A stretch of DNA of 64,000 nt, from the NCBI RefSeq assembly GCF_008369115.1, contig NZ_VOAZ01000001.1:186001-250000 (forward strand), written 5' to 3'. The position numbers and the translations under genes are program-made. The notes under the pieces were generated by a model. That model saw only the letters and a program-made list of their open reading frames with translations. It was not told the DNA's origin and made no database searches. This document shows positions 1 to 64,000 of this stretch, in pieces. Numbering within the stretch: position 1 is the first letter of the stretch; each line of letters starts with the position of its first letter. This DNA is from Psychrobacter sp. ANT_WB68 (lineage in GTDB: Bacteria > Pseudomonadota > Gammaproteobacteria > Pseudomonadales > Moraxellaceae).

Positions 1-83
1 TTTCATCGTCCTGATAAATGTGTTGGAGGTGGAATATAGGTGACTAAAAAAGCGAGTTTTATTATTCTTATTTTACTAAAGAT

Positions 84-602
84 TTAAATTGTTTTATAAA
101 TATCGTTTAGTAGGCTAAATAAGTCGGTACGCTTATTAATCATAGATGCTCTATAGCTAGCTGCATTATCGTCATTAAAGGACATGTCTATAGGCGATAC
201 TCTTTTTTTAAAGGAAACAACTGACTCTCCATATTCCCTTAAGGCAATTTGAGCATTCTCATATCCAAATAATAGTAATAAAGACTCTGCCTTAGTTAGT
301 TCACTAAAACCATCAAATAAATTACTCTGAGAATCTAGCAAGTTATTAGATGGTGAAATGGAGCTGTCTGACAGTAATTTTCGACGCCAATCAGAAGAGA
401 GAGACCAATACCTTAAGGCGTTATGATTAAAAATTTCAACTTTTTCTGCGACTTCCTTTAACATCTCAAACTCGCGTTCTACTTTAGCTTTTTTAAGCTC
501 GTTACGATGTTGTGTGGAAGATGATAGGAAAGTAATAACGCCTGCTATCAATGCGCCCAAACCTATCTTCACTGCTGAATCGACCACTTCAATCCAAATC
601 AT
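84..602 (-). CDS. Small membrane-anchored protein of unknown function
   Basis: I do not recognise this 172-residue protein. Residues about 9-28 form one hydrophobic segment (SAVKIGLGALIAGVITFLSS), so it is probably anchored in the inner membrane by its N-terminus. The rest is hydrophilic and largely helical, with a charged stretch just after the membrane segment (KKAKVEREFEMLKEVAEKVE) that could form a coiled coil. It lies upstream of nothing on its own strand within the window and 47 bases downstream of ampD, also on the minus strand, so co-transcription is possible. Codon use is more A/T-rich than in the neighbouring core genes, which may mean it is accessory. Function unknown. Confidence 0.6.
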   Translation of the reverse strand: MIWIEVVDSAVKIGLGALIAGVITFLSSSTQHRNELKKAKVEREFEMLKEVAEKVEIFNHNALRYWSLSSDWRRKLLSDSSISPSNNLLDSQSNLFDGFSELTKAESLLLLFGYENAQIALREYGESVVSFKKRVSPIDMSFNDDNAASYRASMINKRTDLFSLLNDIYKTI

Positions 603-649
603 AATGTTTCCAATCGATGATTAATCATTATTAAAGTTGAGTAGACCTT

Positions 650-1237
650 TTATTTTAATAGAGCTGTAACCATCTCACGCAACTTTTTCCATTCAAAATA
701 ATCACCGGGATCAGTCTTGCGACCGGGCGCAATGTCACTATGACCAGTCAGATGCCGACGGGTTTTTGGATAGGCGTCATAGATGGCGACAATAACTTTG
801 GCAAGCGCTTCATATTGGTCAGTAGTGAAGGACACAAAATCTGAACCTTCAAGCTCAATGCCAATGCTATAATCATTACATTCAGGGCGACCCAAATAGC
901 TAGAGCGTCCGGCATGCCACGCGCGTTCGTTAAAATTGACAAACTGGGTAATCGCGCCATCACGCTCTATAAATAAATGCGCTGAGACTTCTGCGCCTTT
1001 AATGGTTTGAAAGTAGGGATGTGCTTCCCAGTCTAGTTGATTGGTAAACAACGCTTTTACGTAATGTAGACCATCAGTATCGCCAGCCCCGAATTCATTG
1101 GGTGGCAAGCTAATATTGTGAATAACGATGGCGTCAATCGTGGTGTTTTCAGGTCGTTGATTATAATTTGGTGATGTAAGCCAAGTCGCGTCTGATAATC
1201 GACCCGCATTGATAGTCATTGACGATGCTGTGGACAT
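650..1237 (-). CDS. ampD: 1,6-anhydro-N-acetylmuramyl-L-alanine amidase AmpD
   Basis: Cytoplasmic zinc amidase that removes the peptide from anhydro-muropeptides during cell-wall recycling. In many gammaproteobacteria its loss raises AmpC beta-lactamase expression. The 195 residues form one amidase_2 domain. Zinc ligands are visible as H40 (AIVIH), H166 (LTGHSD) and D176 (KTDPGDYFEW), with K174 next to the last and the catalytic glutamate at E128 (SIGIELEG); this spacing matches the AmpD family. I place the start at the ATG at 1237 (MSTASSM). An upstream in-frame ATG at 1279 would add 14 residues that do not fit the family. Confidence 0.93.
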   Translation of the reverse strand: MSTASSMTINAGRLSDATWLTSPNYNQRPENTTIDAIVIHNISLPPNEFGAGDTDGLHYVKALFTNQLDWEAHPYFQTIKGAEVSAHLFIERDGAITQFVNFNERAWHAGRSSYLGRPECNDYSIGIELEGSDFVSFTTDQYEALAKVIVAIYDAYPKTRRHLTGHSDIAPGRKTDPGDYFEWKKLREMVTALLK

Positions 1238-1426
1238 AATATTCTCTTTTATAATGTGATTAATAAGTGTGCAGTACATGCTGGTGGTGAGCAGTTTCTT
1301 ATAAATGAATGGCGCAGTTACTTAAAAAGCCGTCATTCAAAACAGTGATTCATCATATTACTCTGACGATTCGATGGACCTAATAACGCGATAAGCGTAT
1401 GACTCCTACCGTGCGAGATCTTACTC

Positions 1427-3637
1427 ATGTCTATATATTCAAATCTTCTAGCGATAGATTGTACGCCAACAAACATTGGCAGGCGCGCGCGTTTGCCGCT
1501 CACGATAGCTGGACTGCTGCTGACCGCACAGGCACAGGCATTTTTGCCGACGCCAGCATCGCTTGTGACGACGGGGGAGTTAGCGCTAGATACTACTGAC
1601 GCTAAATCACAAAATGCTGAGCCAATATCAACGGCTTATGCTGAGACGGTTGTTGCCGAATCAAATAATACCATCAAGCCAGATAGTGTCTCAAATACCG
1701 CAGTCACTTCTCGGACATCTAACAATCAAAGTGCCAACAATACTAATAATAATGGGGCGAACACCCAACAGCTATTAGCATCATGGCGTCAGCAAGCAGA
1801 AACAGGAAACCTAGCCCAACATATAACATGGCGACGGTTATTATATTTTTTTGATGATCAAAAGAATTTAATCGGCAAGAAAAAAGACAGCAGTATCGTT
1901 GATGATGCTGCATTTTACTTAAGTAAAAATGGACAGCAAGATTCAGCGGCTGAGCTTGATGCATTGCTTGTTGCCCTTGCTGGCGAAATGGTTACGACTC
2001 CAGATAACAGGACTGCTAGTAATCGTGCGACTAAAAACTCGGGACAAAACTCAGTACTCTGCCGTTTTCCCGCGCGCGTCCAATGGCTGACCGATACACT
2101 CAATATCGACAAGAGTGGTTTACAAGTCGACTGTCCAGAGCTGAATGAGTGGATGCAAAAGCTGGCACCCGAGCAGCTGTCTATTATGTTTGCGCAAGAA
2201 TATTTAGACAATCCTATCTCAGCTTTTGCTCATACGTTATTGCGCATCGATTCTAAAGCCAGCGTGGCGGATCCAAGCCAAATTCATCATGCTGTTGCGC
2301 TCAATTATACGGTGGGCGGTGACTCAACCGATAGTTTTTTGGTATACGCCGTCAAGTCGATGATTGGCGGCTATGACAATCTCATTGAAATTGACCCTTA
2401 TCCCGAAAGGCTGGCAAAGTATCTGCAAGAAGATGAGCGTGATGCGTGGACCTATCAATTGGATTTAACCCCAGCAGAAGTGCAGCAGATTATGTTGCAT
2501 GTCTGGGAAACCAAAGATTTGAAATTGCCGTATTATTTCACCACTGATAACTGCGCGTCTGAGATTTTACGCTTAATTGATGTAGTACGCCCGCAGCAGC
2601 ATTTATTAAGCCGTCTGCCTTATGCTGTTATTCCCTCAGATGTCGTGCAATTATTGGACAGCGAAAACTTACTTGCCAGCACCAACTATACACCCGCTGA
2701 TAGCACCTTGCGCCAAGCGCAGTTAAACAAGGTCAAAGAGCAGCGCGAGCAATTGGGCTATCATAACAGCGCCAAGCAGACGTTGAATGAGATTAAATCT
2801 GCCCAATTGAATCCAACGTCGAGCATAGCATCCGACGGACAAACCTTACTACCACGCCGTATTGCAGTGGCGGATAACAATCCAATAGACAGGCATCCGC
2901 TGCAAATGGGTTTTATCGGACTAGGGGAGCGTGGTGATAATAACTATATCGATTTGGGCGTGCGTGCAGGCTATCACGATACTCTTGATCGTCCGTCAGG
3001 ATTTCCACAATTCTTTGATTTAGAAGGCGCGGCTGCGACTTTACGCCTCTATGATACTGATAATGATAAGGCCAATCAGCCAAGAAGTGTGGTTTTGCAA
3101 AATGTGAACTTGGTGCGTGGGCGTTCGTTTAATCCAGTTAATTCTGCCAAAAAAGGCAAAACCTGGGGCGCAAGTATTGAAGCTAACCGCGTGAACGACG
3201 GCTCGCAGCAGGATGGCAGCGATCATTTAGTCGGTAGTCTAGGCTATGAAACGGGTTGGTCATGGGCATTTGGCACGCCTAGCGCGGGGACAGGCGAGAT
3301 GCCGCCGCAGCTGTGCTATACATTTTTGGCAGGAACGGCGCAAGCAGGGCGCGGTATCAATAAAGGCTTTCGCGTTGGCGCAGGCATCAATGCCGGTTGC
3401 CGCTATCAGATTAACAATCAGTTACGTGCGCAGGCTGAATTGCAACTGCCATATTGGTATCATGGCAGCAGCGATGAGTCTAATGCTCGTGGTCATTATT
3501 GGCAGCCGATCTCAAGCTTAGGTTTGCAATACGATATCGATAAAAAACAAGCATTACGTATCAATGCCAACTACGAATGGCAAGATCGTATCGATGCCAA
3601 AGAAGACATACAGCTGTCGTATAGACGCTATTTTTAG
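1427..3637 (+). CDS. DUF4105-type envelope protein with probable C-terminal beta-barrel
   Basis: Large 736-residue exported protein. Residues about 19-38 (RRARLPLTIAGLLLTAQAQA) look like a signal peptide ending near AQA. An Asn/Thr-rich low-complexity linker follows (about 60-110). The middle part, including the cluster around YYFTTDNCASEILRLIDV, resembles the DUF4105 (Lnb N-terminal) periplasmic domain. The last ~230 residues alternate polar and hydrophobic residues and end in YRRYF; a terminal phenylalanine after a beta strand is the usual outer-membrane barrel signature. Molecular function is not established. The ATG at 1427 has no clear ribosome site, so the start is uncertain. It stands alone between ampD (opposite strand) and the epimerase-like gene. 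Confidence 0.75.
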   Translation: MSIYSNLLAIDCTPTNIGRRARLPLTIAGLLLTAQAQAFLPTPASLVTTGELALDTTDAKSQNAEPISTAYAETVVAESNNTIKPDSVSNTAVTSRTSNNQSANNTNNNGANTQQLLASWRQQAETGNLAQHITWRRLLYFFDDQKNLIGKKKDSSIVDDAAFYLSKNGQQDSAAELDALLVALAGEMVTTPDNRTASNRATKNSGQNSVLCRFPARVQWLTDTLNIDKSGLQVDCPELNEWMQKLAPEQLSIMFAQEYLDNPISAFAHTLLRIDSKASVADPSQIHHAVALNYTVGGDSTDSFLVYAVKSMIGGYDNLIEIDPYPERLAKYLQEDERDAWTYQLDLTPAEVQQIMLHVWETKDLKLPYYFTTDNCASEILRLIDVVRPQQHLLSRLPYAVIPSDVVQLLDSENLLASTNYTPADSTLRQAQLNKVKEQREQLGYHNSAKQTLNEIKSAQLNPTSSIASDGQTLLPRRIAVADNNPIDRHPLQMGFIGLGERGDNNYIDLGVRAGYHDTLDRPSGFPQFFDLEGAAATLRLYDTDNDKANQPRSVVLQNVNLVRGRSFNPVNSAKKGKTWGASIEANRVNDGSQQDGSDHLVGSLGYETGWSWAFGTPSAGTGEMPPQLCYTFLAGTAQAGRGINKGFRVGAGINAGCRYQINNQLRAQAELQLPYWYHGSSDESNARGHYWQPISSLGLQYDIDKKQALRINANYEWQDRIDAKEDIQLSYRRYF

Positions 3638-3724
3638 GGTTAGCTATTAAATTATAAAAAACCTTCTTAGCTAGTCATTAGCATAGACAGCCATTAGAAA
3701 CAGTTTTTAAATAAAGGATGCATA

Positions 3725-4582
3725 ATGAATACGCAAAATTTACTGATTATTGGTCAAGGTGATATTGGCTTGCCGGTTACCAATAAAATGGCGCAGGACG
3801 GTTTAAACGTCACTGGGCTGGCACGTCGTGAGCGTCATCATTATGCTCTAGATGATAAAGCTAACTTTTTACAAGCCGATGCATTAACGCTAACTACAGA
3901 GCAGCTGCAAGACTTTACGGCGTTGGCGATTATCGTCACTCCTGATGAGTATTCAACCAGCGGTTATCATGACAGTTACTTAGCCATCAGCCAGCATTTG
4001 GCAACATTGACTGATAAACTGACCAACCTTGCGCGCATTGTTTTTATTTCATCAACTGCTGTCTATGGGCAAGATAATGGCGAATGGATTGATGAAGACA
4101 CCGCGGCTGTGATGCCTGCGCGTGAGGCATCGCAAGTGATATTGCAAGCGGAACAAACACTTCAACAAGGTTTTGGTGATAAAGCCATCATCATTCGTCC
4201 AAGTGGTATTTACGGACGCGAGCGCCTCATGCGTCTGCGTAACGCCAAAGAGAAACAAAAAGAGCCAGTGGCCGCCGCGCATTGGAGCAATCGTATTATG
4301 GATCGCGATTTGATTACTATTATCGCTAATGTCATGACTATAGACACGCCAAAACCCCTTTATATCGCCACGGATTATGCGCCAGTCACCACTTTTGAGC
4401 TAGGTAGCTGGTTAAGTGAGCAGATAAATGAAGTACCTCCTGTTATTGATAACGATAAAACGGCGGTAACGGGAAAACGCTTACACAGTAATATTCCATT
4501 AGCTTGGCTAGATTATCCTGATTGGCAAGTAGGCTACCGAGATATTTTGCACTATCAAGATAAAGAGCAACATCAAGAGTAA
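3725..4582 (+). CDS. NAD(P)-dependent epimerase/reductase-like protein (atypical SDR, YeeZ-like)
   Basis: Cytoplasmic Rossmann-fold protein of 285 residues. The N-terminus LLIIGQGDIGLPVTNKM has the dinucleotide-binding GxGxxG pattern. ISSTAVYGQDNGEWIDE and IIRPSGIYGRERL are typical of extended short-chain dehydrogenases; the active-site tyrosine of the YxxxK motif is not clearly present, which suits the atypical SDR group to which YeeZ-like proteins belong. The substrate cannot be deduced. The start ATG follows AAAGGA at good spacing. The next gene begins 66 bases on, and the two may share a transcript. Confidence 0.8.
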   Translation: MNTQNLLIIGQGDIGLPVTNKMAQDGLNVTGLARRERHHYALDDKANFLQADALTLTTEQLQDFTALAIIVTPDEYSTSGYHDSYLAISQHLATLTDKLTNLARIVFISSTAVYGQDNGEWIDEDTAAVMPAREASQVILQAEQTLQQGFGDKAIIIRPSGIYGRERLMRLRNAKEKQKEPVAAAHWSNRIMDRDLITIIANVMTIDTPKPLYIATDYAPVTTFELGSWLSEQINEVPPVIDNDKTAVTGKRLHSNIPLAWLDYPDWQVGYRDILHYQDKEQHQE

Positions 4583-4648
4583 AATGTCATTTTGATTTGA
4601 TTGATTTTATTTTTACGACTTTTAAATTTGCAAGTCTAGGGAAAATTC

Positions 4649-5686
4649 ATGACCCAGCCTTCTACTTCTGGTGACCGTTTATGCAGTGCTAACTTTATAG
4701 CAGAAGAGGAACAGCTTGCAGAAGGTCATGCTAAGCAATCCGCTGTTTTAGCAAACAGCCAGCAGCCTGCAATTGTACATCCTAATTTTGACCCAAAGCG
4801 TTTGCCATTGGACCCTGCACGGCCATTGACTGATATTCCAGAGCCTGCACGGCGCTTAAATAGTCAGCTGCGCCGCTTATATGGCAGTTCGACCCGTTTT
4901 TATCAGCCCAATACAAGCAGCCTATCGAAATGGGCATTAATGGCTTCAGAAGCATTGGCTGAGCATTTATCACTGCTCAGTGCCGCAAGACTGGTTGAGC
5001 TGCCCGAGAGTTTTTATCACAATCATAGCGAGCAGCCGTTATTGTCTTCATTAACTGATATGACTTTGCTTGATATGGCGGATATCCAGCGCGCGCTGCA
5101 AACGTATCCAAAACTGACGCGTTATGGGTTTTTAGCTGCTGATATTATAAATGAAGACAACATTAATACTGATAGCGGGCAGGCTAATAACCATACTACT
5201 GATAATAATCATATTAAGAAAGCTTTAGCATCAGAATCTTTGCGAGTATTGACCAAACGTTATAATCCTGATGAGCTACTCAATAGTGTTTATGCTGATG
5301 ACTGGCAAGTGATATTGCAGCCGCAGCAATTTGATAGCGGCGAGGGTAGTTTGGCGACTGACCTTATGGCGTGTAGCGTCGCCGTCCACGCTTTAAAGCA
5401 CTGTAGTACGCGTAAGACCATCAATCATAACTATAGCGCGGCGCAAATTTGTCAGCATCTGCGCAGCTACCTGCTCAGTCAGATTGTTTTTGAGCCAGCA
5501 CAGCGTCATGCGTACCGCCAAGTACGTCTATTTACTGGGCATATTATCGTTGCTGCCTATCATTTGGGCTGGGACATACACGTCAATAGCGATGGTCAAT
5601 GCTACTTTAATATCTCATCACGTTGTGGCTTATTGACACGTTACGCGAATATGCAGGATTATGATATCAATGGTTGGTCAAGTTAA
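4649..5686 (+). CDS. Hypothetical protein, 345 residues
   Basis: I do not recognise the family. There is no signal peptide and no membrane segment. The N-terminal ~60 residues are polar; a helical region rich in Leu/Ala follows (about 75-160), then a short Asn/Thr/His-rich insert around residues 168-190 (GQANNHTTDNNH) that looks like a disordered loop, and a compact C-terminal part with the segments YRQVRLFTGHIIVAAYHLGW and CYFNISSRCGLLTRYA. AGGGAAA precedes the ATG. It may be co-transcribed with the epimerase-like gene before it. The likely pyrE promoter overlaps its 3' end. Confidence 0.75.
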   Translation: MTQPSTSGDRLCSANFIAEEEQLAEGHAKQSAVLANSQQPAIVHPNFDPKRLPLDPARPLTDIPEPARRLNSQLRRLYGSSTRFYQPNTSSLSKWALMASEALAEHLSLLSAARLVELPESFYHNHSEQPLLSSLTDMTLLDMADIQRALQTYPKLTRYGFLAADIINEDNINTDSGQANNHTTDNNHIKKALASESLRVLTKRYNPDELLNSVYADDWQVILQPQQFDSGEGSLATDLMACSVAVHALKHCSTRKTINHNYSAAQICQHLRSYLLSQIVFEPAQRHAYRQVRLFTGHIIVAAYHLGWDIHVNSDGQCYFNISSRCGLLTRYANMQDYDINGWSS

Positions 5687-5703
5687 ACCACCACGACTAT
5701 AAT
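5674..5703 (+). promoter_or_regulatory. Candidate sigma-70 promoter for pyrE
   Basis: A perfect -10 (TATAAT, 5698-5703) has TTGGTC 18 bases upstream (5674-5679). The -35 overlaps the last codons of the preceding gene. Transcription would start about 5709, giving a leader of roughly 55 bases before pyrE. Confidence 0.45.
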
Positions 5704-5763
5704 GCGCTTCACAACTTTTTATTGTTTAACTTTCCATTTTCTTTTTGTTGATAGGAATGCCCT

Positions 5764-6492
5764 ATGCTTAATGCCACAACGCCGAATAACCAACCTGCTA
5801 ACAACGCGTCATTTTCATCGCATCAATTTATCCAATTGGCTTTAGACAATCAGGTTCTAAAGTTTGGTGAATTTGTTTTAAAGTCTGGACGTATTAGCCC
5901 GTATTTTTTTAATGCAGGCTTGCTGGCATCGGGTGAGATGTTATCGTTATTAGCGCGTGGTTATGCCGATGCCTTGGCTGAGCAGATGGCTGCACAAGGT
6001 TCAATGGCAAACGCTGGCGCAGCTGAGCAAGAGCTGGTTATTTTCGGTGCCGCTTATAAAGGCATCCCATTTGTGGCGGCAACGGCGCAAGCATTATGGC
6101 TGCATCATGGTATCAACGCTAAATGGGGTTATAACCGCAAAGAAGCCAAAACCCACGGTGAAGGTGGTAGTTTGGTGGGCGCTGATGTTCAGGGCAAAGC
6201 AGTCTGGGTACTTGATGATGTGATTACCGCTGGTACGGCGATGCGTGAAGTGGTTGAAATTTTAGAGCAAGCGGGCGCAAGCGTTGCGGGTATTATTGTC
6301 GCTCTTGACCGTAAAGAAAAGGGTTTAGCGGAGTATTCTGCTATTCAAGAGTTGGCGTCGACATTAGAAGTACCAGTGCGTGCCCTTGTCGATATCGATG
6401 ATTTAATCAGCTACTTAGCAGAAAGTAGCCCAGAAAAAGATGCGACCCAGCTTGCAAAAATGCAGCATTATCGCGCTCAGTACGGCGTATAA
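5764..6492 (+). CDS. pyrE: Orotate phosphoribosyltransferase
   Basis: Transfers phosphoribose from PRPP to orotate, giving OMP, the fifth step of pyrimidine synthesis, in the cytosol. The PRPP-binding motif is clear: VWVLDDVITAGTAMRE, about residues 147-162. KFGEFVLKSGRISPYFFNAG near the N-terminus (36-55) and GAAYKGIPFVAA are also family signatures. At 242 residues it is somewhat longer than the usual ~213, because of a polar N-terminal extension of about 18 residues (MLNATTPNNQPANNASF) and an insert near GSMANAGAAEQE. AGGA precedes the ATG. Confidence 0.95.
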   Translation: MLNATTPNNQPANNASFSSHQFIQLALDNQVLKFGEFVLKSGRISPYFFNAGLLASGEMLSLLARGYADALAEQMAAQGSMANAGAAEQELVIFGAAYKGIPFVAATAQALWLHHGINAKWGYNRKEAKTHGEGGSLVGADVQGKAVWVLDDVITAGTAMREVVEILEQAGASVAGIIVALDRKEKGLAEYSAIQELASTLEVPVRALVDIDDLISYLAESSPEKDATQLAKMQHYRAQYGV

Positions 6493-6635
6493 TTTACCGC
6501 AGTTTTTACTGTATTTTAGCTATGTTCCAGCAATATTTGAGTGAAGTTTGAGTCATGTTGGCATGTCATTAATGTCCGTTTGAACGATTAATACTATTTT
6601 AAATAATTAATACTATAACGTAAGTGAGCCTTACC

Positions 6636-7607
6636 ATGAGCCAAGAAAACCAAAAGAAATCTTTAAATATACTCGTCATCATGGACCCAATCGAGCAGGT
6701 CAATTATAAAAAAGACACCAGCCTTGCGATGATGTGGTCGGCGCAAGACCGTGGTCACAGCCTTGGCTATTGTCAGATTCATGATTTATGGTTGGATCGT
6801 GGGCAGTTGATGGTTGATACCCAGCCGGTGACGGTCAAGCGTGACCCTGAAGATTTTTATACATTGGGCGATAAAGCGACAGCACCAGTCAGCGACTATG
6901 ATGTGATTTTGATGCGTAAAGATCCACCGTTTGATATGCGCTTTATCTATGCAACCTACATGCTTGATCATGCCAAAGCCGCAGGCGTGCTCGTAGTTAA
7001 TGACCCACAAGCGATACGCGAGTGTAACGAAAAGCTATTTGCCACCTGGTTTAGTAATTATATGAGCCCAACGATTGTGACCAGTAAACAGACGCACATT
7101 CGCAAGTTTATTACTGAGCAGCAAGACGTCATCGTTAAACCACTAGATGGCATGGGTGGCACTGGTATTTTTCGTTTGACTGCTGACAGTCCAAATATCG
7201 GCGTCACGCTCGAGATTTTAACCGAGCTTGAGACGCTACCAATTATGGCACAGCGCTATTTGCCAGAGATTAAACAGGGCGATAAGCGCGTGCTAATCGT
7301 CGATGGGGAAGTGGTCGATTATAGCTTGGCACGTATTCCAGTGAAAGGCGAGACACGTGGTAATCTTGCTGCAGGTGGTAGTGGTGTTGCTATGCCGCTC
7401 ACTGATATCGAACGCCAAGTGGCCCAAGTGGTCGCACCGATTGTCAAAGAAAAAGGGTTGATGTTCGTTGGTTTAGACTTAATCGGTGGTCGTATCACGG
7501 AGATTAACGTTACTAGTCCAACGTGTGTACGTGAGATTGATGATCAATGCGGTACGGATATCGCAACTGATTTTATTATCGCTATCGAGAAGAAGCTGTC
7601 AGTTTAA
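6636..7607 (+). CDS. gshB: Glutathione synthetase
   Basis: ATP-grasp ligase that joins glycine to gamma-glutamylcysteine to make glutathione. Signatures include NILVIMDPIEQVNYKKDTS at the N-terminus, VIVKPLDGMGGTGIFR (ATP-grasp glycine-rich loop) and the C-terminal EINVTSPTCVREID, all typical of prokaryotic GshB. From the ATG at 6636 the protein is 323 residues, close to the usual ~316. An in-frame GTG at 6624 would add four residues; the ATG is preferred by comparison with the family. A glutathione-dependent enzyme, S-formylglutathione hydrolase, is encoded near 54 kb. Confidence 0.95.
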   Translation: MSQENQKKSLNILVIMDPIEQVNYKKDTSLAMMWSAQDRGHSLGYCQIHDLWLDRGQLMVDTQPVTVKRDPEDFYTLGDKATAPVSDYDVILMRKDPPFDMRFIYATYMLDHAKAAGVLVVNDPQAIRECNEKLFATWFSNYMSPTIVTSKQTHIRKFITEQQDVIVKPLDGMGGTGIFRLTADSPNIGVTLEILTELETLPIMAQRYLPEIKQGDKRVLIVDGEVVDYSLARIPVKGETRGNLAAGGSGVAMPLTDIERQVAQVVAPIVKEKGLMFVGLDLIGGRITEINVTSPTCVREIDDQCGTDIATDFIIAIEKKLSV

Positions 7608-7986
7608 GTAATGCTGCTTAAATAAAACAATGTATGCAAAGCGGTAAGGATACAGTGATTTATCACTAAGCTATATGCACAATACTTAAAAAACATTGTG
7701 CTAAGATATATCGATACAGAGTGTCTCTTAAAAGCTTATAAAAAAACTAATAGAACGTTACTACAAAACGATATTTATATGAGTTTTTAATAGGATATAT
7801 AAAAGCCAAGTCGCGATTGCTCACGGCTTGGATTTTTATTATTTGCGCTGCATAAAGTGCTGTCTATCAGACAACGATTTACACTATACTATGCGGGCTT
7901 TTATAGGGTCATTTTGTTTCGATAAATAATATAGTCAAAAAATAATAAGTCTTTCATATAAATAAAGAAAAGATAGGCAGGCGTTC
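7608..7986. other. Gene-free spacer between gshB and murG
   Basis: No convincing reading frame. It holds a short perfect hairpin (AGTGAT-TT-ATCACT, 7654-7667), then A/T-rich DNA, then a terminator-like hairpin at 7806-7840. The terminator lies about 200 bases beyond gshB, farther than usual, so either gshB has a long 3' tail or a short separate transcript ends there. Confidence 0.6.
7806..7840 (+). terminator. Probable intrinsic terminator upstream of murG
   Basis: Stem CCAAGTCG (7806-7813) pairs with CGGCTTGG (7824-7831) with one T-G wobble, followed by ATTTTTATTATT. It separates gshB transcription from the murG block. Confidence 0.55.
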
Positions 7987-9072
7987 ATGAAAACACCGCA
8001 TATATTAATGATGGCAGCTGGTACAGGCGGGCACGTATTTCCAGCGCTTGCGGTTAGCGAAGAATTGACCAAGCGCGGCGCTGTTATTCATTGGCTTGGT
8101 ACGCCAAATGGTATGGAAAATGGCTTGGTTGCACCAACTGGCTATCCTTTTCATGCGATTGATATGCAAGGATTGCGCGGTAAAGGATTGGGACGCTTGC
8201 TGAAGCTACCCGTTACTTTATTGTCAGCGACGATGGCGGCGATTAAAGTCATTCGTGGCAATCAAATAGATGTGGTCGTTGGCTTTGGCGGTTACGTCAC
8301 CGCGCCAGGTGGCATTGCCGCGCGTTTGACCAAGACGCCGCTCATTATCCATGAACAAAATGCCATTGCGGGCATGAGTAATCGGTATTTGGCCAAGATG
8401 GCAACCAAGGTCTTGCAAGCATTTGAAAATACCTTTGCCAATAGCCAGCTAGATGCAAAGATTGAAACGGTGGGCAATCCGGTACGCAATGCCATTAGCG
8501 GTGTTGCCGAACCCAGTATGCGTTACGATATGAATGACAGCTCGCCGCTTAAATTGCTGGTGGTTGGCGGCTCACTTGGTGCGCAAGTGTTAAATGAGAC
8601 GTTACCCAAAGCACTGGCATTAATTGACCGTCCTTTTGAGGTACGTCATCAATGTGGGCGCAATAATGAGGCTGCCACACAAGCAGCGTACGATAGTGAA
8701 GATTTAAGCGCCCATCAATTTACCGTACAGCCATTTATTGATGATATGGCAGCAGCATACAATTGGGCGGATATTGTGGTTTGTCGGGCGGGTGCTTTGA
8801 CGGTTACTGAAATTCAAAACGTTGGTATAGCGGCAATATTTGTACCGCTACCAAGCGCGGTTGATGACCATCAGACGGCAAACGCACGTACCTTGACCTT
8901 GCACAAAGCGGGGATTTTGCTGCCACAAAGCGAGCTGACTCCAAAACGCTTGAGTAATGAGCTGGCCATGCTAGATAGGCGAGCTTGTTTAGAGATGGCA
9001 GAAAAAGGACATGCGCTTGCCAACCGTCATGCCTGCCAATATGTAGCCGATATTGTCTGGCAAGCTGTATAA
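7987..9072 (+). CDS. murG: UDP-N-acetylglucosamine:lipid I transferase MurG
   Basis: Adds GlcNAc to lipid I to make lipid II on the cytoplasmic face of the membrane, the last intracellular step of peptidoglycan precursor synthesis. The 361 residues show both glycosyltransferase-28 halves: MMAAGTGGHVFPALAVSEEL with the glycine-rich loop near residues 9-28, HEQNAIAGMSNRYLA in the middle, LVVGGSLGAQVLNE at the start of the second half, and FVPLPSAVDDHQTANA for donor binding. It begins the block murG-murC-ddl, with 61 bases before murC. The genes that normally precede murG in this cluster (mraY, murD, ftsW) are not in the window. Confidence 0.97.
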   Translation: MKTPHILMMAAGTGGHVFPALAVSEELTKRGAVIHWLGTPNGMENGLVAPTGYPFHAIDMQGLRGKGLGRLLKLPVTLLSATMAAIKVIRGNQIDVVVGFGGYVTAPGGIAARLTKTPLIIHEQNAIAGMSNRYLAKMATKVLQAFENTFANSQLDAKIETVGNPVRNAISGVAEPSMRYDMNDSSPLKLLVVGGSLGAQVLNETLPKALALIDRPFEVRHQCGRNNEAATQAAYDSEDLSAHQFTVQPFIDDMAAAYNWADIVVCRAGALTVTEIQNVGIAAIFVPLPSAVDDHQTANARTLTLHKAGILLPQSELTPKRLSNELAMLDRRACLEMAEKGHALANRHACQYVADIVWQAV

Positions 9073-9133
9073 AATCTAATTTTATTACCTATTATTAACC
9101 AAATTTGTTTGTCTACAATAAAGAGAAAACCCT

Positions 9134-10573
9134 ATGCCAACCTCTGCTAAATCTTTAACTAAGCGTTTGATTGAAATACCAGAAATGCGCCGTATTCAGC
9201 ATTTGCACTTTATCGGTATTGGTGGCTCGGGAATGTGCGGTATCGCTGAGGTTATGAATAACCAAGGCTATAAAGTCAGCGGTTCTGATATTGCTGAAAG
9301 CTTGGTCACTAAGCGCTTACAGCAGATTGGTATCACTATTGCGATTGGCCATGACTCTAAAAACATCGCCAATGCCGATGTCATCGTCGTATCGTCTGCT
9401 ATTGATCGCAGTAACCCTGAAGTAAAAGCGGCGCTTGAAGCGCGTTTGCCAGTAGTACGCCGTGCTGATATGCTCGGTGAATTGATGCGTTATCGTCATG
9501 GTATCGCCGTCGCTGGTGCACATGGCAAAACCACCACCACCAGTCTGCTGACGACCATGATGGCGGAAGGACAGCTCGACCCTACATATGTGATTGGGGG
9601 TAAATTAAATGCCTCGGGTAAAAACGCCGCGCTTGGTAGCAGTCGTTTCTTAATTGCAGAAGCCGATGAATCGGATGCGTCGTTCTTATCTTTACATCCG
9701 ATGGCGGCGATTGTTACCAATATCGATCAAGACCATATGGAAACCTATGGCAATAGTTTTGATAAATTAAAAGCCGCTTATATCCAATTTTTACAAAACA
9801 TGCCGTTTTATGGTTTGGCGGTGGTTTGCGGTGATGACCCTGAATTGTATGCCATGATTGATGATATTGGGCGTCCGGTATTAACCTTTGGTCTTGAGCC
9901 ATTTAATGATGTACAAGCCATTGATTTGGTCAGCGAAGGCACAAAAACCCACTTTACCGTTTTACGCCGCGACCGCGAACCATTGCGTCTGACCTTGAAT
10001 ATTCCGGGCGTACACAATGTTTATAATGCGCTGGCTGCTATTACGATGGCAACCGATGAAGGCGTAGATGACGAAGCGATTAAGCGCGCCTTGCAGAAGT
10101 TTGAAGGCGTCGGTCGCCGCTTTGAGCAGCATGCATCCGTAGACATAGATGATGGCAACGTCTTGTTGATTGATGACTATGGTCACCATCCAAGAGAAGT
10201 CGATGCGACTATTAAAGCGGCCCGTCAAAGCTTCCCTGAGCGCCGCTTAGTGATGATGTTCCAACCGCATCGTTATAGTCGCACCCGTGACTGCTTTGAT
10301 GACTTTGTCGAAGTCCTCTCAAGTGTCGATGAGTTATTGTTGTTGGATGTTTATTCTGCTGGCGAGAGCCCCATCGCTGGTGCGGACACCAAAGCCTTGG
10401 CACGTAGTATTCGTTTGCGCGGTGCCGTTGAGCCGACGATTATCGATAAAGACAATATTGCCCCGGTAATGCAGCGATTACTAAAAGCAGGTGACATGCT
10501 CATTACCCAAGGTGCGGGTAATGTTGGACAAATAGCGCTCGAATTGGCCGCCAATAATTTATATATCAAATAA
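9134..10573 (+). CDS. murC: UDP-N-acetylmuramate-L-alanine ligase MurC
   Basis: Cytoplasmic ATP-dependent ligase that adds L-alanine to UDP-MurNAc, the first step of the peptide stem. The N-terminal UDP-binding domain shows [16 protein letters not shown] (about residues 26-41), the central ATPase domain shows the Mur ligase P-loop [10 protein letters not shown] (about 130-139), and [14 protein letters not shown] with FQPHRYSRT marks the C-terminal domain. The 479 residues match the family. It sits 30 bases before ddl, so the three genes probably form one operon. Confidence 0.97.
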
Positions 10574-10602
10574 GCCGCAAAAGAATTTTAGGAACGAGAC
10601 TC

Positions 10603-11709
10603 ATGACTATTCATAACCAAAAAAACAATAACCAAAAAAATGAAAACAACATTGATAAAAGTATTGATGCTGAGGCGAACACTGCCATTACCAATCCAGA
10701 ACCAGCGTTGGCAGCGGCTGCCCAAGCAGAGCAAGAGAAGATTGAGGGCAATCAGCCACACTCTGAAGCCGTGCCTAACGCAGCAAACAGCAAAGTCAAA
10801 GACGCCCGTCAATTTGGTAAAGTAGCCGTGATATATGGCGGCAGTAGCAATGAGCGCAGCGTCTCTTTAGACAGTGGCGCTGCCGTCTTGCAAGCGCTGC
10901 AAAACCAAGGCGTTGATGCCACTCATTTTGACCCTAAGCATCAAGACATTACTGAGCTTCGTGAATACGATCGGGTGTTTAACGTCTTACATGGTCGTGG
11001 CGGCGAAGATGGTTTATTACAAGGCGTGCTGCAATGGTTTAATATTCCGCAGACTGGTTCAGGTATTTTGGCATCAGCACTCGGTATGGACAAAGTGCGT
11101 ACCAAGCAGCTGTGGCAAGGCTGCGGTTTATCGACCGCGCCGTTTTCACTGCTGACCGCTGATACTGACTGGCAACAAGTGGTTAATATGCTAGGACTAC
11201 CGCTGATTATCAAACCAGTCCATGAAGGCTCAAGCATTGGTATGACCAAAGTCAATAACCTTGATGAGCTTCCTGCTGCTTATGCAACAGCTGTGCAGTG
11301 CGGTGATGCGGTAATGGCTGAGCGTTGGATTACAGGTCGCGAATTTACCATTGTTATTATCGATGATGAAGCCTATCCAGTGATTCGCCTCGAGCCTGCT
11401 GATATTACCAATTTTTATGATTTTGAAGCCAAATACAATCGTAACGATACCAGTTATTACATTCCCTGCGGTCTAAGTGCTGCTGATGAAAAGCATTTGC
11501 AAGAGTTGAGCTTGGCAGCATTCCGTGCCGTTGATGCAAAAGGCTGGGGACGTATCGATGCGATGCAAGACGAAGCGGGCAACTTCTGGTTACTTGAGAT
11601 TAATACCGTACCAGGTATGACCAGTCATAGTTTGGTGCCCATGGCGGCCAAAGCACGCGGTATGGATTTTGAGAGCTTATGCTGGCACATTTTGGCGCAA
11701 ACACTATAA
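10603..11709 (+). CDS. ddl: D-alanine-D-alanine ligase with N-terminal extension
   Basis: ATP-grasp enzyme that makes the D-Ala-D-Ala dipeptide for peptidoglycan. The core starts at about residue 72 with GKVAVIYGGSSNERSVSLDS; IIKPVHEGSSIGMTKV and the C-terminal LLEINTVPGMTSHSLVPMAA are the ATP and metal-binding signatures. The 368 residues exceed the usual ~306 by about 70, all at the N-terminus: an Asn/Gln/Lys stretch followed by an Ala/Glu-rich stretch, probably disordered. AGGAACGAG precedes the ATG at 10603, so the extension seems to be translated. Ligase function is secure; the tail's role is unknown. Confidence 0.95.
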   Translation: MTIHNQKNNNQKNENNIDKSIDAEANTAITNPEPALAAAAQAEQEKIEGNQPHSEAVPNAANSKVKDARQFGKVAVIYGGSSNERSVSLDSGAAVLQALQNQGVDATHFDPKHQDITELREYDRVFNVLHGRGGEDGLLQGVLQWFNIPQTGSGILASALGMDKVRTKQLWQGCGLSTAPFSLLTADTDWQQVVNMLGLPLIIKPVHEGSSIGMTKVNNLDELPAAYATAVQCGDAVMAERWITGREFTIVIIDDEAYPVIRLEPADITNFYDFEAKYNRNDTSYYIPCGLSAADEKHLQELSLAAFRAVDAKGWGRIDAMQDEAGNFWLLEINTVPGMTSHSLVPMAAKARGMDFESLCWHILAQTL

Positions 11710-12258
11710 ATATCCATCAACGAATGTATGAGTAATAGACGTACGATGTTTGCTTGATAAAGGTTTAATTAGCTATTAAATAGCCAATTAAACCCTTATG
11801 CCTAGATTGGATAAATATTTAGCATAAAGTTGCCTATTTTGGCTCAGCTAAAACTGGTTTTAAGATTGTTTAACGGCGATAAGTAACCTCGCTAAATACA
11901 CGCGAATGTATCGCTAGCGCTGCTATAGCACAGCTTCATGTAAACTTGTGTAAATTCGTTGTTAGTAGTAGGGGTTAGGCTATTGTTTAAACGTAAAATA
12001 CGTTAATATTGTAAATATTGGTCTATATTAGTGATATTTATGGTTATTTACGCAACTATCTCTTAAGTCATTCATTAAATGAGAAAAATGTTACGTTTTA
12101 ATGACGATAATCGTATTTTATAAGCTGTTTTAGCTCAATAAATTGATAATATGTTGTTTTTACAGATTCCTGCGAATGTTTAGCAGATTTACCTTTAATA
12201 AAAAGCACTATTGGCGTTATGCAAATAGCTTTAAGCAAAAATAGGGACGAAGTTTATT
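11710..12258. other. Gene-free spacer splitting the division cluster between ddl and ftsQ
   Basis: 549 bases with no credible gene. It starts with a long hairpin (11762-11794) and continues as A/T-rich DNA with small palindromes. In many gammaproteobacteria ddl and ftsQ are nearly contiguous, so here ftsQ-ftsA must be driven largely from promoters inside this spacer. I could not pick one promoter with confidence. Confidence 0.6.
11762..11794. repeat. Long hairpin downstream of ddl
   Basis: GGTTTAATT (11762-11770) pairs perfectly with AATTAAACC (11786-11794), and inside it GCTAT pairs with ATAGC around a TAA loop, with a single A/C mismatch between the two stems. There is no T-run after it, so it is not a standard intrinsic terminator; it may stabilise the 3' end of the mur transcript. 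Confidence 0.65.
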
Positions 12259-13056
12259 ATGGCTCAAACTGTCAATGACGTCGCTGACTTGATGAGTGAT
12301 AAAACCCGTCGACCAACATCTAACTTTCAAGTACCGACTTCGGTCAGATATTTCTTTACTGTACTGGTGTTGGGTTTGCTTGTACTGATATTGATTATGG
12401 GTGGTAAGGCATTACGCGACGCACCGCCCGCTGCTATTCATGTTGATACTCAAGGATTGACGGTTGCGCAATATCGTGCATTACAGCAAGTCATGAACCA
12501 ACAGAGTGTCAGCAGTTTTTTCACCTCTGACTTGCAGGCGTTAAGAGATATTACCACCAGTTTGGCTTGGGTTGACCAAGTGAGTGTTAGTCGTGATTGG
12601 CAACGTGGTATCGTAGTCAAAGCCTTACCAAAGCAGGCGGTAGCAAATTTTGGTACGGAACGTTTGGTTGATGCAAAAGGGGCAGTTTTTGTTCCTGCAG
12701 ATAGTCGAGAGTTAACGCAAGAGCGCTTTGCGACATTGCAAGGCGATATGACTCAAGCGCCCGTCATTATGCAACAAATGCAACAAGTCAATGATTGGTA
12801 TGCGCCGCTTGGTATGCAAGTTGAAGATATTATTTTGTCACCAAGAATGACGTGGCTGATTCGCTTTGATAATGGCCAACGTGTTATCGTTGACAATGAA
12901 AACACGGCGCAAAAACTGTTGAATTTAAGTCAGCTGCTTGGCAATCAATTAAGTAATCGCCGAGAGGAAATACAGTCAGTTGATCTTCGCTACAAAAATG
13001 GATTTACGATCGCATGGAATCTGGCGCCGCCAAAAAATACTGAAACACCACCGTAA
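12259..13056 (+). CDS. ftsQ: Cell division protein FtsQ
   Basis: Bitopic inner-membrane protein of the divisome that links FtsA/FtsZ-side components to FtsB-FtsL and the septal synthase. A cytoplasmic head (1-32) is followed by one membrane helix (about residues 33-54, FTVLVLGLLVLILIMG) and a periplasmic POTRA-like region beginning IHVDTQGLTVAQYRALQQVM, then the FtsQ domain with SLAWVDQVSVSRDWQRGIVV and MTWLIRFDNGQRVIV. The length of 265 is normal. AGGGACG lies about 12 bases before the ATG. It is followed by ftsA after 158 bases. Confidence 0.92.
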   Translation: MAQTVNDVADLMSDKTRRPTSNFQVPTSVRYFFTVLVLGLLVLILIMGGKALRDAPPAAIHVDTQGLTVAQYRALQQVMNQQSVSSFFTSDLQALRDITTSLAWVDQVSVSRDWQRGIVVKALPKQAVANFGTERLVDAKGAVFVPADSRELTQERFATLQGDMTQAPVIMQQMQQVNDWYAPLGMQVEDIILSPRMTWLIRFDNGQRVIVDNENTAQKLLNLSQLLGNQLSNRREEIQSVDLRYKNGFTIAWNLAPPKNTETPP

Positions 13057-13214
13057 AAGAATAAAACATCTAGAAAGCAGTCAAAATCTTAAATTTATCT
13101 GTTTTCGTGATATAAAAAGTTAACATATATAGTCACTGCGTGCTGATAGCGCTTTTTAATGATTTAATGGGGACGTCATTTGGTCTCCTGTTTAGCGATA
13201 ATTTGTCTGGTACC

Positions 13215-14507
13215 ATGAAAAATACTGAAAATCTGGTTGTTGTCCATCTAAGTGCCACGGCAGTATACGTCGTCATTGGCAGTGTTGTCTCTGCAAAAGA
13301 CATTCGTATTATGGGTGTGGGGCAAGTTAAAAATAGCGACTTTTATCAAGGTCAGATAAAGCATCGTGAACGTTTGCAAGGCGCTATTAAACAAGCCATC
13401 CAAGAAGCTGAGGATACCGCCAATTGTCGTGTGCATAGCGTATGGTTGACCATGGCGACGCCTGAGCTACTAAGTAAGAATAGTGCGGGCGATGTCAGAG
13501 TTGAAGATGAAGTTGTCCGTGCCAAAGATATGGTACAAGCGCTGTCAAATGCCAAATCACAAGACTTGTCGCCTGACTATTATCTGATGCATTGCTGCCA
13601 GCAAGGTATTTATATCGACAATCAAGAATTTATGGTTGATGATGCCATTGACATGGTTGCGCACAATATTACTGTGATGTATCACATGATGATGATGCCA
13701 GTGGCTGGCCGTCAAAATATCCAGAAATTATTACAAAGCTGTGACGTAGGCATCGACCATATCGTTTTTGATGCGGTCACCAGTGCCGAATATAGTTTGA
13801 TGAGTGATGAGCGTCAGCAAGGGGTTTGCTTAGTCGATATCGGTGCGAGTACCACCAGTCTTTGTGTTTATAAAGAAAATAAGCTGATTTTCACCCATTG
13901 TATCGCGACGGGCAGTCATGAGGTAACGATGGATATTTCAGCCGATGTTGGTATCTCTATGATAGAGGCTGAAAGGCTTAAAAAATCACACGGTACTGTT
14001 GATATCAATAGCGTAGATCCTAGCTCATTTTTCCTGTTTAAACCGCAAGGGTCGGGCGATGAGATTAACATCGGTACTTATAATTTAGCGCGTATCATTG
14101 AAGCGCGTTATGTGCAGATTTTTACTGAAGTGGTTCGTCAATTACATGATGCTGATTTATTAGGCTATATTGATAAAGGGATTGTACTCACAGGCGGTGG
14201 CAGTGCTATTAAGGGCATGATACCTTTTGCCAAAAAGCTACTGAAAATGCCTGTGGTATTGACCAACACCCATCCTGCTATTAGTGCTTATAATCATTTT
14301 GATAATGATGAATCGTTTAAACAGCTGAATATTCAGGTCAATGATCGCGCTTATCAAACGGCATTTGGTACATTACTATATAGTCAAAGCGAGCAGTTTC
14401 GCCGTAGTGAAAAAAGTGAGCCGGAAGCGATTCAAAAAAATCGTGTCACGGGTGTTTTTCAAAGTGCAGGGCAACGTTTTGCCAGTGTACTCAAAAAGAT
14501 ATTATAA
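13215..14507 (+). CDS. ftsA: Cell division protein FtsA
   Basis: Actin-like ATPase that tethers FtsZ filaments to the membrane and recruits later division proteins. SHS2/actin-fold signatures include VCLVDIGASTTSLCVY, GIVLTGGGSAIKGM and an N-terminal NLVVVHLSATAVYVVIGS. The C-terminal amphipathic membrane-targeting helix is visible (about the last 18 residues, GVFQSAGQRFASVLKKIL). I prefer the ATG at 13215, which aligns with the start of the fold; upstream in-frame starts at 13140 (GTG) and 13167 (ATG) would add 25 or 16 residues and cannot be excluded, because no start has a strong ribosome site. Confidence 0.93.
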   Translation: MKNTENLVVVHLSATAVYVVIGSVVSAKDIRIMGVGQVKNSDFYQGQIKHRERLQGAIKQAIQEAEDTANCRVHSVWLTMATPELLSKNSAGDVRVEDEVVRAKDMVQALSNAKSQDLSPDYYLMHCCQQGIYIDNQEFMVDDAIDMVAHNITVMYHMMMMPVAGRQNIQKLLQSCDVGIDHIVFDAVTSAEYSLMSDERQQGVCLVDIGASTTSLCVYKENKLIFTHCIATGSHEVTMDISADVGISMIEAERLKKSHGTVDINSVDPSSFFLFKPQGSGDEINIGTYNLARIIEARYVQIFTEVVRQLHDADLLGYIDKGIVLTGGGSAIKGMIPFAKKLLKMPVVLTNTHPAISAYNHFDNDESFKQLNIQVNDRAYQTAFGTLLYSQSEQFRRSEKSEPEAIQKNRVTGVFQSAGQRFASVLKKIL

Positions 14508-14631
14508 TCCTGCTGCACTTTTACTGAGATTAAGCAGTTAAGAGCATGCCGCAGTATTATAGGTAAGCATATTTAAAGCAACACCCTGTACAATAACGGT
14601 ATATATTGGCTAAGCACAACTATTTAAGCCT

Positions 14632-14660
14632 TTGCCGTGTTTTATTTAAATACATTTATA
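14632..14660 (+). promoter_or_regulatory. Candidate promoter for ftsZ
   Basis: TTGCCG (14632-14637), a 17-base spacer and TTTATA (14655-14660) precede ftsZ by about 80 bases, in the 235-base gap after ftsA. A separate ftsZ promoter would be in line with other bacteria, but the -10 is imperfect. Confidence 0.35.
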
Positions 14661-14742
14661 TATAGTAAGTCGATAGCGCGCCATATGAGTGTGTTACCAC
14701 GTATCGACCCATCACGCTATCTGCAACTGGAGAAACCTTTTT

Positions 14743-15939
14743 ATGTCAAAATACACCATGCCAGATGATAATCAGCTTCAAAATAACGGCCAGGCAAGCT
14801 TCACTGTATTCGGTGTGGGCGGCGGCGGCGGTAATGCGGTTGAGCATATGGTACAACAAGGGATTAGAGGTGTAACGTTTGTCTGTGCCAATACGGATAA
14901 ACAAGCGCTCGATCGTCTCACCGCGCCGCATAAATTGCAGCTTGGCGCTAAGACCAACCGTGGTTTAGGTGCAGGAGCGAATCCAGAAGTGGGTCGTGAA
15001 GCTGCAGAAAGCGATGAAGAAGCGATTCGCGCCTTACTTGAGCACTCAGACATGGTCTTTATTACCGCGGGTATGGGTGGTGGTACAGGTACGGGCGCCG
15101 CTCCAGTGGTTGCGCGTATTGCTAAAGAAATGGAAGTGTTGACGGTAGCGGTTGTTACGACACCATTTAAGTTTGAAGGTGGTAAACGTATCAAGGCCGC
15201 TAAAGCCGGTATTGAGCAGTTGACCAATTTCGTTGACTCTATCATTACCATTCCAAATGACAAGCTCATGAGTGTGTATGGCAACATCTCTATGCAAGAT
15301 GCCTTTAAAAAAGCCGATGACGTCTTGTTGCATGCGGTGCAAGGTATTGCAGAAACTATCGCTAGCGAAGGTATGATTAATATTGACTTTAACGATATCC
15401 GCACTGCGATGACTGCTAAAGGTCATGCAATGATGGGTATCGGTCGCGCTAGCGGCGATGATCGTGCGCGTCAAGCGACTGAAAAAGCCATCAGATCGCC
15501 ACTATTGGATGATTTGCGTCTAGAGAACGCCAAAGGTCTCTTGGTTAACGTGATTTCATCTGAGTCTTTATCATTGGATGAGATGAGCAAAATCAGTGTC
15601 ATCGTCGAAGAAATTACCGATATCGACGACGCGCATATTTTCTACGGTTCGGTTATCGATGAAAAAATGGGTGACGATTTACATGTGACTGTGATTGCAA
15701 CGGGTCTGACTTTGGATGAAAATGCTGGAGAAGAGCCTGAAGTGGTAGAGCAGCCTGTACCATCAGTAAACAGCACGCAACCTGTTGACCCAAACTTGCA
15801 TACCAGTGCGCTAAACAGTCAAAAGCAGTCTCAGGCTCAATATCAAGAAAGTCCGATACGCTCAAATGCAACTCAAGAGCAGCCTAAAACCAAAACCAAC
15901 AGTATTCAAGACTATCTTAAGCGCCAACAGAATAAATAA
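14743..15939 (+). CDS. ftsZ: Cell division protein FtsZ
   Basis: Tubulin-like GTPase that forms the Z ring. From the ATG at 14743 (after GGAGAAA) the protein has 398 residues. The nucleotide fold opens with FTVFGVGGGGGNAVEHM, and the tubulin signature GGGTGTG is at residues 112-118. The T7-type catalytic loop region reads NIDFNDIRTAMTAKGHAMMG. A Gln/Ser/Pro-rich disordered linker of about 60 residues leads to a C-terminal peptide (SIQDYLKRQQNK) that should bind FtsA and ZipA; it differs from the common D-I-P-A-F-L-R pattern but keeps the hydrophobic-plus-basic layout. A strong terminator follows. Confidence 0.98.
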   Translation: MSKYTMPDDNQLQNNGQASFTVFGVGGGGGNAVEHMVQQGIRGVTFVCANTDKQALDRLTAPHKLQLGAKTNRGLGAGANPEVGREAAESDEEAIRALLEHSDMVFITAGMGGGTGTGAAPVVARIAKEMEVLTVAVVTTPFKFEGGKRIKAAKAGIEQLTNFVDSIITIPNDKLMSVYGNISMQDAFKKADDVLLHAVQGIAETIASEGMINIDFNDIRTAMTAKGHAMMGIGRASGDDRARQATEKAIRSPLLDDLRLENAKGLLVNVISSESLSLDEMSKISVIVEEITDIDDAHIFYGSVIDEKMGDDLHVTVIATGLTLDENAGEEPEVVEQPVPSVNSTQPVDPNLHTSALNSQKQSQAQYQESPIRSNATQEQPKTKTNSIQDYLKRQQNK

Positions 15940-16341
15940 TCCTTAAAATGAATGATTGTTTTAGGTAGTATGAATAAAAAAGAGCCAGTATTTCGATACT
16001 GGCTTTTTTGTGCCTGTCCCTAAAATTTGCCTCTAAGTTTTAAGTTTCGTCTATTTATAAGTTAGCGATTTATAAAGACGTTATTTATAAAGCCGACTCT
16101 CTATACAAGCTTTTCAATTATGAAATGAATTCTATATAAATCTAAACGTTAATAAAGGGGTTTAAATAGCAATTTATCAACGCTTGAGTGATTTTTACAT
16201 GATAGAAGCTACCATTAAGATGATTGCGATAAGTGTTATCAATCAAAGAGATAAGCAAATTAACGCTTTTTAGCGCTAGCGAACTAGGGGCAGGTAATGC
16301 TACACTATGTCAATTGTAACAAAATATGTGAGAAGACAGCC
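15940..16341. other. Spacer between ftsZ and lpxC
   Basis: After the ftsZ terminator (15980-16010) there are about 330 A/T-rich bases with no credible gene. Because the terminator is strong, lpxC must have its own promoter here; I do not see a clear consensus match. Confidence 0.5.
15980..16010 (+). terminator. Intrinsic terminator of ftsZ
   Basis: AGCCAGTAT (15983-15991) and ATACTGGCT (15996-16004) form a perfect 9-bp stem closed by a TTCG tetraloop and followed by a T-run. An A-run before the stem means it may also act on the other strand. Confidence 0.93.
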
Positions 16342-17259
16342 ATGAACCAACGAACCATAAAAACAGCTATAGCCGTTACAGGTACTGGTCTTCATAGTGG
16401 TCAACCTGTTGACTTAGAGTTTCATCCACAGCCTATCAATACGGGCATTGTTTTTGAACGTTCCGATATTGTCGGTAGTACTCCCATTCCTGCTAGTGCC
16501 TTTTTGGTACAAGATACCATGATGTCATCAAATCTAGTATTCGGCGGGACACGTGTGGGCACCGTTGAGCATTTGCTCAGTGCAGTCGCTGGACTGGGCG
16601 TTGATAACCTCTTAATTCGCGTGTCAGCCTCAGAGATACCGATTATGGATGGTAGCGCCGCCCCATTTGTGGGTTTGCTGCTACAAGCAGGCTTTTGTGA
16701 ACAAGATGCTTTAAAGCGTTTTATTAAGATTGTGCGTCCAGTACGCGTTAAAGTTGACGATAAATGGGCAGAGCTGCGTCCGTATGCAGGCTTTGAGTTG
16801 AATTTTGAGATTGATTTTGACCATCCTGCTATTGATAAAAACTTTCAGCATGCACAATTGCAGTTTTCAACCCAAAACTTCATTGAGCAATTGAGCTCAG
16901 CGCGTACTTTTGGTTTTTTACGTGATATCGAAACCTTACGTCAGAATAACTTAGCGCTAGGTGGCAGCATGGACAATGCGATTGTCATTGATGATGCCAG
17001 TATTCTTAATGAAGAAGGCTTACGCTTTAATGATGAATTCGTGCGTCATAAGATTCTCGATGCTTTAGGCGATTTATATCTAATTGGCTATCCTATTTTA
17101 GGCCGTTTTAATGCCTATAAGTCTGGTCATGCGTTAAACAATATGTTGGTACGTGAAATCTTATCAGACCCTGATAACTTTGAAATTGTAACTTTTGATG
17201 ACAATGTAACCTGTCCTATCGAATATTTACCTTTAAATGGCTTGACCGTTGAAGGATGA
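16342..17259 (+). CDS. lpxC: UDP-3-O-acyl-N-acetylglucosamine deacetylase LpxC
   Basis: Zinc enzyme for the committed step of lipid A synthesis, in the cytosol. From the ATG at 16342 it has 305 residues, the normal size. Zinc ligands are H77 (TVEHLLSA), H236 and D240 (RHKILDALGDL), with the same spacing as in E. coli. The N-terminus MNQRTIKTAIAVTGTGLHSG is typical. An upstream in-frame ATG at 16297 is unlikely. LpxC sits at the end of the division cluster as in many gammaproteobacteria, but secA does not follow here. Confidence 0.97.
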   Translation: MNQRTIKTAIAVTGTGLHSGQPVDLEFHPQPINTGIVFERSDIVGSTPIPASAFLVQDTMMSSNLVFGGTRVGTVEHLLSAVAGLGVDNLLIRVSASEIPIMDGSAAPFVGLLLQAGFCEQDALKRFIKIVRPVRVKVDDKWAELRPYAGFELNFEIDFDHPAIDKNFQHAQLQFSTQNFIEQLSSARTFGFLRDIETLRQNNLALGGSMDNAIVIDDASILNEEGLRFNDEFVRHKILDALGDLYLIGYPILGRFNAYKSGHALNNMLVREILSDPDNFEIVTFDDNVTCPIEYLPLNGLTVEG

Positions 17260-17420
17260 ATACAGGAATATACACGAAGTATCGAAACATTTACGCAATA
17301 TTACATAATTTGATTATAAGTAGGACTAAATAATATTCGTTTAAATAAATATTTTCTTTATCATTTTACTAATAATCTGCTTCAGAGTAGGTAAGATAAA
17401 AGATGTGGGAAATAATAAAG

Positions 17421-17473
17421 TCATCTGTCAGTGAGGTTCACATTGTGAATGACACTGACAGATGATTTTTTTT
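17421..17473 (+). terminator. Intrinsic terminator of lpxC
   Basis: A 13-bp perfect stem (17421-17433 with 17453-17465) with an inner TTCAC/GTGAA pairing and an eight-T run. It lies 160 bases past lpxC and just before the convergent DUF721 gene. Confidence 0.93.
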
Positions 17474-17557
17474 GTTGGTGAAATTACAAAAACGCAGCTT
17501 TACCCACGTTAATTACTGGTTTTTTTTACATAAGTTTACACAGAGAACCGAAGTTTT

Positions 17558-18073
17558 TTACGAATTAATCAGGCGCAAAAGTGCCTTTTTGAGATTTTCA
17601 TCAGTGGTGACATGCTCTGCAGCCTGTGATATAGTCCGCTTTGTGTTTTGGCTAAGAGCCTGATTTTCATGGGCTTTAAGAGGCTTAGATAAAGTCGCTG
17701 ACAAAGCTGATGATGGTTTAGAATAATCGTGATTAGCAGTATTTTTGGCTACGACAACGCGAATTTGCTTGAGTTGGTTAAATGTAATTGACTGCTCTGT
17801 TAACACCTGCAAATAAGCGCTCTGTAGATAGCGAATATGATTGGCAGCTGTCATCGAGCCCACACTGAGTATTAATTGCTCAGCGGTTAAGCCTACGACC
17901 CAGCAGTTATTGAGGATTTCCTCAGGTAGACAATCTACCAAAAGCTCTTTTATCTCGGTTGTTGCTTGTAGATATAGACGCATATCGTCAGCCAATGTTT
18001 GAGGTAGCGCACTACCCGCAAAGGCTTGATGATCGATAAGTTTAGCAAGGCGGTTAGGTTGTTTTTTTGACAT
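17558..18073 (-). CDS. DUF721 (DciA-like) protein
   Basis: A 171-residue protein whose N-terminal ~100 residues fit the DUF721/DciA family: LAKLIDHQAFAGSALPQTLADDMRL, then LVDCLPEEILNNCWVVGL and LILSVGSMTAANHIRYLQSA. DciA loads the replicative helicase DnaB in bacteria that lack DnaC; whether this copy does so is inferred from the family. The remaining ~70 residues are polar, Ser/Lys/Asn-rich and probably disordered. I use the ATG at 18073 (MSKKQPN); one three codons upstream is also possible. DUF721 genes commonly lie close to lpxC and secA. Confidence 0.82.
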   Translation of the reverse strand: MSKKQPNRLAKLIDHQAFAGSALPQTLADDMRLYLQATTEIKELLVDCLPEEILNNCWVVGLTAEQLILSVGSMTAANHIRYLQSAYLQVLTEQSITFNQLKQIRVVVAKNTANHDYSKPSSALSATLSKPLKAHENQALSQNTKRTISQAAEHVTTDENLKKALLRLINS

Positions 18074-18237
18074 CGTGAACACTCATCTAATAGGTGACAA
18101 AATCGATATTCATCATAAACAGCGAGCTTTTGTACTAAGGATTTTATCATGTTTATTTCATGGTCATCTTCCCTAAATTAATTGATGCTTTGTCACGGAT
18201 GACGAGCAATCCTGTATTCACAATAGGTAGTAAATTT

Positions 18238-18963
18238 ATGAAACAAGCTTTATTAATTTTGTCAGTATTGGGAATGGGTATAGCACAGACGAGTGGTGCT
18301 GTCGAAACAACCTTTCAACCAAATAATACCTTGAGTCATACCATCACAAATATCACTACTTCTGCGAACTACGGTTCGAGTCGCAATATCTATAGCACTA
18401 ATAGCGGTGCTTATGTCTCTAGCAATGATGAAATCAGTCAAGCGATTGATAATCTTAGTGCTCATGCAAAGCAAAAAGAGTATAAGCTTGCTTCGCTAAC
18501 CAATCGTTTGTCTTATGAGCAGCGTCAGCAGCGCGCAAGCTCAGTGCCAGATCGTTATTCTGCTCCTGCGATTGCCGCAGCCAATGCTGCACGCGTCGCG
18601 CTTTCAAGCAGCTCTGGTTACTGTGCTCGTTATGTACGTAAAGCATTACAATCAGCGGGTTATGAATTTACGCCTAACCCTTCAGCTTATCAGTATGCCT
18701 CTCGTGGCACACTTGCCCAAGCTGGCTTTGCTAAAATCAGCAACAATATGCAGCCACAAGTTGGTGATGTCGTGGTCTATGATCGCAGCTCAAAGCATCC
18801 ACATGGTCATATCCAGATTTTTGATGGCAATGCTTGGGTATCTGACTTCCGTCAAAGCAGTATTAGCCCGTACAGCGGCGCTTATAGTTATACAACCTGG
18901 CGCGATTCTCAATATGTTGACGATGCGTCTAACCGTGGTATCTACCTTGCAATGGCTGACTAA
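18238..18963 (+). CDS. Secreted CHAP-domain amidase/peptidase
   Basis: From the ATG at 18238 (after AGGTAGT) the 241-residue protein starts with a signal peptide (MKQALLILSVLGMGIAQTSG, cleavage likely after SGA). A Ser/Asn/Thr-rich linker leads to a C-terminal CHAP domain with probable catalytic C129 (SSGYCARYVRKAL) and H191 (HPHGHIQIF). CHAP domains are Cys/His amidases or endopeptidases acting on peptidoglycan, so a periplasmic or secreted role in wall turnover is likely. An in-frame ATG at 18160 would put 26 residues before the signal peptide and is rejected. It stands alone with its own terminator. Confidence 0.85.
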   Translation: MKQALLILSVLGMGIAQTSGAVETTFQPNNTLSHTITNITTSANYGSSRNIYSTNSGAYVSSNDEISQAIDNLSAHAKQKEYKLASLTNRLSYEQRQQRASSVPDRYSAPAIAAANAARVALSSSSGYCARYVRKALQSAGYEFTPNPSAYQYASRGTLAQAGFAKISNNMQPQVGDVVVYDRSSKHPHGHIQIFDGNAWVSDFRQSSISPYSGAYSYTTWRDSQYVDDASNRGIYLAMAD

Positions 18964-19021
18964 TATTAGGCATTCATTAAGCAGTTATCATTATTTTTAG
19001 AATAAAATATTTTCTCCGAAC

Positions 19022-19057
19022 CCAGTAATGCTCTTGATGACATTACTGGTTTTTTTC
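19022..19057 (+). terminator. Intrinsic terminator of the CHAP gene
   Basis: CCAGTAATG (19022-19030) and CATTACTGG (19041-19049) form a perfect 9-bp stem followed by seven T residues. Confidence 0.92.
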
Positions 19058-19123
19058 GCTTGGCATAATGCGATAGTTATTCAAAGGCGCTTTCTGGCTA
19101 AAAAAATTACTTAATTTAAGAAG

Positions 19124-19990
19124 CTACTTAGCTAGCGCTGCCTGTTTATCAAATACTGACCAATATTCCAGATTATGAAAATCCGGCGGGGAAGCGTGTT
19201 TAGGCGCAAAATATAACGCTGTTGTACCAAATGTCGTTGAAAAACTCAAAATCACACAAGGATGAATATAATCAATGCCAGTATCATTGATAACATCCTC
19301 TTTATTATAAATCTGACTTAAGAGAAAACTGAAGCTGCGCTCGTAGTGATAAGTTTTAGCGGCGGTGTTAAGTGTTGAAGAACAGATAACAGGTTTTATT
19401 TGCTCTGATAAGGAGTTTTGCTCTGCGTTGGCAGTGCCATTACTCGCAGGGCAATGACTAGCTGTCCAATTAATAAACGCGCGTGTTTGCCCATCAGCTT
19501 GCAAAAGCGGTGTTGGCGGCAATGTCGCAGGGCTGCGATAGCTTTTAAACTGATAAAGCGCATAACGACCGTCAGGATTGGCATTAATTTCAATATAAGG
19601 GCTAGTTTTATTACCGTCTGCTAAATTAATACCCATTTCATGAGCGTTATTTATCGAAACAGTGCTATTTATTGCACCGCCTGCTAAAAAGCATTCAAGG
19701 CAAGTCTGCTCCCATAAATAATCCACAAAGCCTACTTGCGTCGGTTGCCATGTTGGCCATTCTAATTGTGCCGCTAATGATTCAAGTAGCAGCGTTACGC
19801 GATAATCGAGCTGTAACTGCCACTCTGGCTGCTCAGTTCTTTGGGCTATCTGATCTGTTTGGTCTATCTGGGCTAAGGTTGCGACTACCTCTATCTGAAT
19901 GTTGTGTAAATCTTCTATCGTCACGCCAAGTTGTTGGGCATCAGCCGCTAGCGTATCAGTTGATAAGCATAAGTTAAAAGTTTGGCTCAT
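19124..19990 (-). CDS. DOMON-like domain protein
   Basis: A 288-residue soluble protein. The segment DYLWEQTCLECFLAGG, followed by YIEINANPDGRYALYQFKSY and later AALYFAPKHASPPDFHN, matches the DOMON-like beta-sandwich proteins of proteobacteria and cyanobacteria, which have the pattern LW-TCFE-FL, then E-N-SPxGxWAxYxF. DOMON domains bind heme or sugars, but for this branch the function is unknown. No signal peptide is visible, so it is probably cytoplasmic. I prefer the ATG at 19990 (MSQTFNL) over one 13 codons upstream. Confidence 0.75.
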   Translation of the reverse strand: MSQTFNLCLSTDTLAADAQQLGVTIEDLHNIQIEVVATLAQIDQTDQIAQRTEQPEWQLQLDYRVTLLLESLAAQLEWPTWQPTQVGFVDYLWEQTCLECFLAGGAINSTVSINNAHEMGINLADGNKTSPYIEINANPDGRYALYQFKSYRSPATLPPTPLLQADGQTRAFINWTASHCPASNGTANAEQNSLSEQIKPVICSSTLNTAAKTYHYERSFSFLLSQIYNKEDVINDTGIDYIHPCVILSFSTTFGTTALYFAPKHASPPDFHNLEYWSVFDKQAALAK

Positions 19991-20075
19991 AGGTTGATAA
20001 TATCCGCGGTTTAATAGTTTTAAGAACACATCTTACATAGGAAGAAAGAATAAGAAAATAGTCTATAGATAGCAT

Positions 20076-20108
20076 AAAAGCCACGAGCAAGGATGCGTCG
20101 CGGCTTTT
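20076..20108 (-). terminator. Probable terminator of yhbY
   Basis: On the minus strand a stem built on AAAAGCC and GGCTTTT, with inner GC pairs, ends in TTTTAT about 95 bases after yhbY. Confidence 0.55.
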
Positions 20109-20201
20109 ATAACTTATCTGATATAGATTATCTGAGCTGTTTTATCTGTATGATAAATCGGTCAGATATAATAAAACATAAACTAGACTAAGCGTAAGAA
20201 A

Positions 20202-20513
20202 TTACTGCGCGTGACGAGCAAGGTTCGATAGCTTAGGATTGGCGTTTGGGTTTTTACGTAGTAACAGCGCCATACGACCAATTGAATGCACCAAAGAGGC
20301 ATTAGCGGCGGTGGCAAGCTGAGCGCCGATGACATCGCGCTCTTCTTTAGTGCCAGCCGGTAGTTTTACTTTAATAAGCTCATGATCTGACAAAGCACGA
20401 TCGATTTCTTCAGTGATGCTTGGGGTAATACCTTTGTTGCCAATCATAACGATAGGTTTAAGGTCATGACCAATGCCTTTTAGGCGTTTAATGGTAGCGT
20501 TATCGAGTTGCAT
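20202..20513 (-). CDS. yhbY: Ribosome assembly RNA-binding protein YhbY (CRM domain)
   Basis: A 103-residue single CRM-domain protein that binds pre-50S particles. LKGIGHDLKPIVMIGNKGIT holds the family G-x-x-G loop, and ALSDHELIKVKLPAGTKEER with GRMALLLRKNPNANPK completes the fold. AGGA precedes the ATG. It is divergent from rlmE, the same arrangement as in E. coli and many relatives, which supports the call and links it to the rRNA methyltransferase functionally. Confidence 0.93.
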   Translation of the reverse strand: MQLDNATIKRLKGIGHDLKPIVMIGNKGITPSITEEIDRALSDHELIKVKLPAGTKEERDVIGAQLATAANASLVHSIGRMALLLRKNPNANPKLSNLARHAQ

Positions 20514-20892
20514 AGAATTCCTAGATGTTGATAAAAATAAAAGATGGTGCTATTGAGAGCAGATAATGACCATTATAGATAATCTGTGGTCATCTTGCAT
20601 GAGATCAGCAGGATTTTGCACGATTTTACATGATGAAAATGTTAAACTGAAAGTATGACTACATTATAAACGCTACGGTCTTATAAAGCAGTGTTTTAAC
20701 CAAGAGAATTTGACCGTGAAAGGTTACAAGGTGCATTTAAGACTTTATTGCTAATTTAGTTAAAGAACTTAAGTACCTAGCAATAGCCATGTTGTAGCCA
20801 ACTTTTTTATAAATAGACGGATATTGAACCCTCATAGATAACCACTTTATAAATCGCTATCGATGTTTTGCAAAGTAATAGGAGCATTAATT
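20514..20892. other. Divergent control region between yhbY and rlmE
   Basis: About 380 bases without a gene. It contains a candidate rightward promoter at 20642-20670 and presumably the yhbY promoter. The rlmE leader would be about 215 bases; I see no recognisable riboswitch in it. Confidence 0.5.
20642..20670 (+). promoter_or_regulatory. Candidate promoter for rlmE
   Basis: TTAAAC (20642-20647), exactly 17 bases, then TATAAA (20665-20670). The -10 is good and the -35 moderate. Confidence 0.35.
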
Positions 20893-21525
20893 TTGGTCAC
20901 GCGTATTGAGAATAAAAAATTGTCAAAAAGCAGTAGTGCTTGGATGAAAGAGCACATTGACGATCCTTATGTGAAAAAAGCCCAAATAGATGGCTACCGT
21001 GCCCGTGCTGCTTATAAATTGCTTGAGATTAATGAGAAGACCAATCTCATCAAAAAAGGCATGACCGTCGTCGACTTGGGCAGTGCGCCAGGTAGTTGGT
21101 CGCAAGTTGCAGGTAAGTTGGTTGGCGAAAAAGGTGTGTTGATTGCGTCGGATATTTTACCCATGGATACGTTGCCTGACGTCACCTTTATTCAAGGCGA
21201 CTTTCGCGAGGCAGAAGTGTTTGACCGTATTATGGCAGAAGTAGGTGATAGACAGGTGGATGTGGTGCTATCTGATATGGCACCCAATACCGCTGGCAAT
21301 AGTGCCATCGATCAGCCGCGTATGATGTACTTATGTGAGCTAGCAGTCGATTTCGCGCTCGCAACCTTACCAGAAGGTGGCGCGCTTATTATGAAAGTGT
21401 TTCAAGGTGAGGGTACGCAAGAATTACGCAAGCAGATGCAAGCTGATTTTAGTAAAATTCGTAGTATCAAGCCTGGCGCTTCACGGCCACGTTCAAAAGA
21501 GATGTTTTGGATTGCCATAAAGTAA
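20893..21525 (+). CDS. rlmE: 23S rRNA (uridine2552-2'-O)-methyltransferase RlmE
   Basis: SAM-dependent methyltransferase (FtsJ/RrmJ) that modifies U2552 in the ribosomal A loop late in 50S assembly. I start it at TTG 20893 because AGGAG lies 8 bases before it and the product (MVTRIENKKLSKS) then aligns with the family; the ATG at 20863 would add ten unlike residues. In the resulting 210 residues the SAM motif DLGSAPGSWSQ is at 61-71 and the K-D-K-E catalytic set is K42, D128 (LSDMAPN), K168 (IMKVFQGEG) and E203 (RSKEMFW). ftsH follows after 361 bases. Confidence 0.95.
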   Translation: MVTRIENKKLSKSSSAWMKEHIDDPYVKKAQIDGYRARAAYKLLEINEKTNLIKKGMTVVDLGSAPGSWSQVAGKLVGEKGVLIASDILPMDTLPDVTFIQGDFREAEVFDRIMAEVGDRQVDVVLSDMAPNTAGNSAIDQPRMMYLCELAVDFALATLPEGGALIMKVFQGEGTQELRKQMQADFSKIRSIKPGASRPRSKEMFWIAIK

Positions 21526-21886
21526 TTGTTATTAAACAATATTGACTAAAATCATCAAATTAAAAGCGCTACAATCGTTAACTGAATAATAGCGAGTTCA
21601 GCTTGAATTATTCAGGTTAGCACCACATATCATGATATATTAACTTTGTTTGAAACCTATTTTTAAATGATTGTTTAAGTGGTTTTTTTAAGCACTTATG
21701 TTTTTAGCAAAGTCGTCTGACCGTAAGCGCCTCATAAACTCGGTTATTCATCGTTATTGTGTCATTTATCTTTTTTTTCTTAAAAATGATAATTTGATAA
21801 TAGCCCTTGAATAGCGAGACATACGTTTATATATAGACGTCACGTGTTGAGTAAACACACCAATAAGTAAGGGATGGGAATAACTA
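21526..21886. other. Spacer between rlmE and ftsH
   Basis: A/T-rich DNA without a gene, ending in a good promoter for ftsH (21807-21835). I see no clear terminator for rlmE. Confidence 0.5.
21807..21835 (+). promoter_or_regulatory. Candidate ftsH promoter
   Basis: TTGAAT (21807-21812), 17 bases, then TATATA (21830-21835), a good sigma-70 match. The -35 sits inside CCCTTGAA, which also resembles a sigma-32 -35, but no CCCAT-type -10 follows, so heat-shock control is only a possibility. Leader about 45 bases. Confidence 0.5.
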
Positions 21887-23782
21887 GTGAGCGACATGGT
21901 AAAAAATACCTTATTGTGGCTGGTGGTAATCGGCGTTTTAGTGCTGGTGTTTAGCGGCTTTGATAAATCATCTGAGCCCGATAGCCTTAACTACTCTGAG
22001 TTTGTGACCGCAGTGTCAGAAAACCAAGTGGCCAGTGTTGAAATCGATGGCGAGCAAATCACCGGCGAAAAGAAAAATGGTTCATCATTTGAAACCATTC
22101 GACCAGCTGTGGCTGATGAGCAGCTGATGCCGCTCTTGCGCGAGAATCAAGTGGAAGTGCAAGGTACAGCGCCTAAACGTCAAAGTGTCTTGATGCAACT
22201 GCTAATAGCCAGTTTCCCAATTTTATTAATTATTGGTCTGTTCCTATTCTTTATGCGTAATATGCAAGGCGGTGCTGGTGGTAAAGGCGGTGGTCCGATG
22301 AGCTTTGGTAAATCAAAAGCCAAAATGCTGACTGAAGACCAAATCAAGGTTAACTTTGATGACGTTGCTGGCTGTGAAGAAGCCAAAGAAGAGGTCGTCG
22401 AAGTGGTTGAGTTCTTACGAGATCCTGATAAATTTACCAAGCTTGGGGCGACAATTCCACGCGGTATTTTGATGGTCGGTCCTCCAGGTACGGGTAAGAC
22501 GCTACTAGCAAGAGCCATCGCTGGTGAAGCCAAAGTACCGTTCTTCTCTATTTCAGGTTCTGATTTCGTTGAGATGTTCGTCGGTGTCGGTGCCTCCCGT
22601 GTGCGTGATATGTTCGAGCAAGCAAAGAAAAGTGCGCCTTGTATTATCTTTATTGATGAGATTGATGCGGTTGGTCGTCATCGTGGCTCTGGTATGGGCG
22701 GCGGTAATGATGAGCGCGAGCAAACGCTGAACCAATTGTTGGTTGAGATGGATGGTTTTGAAGGCAACGAAGGCGTTATCGTCATTGCTGCGACTAACCG
22801 TGCTGACGTTCTAGATAAAGCACTATTACGTCCAGGTCGTTTTGACCGTCAGGTACAAGTTGGCTTGCCAGATATTAAAGGTCGCGAACAAATCCTGAAA
22901 GTACATTTACGCAAATTACCGAACACCATCGGTGTTGATGCTCATGCATTAGCGCGTGGTACCCCCGGGTTTAGTGGTGCGCAGCTCGCCAACCTTGTGA
23001 ACGAAGCGGCGTTATTTGCCGCACGTCGTAACAAGCGCAGCGTTGATATGAATGACTTTGAAGATGCAAAAGACAAGCTTTATATGGGTCCTGAGCGTAA
23101 ATCAATGGTCATCCGTGAAGAAGAACGCCGTGCAACAGCGTATCATGAGGCTGGTCATGCCTTGGTCGCTGAGCTGTTACCGGGCACCGACCCTGTTCAT
23201 AAAGTGACTATTATGCCACGTGGTTTTGCCCTTGGGGTTACTTGGCAGCTGCCTGAGCACGACCAAACCAGTATGTACAAATCAAAAATGCTCAGCGATA
23301 TTGCGATTTTATTTGGTGGTCGTATTGCGGAAGAAGTATTTATCAATCAAATGTCAACGGGTGCCTCAAACGACTTTGAACGTGCAACCAAAATGGCACG
23401 AGCCATGGTGACCAAATATGGTATGTCAGAAGCGCTAGGTATCATGGTCTATGAAGATGATGATAGCTCACAAGGTTACTTTGGTGGCGGTGGTCGCACG
23501 ATCTCAGAAGCGACGCAGCAAAAAGTCGACGAAGAAGTACGCCGTATGCTGGAAGAGCAATATGATATCGCGCGCGAATTGATTGAAGGCAATCAAGAAA
23601 AAATACATGCGATGGTAGATGCTTTGATGAAATGGGAAACCATTGACCGTGATCAATTGCAGGATATCCTAGCAGGTGAGGAGCCTCGTCCGCCTAGAGT
23701 CTATCAGCATAATGAAGTGAATTTATCAAAAAATGATATTAAAACAGTGAATTCAACACCGCCGCCATTACCAGCGATGTAG
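21887..23782 (+). CDS. ftsH: ATP-dependent zinc metalloprotease FtsH
   Basis: Hexameric inner-membrane AAA+ protease that degrades misfolded membrane proteins and regulators such as LpxC and sigma-32 in E. coli; both an lpxC gene and a sigma-32-type promoter occur in this window. In the 631 residues there are two membrane helices (about 8-24 and 104-122) flanking a small periplasmic domain, Walker A GPPGTGKT at 198-205, and the zinc motif HEAGH at 420-424. A Gly-rich patch follows the second helix. I use GTG 21887 after GGGA; an ATG three codons later is an alternative. Confidence 0.98.
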
Positions 23783-23818
23783 TTTCAAGTATATTAATAT
23801 CCCATTTATTAACGATAG

Positions 23819-23850
23819 AAAAAGCTCTTTTTGACAAAGGGCTTTTTTGT
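23819..23850 (+). terminator. Intrinsic terminator of ftsH
   Basis: AAAAAGC-T-CTTT pairs with AAAG-G-GCTTTTT around a TTGAC loop, followed by a T-run; one wobble pair. Confidence 0.88.
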
Positions 23851-23960
23851 TGCCACTATTTTATGAAGGCTTTAGAAGAGTATAAGATTTGCTGCTATCA
23901 TAGACAGTGATAATTACCACTAAAACGATTTTTATCAATTGAATTGATAATGGATAAGTT

Positions 23961-24857
23961 ATGTCATTATTTCAAGTATTGCCTACTTATGCGGTGACGA
24001 GTCGCGATAAAACTTTAGATTTATCGCAGCCGCATATTATGGGTATTTTAAATGTCACACCAGATTCCTTTTCTGACGGTGGTCAGTTTAATGCTATCGA
24101 TAGCGCACTTGCTCATGCTAAAGAGATGATTGCCGCAGGGGCAACCATTATCGATATCGGCGGTGAATCTACCCGTCCCAATGCGGACGCTGTCGCTCCT
24201 ACTGAAGAGAGACAGCGGGTCGTTCCCGTGATCAAAGTGATTCGTCAGCAGCTCGGCAATGATATCTGGCTCTCTATCGATACCAGCGACCCTACAGTTA
24301 TGCAGGCAGCTTTTGAGGCAGGCGCAGATATTTGGAATGATGTAAGGGCGCTTAAGCGTGATGGCGCGGCGGCAATGGCAGCCAAGCTTGATATTCCTGT
24401 CATGCTGATGCATATGCGCGGTGAGCCGACGACAATGAATAACCTTGCACAATATGACGATGTGATTGAAGAGGTCAGTGCCGAGCTGGCAGCCCGTATC
24501 GATGAAGTCACCAGTATTGGCGTTAAGCGTGAAAAGATTATTATTGATCCAGGCTTTGGCTTTGCAAAAGACTATAATCATCATCGCGCGCTATTAAGCC
24601 AGCTGACACGGCTGCAGGCACTTGGATTGCCAATGATGTTTGGCATTTCACGTAAGCGCTTTTTAGCGGAAGTACTGACCAAGAGCGGAGTTGAAGCCGT
24701 TGCCACTACCCAAGCGATAGATCGTGATGCGGTAGGAACGGCTGCTGGCCTCTTTGCGCTGCAGCAGGGCGCTAGTATCATACGCACGCACAATGTCGCT
24801 ATGATGCAGCAAGCTGTGGCATTATGGCAGCAATTAGCGATGTATAATCAGAGCTAA
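23961..24857 (+). CDS. folP: Dihydropteroate synthase
   Basis: Condenses p-aminobenzoate with dihydropterin pyrophosphate in folate synthesis; the target of sulfonamides. The 298-residue TIM barrel shows both signatures: IMGILNVTPDSFSDGGQF (about 27-44) and IIDIGGESTRPNAD (about 61-74), plus DPGFGFAKDYNHH and MFGISRKRFL. The C-terminus GTAAGLFALQQGASIIRTHN is typical. The gene order rlmE-ftsH-folP is conserved in gammaproteobacteria; glmM, which often follows, is absent. GGATAA precedes the ATG. Confidence 0.97.
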   Translation: MSLFQVLPTYAVTSRDKTLDLSQPHIMGILNVTPDSFSDGGQFNAIDSALAHAKEMIAAGATIIDIGGESTRPNADAVAPTEERQRVVPVIKVIRQQLGNDIWLSIDTSDPTVMQAAFEAGADIWNDVRALKRDGAAAMAAKLDIPVMLMHMRGEPTTMNNLAQYDDVIEEVSAELAARIDEVTSIGVKREKIIIDPGFGFAKDYNHHRALLSQLTRLQALGLPMMFGISRKRFLAEVLTKSGVEAVATTQAIDRDAVGTAAGLFALQQGASIIRTHNVAMMQQAVALWQQLAMYNQS

Positions 24858-25005
24858 TGCCTTTTTATGACATGTCTTTTTTATAAACCGCATATTTATA
24901 AAACACATATTTATAGATAGCGCTAAATCCTATCATTTTTTAACCTTAATACTTATTTAAACGTCTATTCATCTGAATGCCATTTAAACTTATGAGAATA
25001 CTTTT

Positions 25006-25305
25006 ATGACAAATACCACTCAGCCAGAACCAAGTAATCAACCAGAGCCAACCCTTGAGCAACGCCGCATTATTTATCAAGCACGCCGTGGATTGAAAGA
25101 ATTAGATTTTTATATTGACCCTTATATTAAAGAGTTATATTTAACGGCTGACCCTAGCGAACAAGCAACTTTTGCAGAAATGCTGACCCATGAAGACCCT
25201 GATTTATTGGATTACTTTACCAACCAAAGCCGTCCAGAAAATGAGGCCATATGGGATTTGGTCAATAAAATTAAGACATGGCGCCATAGTAAAAGCATGA
25301 TGTAA
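25006..25305 (+). CDS. sdhE: Succinate dehydrogenase FAD assembly factor SdhE
   Basis: Small cytosolic protein (formerly YgfY/CptB) that promotes covalent FAD attachment to the flavoprotein subunit of succinate dehydrogenase. The 99 residues carry the family motif RRGLKELDFYID (about 27-38), which includes the R-G-x-x-E core, and the acidic helix ATFAEMLTHEDPDLLDYF. The first ~18 residues are Pro/Glu/Gln-rich and probably disordered. It is followed 54 bases later by a two-helix membrane protein, the same pairing as sdhE-ygfX elsewhere. Confidence 0.93.
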   Translation: MTNTTQPEPSNQPEPTLEQRRIIYQARRGLKELDFYIDPYIKELYLTADPSEQATFAEMLTHEDPDLLDYFTNQSRPENEAIWDLVNKIKTWRHSKSMM

Positions 25306-25359
25306 TCGCTTAAAATTTTCCTTTAAAACTATATGCCTTAAAGATTTATAAATATAAGC

Positions 25360-25836
25360 ATGCTCGGGTATTCAATGATGATATCGCTAACTTCGCTACG
25401 TATTGACGCCCCTATCAAGCCTGCAAGCTATTTACGCATGTTGTTTTATATAGTTTTAGCAAGTGTGATGGTTATATTGGCAGGGCTTGCCTCATTGGCA
25501 TTATGGCAGTACGTACTGATATTTGTGGTTAGCGCTGCCGTCGTCAGTTATTTGGCGTTATCGCGACCTATATTGCTACATCTAAGCCAACCGCCATTGG
25601 ATAAAAGCGTTTATCAATATTGGCAACTACTCATGCGTACCAGTCGCGGCGATACTTTATGGCAGGCGGAGCTCGCTGCGGTCAGTAGCTATCAGTGGGT
25701 CATGTGTTTTCAGTTTATTATTAAAGAACCTTATCAGCGCCATTTATCAGTGACAGTGTTTCGTGATCAAGTCAGCACGGAACACTGGCGCGAGTTAATG
25801 ATTTTGGTGAATACCATTTCTCATAAAACCTCATAA
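25360..25836 (+). CDS. YgfX-like membrane protein next to sdhE
   Basis: A 158-residue protein with two adjacent membrane helices (about residues 27-48 and 50-66) and a soluble C-terminal part. Its size, helical hairpin and position after sdhE suggest the YgfX/CptA family, which has been linked to SdhE and to cell division or membrane protein assembly in enterics; sequence evidence alone is weak. Start codons at 25360, 25375 and 25378 are all in frame and none has a good ribosome site. Confidence 0.68.
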   Translation: MLGYSMMISLTSLRIDAPIKPASYLRMLFYIVLASVMVILAGLASLALWQYVLIFVVSAAVVSYLALSRPILLHLSQPPLDKSVYQYWQLLMRTSRGDTLWQAELAAVSSYQWVMCFQFIIKEPYQRHLSVTVFRDQVSTEHWRELMILVNTISHKTS

Positions 25837-26098
25837 ATAACGTCTGTCTCATTTGCATGACTATCATCCCTTTTATCTATGTCACCTTATAATCGCTAAC
25901 GATCTACTACATGCCATAACAAAATGCCTATCTAGAGTGAGAAAGAGATTTGCTATATTGCAAGTAAGTATCAGCAGCTTATTTGCCTTAATGCTTGTTT
26001 ATAAGGATTTGCCATACTTTTGGTCAATAATTATTTGCATGAACAAAGTAAATAGAAGCTTTTGACGATCAATTTTTTATAATAAAAAGGAAGCGATT

Positions 26099-26809
26099 AT
26101 GAGTTTATTAGGGAGTTTAGTGAGTCAAGTGGCACGCAGCGCGATGGACCCAGAAGATGCGCAGCGCAATCCTGTCAATCAACGCATCAACCCACGTCGT
26201 ACTGGCGGACTTGGTGACATATTAGGCAGTGTATTTGGCGGCGGCAATCAGTCAGCTGGTTATAGTCCGCAACAGCACGAGCGCCGCTCAGACAATGGTT
26301 TTGGCTTAGATGATATAATCGGTGGTTTAACAGGGGGTAATCAACGCGGTAGCAATATGGGTGCTGGCGGCCTTGGTGATATTTTAGGCAGCGTATTGGG
26401 TGGTCAGACGACAAGAGGCGGCTTTGGTGGTAAAGGCATGTTGATTGCAGCGCTTATGCCTATGGTGCTCAGTTGGATTAAACGTAATGGTGGTCTAAGT
26501 GGCGCCTTATCGAAAATCACGGGTATGGGCTATGAAAATCAAGCGCGTTCTTGGATGAGTAATCAAGAGCCTAACGATAATTTAGATCCTAATGAGATTA
26601 CCCGTTTATTCGATGAAAGCGAAATCCAACAGGTCGCCGCGCATACCGGTGCAAATGAGATGGAAGTACGTCAAGGTCTCGCCGAGTTACTGCCCGAGGT
26701 GATGAATCAATTGACGCCTAACGGTAATTTAGATAACGAACCTGAAGCCAATGAAGAGATTGATCAGATTATGAATCAGTTATCGAGCCGCTTAGGGACA
26801 TTGAAGTAG
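26099..26809 (+). CDS. YidB-like DUF937 protein
   Basis: A 236-residue protein. The C-terminal ~100 residues match YidB/DUF937: WMSNQEPNDNLDPNEITRLF, then HTGANEMEVRQGLAELLPEV and MNQLTPNGNLDNE. The N-terminal half is Gly-rich and repeats a short unit three times: GGLGDILGSVFGG (about 38-50), GLDDIIGGLTGG (64-75), GGLGDILGSVLGG (84-96). These look like short amphipathic helices. Function is unknown for the family. AAGGAAG precedes the ATG, and a terminator follows, so it is a single-gene unit. Confidence 0.82.
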   Translation: MSLLGSLVSQVARSAMDPEDAQRNPVNQRINPRRTGGLGDILGSVFGGGNQSAGYSPQQHERRSDNGFGLDDIIGGLTGGNQRGSNMGAGGLGDILGSVLGGQTTRGGFGGKGMLIAALMPMVLSWIKRNGGLSGALSKITGMGYENQARSWMSNQEPNDNLDPNEITRLFDESEIQQVAAHTGANEMEVRQGLAELLPEVMNQLTPNGNLDNEPEANEEIDQIMNQLSSRLGTLK

Positions 26810-26849
26810 AATAGTGGTGTCTCATTATTCTTAGAAAATCGTTCTAATA

Positions 26850-26883
26850 AAAAAGAGTACATGTGCATGTGCTCTTTTTTTCT
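26850..26883 (+). terminator. Intrinsic terminator of the YidB-like gene
   Basis: AAAAAGAGTACATG pairs with CATGTGCTCTTTTT (one wobble) around a TG loop and continues into a T-run; the A-run on the left makes it potentially bidirectional. Confidence 0.88.
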
Positions 26884-27090
26884 CATATCGTTTCGTTAAG
26901 CTTATAAGATTTTTATGAAAAACCGTGAACCAAAACAATAAGTAGCTTTAAAAGTTTTATAATGACGGTATCATTTATTTAGTGCTGCTTTATAGAAGAG
27001 GTTTATTTAAGGATGCTTTAGCCTAAAAAAGAGTGGTGACTAAGGGTTAAGGGTGATAAGGATATAAATACTTTATAAGGATACTGACTC

Positions 27091-28548
27091 ATGCCATTTA
27101 AACCTATCCAAGCAGCAATTGCTATCCTAGTTGGTTTGATCATTTGGTTTGTTATCCCTGTACCAAGTGGGGTCACACCAGAAGCGTGGCATATGCTGGC
27201 TTTATTTATCGCCACCATTGTTGCCATCATTGGTAAGGTTTTACCCATTGGTGCCATTGCCATTATTGCCGTCACCTTAGTGGCGCTTACCGGTGTGACC
27301 AATGAGAGTCCAAAAGATGCGATCAGTGACGCCTTATCGAGTTATTCAAGCCCTCTAATTTGGCTTATTGGTATTGCAGTGATGATATCACGCGGCTTGA
27401 TCAAAACGGGTCTGGGTCGGCGTATCGCGTATTATTTCATTTCTATCTTTGGTAAAAAAACTATTGGCGTTGCATATTCTTTGACCGCCGCAGAGCTGAT
27501 GATAGCACCTATTACGCCGTCTAATACCGCTCGTGGCGGCGGTATTATTCACCCAATTATGAAGTCGATTGCGCAGAGCTTTCATTCTACGCCAGAAGAG
27601 GATACCCAAAATAAAATTGGCCGTTATTTAGCCATGGTCAATTATCATGCAAATCCGATTACGTCGGGCATGTTTATTACCGCCACTGCGCCCAACCCAT
27701 TGGTGGTAGATTTAGTCAACAAGGCAACAGGTAGTGAGATTCAGTTGTCATGGACAACTTGGGCAGTCGCGATGTTTATACCAGGAATGTTATGTTTGTT
27801 ATTAATGCCACTGGTGATTTATCTGATTTATCCGCCCGATGTTAAAGTAACGCCGGATGCGAAAGAATTTGCCAAAGACAATCTAACGGAGATGGGTCAG
27901 GTAAGCCTGCAAGAAAAAATCATGTTGGGCGTCTTTGCCCTGATGCTGATATTGTGGGCCAATATTCCTGCTCTAATTTTTGGCGAACAGCTCAGTGTTG
28001 ATGCGACCACCACCGCGTTTATTGGTTTGACGACATTGATATTGACTGGTGTATTGACTTGGGATGATGTACTCAAAGAAAAGTCGGCATGGGACACCAT
28101 CATTTGGTTTGGTGCCCTTATTATGATGGCCTCATACCTTAACAAACTCGGTCTCATCAGTTGGTTTTCAGGCAATATCGAATCAATGATTGGGATGATA
28201 GGAGTCGGCTGGATCGGCGCTGTGGTTATTTTGACATTAGTGTATCTGTATATTCACTACTTCTTTGCCAGTACCACCGCGCATATCACCGCATTGTTTG
28301 CCGCTTTTTACGCCGTAGGATTAAGCTTAGGCGCACCGCCGATGCTATATGCGCTTATTTTGGCTGCCGCTGGTAATATTATGATGACGCTTACCCACTA
28401 TGCAACGGGTACTGCGCCCGTCATTTTTAACTCCGGCTATGTAACGTTAGGTGAGTGGTGGATTATTGGGGCCATTATGAGTGTGGTCAATTTAGTCGTA
28501 TGGATCGGTGCAGGTTTGGTTTGGTGGAAGCTGCTCGGCTATTATTAA
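27091..28548 (+). CDS. DASS-family sodium/anion symporter (dicarboxylate or sulfate type)
   Basis: Inner-membrane transporter of 485 residues with about 11-13 hydrophobic helices. MIAPITPSNTARGGGIIHPI and the later NIMMTLTHYATGTAPVIF are the two hairpin-tip signatures (serine-asparagine-threonine type) of the divalent anion:Na+ symporter family. Members closest in style carry malate, citrate, succinate or 2-oxoglutarate; substrate cannot be decided from sequence. AAGGA precedes the ATG. It converges on recX with a 46-base gap. Confidence 0.9.
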   Translation: MPFKPIQAAIAILVGLIIWFVIPVPSGVTPEAWHMLALFIATIVAIIGKVLPIGAIAIIAVTLVALTGVTNESPKDAISDALSSYSSPLIWLIGIAVMISRGLIKTGLGRRIAYYFISIFGKKTIGVAYSLTAAELMIAPITPSNTARGGGIIHPIMKSIAQSFHSTPEEDTQNKIGRYLAMVNYHANPITSGMFITATAPNPLVVDLVNKATGSEIQLSWTTWAVAMFIPGMLCLLLMPLVIYLIYPPDVKVTPDAKEFAKDNLTEMGQVSLQEKIMLGVFALMLILWANIPALIFGEQLSVDATTTAFIGLTTLILTGVLTWDDVLKEKSAWDTIIWFGALIMMASYLNKLGLISWFSGNIESMIGMIGVGWIGAVVILTLVYLYIHYFFASTTAHITALFAAFYAVGLSLGAPPMLYALILAAAGNIMMTLTHYATGTAPVIFNSGYVTLGEWWIIGAIMSVVNLVVWIGAGLVWWKLLGYY

Positions 28549-28594
28549 TGACTGTGGTTGATGATTAATGATTAGTGCTGAGCACTCAAATTAG

Positions 28595-29713
28595 CTAAAA
28601 GCGCTCGTCTAATGTCTCTAAGGTATAATTTAGTGCCGCAAAGCAGATATCGGTATTAAAGCCGCGATATTGTAAAAACCGCAGCTGCTTTGCTTTGTCT
28701 TTTTGATCAGTGGGTATGTCATCGCCGTATTTTTTGGTACGTGCGGTGACAGCCAGTTTGAGCCAGTCAATACCATCGACTAGATTCTCCGCGCTATCCT
28801 CTATAAATTCGCTAAATTCTTCCGATTCTGCGTTGGCCATATCGATTAGCTCATCGATATTACTGGGCATAGCCATTTTTTTACGATAAAACTCCTGCCT
28901 AATACGCCCATGTCCCCGACCCTTACGGATATTTTCACGAATAAGCATAAGCGTGGTGCGGTAATCACTTTGATAGCCTTTCTCTTCAAATTCATCGAGC
29001 AGGGCATCGATTTTCTCTGGATCTTGCTCTTTATCAATCAGTTTTTGCTTAAGCTCAGCCTTGCCATACTCACGACGCGATAAATAATAAAAGGCCAACC
29101 AGCGCAAGCGGCTTTCTGCTTTGATAGCATCGATATCTGCTTGACGTTGTTCAGGGGTGCGCAGATAAGCTTTAAGTGCAGCCGGTAAGTTGTCGGTTTG
29201 GCTATCAGCTTCATTATTGGTCGCCGTTAGCGTACAGGAATGACCCGAGCTTTCTAGGTTTTGCCCCGTGTTAATCTCAGCATCAGAGTTACCGTTGTCT
29301 TTATCGCCGTGGATATCTTGCTTAACTTCAGCCAGTATCTCTTTAATGCTTTGTGCTGCTGGAGGTTGATAAGCGGGAACATCACTAGGCTCAGGGGTGA
29401 AATTTGCCGCTGGATGAAAACGCTTTTTACGTTTACCATGGGTTTTGTGCTTTTTGAACTCGGAAGATTTTTGATGAGTAGAGGAGGGATCGTCACTCGA
29501 TTCTATATCAACTATAGATTCATCGGATAGAGAGTGCTCTTTACCATGACGGGTCGCGCCCTTGTAGGTTTTACCCAGTTTTTTAGGCTGGTTTTTATAA
29601 GAGTATTGAGAAGGGCTAGGAGATTTAGTGAGCCTTTTTGATTTAACATTAGGATTACTCGCTGCATCGGCGTCCGATTCAACGAGTATTTCAGCTAGGG
29701 TTTTAATTTTCAT
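28595..29713 (-). CDS. recX: Regulatory protein RecX with long disordered N-terminal half
   Basis: RecX modulates RecA filaments and is normally encoded directly after recA, as here (40-base gap). The C-terminal ~180 residues (from about 195) form the three-helix-repeat RecX fold: LAFYYLSRREYGKAELKQKL, DALLDEFEEKGYQSDYRT and HGRIRQEFYRKKM. The family is usually 150-170 residues, but this protein has 372: the first ~190 are rich in Lys, Ser, Asp, Asn and His and look disordered, with a very basic patch at about 87-100 (FKKHKTHGKRKKRF). No good ribosome site precedes the ATG, so a shorter start is possible. Confidence 0.9.
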   Translation of the reverse strand: MKIKTLAEILVESDADAASNPNVKSKRLTKSPSPSQYSYKNQPKKLGKTYKGATRHGKEHSLSDESIVDIESSDDPSSTHQKSSEFKKHKTHGKRKKRFHPAANFTPEPSDVPAYQPPAAQSIKEILAEVKQDIHGDKDNGNSDAEINTGQNLESSGHSCTLTATNNEADSQTDNLPAALKAYLRTPEQRQADIDAIKAESRLRWLAFYYLSRREYGKAELKQKLIDKEQDPEKIDALLDEFEEKGYQSDYRTTLMLIRENIRKGRGHGRIRQEFYRKKMAMPSNIDELIDMANAESEEFSEFIEDSAENLVDGIDWLKLAVTARTKKYGDDIPTDQKDKAKQLRFLQYRGFNTDICFAALNYTLETLDERF

Positions 29714-29753
29714 AATAAATCATGATTGTTGATAACGGGACATCATTAAACCA

Positions 29754-30812
29754 CTATTGTACAGGTTCAGAAGCCAGCTCTTCATTGGCTTCGTTGATAT
29801 CTGTTACTTTAGCTTCTTTTTTTGACCCAAGTTTTTCATCACGAATTTTAGCTTCAATTTCTTGTGCAATGGCAGGATTTTCTTTTAAGAATAATACAGA
29901 ATTGGCTTTACCTTGACCAATTTTTTCATCGCCATAGCTATACCAAGAGCCTGCTTTACCCACGGCACCAATCTCAACACCCAAGTCAATCACTTCGGCT
30001 AAGTGGTTGGTACCTTCACCATAAGTGATTTCAAACTCTGCTTGGCGAAACGGCGGTGCCATTTTGTTTTTAATCACTTTAACACGGGTTTGGTTACCGA
30101 TGATTTCATCACCGTTTTTAACCGCGCCGATACGGCGGATATCCATACGTACTGAGGCGTAGAATTTCAGCGCATTACCACCAGTGGTGGTCTCAGGGCT
30201 ACCGAACATCACACCGATTTTCATACGGATTTGGTTAATAAAGACCACCATACAGTTAGAGCGTTTGGCATTACCGGTAATTTTACGTAGCGCTTGGCTC
30301 ATCAGACGTGCTTGCAGACCCATATGAGAGTCACCCATCTCGCCTTCAATCTCTGCACGCGGCGTCAACGCAGCCACGGAATCAATGACAATCATATCAA
30401 CCGCCCCTGAGCGTACCAACATATCGGTAATCTCAAGAGCTTGCTCGCCGTTGTCAGGCTGCGAGAGTAACAGCTCATCAGTGTTCACCCCAAGCTTACG
30501 CGCATAAACAGGATCTAGAGCGTGCTCAGCATCGATAAAGGCGCATACACCGCCTTGCTTTTGGCATTCTGCAATTGCTTGCAAGGTCATGGTGGTTTTA
30601 CCTGAGCTTTCTGGGCCATAAATCTCAACGATACGGCCTTTTGGTAGACCGCCAATACCAAGTGCAATGTCCAGACCCAACGAGCCTGTCGATACCACAT
30701 CCACATCCATAATGGCAGAGTCATCACCTAGATGCATGATGGTATTTTTTCCAAACTGCTTTTCGATTTGACCAAGGGCGGCTTTAAGGGCTTTGGCTTT
30801 ATTCTCGTCCAT
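29754..30812 (-). CDS. recA: Recombinase RecA
   Basis: DNA strand-exchange ATPase at the centre of recombinational repair. The 352-residue sequence has Walker [10 protein letters not shown] (about 65-73), the Walker B/L1 region [20 protein letters not shown]2 [19 protein letters not shown] and an acidic C-terminus. AGGAG precedes the ATG. recX follows. Many relatives in Moraxellaceae lack a classical LexA; I see no standard LexA box upstream, but the promoter was not resolved. Confidence 0.99.
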
Positions 30813-31306
30813 ATAGGACTCCTAGTTATTGATAATGAAATAATAAGTATGCTAGTTATTTAGAACCATTCATCGTAAAGAGCTTGCTTAATGGGGTAGC
30901 TTACGGCTTCAATCGACAGTAAGGAGTGTTTTTAAGCAAGTTTGAAGTGGATGGACATATTAGGTTTAAGGCGGTGATATCGAATATATCATCCTACTAT
31001 ACAGTAAAATTCAATAAGGAGAAAAGCAAAAAAAAGTTCATAAATATTGCTGGTACATAAGCATAATAATGGTCGTGAGCTTATTCAACACGTGCTTTTT
31101 ACATACTTTCTGAGCTATCCGGTTTTATATCATTGTTAATTAGATAAGGTAATTATAACAAAATCCAAGGCCTATATTGAGGTTGCTAAGCGGCTAAACG
31201 ACAGTGAGTGTCGTATGGATTTCTAGTTAAATATTCATAAAATAGGTTTGCGCTAGCTCTCAATTTTGAACTTGATTACAGACTTATTTGTCAATAGATT
31301 TATGAG

Positions 31307-31534
31307 TTGTCCACAATAAATAAAGTGTTTTTTTTAGGGTTTGTGAAACATCCCTAGTAATGAAATTAATATATGAAAATATTAAAAATATATTATTTTA
31401 CTTTCAAATACAACGTAAGTTATTGATTATAAATGTTTTTCAAATTGTACAAAAAATGAACGATTTTATCTAACCCTTTAAGCTATCTAGGGAAAAGCTT
31501 GTCAAGTGGCGACTTATACACAGGGTTATCCACA
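31307..31534 (+). promoter_or_regulatory. Cluster of three DnaA-box-like sites flanking an A/T-rich tract
   Basis: TTGTCCACA at 31307-31315 (one mismatch to TTATCCACA), TTATACACA at 31514-31522 (fits TTWTNCACA) and a perfect TTATCCACA at 31526-31534, all in the same orientation; the last two are 12 bases apart start to start. The tract between the first and second sites is strongly A/T-rich. This resembles the arrangement of a replication origin or of a DnaA-titrating or DnaA-regulated site, but dnaA, dnaN and rpmH are not here. Confidence 0.5.
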
Positions 31535-31797
31535 GCTTATGGGGAGAACTCACGAAGCCCTTACGCTATCAATGTTTGCGCAGATATGAAATATCGTGTG
31601 CAAGCCAAATATAGGGTATTTTGATTTTTGCAAATTTAAATTTAGCAACAGAATTGCCGCATAATGCTTATGTTTCACATATAGTTTGCGGATATAGAGC
31701 AATCAGTTAAACGCTTTGATGTCTTTAAAGTAGTCAATACGACACCCGAAGCCTTATATATCAACAGATAAACTAAGGATGGAGAAAAGCTCAGCCA

Positions 31798-31841
31798 TAA
31801 AAAAGCGGCTAAGTACTTGGTAGGTATCTTAGCCGCTATAT
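31798..31841 (-). terminator. Intrinsic terminator of trmB
   Basis: On the minus strand AGCGGCTAAG pairs with CTTAGCCGCT (10 bp perfect), with further GTA/TAC pairing inside, followed by TTTTTTA. It starts 20 bases past the trmB stop codon. Confidence 0.9.
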
Positions 31842-31860
31842 GGTAATAGCGCTAGCGAGC

Positions 31861-32730
31861 TCAGTCTTTAATATAGATTAAATCCCAAACGCCATGTCCG
31901 CGCTCTAGACCGCGGCGCTCAAATTTAGTCATTGGACGAAAGTCAGGACGGGCAGTGAAGTTACCTGCGCCTGCTTGATTACTAAGCCCTGTAAAACCAT
32001 CTAAAACTTCAACCATCCAAAAGGCATAATGCTCCCAGTCAGTGGCAGTATGGAACCAGCCGCCTTGCTTTAAGCTGCGCGTGACAATTGCCATGCGCTC
32101 AGGGCTGACGAAACGGCGTTTGTAATGACGCTTTTTTTGCCATGGATCAGGAAAGTAAAGCTGGATACGATCGATGTGGTTTTCCGGTAGCTGTTTAAGC
32201 AACTGGATAGCATCACCGTTGATAATTTTCACGTTGGTTAAACCTTGCGTACCTGCCATATAAGCGCATTTTCCGATACCTGGCTCATGGACTTCGACGC
32301 CAACGAAATTACGCGTCGGCTCAGCAGCTGCCATCTCAATAAACGAATCACCCAGTCCAAAACCAATCTCTAAGGTCAGCGGTGCTGCACTGCCATTAGG
32401 ACTGTCAGTGAATAATGCGCGCAAATCATCGATGCCATCAAGATTACCATCACCAAAACTGTTATTGACCAAGTAATGCGCAAACTCTGGCGCAGTCAGT
32501 GCCAGTTCAGCATTTTTATTCATATGCGTACGGCGTTTCATAAAGGTATTGACGATACGAATGTGCTTGTCCGTTGTAGGCTCAGACTGGCTGTTAGAAT
32601 CAGCATCAACGCTAGTCGCAGTGTGAGTTGCTGAGTTTATGGTACTCATGTTATTCGTAGTATTAGGGTTTTGTTCATCAGTAGTATTAGTACCAGTGAT
32701 GTTGTCATTGATATCAGGATGTTGACTCAT
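31861..32730 (-). CDS. trmB: tRNA (guanine46-N7)-methyltransferase TrmB
   Basis: Makes m7G46 in the variable loop of tRNAs using SAM. The core shows [16 protein letters not shown] (SAM motif), [15 protein letters not shown] and the family hallmark [16 protein letters not shown]. At 289 residues it is about 50 longer than E. coli TrmB; the extra residues form an Asn/Thr/Ser-rich N-terminus. Internal ATGs could shorten it (for example [14 protein letters not shown] about 63 residues in), so the start is open. Confidence 0.94.
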
Positions 32731-32860
32731 AGGATTAACAAGGCTTAATTAGGTGGGTAAAGTTGCTTCATTATAAGTTAAATCGTTACGACTGTGAACG
32801 GACAATCCAATTTTAGCGAGCTTGCTATGTATCCCTGTGTTTCTCTATCCTATATAAGGC

Positions 32861-32921
32861 TATATACAGATTTCTTATATACAGATTTCTTATATATAGA
32901 TTTCTTATATATGGGTTTTCT
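32861..32921. repeat. 15-bp tandem repeat, about four copies
   Basis: TATATACAGATTTCT is present twice exactly (32861-32875, 32876-32890), once with one change (32891-32905) and once degenerate (32906-32921). It lies 80-140 bases upstream of the DUF2628-like gene, where its promoter would be expected. Confidence 0.9.
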
Positions 32922-33001
32922 ACAGCTGGCTTTTGGCGTTATCATATAAGAAGAATCATTGCGTTAAAATTTCTGCTTAATAACAAGTAAGGCTTATCAT
33001 C

Positions 33002-33931
33002 ATGTTATTTATCGAGACCGATTCGCCGCCACCGTTCTATCAAGAGCAATTAACTCCTGCTAAGCGTCAACAGCTGGATAAGTGGTTTATTAGCCAGCGT
33101 AGCCAGCGCTATTATCTTAAGCGTTTTGAGGAGTTTGATAAGCAGGGTTATCTGTCACCAAAATGGCATTGGGCAGCATTCTTTGTTACCTTTCCTTGGC
33201 TACTTTATCGTAAACGCTATATGGATGCGATTGTCTATAGCGTCGCAGGTTGGTCATTTATTCAACTTAATGTGGCGTTGATATTGGTAGCGTTTGAGTT
33301 TGTAGCGATGCCTTATATTGCCGATACTTATCAGATGGCCATACGTATCGTTATCGCGGCGCTGATTTGGCTATTTTGGTCATTTATGGTCGCACGTTGG
33401 ACGGATGCTTATTATTACCGCATGGCGCGCCGCGAGATTGCTGATGCTATCAATGACTATCCGCGCGATGAGGCGGCGCAGAAAGCGCATTTGCAAAAAG
33501 AAGGTGGGGTGAGCTTATTTGGCTTGAGCTTAGGCTTTGGGTTTTTTGCCTTTGCTTTAATGGTGATAAAAGTACAGTTTTTGCCAATTATTGCCAAGCC
33601 CAAAGAAAATGAGGTCTTATTTGATGCCTATGATACGGCTAAAACAGCGCAAAATCGCGTGGCGCTGGCGTATCGGCAAACAGGACAGTGTCCTGTTACT
33701 CTTCCTCTAGACATGGGCACGCAGCAAGTACGTATTGATATCGATACCAAAGCCGCTGGCGTGACAGCAACGGATTGCGCCGTTATTGCTACCATTCAAA
33801 ACGTCAAATTTCCGATACGCTATCTAAATGAGCAGACGCTGGTCTTTTACCATTTGCCAGATAGCGATAATTGGGACTGCATGAGCTCGCTCAATAAAAG
33901 GCAAGCGCCTAAAAGCTGCAGTGAGGATTAG
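33002..33931 (+). CDS. DUF2628-like membrane protein
   Basis: A 309-residue inner-membrane protein. The N-terminal ~50 residues are polar; residues about 52-130 hold WHWAAFFVTFPWLLYRKRYM, characteristic of DUF2628 proteins (aromatic-rich, W-x-A-F-x-P-W-L-L-Y-R-K-x-Y), and two to three helices, and another helix lies at about 172-195. The C-terminal ~110 residues look periplasmic or cytoplasmic and pilin-like in style (AYRQTGQCPVTLPLDMGTQ; IQNVKFPIRYLNEQ; a paired-cysteine pattern). Function unknown. AAGG precedes the ATG; the promoter region contains the 15-bp tandem repeats. Confidence 0.75.
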   Translation: MLFIETDSPPPFYQEQLTPAKRQQLDKWFISQRSQRYYLKRFEEFDKQGYLSPKWHWAAFFVTFPWLLYRKRYMDAIVYSVAGWSFIQLNVALILVAFEFVAMPYIADTYQMAIRIVIAALIWLFWSFMVARWTDAYYYRMARREIADAINDYPRDEAAQKAHLQKEGGVSLFGLSLGFGFFAFALMVIKVQFLPIIAKPKENEVLFDAYDTAKTAQNRVALAYRQTGQCPVTLPLDMGTQQVRIDIDTKAAGVTATDCAVIATIQNVKFPIRYLNEQTLVFYHLPDSDNWDCMSSLNKRQAPKSCSED

Positions 33932-33944
33932 AGTTTCGTGACGC

Positions 33945-35831
33945 TCAGTGTTTAGAGTCAGTAGCGAGATCGTCTTTATCATCGACAGGGATTGCTTGGC
34001 TTTTTAGGGCGTCATAAAAATCGGTCAAATCCATTTTACGGGCTTTATCAATGTCTTCATCAAATAAGCTCTCAAGCTCTGCCATCGCAGATTGTTCTGA
34101 TTCAATCATGCTGGCTTCATCACCATAAATCGCTTGCTGACGTTCAATCAAATCATCATCATAATCACGGAAGGTTTGTACGGTTTCGCGAGCTTTTTCT
34201 GGCGAAATACCTAGCAGCTGTAGCGATTCACGCGACATATCCAAAGACGATAAATATGTCTCCCGCCAAATATGACGCACACCAACTTCACGTAAACGGT
34301 AATAGTGCTGGCGGTCACGGGCGCGCGCCAAGACAATCATGTCGGGATAGTTTTTACGCAAGTATTGGGCGGTGGTAATAGAGCGCTCTAAATCATCGAT
34401 GGCGAGAATAAAGACCCGTGCTTTTTTGATACCAGCGGCGCGTAGTATTTCGGGGTTTTTCGGGTCGCCATAATAGACTTGGTTACCAAACTTACGCACG
34501 AAATCGACTCGATTTGCCGAGCGCTCAATGGCTGTGAATTCGATATTATGCATACGCAACACGCGACCAATAATCTGACCGACGCGCCCAAAACCGGCAA
34601 TAATCACCTGATGTTCATGATCAGGAATAGTGTCGTACTCGCGACTTGGTTTACTTTTGGCAAATAATGGCTCACCTATTTTTTCTAATAACAAGAATGC
34701 CAGTGGCGTGAGTGCCATAGAAATGGTTACGATAAGATTTAAGGTGTTGGCAAGCTCGGGGCGCAAGACATTTTGCGCCGTTGCGACACTAAATAAGACA
34801 AAGGCAAATTCACCACCTTGCGCAAGCGTCACGCCCAATCGGATGCTGGTCGGCCAGCGATTGCCTGATACTTTTGCAATAGCGGTAATGACACCGAATT
34901 TAATCACCATCAATGCCATGGCGCAGCCGATGATAAACACAGGCTTCGCTAAGATAAGTTTGACATCGGTCAGCATACCGACCGACATAAAAAATAGCCC
35001 GAGTAGCAGCCCTTTAAAAGGTTCGATACTGGCTTCCAACTCGTGGCGATACTCAGAATCTGCCAGCAGCACTCCAGTTAAAAACGCCCCCAATGCCATC
35101 GATAAACCAATTTGCCCCATCAAAATAGACACACCCATCACGATAAATAAGGCGACGGCGGTTAGCAATTCTGACGCGCCACTGGATGCTACAAATTTAA
35201 AGAAAGGTCGAATGATATAGCGGCTGGCAAAGATGAGTCCGGCAAAGACGGCAAAGACCTTGCCAAAATAAATCAAGTCGTAGCTTTGCTCGCGTACCCC
35301 TGACAAGAATGGAATGATTGCTAATAAGGGGATAACAGCAATATCTTGGAATAACAAAATCGTAAAGGCTTCACGACCATGGGTACTAGAAAGCTGCTGT
35401 TTTTCTGTTAGTATTTGCAGTACAAAAGCGGTCGATGAAAGGGCGAGACCATAACCGACGATAAAAGCAGTATCGAGCGGTAACGCAAAAAACTGATGTA
35501 ATAGCCACATCAATAGCGTGCCGGTCAGACCGACTTGTAATCCACCGAGGACAAATATCGAGCGCCGTAGTGCCCATAAACGGGAGGGTTGCAGCTCAAG
35601 TCCGATAATAAACAGCAGCATGACCACGCCAAACTCAGAGAAGTGCAATAAGCTTTCCGCGTCGCCTGCAACATCTAAAGCACTAGGGCCTAATATGAGA
35701 CCGGTAATCAAATACCCTAACACCGTCGCAATACCGAAGCGCTTGCCAAGTGGCACAAACAGCAGCGCTGCCCCCAAGAAAATCGTAGCTTGTAACATTA
35801 AATTTGGTGAGCCGGTGGCGGCAGCGAACAT
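33945..35831 (-). CDS. Kef-type monovalent cation:proton antiporter (CPA2) with RCK domain
   Basis: Inner-membrane antiporter or channel, 628 residues. About 12 membrane helices occupy residues 5-385 (for example FGVVMLLFIIGLELQPSRLW and LAQGGEFAFVLFSVA, both family signatures). A cytosolic TrkA-N/RCK domain follows (about 405-525), with the Rossmann motif IIAGFGRVGQIIGRVLRMH and an acidic residue ending the second strand (TAIERSANR). Then comes a ~90-residue charged tail. In E. coli, KefB/KefC are gated by glutathione adducts; gshB in this window fits, but gating here is only inferred. AAGGA precedes the ATG. The protein converges on the DUF2628-like gene with a 13-base gap. Confidence 0.92.
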   Translation of the reverse strand: MFAAATGSPNLMLQATIFLGAALLFVPLGKRFGIATVLGYLITGLILGPSALDVAGDAESLLHFSEFGVVMLLFIIGLELQPSRLWALRRSIFVLGGLQVGLTGTLLMWLLHQFFALPLDTAFIVGYGLALSSTAFVLQILTEKQQLSSTHGREAFTILLFQDIAVIPLLAIIPFLSGVREQSYDLIYFGKVFAVFAGLIFASRYIIRPFFKFVASSGASELLTAVALFIVMGVSILMGQIGLSMALGAFLTGVLLADSEYRHELEASIEPFKGLLLGLFFMSVGMLTDVKLILAKPVFIIGCAMALMVIKFGVITAIAKVSGNRWPTSIRLGVTLAQGGEFAFVLFSVATAQNVLRPELANTLNLIVTISMALTPLAFLLLEKIGEPLFAKSKPSREYDTIPDHEHQVIIAGFGRVGQIIGRVLRMHNIEFTAIERSANRVDFVRKFGNQVYYGDPKNPEILRAAGIKKARVFILAIDDLERSITTAQYLRKNYPDMIVLARARDRQHYYRLREVGVRHIWRETYLSSLDMSRESLQLLGISPEKARETVQTFRDYDDDLIERQQAIYGDEASMIESEQSAMAELESLFDEDIDKARKMDLTDFYDALKSQAIPVDDKDDLATDSKH

Positions 35832-35906
35832 CTGGAATCCTTAGCAGTAACGATCAAATAAGCAGTACAACAGGGGTATATCAACAAGCAAAAACCTTAG
35901 CATAGG

Positions 35907-36611
35907 TTATTTTTTACGATAAATCTTCCACACGCCATTATCTGCCAGCGCATTGGTATAAGCATCGTTACGGCGCTTACGCGGAGTCTGGCGGCTATCG
36001 ACAATTTTAAAATCGGGCAGGGCATGAACGATAAGCCCAGTGCGATAAAAGCGGACGCGCTCAGGCTCTAGCATCTCACCTTTGTTATCACGGCAAAATA
36101 CATACGCGCGCAAATCGATAAATTCACGATGTGCTACCAAACGCGCCTCATCATCATTATCAAATACGGCGCTCATACGCGCAATTTCATCGGCACTGTA
36201 ATTGCCACATTTATCAGTAAGTGCGCCGACCGAACCAAAGCTTTTGGATTCTTTGGCTCGGGTTTTGGTCAGATGTAGCCTTTGCACATGATAGATAAAT
36301 TGCGGTATCTCAAGGCTGGCTGGTAGCGGTAGATAATCGGGCGGTAGATTGGCAGCAGGATAAAACGCCATCGCGCGCTCAAGCAGATTATGCCAACGCT
36401 GCTGATAGGCTTGGACTTCGGCTAAATTGCCTTCATAAATAGGCATATCACGGATTTGACGCAAAATATCAGGCGGGAACTGCTCATCTCGAAAGCTGGC
36501 AATATCTTCTTGCAGCGTTGATAGCAATGCTTTGGCATGCTTTTTACCCTCTGTTGAAATAGGGTCATCAATGTAGCTTGGAGCAACGAAAGGAGCGGAG
36601 CGTCTCGACAT
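35907..36611 (-). CDS. Hypothetical protein, 234 residues
   Basis: I do not recognise the family. It is soluble, basic at the C-terminus (RQTPRKRRNDAYTNALADNGVWKIYRKK), without signal peptide or membrane segment. A helical N-terminal half (LLSTLQEDIASFRDEQFPPDIL; YQQRWHNLLERAMAFYPAAN) leads to a mixed alpha/beta second half with the segments EFIDLRAYVFCRDNKGEM and VRFYRTGLIVHALPDFKIV. It is 75 bases upstream of the Kef-type gene on the same strand, so they may be co-transcribed. Confidence 0.72.
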   Translation of the reverse strand: MSRRSAPFVAPSYIDDPISTEGKKHAKALLSTLQEDIASFRDEQFPPDILRQIRDMPIYEGNLAEVQAYQQRWHNLLERAMAFYPAANLPPDYLPLPASLEIPQFIYHVQRLHLTKTRAKESKSFGSVGALTDKCGNYSADEIARMSAVFDNDDEARLVAHREFIDLRAYVFCRDNKGEMLEPERVRFYRTGLIVHALPDFKIVDSRQTPRKRRNDAYTNALADNGVWKIYRKK

Positions 36612-36814
36612 GGCAGAAGGTCATCAATTGGTTATGAATAAGGGTTTTAAGCCTTAAGTATACAGAATTTATATGAAAAATATGGCGGCGCGGCCAAATT
36701 TTCCATTATTTTTAACATGCTCTTACAATGATAAAAATCTGCATGATATAAGCTTATTTGAAATAAAGGCTTTTAATTTGTCTTTTTTAAGTCTCTTTCC
36801 GAGGAGCAGTTTTT

Positions 36815-37129
36815 ATGCGCAGTCATTTATCTCCTTTGTCTACTCATGATGAGTGGCGCAGATTATTAAACACCTTTAGTAAAATAATTTTAAGGATTTT
36901 TGGTGCAGGATTGGCACTGTTATTTGGAATTTAGTTGCTGCTTGCGTCCAATATGAGACCTGCTTATCTGCCACATATCATGGATGGTGTGTTAAATTTT
37001 TGGATTCGCATGACGTTGTTAGGGTTGGAATTAGGTATTTGGTTAGTAACAGCAATTTGGATGATTTATATAATGCTGCGTTATGGCCATCACTTTATAA
37101 AGAGTTATTTGATAAAACGTCGCCCATAA
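36815..37129 (+). pseudogene. Two-helix small membrane protein gene interrupted by an in-frame TAG
   Basis: Read in one frame, 36815-37129 encodes a 39-residue N-terminal part, a TAG at 36932-36934, and a 65-codon continuation in the same frame. The ATG at 36815 follows GAGGAG at ideal spacing, so translation initiation looks functional. The first part ends in ILRIFGAGLALLFGI and the residues straight after the stop (LLLAS) would finish that membrane helix. The second part has another helix (about LLGLELGIWLVTAIWMIYIM) and a basic tail (KSYLIKRRP). Most simply it is a nonsense mutation in a ~104-residue gene. Alternatively, the second part is a separate gene starting at TTG 36935 or ATG 36953, coupled to the first. 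Function unknown. Confidence 0.6.
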
Positions 37130-37232
37130 CTAACAACTAGATAGGCAACGTTTTAATTGATACTTACATCAAGGGTGGAGTTTTAATATGTCGTATCTAG
37201 CTTCTTAATGTCTAATAGTTAATGTCATAGGC

Positions 37233-38426
37233 TTAATGGTTGTGACCAATATGACTAGTGGTATCAGGTGTTTGCTGTGAGATATCACAAACTAAGGCAT
37301 CGCTATGCGTCTTGGTTTGCGGATGCGATAAGCTTTCAACCTGAATAGTCGCATGGTGAATATCAAGTTCAAGCAGGCTTTGTTCTAGGTTAGCAATCAA
37401 GATGCTGGATTCATAAATACTCATTTCGCCATCAACGACCACATGACAAGATAGGGCGTTGAGACCACTGGTGATGCTCCAAACATGCAGGTCATGGACT
37501 TGTCGTACTTGCGGATGGGTGAGTAGTTTGTCCTCAACCTCCACCAGCGATATTCCCTCTGGTGTGCCTTCCATTAAGATATGTACCGAATCACGGACGA
37601 CGCGGTAACCACTAAACAAAATCAGTATGGCGACTATCACTGAGGCTGCTGCATCTGCCCAAACCCAGCCGAAGCTCATCATCAAAAGTGCGGCAACAAT
37701 AGCGGCAACCGAACCCATCAAGTCACTTAGTACATGAAGGTAAGCACTTTGCATATTAAGATTGACTGGTGTTTTGCCCTCATTTTTTCCGTGATTGTCC
37801 TCGTTACTGTCAGCATGATTATGTCCATGGGTATCTCCACTGCGACTGCCGCGGTGCATTAGCCAAGCGACCAAAATATTAACCAACATACCGATTGTAG
37901 CAACGATAAGCATACCTTGGGTGGCAATTTCAGGTGTTGAATTAAAGCGTTTAATCGCCTCATAAAAAATCATGATGGCAATAATAACCAACGTGGCACC
38001 ATTGACTGTCGCGACTAAAATCTCAAAGCGTTTATAACCGAACGTCTTTTGATGGGTAGCTGCTTTTTCACCAATCTTAAATGCCATTAACGTAGCGCCA
38101 AGGGCTACGGCGTCACTGAGCATATGACCGGCATCAGATAATAGCGCCAAACTACCGGTGAGCCAGCCGCCGATGGCTTCGATAAACATATAGATAGTAA
38201 TAATGATAAAACTAAATAGCAAAGTACGCTGATAACCCTTGGTATCACGCGGTGCGACCGTTTGCTCTAGATGTTCATCGTGGTCATGGTTATCCTGATT
38301 ATCAGAGGTATAACTGTCTTTAGCATAATGAATTTCCTTATCCTCTTGACCGTGTCTATGGTTCTCAGCCGCAGTATTCTGATGAGAATCATCATTGGTT
38401 TCAGGTTCTTGATGGTTTTGATTCAT
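37233..38426 (-). CDS. Cation diffusion facilitator (zinc-type) exporter
   Basis: Inner-membrane metal/proton antiporter of 397 residues, CzcD/ZitB-like. Six helices span about 69-290. The metal-site motifs are LLSDAGHMLSDAVALG (helix 2) and LHVLSDLMGSVAAIVA (helix 5), each with the H-x-x-x-D pattern typical of Zn exporters. A His/Asp-rich N-terminus (~65 residues) and a His-rich loop between helices 4 and 5 (GDTHGHNHADSNEDNHG) probably bind metal. A cytoplasmic ferredoxin-like domain follows with VRQVHDLHVWSITSGLNALS, and the C-terminus ends in HIGHNH. Zinc is most likely; cobalt or cadmium are possible. Confidence 0.92.
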   Translation of the reverse strand: MNQNHQEPETNDDSHQNTAAENHRHGQEDKEIHYAKDSYTSDNQDNHDHDEHLEQTVAPRDTKGYQRTLLFSFIIITIYMFIEAIGGWLTGSLALLSDAGHMLSDAVALGATLMAFKIGEKAATHQKTFGYKRFEILVATVNGATLVIIAIMIFYEAIKRFNSTPEIATQGMLIVATIGMLVNILVAWLMHRGSRSGDTHGHNHADSNEDNHGKNEGKTPVNLNMQSAYLHVLSDLMGSVAAIVAALLMMSFGWVWADAAASVIVAILILFSGYRVVRDSVHILMEGTPEGISLVEVEDKLLTHPQVRQVHDLHVWSITSGLNALSCHVVVDGEMSIYESSILIANLEQSLLELDIHHATIQVESLSHPQTKTHSDALVCDISQQTPDTTSHIGHNH

Positions 38427-38642
38427 AACAACACTCAGGATGATAGAAGGTGATATTGATTGTGTGTGAAGCTGAGCTTACCGTGCAAAACTAGACAGAT
38501 ATAAAGAATTTAGCACATTTAATAAATGCTTGCTGTATCTAGGCGGTAAACGATGAATCGCCTATATTGAAGAGTATTCTTTAATAACGGATAACTATAG
38601 AGTAATAATGGGAATTGGAGACCAATGATTAGGAGGCAGACG

Positions 38643-40925
38643 TTACCAGCCGATAGGGTCAATATCCAAGGTCAGCTTCAAATATTTGGTACTTGGCAAG
38701 GCAAGTACAGGCTGCCACCATTGGCTTAATACACGATGTAATTGTTGTCTATCTTTGCCTAACAGCAGCAATTGTACATAGTAGCGACTGTTCTTTTTAC
38801 TCATGGGTGCATCGATAGGACCCAGAACCGCTAGATTATGACCATTTGGTAAAATAGCAATCGCGTCTTTAAGCGCTTGCGTAGTGGTGGCAAGGGTTTT
38901 GCCTTCACAGCGTATGAGGGCAGCATAACTATGCGGTGGCAAGCCCATCATTTTACGTTCTTGCAATAGCTCACGTGCGAATGATAAATAACCATCTTTT
39001 ACCAATTTTAATAACAGCTCATTATCGGGTTGCAAGGTTTGAATGAGTACGCGGCCAGACTTATCCCCGCGCCCAGCACGCCCTGCCACCTGAATCATCA
39101 ATTGTGCAGTATGTTCCGGCGAGCGAAAGTCTGCTGATAAAAAGCCACGATCAGCGTTAGGTAAGCAAACCAAGGTGACATTCGGGAAATGGTGACCTTT
39201 GGCGACCATTTGCGTACCGACTAAGATGGCAGGATTACCTTGATTGATACGCTGATAGATATTTTCCCAACTGTCTTTACGTCTGGTGGTATCGCGATCG
39301 ATTTGGATAATTGGGTATAGCTCTTTACTGGTCTGCGGATTGGCAAAAATCGCATGCAGGTTTTCGCTCAGTCTTGTGGTGCCTATGCCTTTGGCGTCCA
39401 AATTTTGACTGCCACAATCAGGACAAGTCGTCGGAATATAGGCTTGCCAATCACAATGGTGGCATTTCAAATATGAATTGTATTGTGATTGGCTATTATA
39501 ATGAACCGTTAAATGTGCATCACAGCGTGGACAATCTGCCTGCCAACCGCAAGCCTCGCACAATAAAACAGGGGCATAGCCGCGACGATTTAAAAATATT
39601 AATACTTGATCGCCCGCTTCTAGCGTTTGCCGTATCGCACCGATGAGGGCATCGGTCAGACCTGTATCATAGCGAGCGCCGTCGTCCGTCGTCCGTTGAT
39701 GGGTACTTTGCAGTCGCGCATCAATAAGCTGCATGGTTGCAGGTTTCGCATTGCCAGGGCGAGTCAAGAGTTGGCACTCTATCAATTTGCCATCATTGAC
39801 CAGTTTTAGATGCTCAAGCGAAGGGGTTGCAGTACCAAGTACGACAGGGATATTGGCTTGTAGTCCACGGTAAAGCGCGACGTCAGCAGCATGATAGCGC
39901 AAAGTATCTTGCTGCTTATAAGAGCCATCATGCGCTTCATCCACGACAATTAAGCCTAAATCTGCAAAGGGATATAGCACTGCTGAGCGCGTCCCAATGA
40001 TGATTTGAGCATGACCTGTACGGCAATCTTGCCAGCCTTGCAAGCGGTGAGTATTGTTCATACCGGAATGTAGCAAGACAATATGAGCGGCAAAGCGACT
40101 GGCAAAACGCGCACGCGTCTGCGGTGTCAAGCCAATCTCTGGCACCAAAATCAATACCTGCTTGCCCGCTTCTAATACTGCTTGCATGGTTTGCAAATAG
40201 ACTTCGGTCTTGCCACTACCGGTGATACCGTTTAATAAAAATCCCGTATAGCGATTAGCTTCATGAGCAGCAATAATCGCGGTCACGGCGAGTTGTTGCT
40301 CGTCATTGAGGTCAAGGGGCATGGTCGCTACTTTAAAAGGGGCAGGTGCTTGTTTGTTCTGAATATAGCGTTCGATAAGACCTTTTTCTTCTAACCCTCT
40401 TAAAAAACTGCGCTGCATACCTTCTAATAGCAGAATATCTTCACTAGCACCGCGTTCGCCGTGCAGCTTTAGTATATCAAATTGTTGCTTCTGCTTTTTT
40501 GCATTGGCACGAAAGTCGCCGTCGCTCGCATGCGGCAAAACTCGCCAATGGGTAATCAGTAAATCCAGCGGCTTACCTTGACGCACGAGAGTTGGCAACA
40601 TGACCGCTAAGACGTCACCGAGCGGATAGTGATAATAACGTGCCAACCACTGCGCCAGCTTTAGCATACTGGCATCTAAAATTGGCTCAGCATCTAAGCA
40701 TTTATTAATGGGTTTGAGCTTATTGAGGGGTACGCCGCTATCCGCCGCCACAATATGGGCCACGACGATACCGATTAAAGTTTGACGACCAAAGGGTACT
40801 TCGACACGGCTACCGATAGGCGGTATGTGAGGTGAAGCGCCATTTGGCAAGGGGCTCATATTTGCCGGCAAGCTATAGTCAAATACCCGATAAAGGGGCA
40901 CGGGTAGCGCAACTTGTAGCAACAT
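38643..40925 (-). CDS. priA: Primosomal protein N' (replication restart helicase PriA)
   Basis: Superfamily-2 helicase that recognises abandoned forks and reloads the replisome. The 760 residues have the N-terminal DNA-binding domain (VALPVPLYRVFDYSLPA), Walker A GITGSGKTEVYLQ, the DEAH box IVVDEAHDGSYKQQ, GTATPSLEHLKL, a zinc module with eight cysteines (CEACGWQADCPRCDAHL and CHHCDWQAYIPTTCPDCG), and VAGRAGRGDKSGRVLIQT near the C-terminus. Length is normal. It lies at the end of the minus-strand series gmk-rpoZ-spoT-ridA-priA. Confidence 0.97.
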   Translation of the reverse strand: MLLQVALPVPLYRVFDYSLPANMSPLPNGASPHIPPIGSRVEVPFGRQTLIGIVVAHIVAADSGVPLNKLKPINKCLDAEPILDASMLKLAQWLARYYHYPLGDVLAVMLPTLVRQGKPLDLLITHWRVLPHASDGDFRANAKKQKQQFDILKLHGERGASEDILLLEGMQRSFLRGLEEKGLIERYIQNKQAPAPFKVATMPLDLNDEQQLAVTAIIAAHEANRYTGFLLNGITGSGKTEVYLQTMQAVLEAGKQVLILVPEIGLTPQTRARFASRFAAHIVLLHSGMNNTHRLQGWQDCRTGHAQIIIGTRSAVLYPFADLGLIVVDEAHDGSYKQQDTLRYHAADVALYRGLQANIPVVLGTATPSLEHLKLVNDGKLIECQLLTRPGNAKPATMQLIDARLQSTHQRTTDDGARYDTGLTDALIGAIRQTLEAGDQVLIFLNRRGYAPVLLCEACGWQADCPRCDAHLTVHYNSQSQYNSYLKCHHCDWQAYIPTTCPDCGSQNLDAKGIGTTRLSENLHAIFANPQTSKELYPIIQIDRDTTRRKDSWENIYQRINQGNPAILVGTQMVAKGHHFPNVTLVCLPNADRGFLSADFRSPEHTAQLMIQVAGRAGRGDKSGRVLIQTLQPDNELLLKLVKDGYLSFARELLQERKMMGLPPHSYAALIRCEGKTLATTTQALKDAIAILPNGHNLAVLGPIDAPMSKKNSRYYVQLLLLGKDRQQLHRVLSQWWQPVLALPSTKYLKLTLDIDPIGW

Positions 40926-40997
40926 AAAAGGGCTTCACAGTCTTATCAGATGAATAAGGAATAGGAATAAAAGCTAAAACATAAACAGATGGAAACT

Positions 40998-41026
40998 AAT
41001 AAGCCTAGCATGATGCTAAGCTTATT
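40998..41026 (-). terminator. Hairpin downstream of ridA, possible terminator
   Basis: AATAAGC-C-TAGCAT and ATGCTA-A-GCTTATT form a near-perfect 14-bp stem about 48 bases after ridA. The following T-run on the minus strand is weak, so it may act as a partial terminator or an mRNA 3' end. Confidence 0.5.
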
Positions 41027-41073
41027 ATGATTTCACGTAAAACAGTAGGGCTTAATGAAGCTCAATAGCTGTC

Positions 41074-41454
41074 TTATTCAATATACATAATAGATTCGAT
41101 TTCAACCACACCGCCTTTAGGTAGCGCGGCGACTTGTACGGCTGCGCGGGCAGGGTATGGCTCGCTTAAGTTGGCGACGAATACTTCGTTCAAGGCGGCA
41201 AAGTCATTTAAGTCGGTCAAAGAGACATTAAATTTGACCACATCATTTAAGCTGCCGCCAGCCGCTTCGCAGATGGCTTTGATGTTTTCAAATACTTGCT
41301 TCGCTTGCGCTTCAAAACCTTCTTTTAGCTCCATAGTATCAGGGTCAAAACCCAACTGACCTGAAATATAAACAGTATTGCCTACTTTTACCGCTTGTGA
41401 ATACGTGCCAACGGCGGTTGGTGCTTTATCAGTTTGAATGGTTTGACGAGTCAT
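41074..41454 (-). CDS. ridA: RidA-family enamine/imine deaminase
   Basis: Small trimeric YjgF/YER057c/UK114 protein (126 residues) that hydrolyses reactive enamine/imine intermediates formed by PLP enzymes. Signatures: PTAVGTYSQAVKVGNTVYIS at the N-terminus, the conserved arginine in PYPARAAVQVAALPKGG, and EIESIMYIE at the end with the conserved glutamate. AAGGACATAAG precedes the ATG. ridA commonly follows spoT in gammaproteobacteria, as here, with a 146-base gap. Confidence 0.95.
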   Translation of the reverse strand: MTRQTIQTDKAPTAVGTYSQAVKVGNTVYISGQLGFDPDTMELKEGFEAQAKQVFENIKAICEAAGGSLNDVVKFNVSLTDLNDFAALNEVFVANLSEPYPARAAVQVAALPKGGVVEIESIMYIE

Positions 41455-41600
41455 CTTATGTCCTTATGGTGTTTTTTGATATTTGTTTGGCTAAAAATTT
41501 AGCAAAAACCTTTAGGCTATGGCGAAAGCTTGATATTAAATATACAGGCTACTGCCCAATATTTAAAAGATATGGATTTTAACATTTATTTTCACTGAGT

Positions 41601-43787
41601 TTATAGCTGATATAGCCGGATAATATTGGGGAAGCCAAGTAATGAGCGTAGTTCACGAATACCTTGCGCTAAATGATTGCGACTACGAACCACGATATGA
41701 ATAATGGTGTCGCTGCTACGCACGTCGACCTTTTCGACCCCCATATTTAACTGGCGCAGATGATAAATCACTTCACTGATTTGCTCATCACTTAGGGCAA
41801 TTGAGAGTTTTAGGTAAGCAGGGAAACGAATTTTGCTACCGTGTTCATCTGAGTCACTTTGCTTGATGGCTTTATCATTGCGCCAACGTAATTGGATAAC
41901 CTGATAAGGATTGTCTTTACGGATATCGTCCAATGAAAAACATTTATGTCGATGAACAACCAAACCATGACGGGATAAATGTCCAACGATAGGATCGCCA
42001 TAAATCGGATGACAACAATTGGCAAAATCAAGCTCAACGCCTGACGCATTAACAATCAACTGCTGTGGCTGGGTCATATCATCGATATGTTCTTGCGACT
42101 GAAGGTCACAGACCTCATCGCTAAACAAACGCGTGACCACCAGTTGCGGCAGTAGCGTACCCGAGCTTATTTGCTCAAATAGCGCATTTTTTTCTGTGAG
42201 ACCGCGCCATTCAGTGAGGTTTTTCCAATCGCTATCAGTTAAGTCATCGAGACTTTTCTGATAAGTTTTTAGCGCCCGATCCAAGGCTTGCATGCCGTGA
42301 TGCTGCTTATCCGCAGGAGATAAGTCTTTAAACCAGCGTAAAATCTCTACACGCGCTTTATTGGTGACCACAAAGCCAAGCCATTCGGCTTTTGGTTCAG
42401 AGTGGCTGCTGACTTCAATTTCTACCAACTGTCCGTTTTTAAGCACCGTGCCAAGCTTGGCATGCTTATTATCGACATTGGCACCGACGGCGACATTGCC
42501 GACCATGGGTCCAACGGCATAAGCAAAGTCTAGCGCGGTTGCCCCCTGTGGTAGCTCATAAGCGCGCCCTTGTGGACTGTAGCAGATGATTTTGCTCGAG
42601 TGTAGATAGTCCATCAGCTCATTGATGGTAGAGACGGCTGCTGAAAAGTCAGGGCTGTCCTCATTTAAAGTATCTTCATCGACCAGATCTTTCATATTAC
42701 GTAATGACGCTTGAATGACCGATTGACTGACATCGGAGGCATGTTCTGCGCCAATGACCCCAAGCCTTGCCGCATTCTGCATTTGCTTAGTTAAAATCGT
42801 CACTTTGACCACGTCATTATCGCGCTCATAGATAAGGGTGAGCGACTGATTACCGCCAGGTAGAGGACGACGAATATTATCAGCGATATGAGTGTCATCA
42901 ATCTGATACTTTTTAATCAGGTAATAAGCCAACTTGTCACAGGCTTCGATGTTATCAAGGACAATCTCAAACGCATAATGGCGTAATAGCGCATTGATTT
43001 CACCGCGATTGCGGAAAAACTGCCGGAAGATAACCACGCGATTGTCTAAGACTTTAACCATGCCATTAAGATCAAGATTATTAAGAACAATACTTAAATA
43101 ACGATGAATGGCTTCTCTTTGAAAATTGCGTCCAAGCCCATGTTGTAGCAGCTTATCAGAAATCTTGTTATACATTTCAGAATCAAGGTTACGATAACAA
43201 AGCACTTCGATATAGTCGGCAATATCATTGAGACCCATCAAACGCGCAAAGGGGACATAAAAATCCAAGGTTTCTTGTGCCGTGGTACGCTGTTTTTCAG
43301 GACGTACCGCATCCAAAGTCGACATATTATGCAGGCGGTCAGATAGTTTGATAATCAGTACACGCGGATCAGCAAGGGTAGCGGTCAAGATTTTATGAAA
43401 AGTGGCGGCCTTGTTTTCTTGTTTGTTATGCGCCGATGATTTTAATTTGGTCACCCCATCAACCAGTCTAGCCACTATTTTGCCGTAACGCTGCTCAATC
43501 TGCTCAGCACTGACCTCGGTATCTTCGACTGTGTCATGGAGGATTGCTGCAATAATGGTATCTCGATCCAAGCGAAAGCCTGCCAAAATTTCAGCAACGG
43601 CAATCGGATGGGTGATATAAGGCTCCCCTGATTTACGCTTGTCTTTGATATGTGCCATATCACCGAACTCACAGGCATCAATAATATCACTGCGTTCAGC
43701 CGCATTGAGATAACCTACTGAGCGCAGTAGATTATATTGAGCATCATCGACTAAAGGATGACTGAGTTTGGGCAAGGTTTGACTCAT
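41601..43787 (-). CDS. spoT: SpoT-type (p)ppGpp hydrolase with degenerate synthetase domain
   Basis: Long RelA/SpoT homologue of 728 residues. The HD hydrolase is intact: H60 (YITHPIAVAEIL), H84-D85 and E88-D89 (ILHDTVEDTE), and RLHNMSTLDAV. The synthetase region (about 230-370) is eroded: the usual K-D-Y-I-A...N-G-Y-Q-S-L-H-T block reads ADNIRRPLPGGNQSLTLIYE and the usual E-V-Q-I-R-T reads KVTILTKQM, so the base-stacking tyrosine and catalytic acids appear lost. TGS (YSPQGRAYELPQGATALDFA) and C-terminal ACT domains follow. It probably only degrades (p)ppGpp, with a separate RelA making it. AGGAT precedes the ATG. Confidence 0.93.
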   Translation of the reverse strand: MSQTLPKLSHPLVDDAQYNLLRSVGYLNAAERSDIIDACEFGDMAHIKDKRKSGEPYITHPIAVAEILAGFRLDRDTIIAAILHDTVEDTEVSAEQIEQRYGKIVARLVDGVTKLKSSAHNKQENKAATFHKILTATLADPRVLIIKLSDRLHNMSTLDAVRPEKQRTTAQETLDFYVPFARLMGLNDIADYIEVLCYRNLDSEMYNKISDKLLQHGLGRNFQREAIHRYLSIVLNNLDLNGMVKVLDNRVVIFRQFFRNRGEINALLRHYAFEIVLDNIEACDKLAYYLIKKYQIDDTHIADNIRRPLPGGNQSLTLIYERDNDVVKVTILTKQMQNAARLGVIGAEHASDVSQSVIQASLRNMKDLVDEDTLNEDSPDFSAAVSTINELMDYLHSSKIICYSPQGRAYELPQGATALDFAYAVGPMVGNVAVGANVDNKHAKLGTVLKNGQLVEIEVSSHSEPKAEWLGFVVTNKARVEILRWFKDLSPADKQHHGMQALDRALKTYQKSLDDLTDSDWKNLTEWRGLTEKNALFEQISSGTLLPQLVVTRLFSDEVCDLQSQEHIDDMTQPQQLIVNASGVELDFANCCHPIYGDPIVGHLSRHGLVVHRHKCFSLDDIRKDNPYQVIQLRWRNDKAIKQSDSDEHGSKIRFPAYLKLSIALSDEQISEVIYHLRQLNMGVEKVDVRSSDTIIHIVVRSRNHLAQGIRELRSLLGFPNIIRLYQL

Positions 43788-44236
43788 AAAGTGGTGATCC
43801 TATTTTCCAATACCTATTTATCAGCTCAGGGCGGTTCGTTGATTCAAGACTGTTTGGGTACATGGTGACTGAATGAATGCTGACCTACGCTACAAAAGCT
43901 TAATGGAACAAAGCTAAAAAACGGGCAGACCACCCTCTAATTAATCGTAAATCGCATTCAATGTCAACTGCTAAGCGCGTAGGCTATGCAAAAATTAAGA
44001 AATTCCAACTCAATGGTAGGATTTTCGCTATAAGTGGTCGTTAAAATTAGCAACTGCTCAGTATTTGCTCAGGGTTATAGCTTGGTATTATGATTATTAT
44101 CAGAATAAGTAGTGTCATAAATATGCTTATAACCAAAAAACCACAGCCTATGCTGTGGTTCTTGTTATTTAGGGTGTCAACACTTGATAGAGTGGTCGTG
44201 CAAATTAAATACGAAAAGCTGGCTTATAAAACTATA
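43788..44236. other. Spacer between rpoZ and spoT
   Basis: 449 bases without a gene. It contains the rpoZ terminator (44135-44160), so spoT must be transcribed from its own promoter to the left of that; I could not identify it reliably. Confidence 0.5.
44135..44160 (-). terminator. Intrinsic terminator of rpoZ
   Basis: AACCACAGC and GCTGTGGTT form a perfect 9-bp stem with a 4-base loop; on the minus strand it runs into TTTTTT. It separates rpoZ from spoT. Confidence 0.88.
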
Positions 44237-44497
44237 TTAAAAACCATGATCGCCTGACAATGCTAAGTCTAGTGAGCTTGTAGCAAAGTTATGCTCTGGC
44301 TGATTTAGAATGTCGCGAGTGATTTTGCCAGCGGCAATTTCACGCAATGCCAATACGGTAGGCTTGTCGTTATCAACATCAACCAACGGTTCAGCGATAC
44401 CTTTGGCTAACTGACGGGCGCGCTTGCTTGCGACCAATACCAGCTCAAAGCGATTATCAACATTATCCAAACAATCTTCAATCGTCACTCGTGCCAT
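44237..44497 (-). CDS. rpoZ: RNA polymerase omega subunit
   Basis: Small subunit (86 residues) that helps assemble beta-prime and forms part of the ppGpp site in E. coli polymerase. The family core [21 protein letters not shown] and KRARQLAKG is clear, as is [20 protein letters not shown] precedes the ATG. Order gmk-rpoZ-spoT is the classical one, though here a 197-base gap to gmk and a strong terminator separate the units. Confidence 0.97.
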
Positions 44498-44694
44498 AAA
44501 TAGCTACCTCGGTTGTTTTTATTAGTTACGGAACTTGCCCGGCGCTCAATAAAAATAATATCAAAAATATAAAAGGGGGATAGTTAGGCATTATAGCATT
44601 TTTTGCTTAGGCGCGTAGTTGCTTTTTATATCTGCCGCTATCTATACGCCCAATAGTCAGATAATACGATTTTAGGCTTTGCCTTTATTTTCGG

Positions 44695-45321
44695 CTACTC
44701 TTCTACTTTAGTATTGAGTAAGTTGCTAATAGTGCGATGATAACGCTGCTGTTGGCGTTTAAGCGTCTGTCTGTCGGCAACGATAATGGATTTTAGCTCA
44801 GTTAAAGCCACTTCGAAATTGTCATTAATAATGACAAAATCAAAGTGCACATATTGCGCCATTTCTGTCACGGCACCTGCCAAACGCTGCTCAATGACTT
44901 CTAGCGTATCTTGCGCGCGCGTTGATAAGCGTTGACGTAAAGTGGCAATACTGGGCGGCAGAATAAAAATCATCGTCGCGTCGGTAAAGATTTTTTTAAC
45001 TTGCAGCGCCCCTTGCCAATCAATCTCTAAAATGACATCGACGCCTGCCTCTAACTGCGCACGCACGCTTTGCTCTGAAGTGCCATAATAATTGCCAAAC
45101 ACTTCGGCATGTTCTAAAAACTGTCCTTCACCGATAGCCGTCACAAATTTATCAACATCGGTAAAATGATAATGATGACCATCAATCTCACCGGGACGCG
45201 GGGCGCGTGTGGTATGCGACACGCTAACCGTCAAGTCGTTGGTGGTAGCTAATAACTGCTTTACCAGTGAAGTCTTACCTGTACCCGAGGCGGCGGTAAT
45301 AATAAATAATGAACCTGTCAT
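44695..45321 (-). CDS. gmk: Guanylate kinase
   Basis: Phosphorylates GMP to GDP with ATP in the cytosol. The 208 residues begin with the P-loop [15 protein letters not shown] (about 8-22); [17 protein letters not shown] and [12 protein letters not shown] bind GMP, and [13 protein letters not shown] and [14 protein letters not shown] are typical. AGGAT precedes the ATG. An intrinsic terminator lies in its leader, 90-125 bases upstream of the ATG on the same strand. Confidence 0.97.
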
Positions 45322-45409
45322 AAGATTTATCCTAGTGGAATGTGGCCTAGTAAAATGTGTGCTAATAAAAGACCAAAAGCTATTTTAGTAACAGCTAGAA
45401 ACTGGTAAA

Positions 45410-45440
45410 AAGAAAAAACGCCATCAGGTATGGCGCTAGG
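45410..45440 (-). terminator. Intrinsic terminator in the leader of gmk
   Basis: On the minus strand GCGCCAT-ACCTG-ATGGCGT (six perfect pairs plus one wobble) is followed by TTTTTTCTTTTT. No gene on that strand ends here; the next gene downstream is gmk itself. It is therefore either an attenuator for gmk or the end of a short RNA. Confidence 0.75.
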
Positions 45441-45646
45441 GATTGTCATTGATTTGTCATCGATGCGTTATTATAAACTGCTTTTAGTGCTTTTATTTTA
45501 ATTAGCACAGGATTTTAATTAGCTAGCCTTTTTTATAATGTGGTTTTTTTGCATTAAAAGGCGCTTTTGCTAATGTAAAGTTAAAACGCTGGTATTATTG
45601 AGAGCAACATTGTCATAAGAACATTGGTATTTTCAAATAGAGCTAT

Positions 45647-45675
45647 TTTCAAAGGCAGTAAAAGCAAATTATGCT
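45647..45675 (+). promoter_or_regulatory. Candidate promoter for ispH
   Basis: TTTCAA (45647-45652), 17 bases, TATGCT (45670-45675). The -10 region continues AAAG, common in relatives; the -35 is weak. Confidence 0.35.
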
Positions 45676-45765
45676 AAAGTAGAGCATTGATTTTATCCCA
45701 GTTTTTGATGTGAAGCTGTTTGATGTTCAGCTTTAACTATAAATTATCTAATGATAGGCCTTCTT

Positions 45766-46722
45766 ATGCAAATTTATCTTGCCAATCCACGTGGATTTTG
45801 TGCTGGTGTGGACCGTGCGATTGCAATCGTAAACGAAGCATTAACACGTTTTGAGCCGCCTATTTATGTGCGACATGAAGTCGTCCATAATAAATTCGTG
45901 GTGTCTGATTTGGCCAATCGTGGGGCGGTTTTTGTCGAAGAACTCGATGAAGTACCCGATGGCTCAATCGTTATTTTCTCTGCTCATGGTGTCTCAAAAG
46001 CAGTCGAAAATGAAGCTGAGCGTCGTGATTTGACAGTATTTGACGCGACCTGTCCATTGGTCACCAAAGTGCATATAGAAGTGGCAAAGTTTGCCCAAGA
46101 TGGTATGGATGCGGTACTGATTGGCCATGCGGGACATCCTGAGGTGGAAGGCACCATGGGTCGTTTTAATCGTCGCCATGGCGGGCAGATTCATCTGGTC
46201 GAAAATGAAAGCGATGTCGAGGCTTTGAGCGTACAAAATGCTGAGCACTTGGCGTTTGTGACCCAAACAACCTTGTCAATGGATGATACCGCACGCGTCA
46301 TTGATGCGTTACGCAAAAAATTCCCTAATATTCAAGGCCCGCGAAAAGATGATATCTGCTATGCCACCCAAAACCGCCAGGATGCGGTAAAAGACTTAGC
46401 CGGTCGTTGTGAGGTAGTCTTAGTCGTTGGCTCGCCTAACTCATCAAACTCTAATCGTCTGCGCGAGTTGGCCGAACGTATGAGTTGCCACGCATATTTG
46501 ATTGATAATGCGAGCGAGATGAAGCGTCAATGGTTCGATGGTGTACAAAGCGTTGGTGTCACCGCTGGGGCATCAGCGCCTGAAGTATTGATTCAAGAAG
46601 TACTGCAACAACTGCAGGATTGGGGCGGTGATTTACCGAGTGAGCTGTCAGGTATCGAGGAAAATGTCACCTTTAGCTTACCGAAAGCCTTACGTATTCC
46701 GGTCACGCAAGTAGGTAAATAG
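45766..46722 (+). CDS. ispH: 4-hydroxy-3-methylbut-2-enyl diphosphate reductase
   Basis: Iron-sulfur enzyme for the last step of the MEP isoprenoid pathway, giving IPP and DMAPP. From the ATG at 45766 it has 318 residues. The three cluster cysteines are in [25 protein letters not shown] and [23 protein letters not shown] and [13 protein letters not shown] carry substrate-binding histidines, and SNSNRLRE is the S-x-N substrate site. The in-frame ATG at 45751 would add five residues. A small membrane gene starts one base after its stop codon. Confidence 0.97.
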
Positions 46723-46723
46723 C

Positions 46724-46969
46724 ATGAATAAGCAGAAAAAGAAATTCGTCTTGGCAGAAGCTACTGTTGATGAGATTAATAAACAGTTGAAAATTAATAT
46801 GTTAGTGATTGTTATGCTGATATTCATGCTCGTTCTTAACGCCACGCAATTTATGAGAGACTATAGTCTGTTATATGGTGCGCTTATTGCTATTATGGCC
46901 TTTTTCTTGTTTATCATGGCCAAAAGTCGCACGCTGCTAACGATGAGAAAACAAGAGCTTACTCAGTAA
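46724..46969 (+). CDS. Small two-helix membrane protein linked to ispH
   Basis: An 81-residue protein of unknown family. Two membrane helices are visible (about 26-43, MLVIVMLIFMLVLNATQF, and 49-66, LLYGALIAIMAFFLFIMA), with a Lys-rich N-terminus and a basic C-terminal tail, so both ends probably face the cytoplasm. The ATG lies one base after the ispH stop codon, which strongly suggests translational coupling and a shared transcript. No function can be deduced. Confidence 0.72.
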   Translation: MNKQKKKFVLAEATVDEINKQLKINMLVIVMLIFMLVLNATQFMRDYSLLYGALIAIMAFFLFIMAKSRTLLTMRKQELTQ

Positions 46970-47095
46970 ATAATAAAGGTAAGCTAAGTCTACTCATAAT
47001 GATGACAACACCCTCATGATGACAACGCCCACTACTTACCGCAATTAAAAGCACTGAGTAAATGAGAAAGATTGGATCAAAATTTAAGGATAGTC

Positions 47096-47911
47096 ATGTC
47101 AGCTTATTATCATTTTATTAAACGCGAACAACAACAGGATGGCGTCATCGTCACCCATTATCAGCCAACCAAGCACGCACAAGGCGCTTGGAATGAGCAT
47201 GAGCAGCATATGGCACCAGCGACAGGTTTACTCACAGCTGAGCTAAAAAGTTTTGCCCCACAAGAAAATGTGCGCATTGCTCGTATCGGCCTCGATATTT
47301 TAGGATTGATACCGCTCGATGACTTTACGATTACCACCCGTTGTATCCGTCCAGGTAAGACCATTGAGCTAATAGAAGCCGTGATGAGTAGTCGCGGTCG
47401 TGATGCGATTATTGCGCGTGCGTGGCGTCTTATGACCCAAGACACCAGTGAGATTGCAGGACTTGAAGACCAAAAAGCGCGGCATCAACCTGAAGAATTA
47501 CCGGTTTGGGATGATATAAAAGGCTGGCCGGGTGGTTTTATCGACAGCGTGCGCTTAGTGGCTGACCCAGACCGTCGTCCTGGTCGCGGTATGGTATGGA
47601 TCACCAACGATCTCGATATGGTAGAGGGAGAAACCACTGATGATCTCGTGCATCTACTCGGTATGGTCGATACCGCCAATGGCGTGGTACCGCGGCTTGG
47701 ACTTGGCTTATCAAAGTTAGAGTGGATGTTTCCCAATACCGATTTGCAAATCCATATGCATCGTACGCCAACAGGAAAATGGCTAGGTATTGAAGCCGTA
47801 CAGCAATATGGCGCGGATGGCATAGGACTCACCAGCGCCGTGCTGCATGATATCCATGGTCCGTTTGGCCGTAGCGAGCAAATCTTGACGATTCGTCAGA
47901 TGCCACGCTAG
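47096..47911 (+). CDS. Acyl-CoA thioesterase-like (hotdog) protein
   Basis: A 271-residue protein from the ATG at 47096 (AAGGAT before it). FIKREQQQDGVIVTHYQPTK leads into a first hotdog-like half with GLLTAELKSFAPQENVRIAR and LIEAVMSSRGRDAIIARAWR, and the second half (GMVWITNDLDMVEGE; MFPNTDLQIHMHRTPTGKWLG; GLTSAVLHDIHGPFGRSEQ) is the double-hotdog pattern of the thioesterase-like superfamily seen in Actinobacteria and Moraxellaceae. Acyl-CoA hydrolysis is inferred; catalytic residues were not assigned. Confidence 0.8.
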   Translation: MSAYYHFIKREQQQDGVIVTHYQPTKHAQGAWNEHEQHMAPATGLLTAELKSFAPQENVRIARIGLDILGLIPLDDFTITTRCIRPGKTIELIEAVMSSRGRDAIIARAWRLMTQDTSEIAGLEDQKARHQPEELPVWDDIKGWPGGFIDSVRLVADPDRRPGRGMVWITNDLDMVEGETTDDLVHLLGMVDTANGVVPRLGLGLSKLEWMFPNTDLQIHMHRTPTGKWLGIEAVQQYGADGIGLTSAVLHDIHGPFGRSEQILTIRQMPR

Positions 47912-48029
47912 TTTTATATATTGAATAGTCGTCATTTCAATAACAGATTTAGTACGATGCCTAAGCGAGTTGTCGTATTAAAGTAAAATCTAGCTTAAGG
48001 AAGTGTATTAGCTTGTTATGTAAAACAAA

Positions 48030-48058
48030 TTGAAAGTATGTGATTAATTTATTATACA
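48030..48058 (+). promoter_or_regulatory. Candidate catalase promoter
   Basis: TTGAAA (48030-48035), exactly 17 bases, TATACA (48053-48058). It lies about 115 bases before the catalase ATG. I see no clear OxyR half-sites. Confidence 0.5.
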
Positions 48059-48173
48059 AATAAATGAAAATCAGTTGTAATGGAAGCCAACGAGACGGCA
48101 AAGTATCTCAAAGCTGCTAGATGGATTTTGATATTGCCTGCCAGACTTAACTTATTTTCAAAGGAGTATGACC

Positions 48174-49694
48174 ATGAGTGATAAAAAATGTCCCTACGCA
48201 CCGACCCAATTAACCATGGGTAATGGCGCACCAGTTGCTGACAATCAGAACAGTTTGACCGCGGGTACGCGTGGTCCATTATTAGCACAAGATATTTGGC
48301 TCAATGAAAAGTTAGGAAATTTCGTTCGCGAAGTGATTCCAGAACGCCGCATGCATGCCAAAGGTTCTGGCGCATTTGGTACCTTTACCGTCACCAATGA
48401 CATTACCAAATATACCCGCGCTGCTATCTTTAGCGAAGTCGGTAAGCAAACTGAAATGTTTGCACGTTTTAGTACGGTGGCAGGCGAGCGCGGCGCGGCC
48501 GATGCAGAGCGTGATATTCGCGGCTTTGCCCTAAAGTTTTATACCGAAGAAGGCAACTGGGATATGGTGGGCAACAATACCCCCGTATTCTTCTTACGTG
48601 ACCCGCGTAAGTTTCCGGATTTAAACAAAGCCGTTAAACGTGATCCACGTACCAATATGCGCTCAGCGACCAATAACTGGGACTTTTGGACCTTGCTGCC
48701 TGAAGCTTTCCATCAGGTTACCATCGTGATGAGTGATCGCGGTCTTCCAGCGTCGTATAGACATATGCATGGTTTTGGCTCGCATACCTACAGCTTTTGG
48801 AATGAAGCCAATGAGCGTTTTTGGGTCAAATTCCATTTCCGTACTCAACAAGGTATCAAAAACTTAACCGATGCTGAAGCGTCAGATTTGGTCGGTATGG
48901 ATCGCGAAAGCCATCAAAAAGATTTGTACAATGCCATCGAAAATGGCGATTTTCCGAAATGGAAAATGTATGTACAAATCATGCCAGAAGCTGAAGCGGA
49001 TACCGTTCCTTATCATCCGTTTGACTTGACTAAGGTGTGGCCAAAAGGTGACTATCCGCTGATTGAAGTGGGTGAGTTTGAATTAAACAAAAACTCTGAT
49101 AACTACTTTGTCGATGTTGAGCAAGCGGCTTTTGCTCCGAGTAACTTAGTGCCAGGTATTAGCGTATCACCCGATAAGATGCTACAAAACCGCTTGGTAA
49201 ATTATGCCGATGCTCAGCGCTATCGTGTTGGCGTCAATCATCAGCAGATTCCAGTGAATAAGCCACGTTGCCCGGTGATGAGCAATCATCGTGATGGTTT
49301 AGGACGCGTCGATGACAACTACGGTGGTCGCCCGCATTATGAGCCGAATAGCTTTAGCCAGTGGCAAGAGCAGCCTGACTATGCTGAGCCGCCATTAAAG
49401 ATTAATGGTGATGCCGCACATTATGATTTCCGTGAAGACGACAGCGACTATTTCAGTCAGCCCCGAGCGCTCTTTAATTTAATGAGTGCTGAGCAAAAGC
49501 AGGTACTGTTTGAAAATACCGCAAGAAATTTGACGGGTGTGCCTGACTTCATTCAGTACCGCCATATTCGTAACTGCAACTGGTGTGACCCTGCTTATGG
49601 GGAAGGCGTGGCCACAGCGTTAGGTTTAAGCGTTGAAGAGGCGATGGCAGCCCGTGATTCAGATCCTGCCCGTCATCTGCCTAGCTGCTTATAG
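48174..49694 (+). CDS. katA: Monofunctional heme catalase
   Basis: Converts hydrogen peroxide to water and oxygen. From the ATG at 48174 (AAGGAG seven bases before) it has 506 residues, a small-subunit catalase. Active-site H61 ([12 protein letters not shown]) and N134 ([14 protein letters not shown]) and the proximal heme ligand Y344 ([14 protein letters not shown]) are present, with the expected 73-residue spacing between His and Asn. No signal peptide, so probably cytoplasmic. The symbol is a family label; the exact clade was not determined. Single-gene unit with its own promoter and terminator. Confidence 0.96.
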
Positions 49695-49755
49695 TAGATA
49701 AGCTTTATGCATAAGCAGTTAATCAGTTAATCAGTTAATTGTTATTATAATGGTG

Positions 49756-49784
49756 CCGCCTTAGGAAGCTAAGGCGGTTTTTTT
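49756..49784 (+). terminator. Intrinsic terminator of the catalase gene
   Basis: CCGCCTTAG (49756-49764), GAAG loop, CTAAGGCGG (49769-49777), then seven T. Just before it an 8-base unit AGTTAATC repeats about three times (49717-49740). Confidence 0.95.
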
Positions 49785-49815
49785 ATCGCTAATAACTTTT
49801 TTTGGCTCGTTTGAG

Positions 49816-49841
49816 CTTGAAATTTTTACCTATGCCCATAT
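49816..49841 (+). promoter_or_regulatory. Sigma-32 (heat-shock) promoter of htpG
   Basis: CTTGAAA (49816-49822), 12 bases, CCCATAT (49835-49841): an exact match to the RpoH consensus CTTGAAA-N11-16-CCCATnT. Transcription would start near 49849, about 120 bases before the htpG ATG. Confidence 0.82.
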
Positions 49842-49969
49842 CTGATTAACCAGCCTAACAGTATTTACAGCGCAGTCTCATCAACCAGATTCGCTAAACT
49901 GCTAGTATTTGAAAATTTGTGATTAATCTGCTGGCAACAGCATCTTTGGTAACAATAATAGGAGTTTTT

Positions 49970-52030
49970 ATGAGTGAACAGACCCAAGCGGACAATAAAA
50001 ACGCTGATAAACTTGATACTAATAATCCCGATACTAATAACCTCAATGCCAATAACCTCAATGCCAATAACAGTACTGCGAATGAAAGCAGTCCTGAATT
50101 AAAAAAACATACCTTTGAAGCGGAAGTGGCGCAACTACTGCATTTAGTGACGCATTCACTATATTCTAACGCCGATATCTTTGTGCGTGAGTTGGTCTCA
50201 AACGCCTCTGACGCCTGCGATAAATTGCGCTTTGAAGCAACCAATGATGACAGTTTATATGAAGATGATGGCGAGTTAAAAATCCGTATTAATGTTGATG
50301 AAGATGCCAAAACTATTACCTTTATCGATAATGGTATTGGCATGAATGAAGCGGATGCTATCGAAAACTTAGGAACGATTGCCAAATCAGGTACCAAAGC
50401 TTTCCTAGATAAATTGTCTGAGTCGCAAAAGCAAGATGGTCAATTAATCGGACAGTTTGGTGTTGGTTTTTACTCAGGCTTTATCGTTGCTGATACCATT
50501 AGTGTGGAATCACGCAAAGCAGGCGAGACTGCCGATCAAGGCGTGCGCTGGGTATCAGATGGCACGGGTAGCTTTACTGTTGAGCCTATCACCAAAGAAA
50601 CACGCGGCACCGCCATTACTTTGCACCTAAAAGAAGAGTATTCTGAAGGCGAAGACAGTTATCTAGACCGTGGCAAAATCAAGCGTTTGGTCAATAAATA
50701 CTCAGACCATATCAGTCTACCGATTCAAATGCGTAAAGAAGTCTGGCAAGAAGACGAAGTTGAAGAGGGCGACGACGCTCCAGCTAATGGACAAATGGTA
50801 CTGACCGATGAATGGGAAACCATTAACAAAGCCAGTGCGCTTTGGACACGCTCAGCGTCTGAGATTGAAGATGATGAGTATGTCGATTTTTATAAAAACA
50901 TCACTTATGACATGGATGCGCCGCTGACATGGACACACAACCGTGTTGAAGGTCGTGTACAGTATACGCAGCTATTGTATATTCCTAAAAAAGCGCCAGT
51001 AGACTTATACACACGTGAGCAGCAGCATGGTCTTAAGCTATACGTTAAGCGCGTCTTTATCATGGATGAGGCTGAACAGTTGCTACCGATGTACCTACGT
51101 TTTGTAAAAGGGGTTATTGATTCAGCGGACTTACCACTCAACGTCAGCCGCGAAATCTTGCAAGAATCGCGTGATGTGAAATCTATCCGTGATGGTAATG
51201 CCCGTCGTATTTTGACCTTGCTTGCAAGCCTTGCCAATAGCGAAGACAGTGATAAACAAGAAAAATTTGCGCAGTTCTACGCCGAGTTTGGTGATGTTAT
51301 CAAAGAAGGTCTGGGTGAAGACATGGGCAATCAAGAGCGTATTGCCAAATTGCTGCGTTATGCCACTAGTACGAACGATAAGGTCGAGACCAGCTTTGAA
51401 GATTATAAAGGTCGTATGAAAGAAGGTCAAAAAGCCATCTATTATCTAACGGCTGATAATTTGGCGGCGGCAAAGAACAGCCCGCAACTTGAGCTGTTTA
51501 AGAAAAAAGGCATCGAAGTTATCTTGATGACCAGCCGTGTCGATGAATGGGCGATGAATTTCTTAACCTCATTTGATGGTACACCGCTGCAAAACATCGC
51601 CAAAGGTGCGGTTGATTTGGGCGACTTGCAGGATGAAGCTGAAAAGGCTGAAGCTGAAAAAGCACAAGAAACCATGAAGCCAGTCGTTGATAAATTAAAA
51701 ACGGCATTAGGCGAGCGTGCTAAAGATGTCAAGGTTTCAACACGTTTGGTTGATAGCCCAGCATGTTTAGTAGTGGATGAGGGTGAGCTATCGCCACAGA
51801 TGATTCAAATGCTGAAGCAAATGGGGCAGGACGTACCAGAGAGCAAGCCAACGCTTGAAGTTAACCCTGACCATCCACTGATTAAAAAGCTTGAGAGTAG
51901 CGAGCAGTCTGCTGAGGATTTTGATAAATTAGCTCAAGTGATTTTTGACCAAGCTTTGTTAGCAGATGGCGGTCAGTTAGATGATCCTGCTGCCTATCTC
52001 AAACGTGTTAACGAGCTATTAATGAGATAA
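49970..52030 (+). CDS. htpG: Molecular chaperone HtpG (Hsp90)
   Basis: Homodimeric ATP-dependent chaperone in the cytosol. From the ATG at 49970 (AGGAG before it) it has 686 residues. An Asn/Thr/Asp-rich N-terminal ~45 residues precede the GHKL ATPase domain: [48 protein letters not shown] and [15 protein letters not shown]. The middle domain ([33 protein letters not shown]) and the dimerisation domain follow, ending [11 protein letters not shown]. The extra N-terminal tail contains short near-repeats ([12 protein letters not shown]). Heat-shock control is supported by its promoter. Confidence 0.97.
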
Positions 52031-52352
52031 TGTTTAGTGTTTGATATAAAAGGAGGTCTTGAGTCTAAGGCCTCCTTTTTTTAATGAGTTTTTTAGGCGA
52101 ATTTTACAATTCAGCCTTATGTTCTTGACCGACAATCCGTTACAATCGCGATAGATTAGCGAGCCAAACGATTTTGTTGGGTTTTTCGCGTCTTATACCT
52201 ATTTTATCGTAAATCAGATATGAAATTGCTGTCGATATGACCTATGAAAATGTAGGATGGTTATATTAAACATCCTATTAAAAGGCACTCACAGCAAAAT
52301 ACGTTATCATTGAGTTGCGTTATTTCTCTCGACTGGCTAGAGGTCTAAGTCT
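52031..52352. other. Spacer between htpG and the C13 peptidase gene
   Basis: 322 bases without a gene, starting with the htpG terminator (52048-52084). The promoter for the peptidase must lie here; no clear consensus match found. Confidence 0.5.
52048..52084 (+). terminator. Intrinsic terminator of htpG
   Basis: AAAGGAGG (52049-52056) and CCTCCTTT (52071-52078) form an 8-bp stem with a run of T after it. Confidence 0.88.
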
Positions 52353-53813
52353 TTGTCACTTGCGTCGTTAAAAACTGTCTCACTTCAGCGCTTTTCGCTC
52401 AATTTCGCTGCCAATATTATTGCAACTTTATGGATGCTAGTAGGATCAACACGTGCTTTTTCTTGGGTAAAACCCACCTTTATTCAGTTCGCGGTCTTTG
52501 CTTTATTAGCGCTAGGTAGCAATGTGCTTTTCTCGTGGCTGGCGGCAGAAAATGGCAGCGCCTTTAATGAGCAAGGGTTGGTCAGCTATTTAATTTGGCC
52601 GATGATTATTCTGTTGGGCGGTATCATTTTGGCACGTCGCGCGGGTAATCAAGCGCTGGTTTTTGTGCCTGTAATACTGTGGTTAGTTGCCGATACCTTA
52701 TCTGCGCTACTTCAAAGCCTCGTGCAGTTTTTTGGCAGCTATGGCTGGCTACCGAGCTGGAGTTATTCACTATTACCTATATTGTTTTTAGTGCTGTTTT
52801 TATGGCAGACGTTGGCTTTGTTATGGATTTTCTCCCGTCGCTTGCGCGTCCCTTGGTGGGAGCGCATTATCGTTATAATAGGGGCAGTGGCATTATTAAC
52901 CATTTGGCAGCGCAATGTCGCTGACCAGCCGATATTTAAGCAAATTCCTGTTGAGCCAGTATTAGAAGAAGCGGCGTTGTATGAGCAGCCAAAATTGCTG
53001 CAGCAAGCCTTAGACCGTATTGATCCTAGTGTGCCAGGTAAAAGCGACTGGTACTTTATGGGGGTGGCAGGCTTTTCAGATCAAAACGTCTTTCGCTCTG
53101 AGATTAATAAAGTACGTGAGCTGTTTGATGTACGCTTTGGTACAAGCGGGCACTCACTGGCATTGATCAATAATAATTACACTTGGTTGGACGAGCCGAT
53201 CGCGACTAAGACCAGTATATTGCGTGGCCTAAAAACTATCGGTCAGCAGATGAGTGCCGATGAAGATGTGCTGTTTCTAACGTTATCGTCGCATGGTGAT
53301 CAGAATTTTATCCATCTGTCTAATCCACCACTATCTATGGACAATTTGGACGCAACTTGGCTGCGTGAGGCGTTGGATGCTTCCGGTATTCGCTGGCGAG
53401 TGATTGTGGTATCCGCTTGCTATTCAGGCTCATTTATCGATGAATTGGCGTCTCCAACGACGGTGGTGATTACCGCATCAGCTGCTGATAAGATGTCATT
53501 TGGCTGTACCAATACCGCTGAGATGACCTATTTTGGACAAGCCTTCTTTGCTGAAAGTTTGCGTGAAAACACCAGTTTTTCTGACGCCTTCAAAGACGCC
53601 GCTTACCGCGTACAAGAGCGAGAGCTCTACATGGGTTTTGAGCCATCAGAGCCGCAAATGGTCATTGGTAGCTTAATGGAAACCGCCTTACCTGCATTTG
53701 AGCAAGTGTTGTTTGATAAAACACAACCGTCGCTTGCTAGAATGACGGATAGCACCAACGCTGATATTGATTCAACCTTGCCGGTAAATATTATTGCTGC
53801 TCCTATTGATTAA
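52353..53813 (+). CDS. Membrane-anchored C13-family (legumain-like) cysteine peptidase
   Basis: A 486-residue protein. The first ~195 residues hold about five membrane helices (for example FAVFALLALGSNVLFSWLA, LIWPMIILLGGIILA, LLPILFLVLFLWQTLALLWI, IIVIIGAVALLTIW). The C-terminal part is a caspase-fold C13 domain: catalytic H314 (TLSSHGDQNF) and C356 (VVSACYSGSFIDEL), each at the end of a hydrophobic strand as in legumain and caspases. The catalytic domain probably faces the periplasm, but topology is inferred. The TTG start at 52353 is supported by AGAGGT eight bases before it. Substrate unknown. Confidence 0.87.
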   Translation: MSLASLKTVSLQRFSLNFAANIIATLWMLVGSTRAFSWVKPTFIQFAVFALLALGSNVLFSWLAAENGSAFNEQGLVSYLIWPMIILLGGIILARRAGNQALVFVPVILWLVADTLSALLQSLVQFFGSYGWLPSWSYSLLPILFLVLFLWQTLALLWIFSRRLRVPWWERIIVIIGAVALLTIWQRNVADQPIFKQIPVEPVLEEAALYEQPKLLQQALDRIDPSVPGKSDWYFMGVAGFSDQNVFRSEINKVRELFDVRFGTSGHSLALINNNYTWLDEPIATKTSILRGLKTIGQQMSADEDVLFLTLSSHGDQNFIHLSNPPLSMDNLDATWLREALDASGIRWRVIVVSACYSGSFIDELASPTTVVITASAADKMSFGCTNTAEMTYFGQAFFAESLRENTSFSDAFKDAAYRVQERELYMGFEPSEPQMVIGSLMETALPAFEQVLFDKTQPSLARMTDSTNADIDSTLPVNIIAAPID

Positions 53814-53840
53814 ACATTAATTTGCTAAGAGCCGGTCTTT

Positions 53841-53901
53841 AAAAGCTAATTGTTAAAAGCCCATTGTTAAAAGCTAAGTGCTTTCTAAATTTTAACAATG
53901 G
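53841..53901. repeat. 14-bp tandem repeat and 12-bp inverted repeat
   Basis: AAAAGCTAATTGTT (53841-53854) and AAAAGCCCATTGTT (53855-53868) plus a partial third copy form a tandem repeat. CCATTGTTAAAA (53861-53872) is perfectly inverted as TTTTAACAATGG (53890-53901), making a 12-bp hairpin with a 17-base loop just past the peptidase gene. No T-run follows, so its role as a terminator is doubtful. Confidence 0.85.
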
Positions 53902-53986
53902 CATATTTGTCTTAATGACTATTTATGACTAATTATTGATCATCTCTCAACGCTTATTTTATCTTGGATAAAAAAGGATGTTACTT

Positions 53987-54877
53987 ATGAATAATTCTTA
54001 TAAACACAGCTTATCTATCAACTCAAAGATTACCCAGATCAGTGTCAATCGCTGCTTTGATGGAGAGCAGCATTACTATAGCCACCAATCAACGTCGACC
54101 AAAACGCCGATGACTTTTAGTATTTATCTGCCGGATGAGGCGCTTACTGGTCGTCGCTGTCCAGCGGTTTTGTATCTATCAGGCTTGACCTGTAATGCTG
54201 ATAACGTCACTCATAAAGCGCATTTTCAACAAAAATGTAGCGAGCTTGGCATGATTTTTATTGCGCCCGATACCTCTCCTAGAAGTAGTGAAGGTCACGA
54301 TGTAGCAAATGATGAGCGTTATTTTGTCGGGCAGGGCGCAAGTTACTATGTGGACGCGACGCAAGCACCTTGGGCAGACAACTTTAATATGCAAAGCTAT
54401 ATCGTTGATGAATTATACGATTTACTGCGCTCTGAGTTTCCGATTGACAGTATTGGTATCACTGGGCACTCGATGGGCGGTCATGGTGCGTTACTATTGG
54501 GCTTTAAATTCCCAAGTAAGTTTGTTAGTGTCTCCGCCTTAGCACCTATTTGCGCAGCCAGTGAGTCAGCGTGGGGGCAAGCCGCTTATACAGAATACTT
54601 TGGTGATGATAAATCACAATGGGCACAAGCAGATGCTTCACAGATGATTGTAGAAGTCGGGCAGCAGTATGCCAGTATTTTGGTCGACCAAGGTGCGGCG
54701 GATAACTTCTTAGCAGAAGGGCAGTTGCAAACGGCTAAACTACAAGAGGCTTGTAATAAGGCGCAGCAGCCACTGACGTTACGCTATCAAGCAGGTCACG
54801 ACCACAGTTATTATTTTATCCAGACGGTGATTAATGAGCATATTGAACATCACTGGCGCATGGCGCAGATGAGCTAA
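53987..54877 (+). CDS. fghA: S-formylglutathione hydrolase
   Basis: Serine esterase that releases formate from S-formylglutathione in glutathione-dependent formaldehyde detoxification. From the ATG at 53987 (AAAGGA nine bases before) it has 296 residues. Nucleophile S162 is in GITGHSMGGHGALLLG; AVLYLSGLTCNADNVTHKAHFQ and the C-terminal GHDHSYYFIQTVINEH with the catalytic His are typical, and the Asp is probably in ILVDQGAADNFL. The partner dehydrogenase gene (frmA/adhC) is not in the window. Confidence 0.95.
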   Translation: MNNSYKHSLSINSKITQISVNRCFDGEQHYYSHQSTSTKTPMTFSIYLPDEALTGRRCPAVLYLSGLTCNADNVTHKAHFQQKCSELGMIFIAPDTSPRSSEGHDVANDERYFVGQGASYYVDATQAPWADNFNMQSYIVDELYDLLRSEFPIDSIGITGHSMGGHGALLLGFKFPSKFVSVSALAPICAASESAWGQAAYTEYFGDDKSQWAQADASQMIVEVGQQYASILVDQGAADNFLAEGQLQTAKLQEACNKAQQPLTLRYQAGHDHSYYFIQTVINEHIEHHWRMAQMS

Positions 54878-55034
54878 GTAGGCTATATAAATAGACAGCT
54901 TGATAGATAGATAAGCGGACAGCCCGTTATATAACTTGACAGACGGTTACGCTGATTGTTTAATCAAGCGCATTTATTGGTATAAAATAGAGCTTGGTTG
55001 CGTACATGCTAGGTATCTTTAAACATAAGGTTTT

Positions 55035-55478
55035 ATGATGAATAATCGGATAGCATCGGCAAGTGCAGGTTTAAATAACAAATTGCAAACCGCTGAATCA
55101 TCGCTTATGGCTATGCAAGTGGACATGGCTGCTGCTGTAAAGAATAAGCAGAAAGACAGTATTGTGCAAAAGAACAATCTAAAGTCAGAGGCTATTAACG
55201 TAAAATTATCTTGTGCAACGGCTCCTAAAGAACTCGATGCTGTGCAACTATCACGCGTGATAGAGATGGCGTGGGAAGATAGGACGCCGTTTGAAGCGAT
55301 AGAGCATAGCTACGGTCTCGATGAAACTGGCGTTATCAAGTTGATGCGTCAAGAACTAAAGCCGTCATCCTTTCGCTTATGGCGTCAGCGTGTCACCAAT
55401 CGTGCAACTAAGCATCAAGCCAAGCGCCCGTTTGATATCGGTCGCGCTTATTGTAAAACCCAATATAAGCCACGTTAG
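55035..55478 (+). CDS. DUF2805 / TIGR03643 family protein
   Basis: A 147-residue protein. The C-terminal ~80 residues match the TIGR03643/DUF2805 family: LSRVIEMAWEDRTPFEAIEH, then GLDETGVIKLMRQELKPSSF and LWRQRVTNRATKHQAKRP. The pattern resembles a helix-turn-helix, so DNA binding is possible but unproven. The first ~60 residues are polar and variable. AAGG precedes two adjacent ATGs (55035 and 55038). Confidence 0.87.
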   Translation: MMNNRIASASAGLNNKLQTAESSLMAMQVDMAAAVKNKQKDSIVQKNNLKSEAINVKLSCATAPKELDAVQLSRVIEMAWEDRTPFEAIEHSYGLDETGVIKLMRQELKPSSFRLWRQRVTNRATKHQAKRPFDIGRAYCKTQYKPR

Positions 55479-55576
55479 TTAGCTATTTATTACTATTCAT
55501 TTAATAGCCAGTTATTTAACTACCAAAAATATTTTTTATTAAACTTTTATACGAACCTCAATTAGGTAGCTCAATT

Positions 55577-56266
55577 ATGATCAGTCCCTCTAAACCGTAT
55601 CTAATCGCTCCTTCTATTTTATCTGCTGATTTTGCCAAACTGGGTGAAGAAGTAGAGCGTGTCTTAGAATCGGGTGCTGATGTCATCCATTTTGACGTAA
55701 TGGACAACCATTATGTGCCCAATCTGACTTTTGGTAGCATGATATGTAAGGCGCTACGCGACTATGGTATTGAGGCACCTATTGATGTACACCTCATGGT
55801 CAGCCCAGTCGATAATATGATTGAGCAGTTCTTAGAGGCCGGTGCGAGTATTATTACTTTTCATCCAGAGGCCAGTGCGCATATTGATCGCTCTTTGCAG
55901 CTTATTAAAGATGGTGGGGCTGAATGCGGGTTGGTATTAAATCCAGCAACGCCACTACATTATTTGGACTATGTCATGGATAAGGTCGATCAAATCTTAC
56001 TCATGAGTGTCAACCCTGGTTATGGTGGCCAGTCCTTTATTGAGGGCACTTTAGACAAGGTTCGCCAAGTCCGTCAACGTATCATTACCAGTGGTCGTGA
56101 TATCAGATTGGAAGTAGATGGCGGCATCAAAGCCAGTAATATCCGTGCCATTGCTGAAGCAGGTGCGGATATGTTTGTCGCCGGTTCCGCTATCTTTAAC
56201 CAAGAAGATTATAAAGCGGCTATCGATGCCATGCGCGCAGAGCTAGCCTTGGCAAATGGGGAGTAA
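55577..56266 (+). CDS. rpe: Ribulose-phosphate 3-epimerase
   Basis: Interconverts ribulose-5-phosphate and xylulose-5-phosphate in the pentose phosphate pathway. The 229-residue TIM barrel has [38 protein letters not shown] (metal-binding His and Asp), [24 protein letters not shown] and [12 protein letters not shown], all signature blocks of the family. AGGT precedes the ATG. A small hairpin (ATGGGG/CCCCAT) spans the stop codon. Confidence 0.97.
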
Positions 56267-56371
56267 CGCCCCATATAGTAAGTTATATACTATTAAATAT
56301 TAGAGTTACATAATACTGATAGCCGCTGTATGACTGATTATATTAAGCGAAGCGTCAGCTAAAGGTGCTAT

Positions 56372-56707
56372 ATGAATATACAAAATGCAGAACATAAAAA
56401 CCAAGATTTGGAACCACGTAGCTTAGTACCTAAAAGCATTACCATTGGCTTGGCTATGTTTGCGCTTGTCTTAAGCTTGGCAGGCTATGGCTTTCGTCTG
56501 ATGGTAGGTGATGATACCGGTGAGGTATTACGTCATGCTGCGGTCATCGTGCCTGCATTTATGCTCGGTATTCCGCTGTTGTTCTGGATAGGTTCACGCA
56601 TATTTAACAAGGTTAAAGGCACGCATATAGAAAGCTGGAATGCCATTAGCTTGGGCTATTTAACCTCTTGTATATCGATGCTTTGGTTAATGGGTACTTA
56701 TAGTTAA
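56372..56707 (+). CDS. Small three-helix membrane protein, unknown
   Basis: A 111-residue protein with about three hydrophobic segments (about 25-46, 58-76, 89-108) and a polar N-terminus (~22 residues). I do not recognise the family. AAAGGTG precedes the ATG at good spacing, which supports real translation. It is 105 bases after rpe and 128 bases before a second small membrane protein on the same strand, so the three may share a transcript. Confidence 0.7.
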   Translation: MNIQNAEHKNQDLEPRSLVPKSITIGLAMFALVLSLAGYGFRLMVGDDTGEVLRHAAVIVPAFMLGIPLLFWIGSRIFNKVKGTHIESWNAISLGYLTSCISMLWLMGTYS

Positions 56708-56835
56708 TGCAATAGTTAATATAAGCGCTTCATCATACTGACCTTTTTATGATTTAAAACCTCGCATTTATTATATTCATTGATCTCTACTCATTAATAA
56801 GTCGCGCTTTACGGCGTGACTGGACACTTGCTAGT

Positions 56836-57147
56836 ATGGCCATATCTTCAAAGAAAATCACCGACATCATCTTTCCAAAAGACCTACCAAACAGTTTATT
56901 TATCGCCCTGATTATTGCCTGTTTGCTGTTAGGGTTGTCTTACCTGCGTCATGGTACAGGGCTGCAGGGTTGGCTGCATGTCTTTGAAAACTGGCTACTT
57001 ATGCTGCTAATCATTCCGACCGCTACTGCTACCGTTGCCTTACCATTTAAATATCGTGACCCTACGCTTGAGCTTAAGCTGACCTATTATCTTGGTATGT
57101 TTGTCGCTTTCCTATTTACTTTGGCAAAATTGCGCTATTGGCGTTAA
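56836..57147 (+). CDS. Small three-helix membrane protein, unknown
   Basis: A 103-residue protein with three hydrophobic segments (about 20-37, 50-70, 82-98) and a short basic end (KLRYWR). Family not recognised; it is unlike the preceding small membrane protein in sequence. No clear ribosome site before the ATG. A short hydrophilic loop, LPFKYRDPTLELKLTY, sits between helices two and three. Confidence 0.65.
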   Translation: MAISSKKITDIIFPKDLPNSLFIALIIACLLLGLSYLRHGTGLQGWLHVFENWLLMLLIIPTATATVALPFKYRDPTLELKLTYYLGMFVAFLFTLAKLRYWR

Positions 57148-57356
57148 TCATCAATTTTTGGCGCATGAGCACCGATAAAGGCACGGATAAAGTGCATTTG
57201 TGCAAAAGACTTATACGTCAGCCCTTGAATTGTAGGCTCAAAGCGTCCATTGTATGACTAAGATAGTTTTGCCCGCATGACTGTAAGACGAGCGCTTTAA
57301 TGAATGGGATAACCGCATTTTTACAGGTGTAAAACGGGATAATAAGGAATAAATGA

Positions 57357-57668
57357 ATGCCATACGATATTGATAATGACATAGAAGTAGATAGTGACAG
57401 TAGCGATCAGTTTGCAGGATTCGCTAAAGAGGCCACTCTTGAGCTCGTAGAAGCAGAGGATGGTAGATTGCTATTACGTGACGCTGAACAAGATGAAGCG
57501 CCATTGATGACCATTGATTTTTCTGAAAAGCTCAAAGAGATACTCGGCAGTGATACCCAAGCGATTGGTCAGCATATGATTCATGCCGCTATTCAAGTAA
57601 TCATGCAAAAGCAAATGAGCCAGTGGCATGCGCATGTCTATGATAAAGAGCCGACGCACTATAGCTAA
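57357..57668 (+). CDS. Small acidic cytoplasmic protein, unknown
   Basis: A 103-residue, strongly acidic protein (the first ~25 residues contain many Asp/Glu: DIDNDIEVDSDSSDQF) without membrane segments. The second half is helical (FSEKLKEILGSDTQAIGQHM; HAAIQVIMQKQMSQWHAHVY). Family not recognised. AAGGA lies nine bases before the ATG. An overlapping ATG four bases upstream is in another frame and gives only six codons. A bidirectional terminator follows. Confidence 0.7.
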   Translation: MPYDIDNDIEVDSDSSDQFAGFAKEATLELVEAEDGRLLLRDAEQDEAPLMTIDFSEKLKEILGSDTQAIGQHMIHAAIQVIMQKQMSQWHAHVYDKEPTHYS

Positions 57669-57761
57669 TTGGTCTGCACATTTTTCGTGGTAAAAATGCG
57701 AGTAATATATCACTAAACCAGTAGCAGTTTAAAACGAATAGATGGTCAAAGAATCGACAAT

Positions 57762-57796
57762 AAAAAAGGGTTTATCATTTGATAAACCCTTTTTTG
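57762..57796. terminator. Bidirectional intrinsic terminator
   Basis: AAAAAGGGTTTATC and GATAAACCCTTTTT form a perfect 14-bp stem around ATTT, with A- and T-runs on both sides. It serves the small acidic gene on the plus strand and rpmG on the minus strand. Confidence 0.95.
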
Positions 57797-57862
57797 TTAT
57801 TCAAATAGCTTAATTTATAGGAAAGTATTTTATAAAAAACACATTCTATAAAATTATAGCAA

Positions 57863-58018
57863 TTATTTGATTTTAGCTTCTTTAAAGATCACGTGCTGGC
57901 GTACTTTTGGATCAAACTTTTTGATTTCCATTTTACCAGGCATAGTGCGCTTGTTTTTGGTAGTGGTATAGTAATACCCAGTACCAGCGGTTGATACTAA
58001 TTTAATTTTATCTCTCAT
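57863..58018 (-). CDS. rpmG: Ribosomal protein bL33
   Basis: Large-subunit ribosomal protein of 51 residues: [20 protein letters not shown], then [20 protein letters not shown] and a short tail ending KEAKIK. It matches the cysteine-free (C-minus, zinc-independent) form of L33. AGGAAAGC precedes the ATG. It lies 155 bases after rpmB, the usual pairing, and ends before the shared terminator. Confidence 0.97.
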
Positions 58019-58173
58019 GATAGCTTTCCTGTAAATGAGCGGTCTTCAAACGATGGGTATGGGTCTAAAGTATTAAGTCACTAACGATGTTGGCTTTATC
58101 GGCTCATCAGTCGTTAGCGTCAGAACAGCCTAAATAACGACAATCATCGCTAAGGTAGGCTGCCAGTTTCTAC

Positions 58174-58410
58174 TTAAACTTTTTGACCTTGTGCGCGTAG
58201 ATCCGCTAACACTTTGTCGATACCAAGTTTGTCAATAGTGCGCATACCTTTGGTAGACACACGTAGACGTACAAAACGATTTTCAGACTCTACCCAAAAA
58301 CGATGGTTATGAAGGTTTGGTAGAAAGCGACGACGGGTTTTGTTGTTTGCGTGCGAAACATTATTACCCACCATAGGGCGCTTTCCAGTCACTTGGCAAA
58401 CTCTAGACAT
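58174..58410 (-). CDS. rpmB: Ribosomal protein bL28
   Basis: Large-subunit ribosomal protein of 78 residues: [37 protein letters not shown] and the C-terminal [20 protein letters not shown] are all canonical. AGGAG precedes the ATG. It is the first gene of the rpmB-rpmG unit. The C-x-x-C zinc pairs of some L28 forms are absent apart from a single cysteine. Confidence 0.98.
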
Positions 58411-58895
58411 GGCGAACTCCTAATCTATGAGGTATGAGGGATTCTCATACCAGTCTGGGCAAGTTGCACGTTTTTGCGGCATGGACACAGCAAGCGGCAG
58501 CTTTGCACCAAACAAAACTATTATGAAGGTTGAGCTGATATTACTGTCATCTAAAGGCAAATAACAGGCAAACCAATTCAGAAAATTTTAAAGCCGACAT
58601 TTATACCATAAAAGTAAAGAATACTCAAATACTTTTATAATAATCACCGCTTTAAACGACAGCTATTATACCCTGAAATGAGAAGGCTATGTGATTGATT
58701 ATTTAATAGCAAAGATTCATTTTTTAGTTGTAAGTTATAACAAAAGTCAGTAAAGTTGCCGTTATATATTTAATACAATCTGTTAATATAACTGTTATTA
58801 TTGTAAGTCTATGTATCATTAATAGGCAAATATGAAGCCATCTAATGATTGTGTATATTTACTAAAATAAATTGCGACCGCTGCGGAGTTCAAAA
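58411..58895. other. Divergent control region between rpmB and the Ig-like lipoprotein gene
   Basis: 485 bases without a gene, A/T-rich. It contains a good leftward promoter for rpmB (58600-58628), which leaves a leader of about 180 bases that could hold ribosomal-protein feedback structure, though none was recognised. The promoter of the lipoprotein gene was not resolved. Confidence 0.55.
58600..58628 (-). promoter_or_regulatory. Candidate promoter for rpmB-rpmG
   Basis: On the minus strand TTGAGT (58628-58623), 17 bases, TATAAA (58605-58600), with TGG just before the -10 acting as a partial extended -10. Confidence 0.55.
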
Positions 58896-60977
58896 ATGTC
58901 ATATAGCTCACTACCACTGACTTCTAATTTATTTCAACTCACCTTTTTGACTTGTGCGCTAGCATTGGCAGGTTGTGGAGGAGGCGATGGAGACACAGTG
59001 GATTCGATTGCACCAAAGCCTGATATTGGTGTAAACGTAGGTGGTAATGGCAATGGGGGACCAGTCATACCGGTAAGTGAGGTTAACATTACACCTGTTA
59101 CTTTATTAGATAATAACGGAAATCCAACTCGTATTGTTTCTACTTCTTCTGCGACTGCTAAGGTGACAGTTACAGATGCTAAAGGAAATGGAATCAGCGG
59201 GGCATTAGTAACCTTTACTGGCTCAGGTGTTAAGTTCGGCACTTCTAATGGTGCAGTCCTCACTAATGGTGATGGTGTAGCAACTACTTCTTTAGTGCCT
59301 TTATCTGCTGATGATACAGGAAGCTATAGCTTATCTGCTACAGCTAATTATAATGATATTAGTGCCACAGCTGCACAGTATAACTATTCACTACAGCCAG
59401 TTAGTATAGCGTTAATGAATCTAACATCTGGTGAAAGTACACTAGAGTCAGGTGCATCTACTATTGTTACGCTACAAACTAGAGATACAGGCAACAATCA
59501 ATTTCAAAATGACGTAACAGTTAATTTTTCTGCGACCTGTGGCTCGTTCGAAACGGCTAGTGTCACTTCATCAAACCAAGGCAATGTTAACTCAACTTAT
59601 AAGGCCATTGATGGTAATGGTAATTTATGTGAAGGTAGACAAACTATTACTGCCTCGACTGCTAACAGTACCACTCCGTCTCGTAGTATCATTATAAATA
59701 TTAGACCCATTGCAGCAAGCTCTATTGTCTATACGACAAATAAAGAAGTCATATTAGGCGCTAAAAATAGTGGTTCATCATCATCAGGCGAAATTGAGTT
59801 TACTGTCTATGCGAATGGTGTTCCAGCATCAAATCAGCAAGTAGAGCTTAGTTTAGTCAAGTCTCCTAGTGATTTTAAATTTATATCACAAAATAACCGT
59901 AGTACTCAAACAGTAAAGAGTGATGCTTCAGGAAAAGTAACTATAAATCTATATCCAGGTAATATACCTGGACCAGTAGAGATAAGTGCAGCACTAACTG
60001 CCAATAAGAATATTTTTGCTTTTGCAAAAAATATTGCCGTTGCTACCGGTAGACCTAGTCAAAGTGGAATTACCTTAGCAATAGGTAAAAACGTATTAGT
60101 AGATAATTTTATTGATTCTACATCTGTTTCTGCTTACCTAACGGATCGTCAAGGCAACTTTGTGCCTGACGGTACTGTAGTAAGTTTTGTGACTGAAGGT
60201 GGTACTATTAGTCCAAACTGTTCGACCGTGGGTGGTAACTGCTCAGTGACTTTTACTTCTCAGAATCCAAGACCTGCAAACGGGCGGGTTAGTGTGATCG
60301 CTTATGTCGAAGGGGATAAAGATTATTCTGATCTAGATGGCGATAATGTCTATACAGCAGGCGTAGATAAGCTGTTAGACAACATTGGCTACTTCTTCCG
60401 TGATGATAATGAAGATTTAAAATTCAATCCAGGTGAGTTTGTCTATAAAAGAGGAGAGTCTCCAGCAAGCGTTAAAGCAGCAGCTTGTGCGGCTAGTACC
60501 TTATCTCAGCCTAATTTGCCAAACTTCATTTTGAAAGGAAGCAAAATTGAGACTGAATGTAATGATTCTTTAGCCACAGTAATACGCAAACAATTTATTA
60601 TGGGTTTTGCCAACGATACGCCTACCATGACTAATTATGACCTGAATTCTGAGTCAGGAATTATATCTTTTGAAATATATGGGAACAGTATGAAGACAGT
60701 CCCTATGCCTTCTGGTACGACTTTCAGTCTGCAAGCTAAAGACAATACTAAAAATGAAATGACTTGTGAGCCTGAAATTTTCGATGGTAATCTTACTTTG
60801 CCTGGTGTAATGCCTTTGAGTCAAGTTAATGGTACTACCAATCAGAACTTCTTTGCAGGAACTGATATTGTTCGTTACGGAGTATCTACATCAGGTTGTG
60901 CGAATGGAGATGAGATTAAACTAACAGTTACAACGCCAGCGCCGTCTTCAAAAACTACGACCTTTCCTGTTCTCTAA
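58896..60977 (+). CDS. Lipoprotein with bacterial Ig-like (Big_1/invasin-type) domains
   Basis: From the ATG at 58896 (GGAG before it) it has 693 residues. A lipoprotein signal peptide ends in LALAGC, so the mature protein should start at the lipidated cysteine (about residue 26), followed by a Gly/Asp linker. At least one invasin-type Ig-like domain is clear at about 60-150 (TAKVTVTDAKGNGISGALVT; GDGVATTSLVPLSADDTGSY), with related strands at about 155-260, 270-370 and 380-470 (SVSAYLTDRQGNFVPDGTVV). The C-terminal ~220 residues are unassigned. Probably outer-membrane-attached, perhaps in adhesion. Codon use (AGA, ACT, TCT) is more A/T-rich than its neighbours. Confidence 0.85.
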   Translation: MSYSSLPLTSNLFQLTFLTCALALAGCGGGDGDTVDSIAPKPDIGVNVGGNGNGGPVIPVSEVNITPVTLLDNNGNPTRIVSTSSATAKVTVTDAKGNGISGALVTFTGSGVKFGTSNGAVLTNGDGVATTSLVPLSADDTGSYSLSATANYNDISATAAQYNYSLQPVSIALMNLTSGESTLESGASTIVTLQTRDTGNNQFQNDVTVNFSATCGSFETASVTSSNQGNVNSTYKAIDGNGNLCEGRQTITASTANSTTPSRSIIINIRPIAASSIVYTTNKEVILGAKNSGSSSSGEIEFTVYANGVPASNQQVELSLVKSPSDFKFISQNNRSTQTVKSDASGKVTINLYPGNIPGPVEISAALTANKNIFAFAKNIAVATGRPSQSGITLAIGKNVLVDNFIDSTSVSAYLTDRQGNFVPDGTVVSFVTEGGTISPNCSTVGGNCSVTFTSQNPRPANGRVSVIAYVEGDKDYSDLDGDNVYTAGVDKLLDNIGYFFRDDNEDLKFNPGEFVYKRGESPASVKAAACAASTLSQPNLPNFILKGSKIETECNDSLATVIRKQFIMGFANDTPTMTNYDLNSESGIISFEIYGNSMKTVPMPSGTTFSLQAKDNTKNEMTCEPEIFDGNLTLPGVMPLSQVNGTTNQNFFAGTDIVRYGVSTSGCANGDEIKLTVTTPAPSSKTTTFPVL

Positions 60978-60996
60978 TTATTGAATTCTATTGAAA

Positions 60997-61030
60997 CGAA
61001 ACCCCCAACCCTGCGTTGGGGGTTTCGTAT
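60997..61030 (+). terminator. Intrinsic terminator of the lipoprotein gene
   Basis: CGAAACCCCCAA (60997-61008) and TTGGGGGTTTCG (61016-61027) form a perfect 12-bp stem with a 7-base loop. The T-run after it is short (TATTTAT), but the stem is very strong. Confidence 0.85.
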
Positions 61031-61163
61031 TTATAATCTCAATAATTAAATACAAGCAACTCAATCAGCAAAGTTTTGCAAAAGCGATTAGAATAGTCTG
61101 TTTCCTATGCTGCTAATCATGTTCAAGATAAGCAGTAAGTTTCATTTTTTAATTGGGCGTATT

Positions 61164-62093
61164 ATGTCAGACACTGCAACGATTACTTCACCGAAAAAAC
61201 TCTCTCATAAAGTATCTAATAACTCGTCTAGTCAGATGGCAATTGATACCGCGACGTTATTGATTAAATGCCGCGATCAAGCCGGTATCGTACAAGCCGT
61301 ATCCGAGTTTATTCATCGTTATGGCGGCAATATTATTACTCTTGATCAATATTCAACGGCTCATGAAGGTGGCCAATACTTTATGCGTTTAGAGTTTGCT
61401 TTAGCAGGCTTGAGCGAGATTATGGATAATTTTGAAGCCAGCTTTGGGCATACGGTGGCTAAGCGCCATAATATGGCGTGGCGCTTACATAACAATGCGA
61501 TTAAAACAAAGATTGGCATCTTAGTATCAAAGTTCGATCATGCCTTATTAGATTTATTATGGCGGCATCAGCGCGGATTATTGGATTGCGAGATTACGTC
61601 TGTCGTCAGTAACCATGAAGATTTGCGCCAAGCGGTAGAAAACTTTGGTATTACCTTCCATTATGTTCCAGTCACTAAGGATAATAAAGCCGAGGCGGAA
61701 GAGCAGATTCATACGTTGATGGCAGGTAATGATTTGCTGGTATTGGCGCGTTATATGCAGATATTATCGTCTGATTTTGTTAAGCGTTGGCCGATGCAAA
61801 TTATCAATATTCACCATTCATTTTTGCCCGCATTTGTCGGTGCCGACCCTTATCGTCAGGCTTATGATAAAGGCGTCAAGCTCATTGGGGCGACCGCGCA
61901 TTATGTCACAGCCGAGCTTGATCAAGGGCCTATCATTGAGCAAGACGTCCATCGTGTTACTCATCGTCAGGGTGTGACCGAATTACGTGCTATCGGCCGT
62001 GATATCGAACGTAATGTCTTGGCACGCGCGGTGAATTGGCATGTACAAAATCGCGTGATTGTGGCGGGTAATAAAACCGTGGTTTTTAATTAG
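61164..62093 (+). CDS. purU: Formyltetrahydrofolate deformylase
   Basis: Hydrolyses 10-formyl-THF to formate and THF, balancing one-carbon pools and supplying formate for PurT. From the ATG at 61164 it has 309 residues: an N-terminal ACT domain (LLIKCRDQAGIVQAVSEFIH) and a formyltransferase domain with KIGILVSKFDHALLDLLWR, INIHHSFLPAFVGADPYRQA and DQGPIIEQDVHRVTH, which contain the catalytic Asn/His/Asp set. About 20 extra N-terminal polar residues precede the ACT domain; a start further in (MAIDTATL) is possible. Confidence 0.95.
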   Translation: MSDTATITSPKKLSHKVSNNSSSQMAIDTATLLIKCRDQAGIVQAVSEFIHRYGGNIITLDQYSTAHEGGQYFMRLEFALAGLSEIMDNFEASFGHTVAKRHNMAWRLHNNAIKTKIGILVSKFDHALLDLLWRHQRGLLDCEITSVVSNHEDLRQAVENFGITFHYVPVTKDNKAEAEEQIHTLMAGNDLLVLARYMQILSSDFVKRWPMQIINIHHSFLPAFVGADPYRQAYDKGVKLIGATAHYVTAELDQGPIIEQDVHRVTHRQGVTELRAIGRDIERNVLARAVNWHVQNRVIVAGNKTVVFN

Positions 62094-62147
62094 CTTTTTA
62101 TTACAGCGATTTTACATTGAGAAGAAAGCATATAAAAAATATTCAAT

Positions 62148-62192
62148 AAAAAAGGCCGCGAGTATTGTCATTTAATACACGCGGCCTTTTTT
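62148..62192. terminator. Bidirectional intrinsic terminator between purU and the CcsA-like gene
   Basis: AAAAAAGGCCGCG and GCGGCCTTTTTT, plus inner GTATT/AATAC, form a strong stem with runs of A and T on each side between convergent genes. Confidence 0.95.
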
Positions 62193-62219
62193 CATCATAT
62201 TACTGCTGCAAAATTGGTC

Positions 62220-63026
62220 TTATAACAGCATCTCTAACACAAACTTACTACCGACAAAGCCAATCGCCAATAAAATAAACGCATAAATGGTCATGTTGGC
62301 AGCGCGTTTGCCACGCCAACCAGCACGCCAGTTGCCTAGTAATAGCGTGCCAAATAGTAGCCAAGATAGGACGCTAAAGACGGTTTTATGGGCAAGGTGC
62401 TGCGCCATTAAGTCTTCTACATAAACAAAACCAATCCCTAGCGCGATACTGAGCAAGACAAAGCCGACCAGTAGCATATCGAATAATAGACTTTCCATGC
62501 TTTGCAAAGAAGGCAGCTTATTGACCCAAAAGCGATGAATCGATTGATGCTTCAGCTCTCGTATTTGTAGGCGTAAAAATAGCGCTTGTACCGCTGCCAT
62601 CAGCAGCACACAATAGGCGGCAAGCGATAGCAGTATATGCGCTTCAAGCCCAACACTGATATCCATGATGGGACGATAAGGGGCGCGGCCAACATAACCG
62701 ATAATCATCCCTATCAACGCCGTCGGTGCTGCTAAAATACCAAGACTGACGATAGGACGGTACAAACTAAAGATAACGTAGAAAAACAAGAAAAATAAAC
62801 TGATCAGGCTAATGATGTTAAACAGATTGAAATTTAGTCCGTAAAGGGTAACCACATGCGGATAGAGCAGCGCCGCATGGGCCAGCATACCGATGACTAA
62901 CAAACCTAGGCTCACGCCTTTGTGGATAGGTCTATCCTGAATCAGCGCCCAACCAATGTAGATGCCGACCAAAATATAAACCATGCCAGCGACTAAAAAT
63001 GCAAGTTGCAAGATAAAAAACCTCAT
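62220..63026 (-). CDS. CcsA/HemX-like cytochrome c assembly-type membrane protein (YpjD family)
   Basis: A 268-residue inner-membrane protein with eight helices. DISVGLEAHILLSLAAYCVL and the late helix YVEDLMAQHLAHKTVFSVLS carry the histidines expected of the CcsA/CcmC/HemX superfamily. This short YpjD type is commonly found beside ffh in gammaproteobacteria, exactly as here, but its role in cytochrome assembly is not well proven. The W-rich heme-binding motif of true CcsA is not evident. It is divergent from ffh. Confidence 0.88.
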   Translation of the reverse strand: MRFFILQLAFLVAGMVYILVGIYIGWALIQDRPIHKGVSLGLLVIGMLAHAALLYPHVVTLYGLNFNLFNIISLISLFFLFFYVIFSLYRPIVSLGILAAPTALIGMIIGYVGRAPYRPIMDISVGLEAHILLSLAAYCVLLMAAVQALFLRLQIRELKHQSIHRFWVNKLPSLQSMESLLFDMLLVGFVLLSIALGIGFVYVEDLMAQHLAHKTVFSVLSWLLFGTLLLGNWRAGWRGKRAANMTIYAFILLAIGFVGSKFVLEMLL

Positions 63027-63297
63027 CTCATAATGCGCGTAAAATACGCGCTTAATTTAATGCTAAAGTGGTATTATTAGAATAATTACCCAATTTATCA
63101 TAAAATGGCAATCAATTGAGCACCATCTTATGTATTCCTGATAAATGCTTGGCAATTGAGCTTGAATACCTGCCATCGCATACCCTAATAGTATTTATGC
63201 GCTCTTTAACTCGCGAAGCCCATCTCTATTAAGAGCTAAGTTTCAATATGAGACAGAGCTAAGTTTAATCAAGAATTATTTTAACTGAGAGTTATTT

Positions 63298-64000
63298 ATG
63301 TTTGATACCTTAACAGAACGCTTATCGTCGAGCCTACGCAATATCGCAGGTACAGGGCAACTGACCGAAGATAATATTAAAGACACTTTACGCGAAGTGC
63401 GCATGGCGCTGTTAGAAGCCGATGTGGCATTGCCAGTTACTCGCGATTTTGTGAAGCGGGTAAAAGAGCAAGCACTTGGTGCTGAGGTGCTCAAAGAATT
63501 GGCGCCAGGACAGGCATTCGTCAAAATCGTCCATGACGAGCTGACCGAAATGATGGGCAGTGCCAATCAGCAGCTTGAGATGACGGGTAAGCCACCAGTT
63601 GTCTATCTGCTGGCAGGTTTACAAGGTGCGGGTAAAACCACCACCGCTGGTAAATTGGCAAAGTTCTTACAAGAGCGCCATAAGAAAAAAGTCATGCTGG
63701 TATCTGCTGACGTCTATCGTCCAGCAGCAATTGCCCAGCTCGAGCAAGTCGCTGGGCAAGTAAATGCCAAGTTCGTTAACTCAAGTAGCGACGAAAACCC
63801 GATTGATATTGCGCTACGTGCTATCGAAGAAGCTAAAATCCAGTATCAAGATATTTTGATTATTGATACAGCGGGTCGTTTGGCTATTGATGAAACCATG
63901 ATGGATGAAATCAAAGCGTTAACCGCTGCGGTCAATCCTTCTGAGACCTTGTTTGTCGTTGATGCGATGACCGGTCAGGATGCGGCAAATACTGCCAAAG
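63298..64000 (+). CDS. ffh: Signal recognition particle protein Ffh (5' part)
   Basis: GTPase of the SRP that binds signal sequences and, with 4.5S RNA and FtsY, targets proteins to the membrane. The visible 234 residues contain the N domain (MFDTLTERLSSSLRNIAGTG) and most of the G domain: P-loop LAGLQGAGKTTTAGKLAKFL (about 104-123), VSADVYRPAAIAQLEQV, and DTAGRLAIDETMMDEIK. The gene runs off the right edge, so the C-terminal M domain is not seen. GAGAG precedes the ATG. Confidence 0.97.
   Translation, partial: MFDTLTERLSSSLRNIAGTGQLTEDNIKDTLREVRMALLEADVALPVTRDFVKRVKEQALGAEVLKELAPGQAFVKIVHDELTEMMGSANQQLEMTGKPPVVYLLAGLQGAGKTTTAGKLAKFLQERHKKKVMLVSADVYRPAAIAQLEQVAGQVNAKFVNSSSDENPIDIALRAIEEAKIQYQDILIIDTAGRLAIDETMMDEIKALTAAVNPSETLFVVDAMTGQDAANTAK

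Follow-up and report, generated by a model that had tools for sequence, protein, structure and literature searches.

A putative compact DARS upstream of recA in Psychrobacter and related elements in Gammaproteobacteria

The region between recA and trmB in the window (the whole 64-kb stretch of Psychrobacter DNA analysed here) carries, at positions 31414–31550 of the plus strand, an IHF site, a Fis site and a core of three DnaA boxes that together very probably constitute a DARS (DnaA-reactivating sequence) of the IHF/Fis-assisted (DARS2-like) type. DARS sites set the rate at which ATP-DnaA is restored between replication rounds and have been described from Escherichia coli and its near relatives. 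Judging from its sequence, the element would be a new compact variant of these sites, and its architecture suggests that it recharges DnaA from the ADP to the ATP form.

The wide distribution of the element is the more surprising part of the finding. In the searchable literature, outside which most subscription journals lie, no DARS was found in Psychrobacter or Acinetobacter and none at priA or recA; nor did this literature yield the compact arrangement of IHF site, Fis site and core, its spread through nearly the whole class or its common location upstream of priA, and the priority of these findings is uncertain. If the proposed reading holds, the same control would operate through most Gammaproteobacteria, Acinetobacter included, and could be found by sequence alone, and a minimal 140-bp version would be available for biochemistry. 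Furthermore, it would replace the label of possible origin on such box clusters, and a link between initiation and DNA repair, through placement near priA, recA, uvrB and mutH, would become testable.

Architecture and setting of the element

The core includes DnaA box III (TTATACACA, 31514–31522) and DnaA box II (TTATCCACA, 31526–31534), both recovered by pattern matching on the plus strand, 12 bp from start to start with 3 nt between them. After a gap of 5 nt, they are followed by a weaker, opposed box I (31540–31548, minus strand; reverse complement TTCTCCCCA, 2 mismatches), which corresponds to the peak of a spacer scan and gives the order III-3-II-5-I(opposed). Consensus scans place an exact IHF consensus (TAANNNNTTGATW, 31416–31428, plus strand) 98 bp before box III, as in other Psychrobacter loci, and an exact Fis consensus (GNNYANNNNNTRNNC, 31447–31461) 67 bp before it, the consensus forms being those given in the accessible text of PMC8682772. 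Two outlying sites precede the element: a DnaA box with one mismatch (TTGTCCACA, 31307–31315, plus strand), found in 44 of 59 Psychrobacter loci, and a box-like site on the minus strand (TGTGAAACA, 31342–31350; reverse complement TGTTTCACA, 1 mismatch), represented by TGTGAAAC in 58 of the 59. An earlier note, made from the letters of the window, had reported two TTWTNCACA sites 12 bases apart, a third with one mismatch and a very A/T-rich stretch beside them. All of these were recovered, the last as a tract at 31354–31445 with 85.9% A+T (73.7% in 31307–31534, versus 57.1% in the window). The same note had all boxes pointing in one direction, which the opposed third core box contradicts.

Single TTWTNCACA boxes are not enriched in the window (7 observed versus 8.4 expected). 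The tandem pair with its 12-bp period occurred in none of 300 Markov-1 sequences of 64 kb and, with at most one mismatch, is found genome-wide only here and in the cluster beside dnaA; a looser tandem-pair pattern adds one site in the genome, with 1 mismatch. The view that the cluster is DnaA-related and deserved a second look was right.

The genes recA (29754–30812; TIGR02012) and trmB (31861–32730; TIGR00091) are both on the minus strand and leave a gap of 1,048 bp (30813–31860). Described previously as the largest of the window, this gap ranks second if only ORFs of at least 150 aa are considered, 56267–58871 being larger. The latter stretch holds several ORFs of 103–111 aa. On the trmB side of the gap, a terminator-like hairpin lies downstream of trmB at 31790–31813 on the minus strand (1 found, 0.6 expected from shuffles). 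A promoter scan of the gap region was uninformative, with 5 sigma-70-like sites versus 5.1 expected from shuffles. An RNA gene was rejected, as 30500–32200 has no Rfam match up to E = 1 (in the window, no Rfam match at gathering level and no tRNA), and so was a plasmid remnant, 31200–31600 having no match in the plasmid collection.

Conservation in Psychrobacter and other Moraxellaceae

Conservation in relatives had been set by the earlier note as a test of its claim, and the claim survives it: a 401-bp query around the boxes matches in 59 of 60 Psychrobacter genomes, where the boxes are kept, the sole genome missed (G014) being 83% complete. The exact pair TTATNCACA-N3-TTATCCACA is present in 59 of 59 loci. 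In the Psychrobacter alignment, columns are highly conserved between about 31291 and 31590 and poorly conserved on either side, with two more conserved blocks nearer recA (30991–31050 and 31141–31170).

Box I displays 2 mismatches in 46 and 1 in 13 of the 59 Psychrobacter loci, and 0–1 mismatch in all 20 loci from other Moraxellaceae genera, in which the core was placed with box I in the score, a procedure that favours it. In the spacer scan, only boxes III and II served to place the core; at spacer 5, a reversed box then shows a mean of 1.78 mismatches in Psychrobacter and 0.50 in the other genera, versus 3.85 and 3.45, respectively, for the next best of the 20 other spacers, none of which fits. 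Box III is more variable outside Psychrobacter, with at least 2 mismatches in 7 of these 20 loci.

The IHF consensus is exact in 41 of the 59 Psychrobacter loci (at 98 bp in 40, at 99 bp in one) and inexact in 18, and the best match within 71–130 bp of box III has at most one mismatch in every locus. The Fis consensus, missing in two of the 59 loci, is exact in the other 57 at 67 bp and is also found at 66–67 bp in 16 of the 20 loci of other genera, where the inner bases have changed and the consensus persists (as in GGTTATTTTTTAACC and GATCAAATTTTGATC). At the Fis site, the conserved block (31441–31470) forms a palindrome (AATTG...CAATT in other genera) that extends beyond the Fis consensus and beyond what Fis needs, so that another dimeric protein may bind there.

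Profile R1, which draws on 39 Psychrobacter loci including 6 second copies (see below), matches at E 0.001 in 143 of 149 Moraxellaceae genomes and in 16 of 16 genera (102 of 108 genomes outside Psychrobacter).

Partner genes and chromosomal position

The genome encodes the proteins on which such an element would depend: Fis (NF001659, 103.3 bits versus a cut-off of 99), IHF alpha (NF001401), IHF beta (NF001222) and Hda (TIGR03420) each exceed the cut-off of the NCBIfam model named, their matches being below the cut-offs of some sister models.

The element is an intergenic, conserved cis site away from oriC, as is expected of a DARS. In 10 Psychrobacter genomes, 18.2–27.9% of the chromosome separates the recA-side copy from dnaA; the distance is 18.5–31.2% for 4 sites in 3 genomes of a second genus (g10), which we guess to be Moraxella, and 21.8–34.6% in 5 genomes of g15, identified as Acinetobacter by gene neighbours. 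These distances are approximate, since several genomes have more than one contig, and genomes of one genus are not independent in this respect because they share gene order. For E. coli, the corresponding distances, likewise approximate, are 20.6% for DARS2, 32.9% for DARS1 and 10.1% for datA.

Spread in Gammaproteobacteria

Of 185 gammaproteobacterial genomes, 145 contain the core pattern with at most 3 mismatches, and none contains its reversed control. The core midpoint falls outside ORFs of at least 90 aa in 19 of 20 class loci, two ORF predictions touching an end of a core, and the core adjoins priA in 7 of those 20. Among 75 genomes that have both a core among the matches listed and a priA match, a core precedes the beginning of the TIGR00595 match by 0–1.5 kb in at least 30, belonging to many families, and these priA-linked cores all have the same direction as priA (30/30). 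In the genome studied here, priA (38643–40925) lies about 9 kb from the element and has no DnaA-box pair of its own.

The upstream sites were sought in 60 class loci, namely 25 of the 30 priA-linked cores and 35 others with at most 2 mismatches among the matches listed, chosen roughly in list order and irrespective of their flanks. The values of 98 and 67 bp had been derived from Psychrobacter before any class locus, and 14 of the 60 loci had been seen before the ranges of 94–101 and 63–68 bp were set. An IHF consensus with at most one mismatch lies at 94–101 bp in 42 loci and is absent in 18; an exact Fis consensus lies at 63–68 bp in 25 and is absent in 35. The background expectation per locus is 0.008 for IHF and 0.003 for Fis.

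Profile R2 was made from the 42 IHF-bearing loci, which come from other gammaproteobacterial families and include neither Moraxellaceae nor E. coli; as only these loci were used, the IHF site is built into the profile. At E 0.001, it matches in 339 of 369 gammaproteobacterial genomes, part of the matches having been inspected, and in 172 of the 184 genomes outside the core-pattern search. The E. coli priA region is not among the R2 matches listed.

A broader proposal can be built on these data, and we advance it tentatively, its chances as a whole being somewhat below even. The compact DARS of about 140 bp (IHF at 98 bp, Fis at 66 bp, core III-3-II-5-I) would be ancestral and near-universal in Gammaproteobacteria, usually with 1–3 copies per genome, and DARS1 and DARS2 would be its rearranged descendants. 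By a raw tally of neighbours, it recurs upstream of genes for replication restart and repair (in many families priA, in Psychrobacter recA, in E. coli uvrB and mutH), a placement that would couple initiator recharging to the state of repair of the forks.

Comparison with DARS1 and DARS2

In the accessible part of PMC5742627, DARS1 and DARS2 share a core in which box I is opposed to boxes II and III, with common spacing. The element displays this core, box I being weak in Psychrobacter. The position of the DARS2 core follows from the deletion primers in the accessible part of PMC4585315; a triad at 1952–1986 of the E. coli DARS2 stretch was rejected as the core, as these primers and R2 give 1636–1670.

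R2 gives 47.5 bits to the window element (31414–31550, model positions 3–139 of 142), 32.3 to DARS1 and 25.3 to DARS2, and all three alignments run from model position 3–4 to 139 of 142; datA and the oriC of the genome studied here, which are not DARS, reach 16.5 and 15.8 bits. Sequence relatedness to DARS1 and DARS2 is therefore found, with a small margin over core-only matches for DARS2: since R2 reading the core palindrome backwards attains up to 23.8 bits, the DARS2 margin is thin, and the core carries most of its score.

DARS2, in the mutH promoter region, has the same core as the element (I-5 nt-II-3 nt-III, box I opposed), an R2 match that, like that of the element, spans positions 3 to 139 and includes the IHF part, and a similar relative distance from oriC. 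It differs by its gene neighbours, by the lack of 12 model positions in the Fis part of its R2 alignment and by the spacing of its upstream sites. In a consensus scan, made independently of the published IBS/FBS coordinates, the nearest IHF-like sites lie 71 and 87 bp before box III of DARS2 and the only exact Fis consensus lies 125 bp before it, versus 98 and 67 bp in the element. The element, which carries both predicted sites as exact consensus at fixed distance, is filed as a variant because of this unlike spacing.

DARS1, in the uvrB promoter region, has the same core spacing, and its boxes (TAATACACA-TGG-TTATCCACA) resemble those of the element (TTATACACA-GGG-TTATCCACA) nearly letter for letter; however, every IHF-like match in the 420 bp upstream of it has at least 2 mismatches, whereas that of the element is exact. 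According to the accessible sections of PMC5742627 and PMC8682772, DARS1 is active without IHF and Fis (PMC5742627), DARS2 activity requires both (PMC8682772) and the functional region of DARS2 covers about 400 bp or more (PMC5742627). As for the range of these sites, the available text of PMC4245941 describes the DARS2 core as conserved among gamma-proteobacteria related to E. coli, and that of PMC8682772 compares seven E. coli-proximal species.

Proposed mechanism

The analysis shows the sites, how they are spaced and conserved, and the partner genes; DnaA binding, ADP release and an effect on initiation would follow from this architecture. ADP-DnaA produced by Hda-dependent inactivation would bind as neighbours on boxes II and III and in head-to-head orientation on box I. 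About 90 bp from there, IHF would bend the A/T-rich DNA, and a Fis dimer, sitting between the IHF site and the core, would shape the complex. The opposed DnaA pair would then release ADP, and the apo-DnaA would leave and pick up ATP. The recharged ATP-DnaA would thereby make oriC, which lies at a distance of about 0.6 Mb, more able to initiate.

Titration or inactivation of DnaA

The earlier note had offered three readings, a DnaA-titration site, a DnaA-controlled recA promoter or a displaced origin, and as a set they are partly supported. The first fares best and is taken here in a wider form, a datA-like site at which boxes and IHF promote DnaA-ATP hydrolysis or which soaks up DnaA after replication. 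DnaA boxes and an IHF site do indeed compose datA in the accessible text of PMC10950094, as they do in the element, and any strong box cluster titrates DnaA somewhat. However, box order and spacing are those of DARS cores and differ from those of datA, in which boxes 2, 3 and 7 surround one IHF site, and R2 separates the two (16.5 versus 47.5 bits). Furthermore, a Fis site belongs to DARS2 (PMC8682772) and is absent from minimal datA as described (PMC10950094), as far as the accessible parts of these papers go. Finally, the element lies at 18–28% of the chromosome from dnaA in the 10 Psychrobacter genomes, versus the 10.1% of E. coli datA, which is nearer oriC and has a biochemical effect opposite to that of DARS. 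A datA-like role is thus unlikely. The titration reading was correct in relating the site to DnaA, and the fixed opposed-box core with its IHF and Fis sites points to a more specific role, DnaA reactivation.

Relation to recA

Control of recA through the element by DnaA and IHF is a still more doubtful reading, which draws on the neighbourhood of the element in Psychrobacter. Of 51 named Psychrobacter stretches, which end at 8 kb and limit neighbour tallies to that span, 42 have both recA and trmB no more than 1.5 kb from the core, the others having trmB only (4), recA only (4) or neither (1). Two g10 loci are also near recA (L153 with recA and trmB, L158 with recA). Nevertheless, the III-to-I direction points away from recA, and the element lies 600–700 bp upstream of the recA start, beyond a putative extended -10 of this gene (TGTTATAAT, 31152–31160, minus strand; motif in 52 of 59 Psychrobacter loci), a boundary marker outside the element from which the recA leader would exceed 300 nt. 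The stretch between the element and this promoter is less conserved.

Moreover, the gene setting changes from one lineage to another. All 17 named Acinetobacter stretches, one of which is a plasmid, have the element flanked by a transglycosylase gene and ttcA. Six Psychrobacter genomes carry a second DARS-like copy, located in 6 of 6 loci between a PfkB-type kinase gene and a phosphoglycerate-mutase-like gene; five of them also have the recA copy, and the second copy is the only one found in G014. The idea of a DnaA-controlled recA promoter is weakened accordingly, and the element is probably not a recA operator.

Several side observations concern these settings. The Fis consensus is missing in two of the six second copies. 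One Acinetobacter cumulans strain has slt-element-ttcA on its chromosome and also on a plasmid, the latter holding a chromosomal piece. Upstream of the putative recA promoter, an inverted repeat (ACGACAGTGAGTGTCGT, 31198–31214), found as ACGACA-N3-7-TGTCGT in 20 of 59 Psychrobacter loci, is possibly a damage-response operator.

Relation to the replication origin

The combination of DnaA boxes, an IHF site and an A/T-rich tract resembles oriC, yet a chromosomal origin, main or auxiliary, at the element is highly improbable, since dnaA lies on another contig (C3:73599) with a cluster of TTATCCACA boxes spaced by 12 bp just upstream, no GC-skew switch occurs at the element and R2 gives this dnaA-side region 15.8 bits versus 47.5. 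The true oriC is likely to be the one beside dnaA, which shares the 12-bp spacing with the element and differs from it by at least 5 same-strand boxes and the lack of an opposed box at +5. The suggestion of an origin in an unusual position is therefore not supported. Across the window, GC skew is positive or about zero nearly throughout. The skew check proposed by the earlier note was made by sampling 20 stretches of 20 kb in one relative, the single-contig genome G004, and it locates the sign change at dnaA: skew is positive in 10 of 10 stretches from dnaA to 1.55 Mb and negative in 9 of 10 from 1.70 to 3.12 Mb, and the element of this genome falls within the negative arm, at 2.709 Mb and 600 kb from dnaA.
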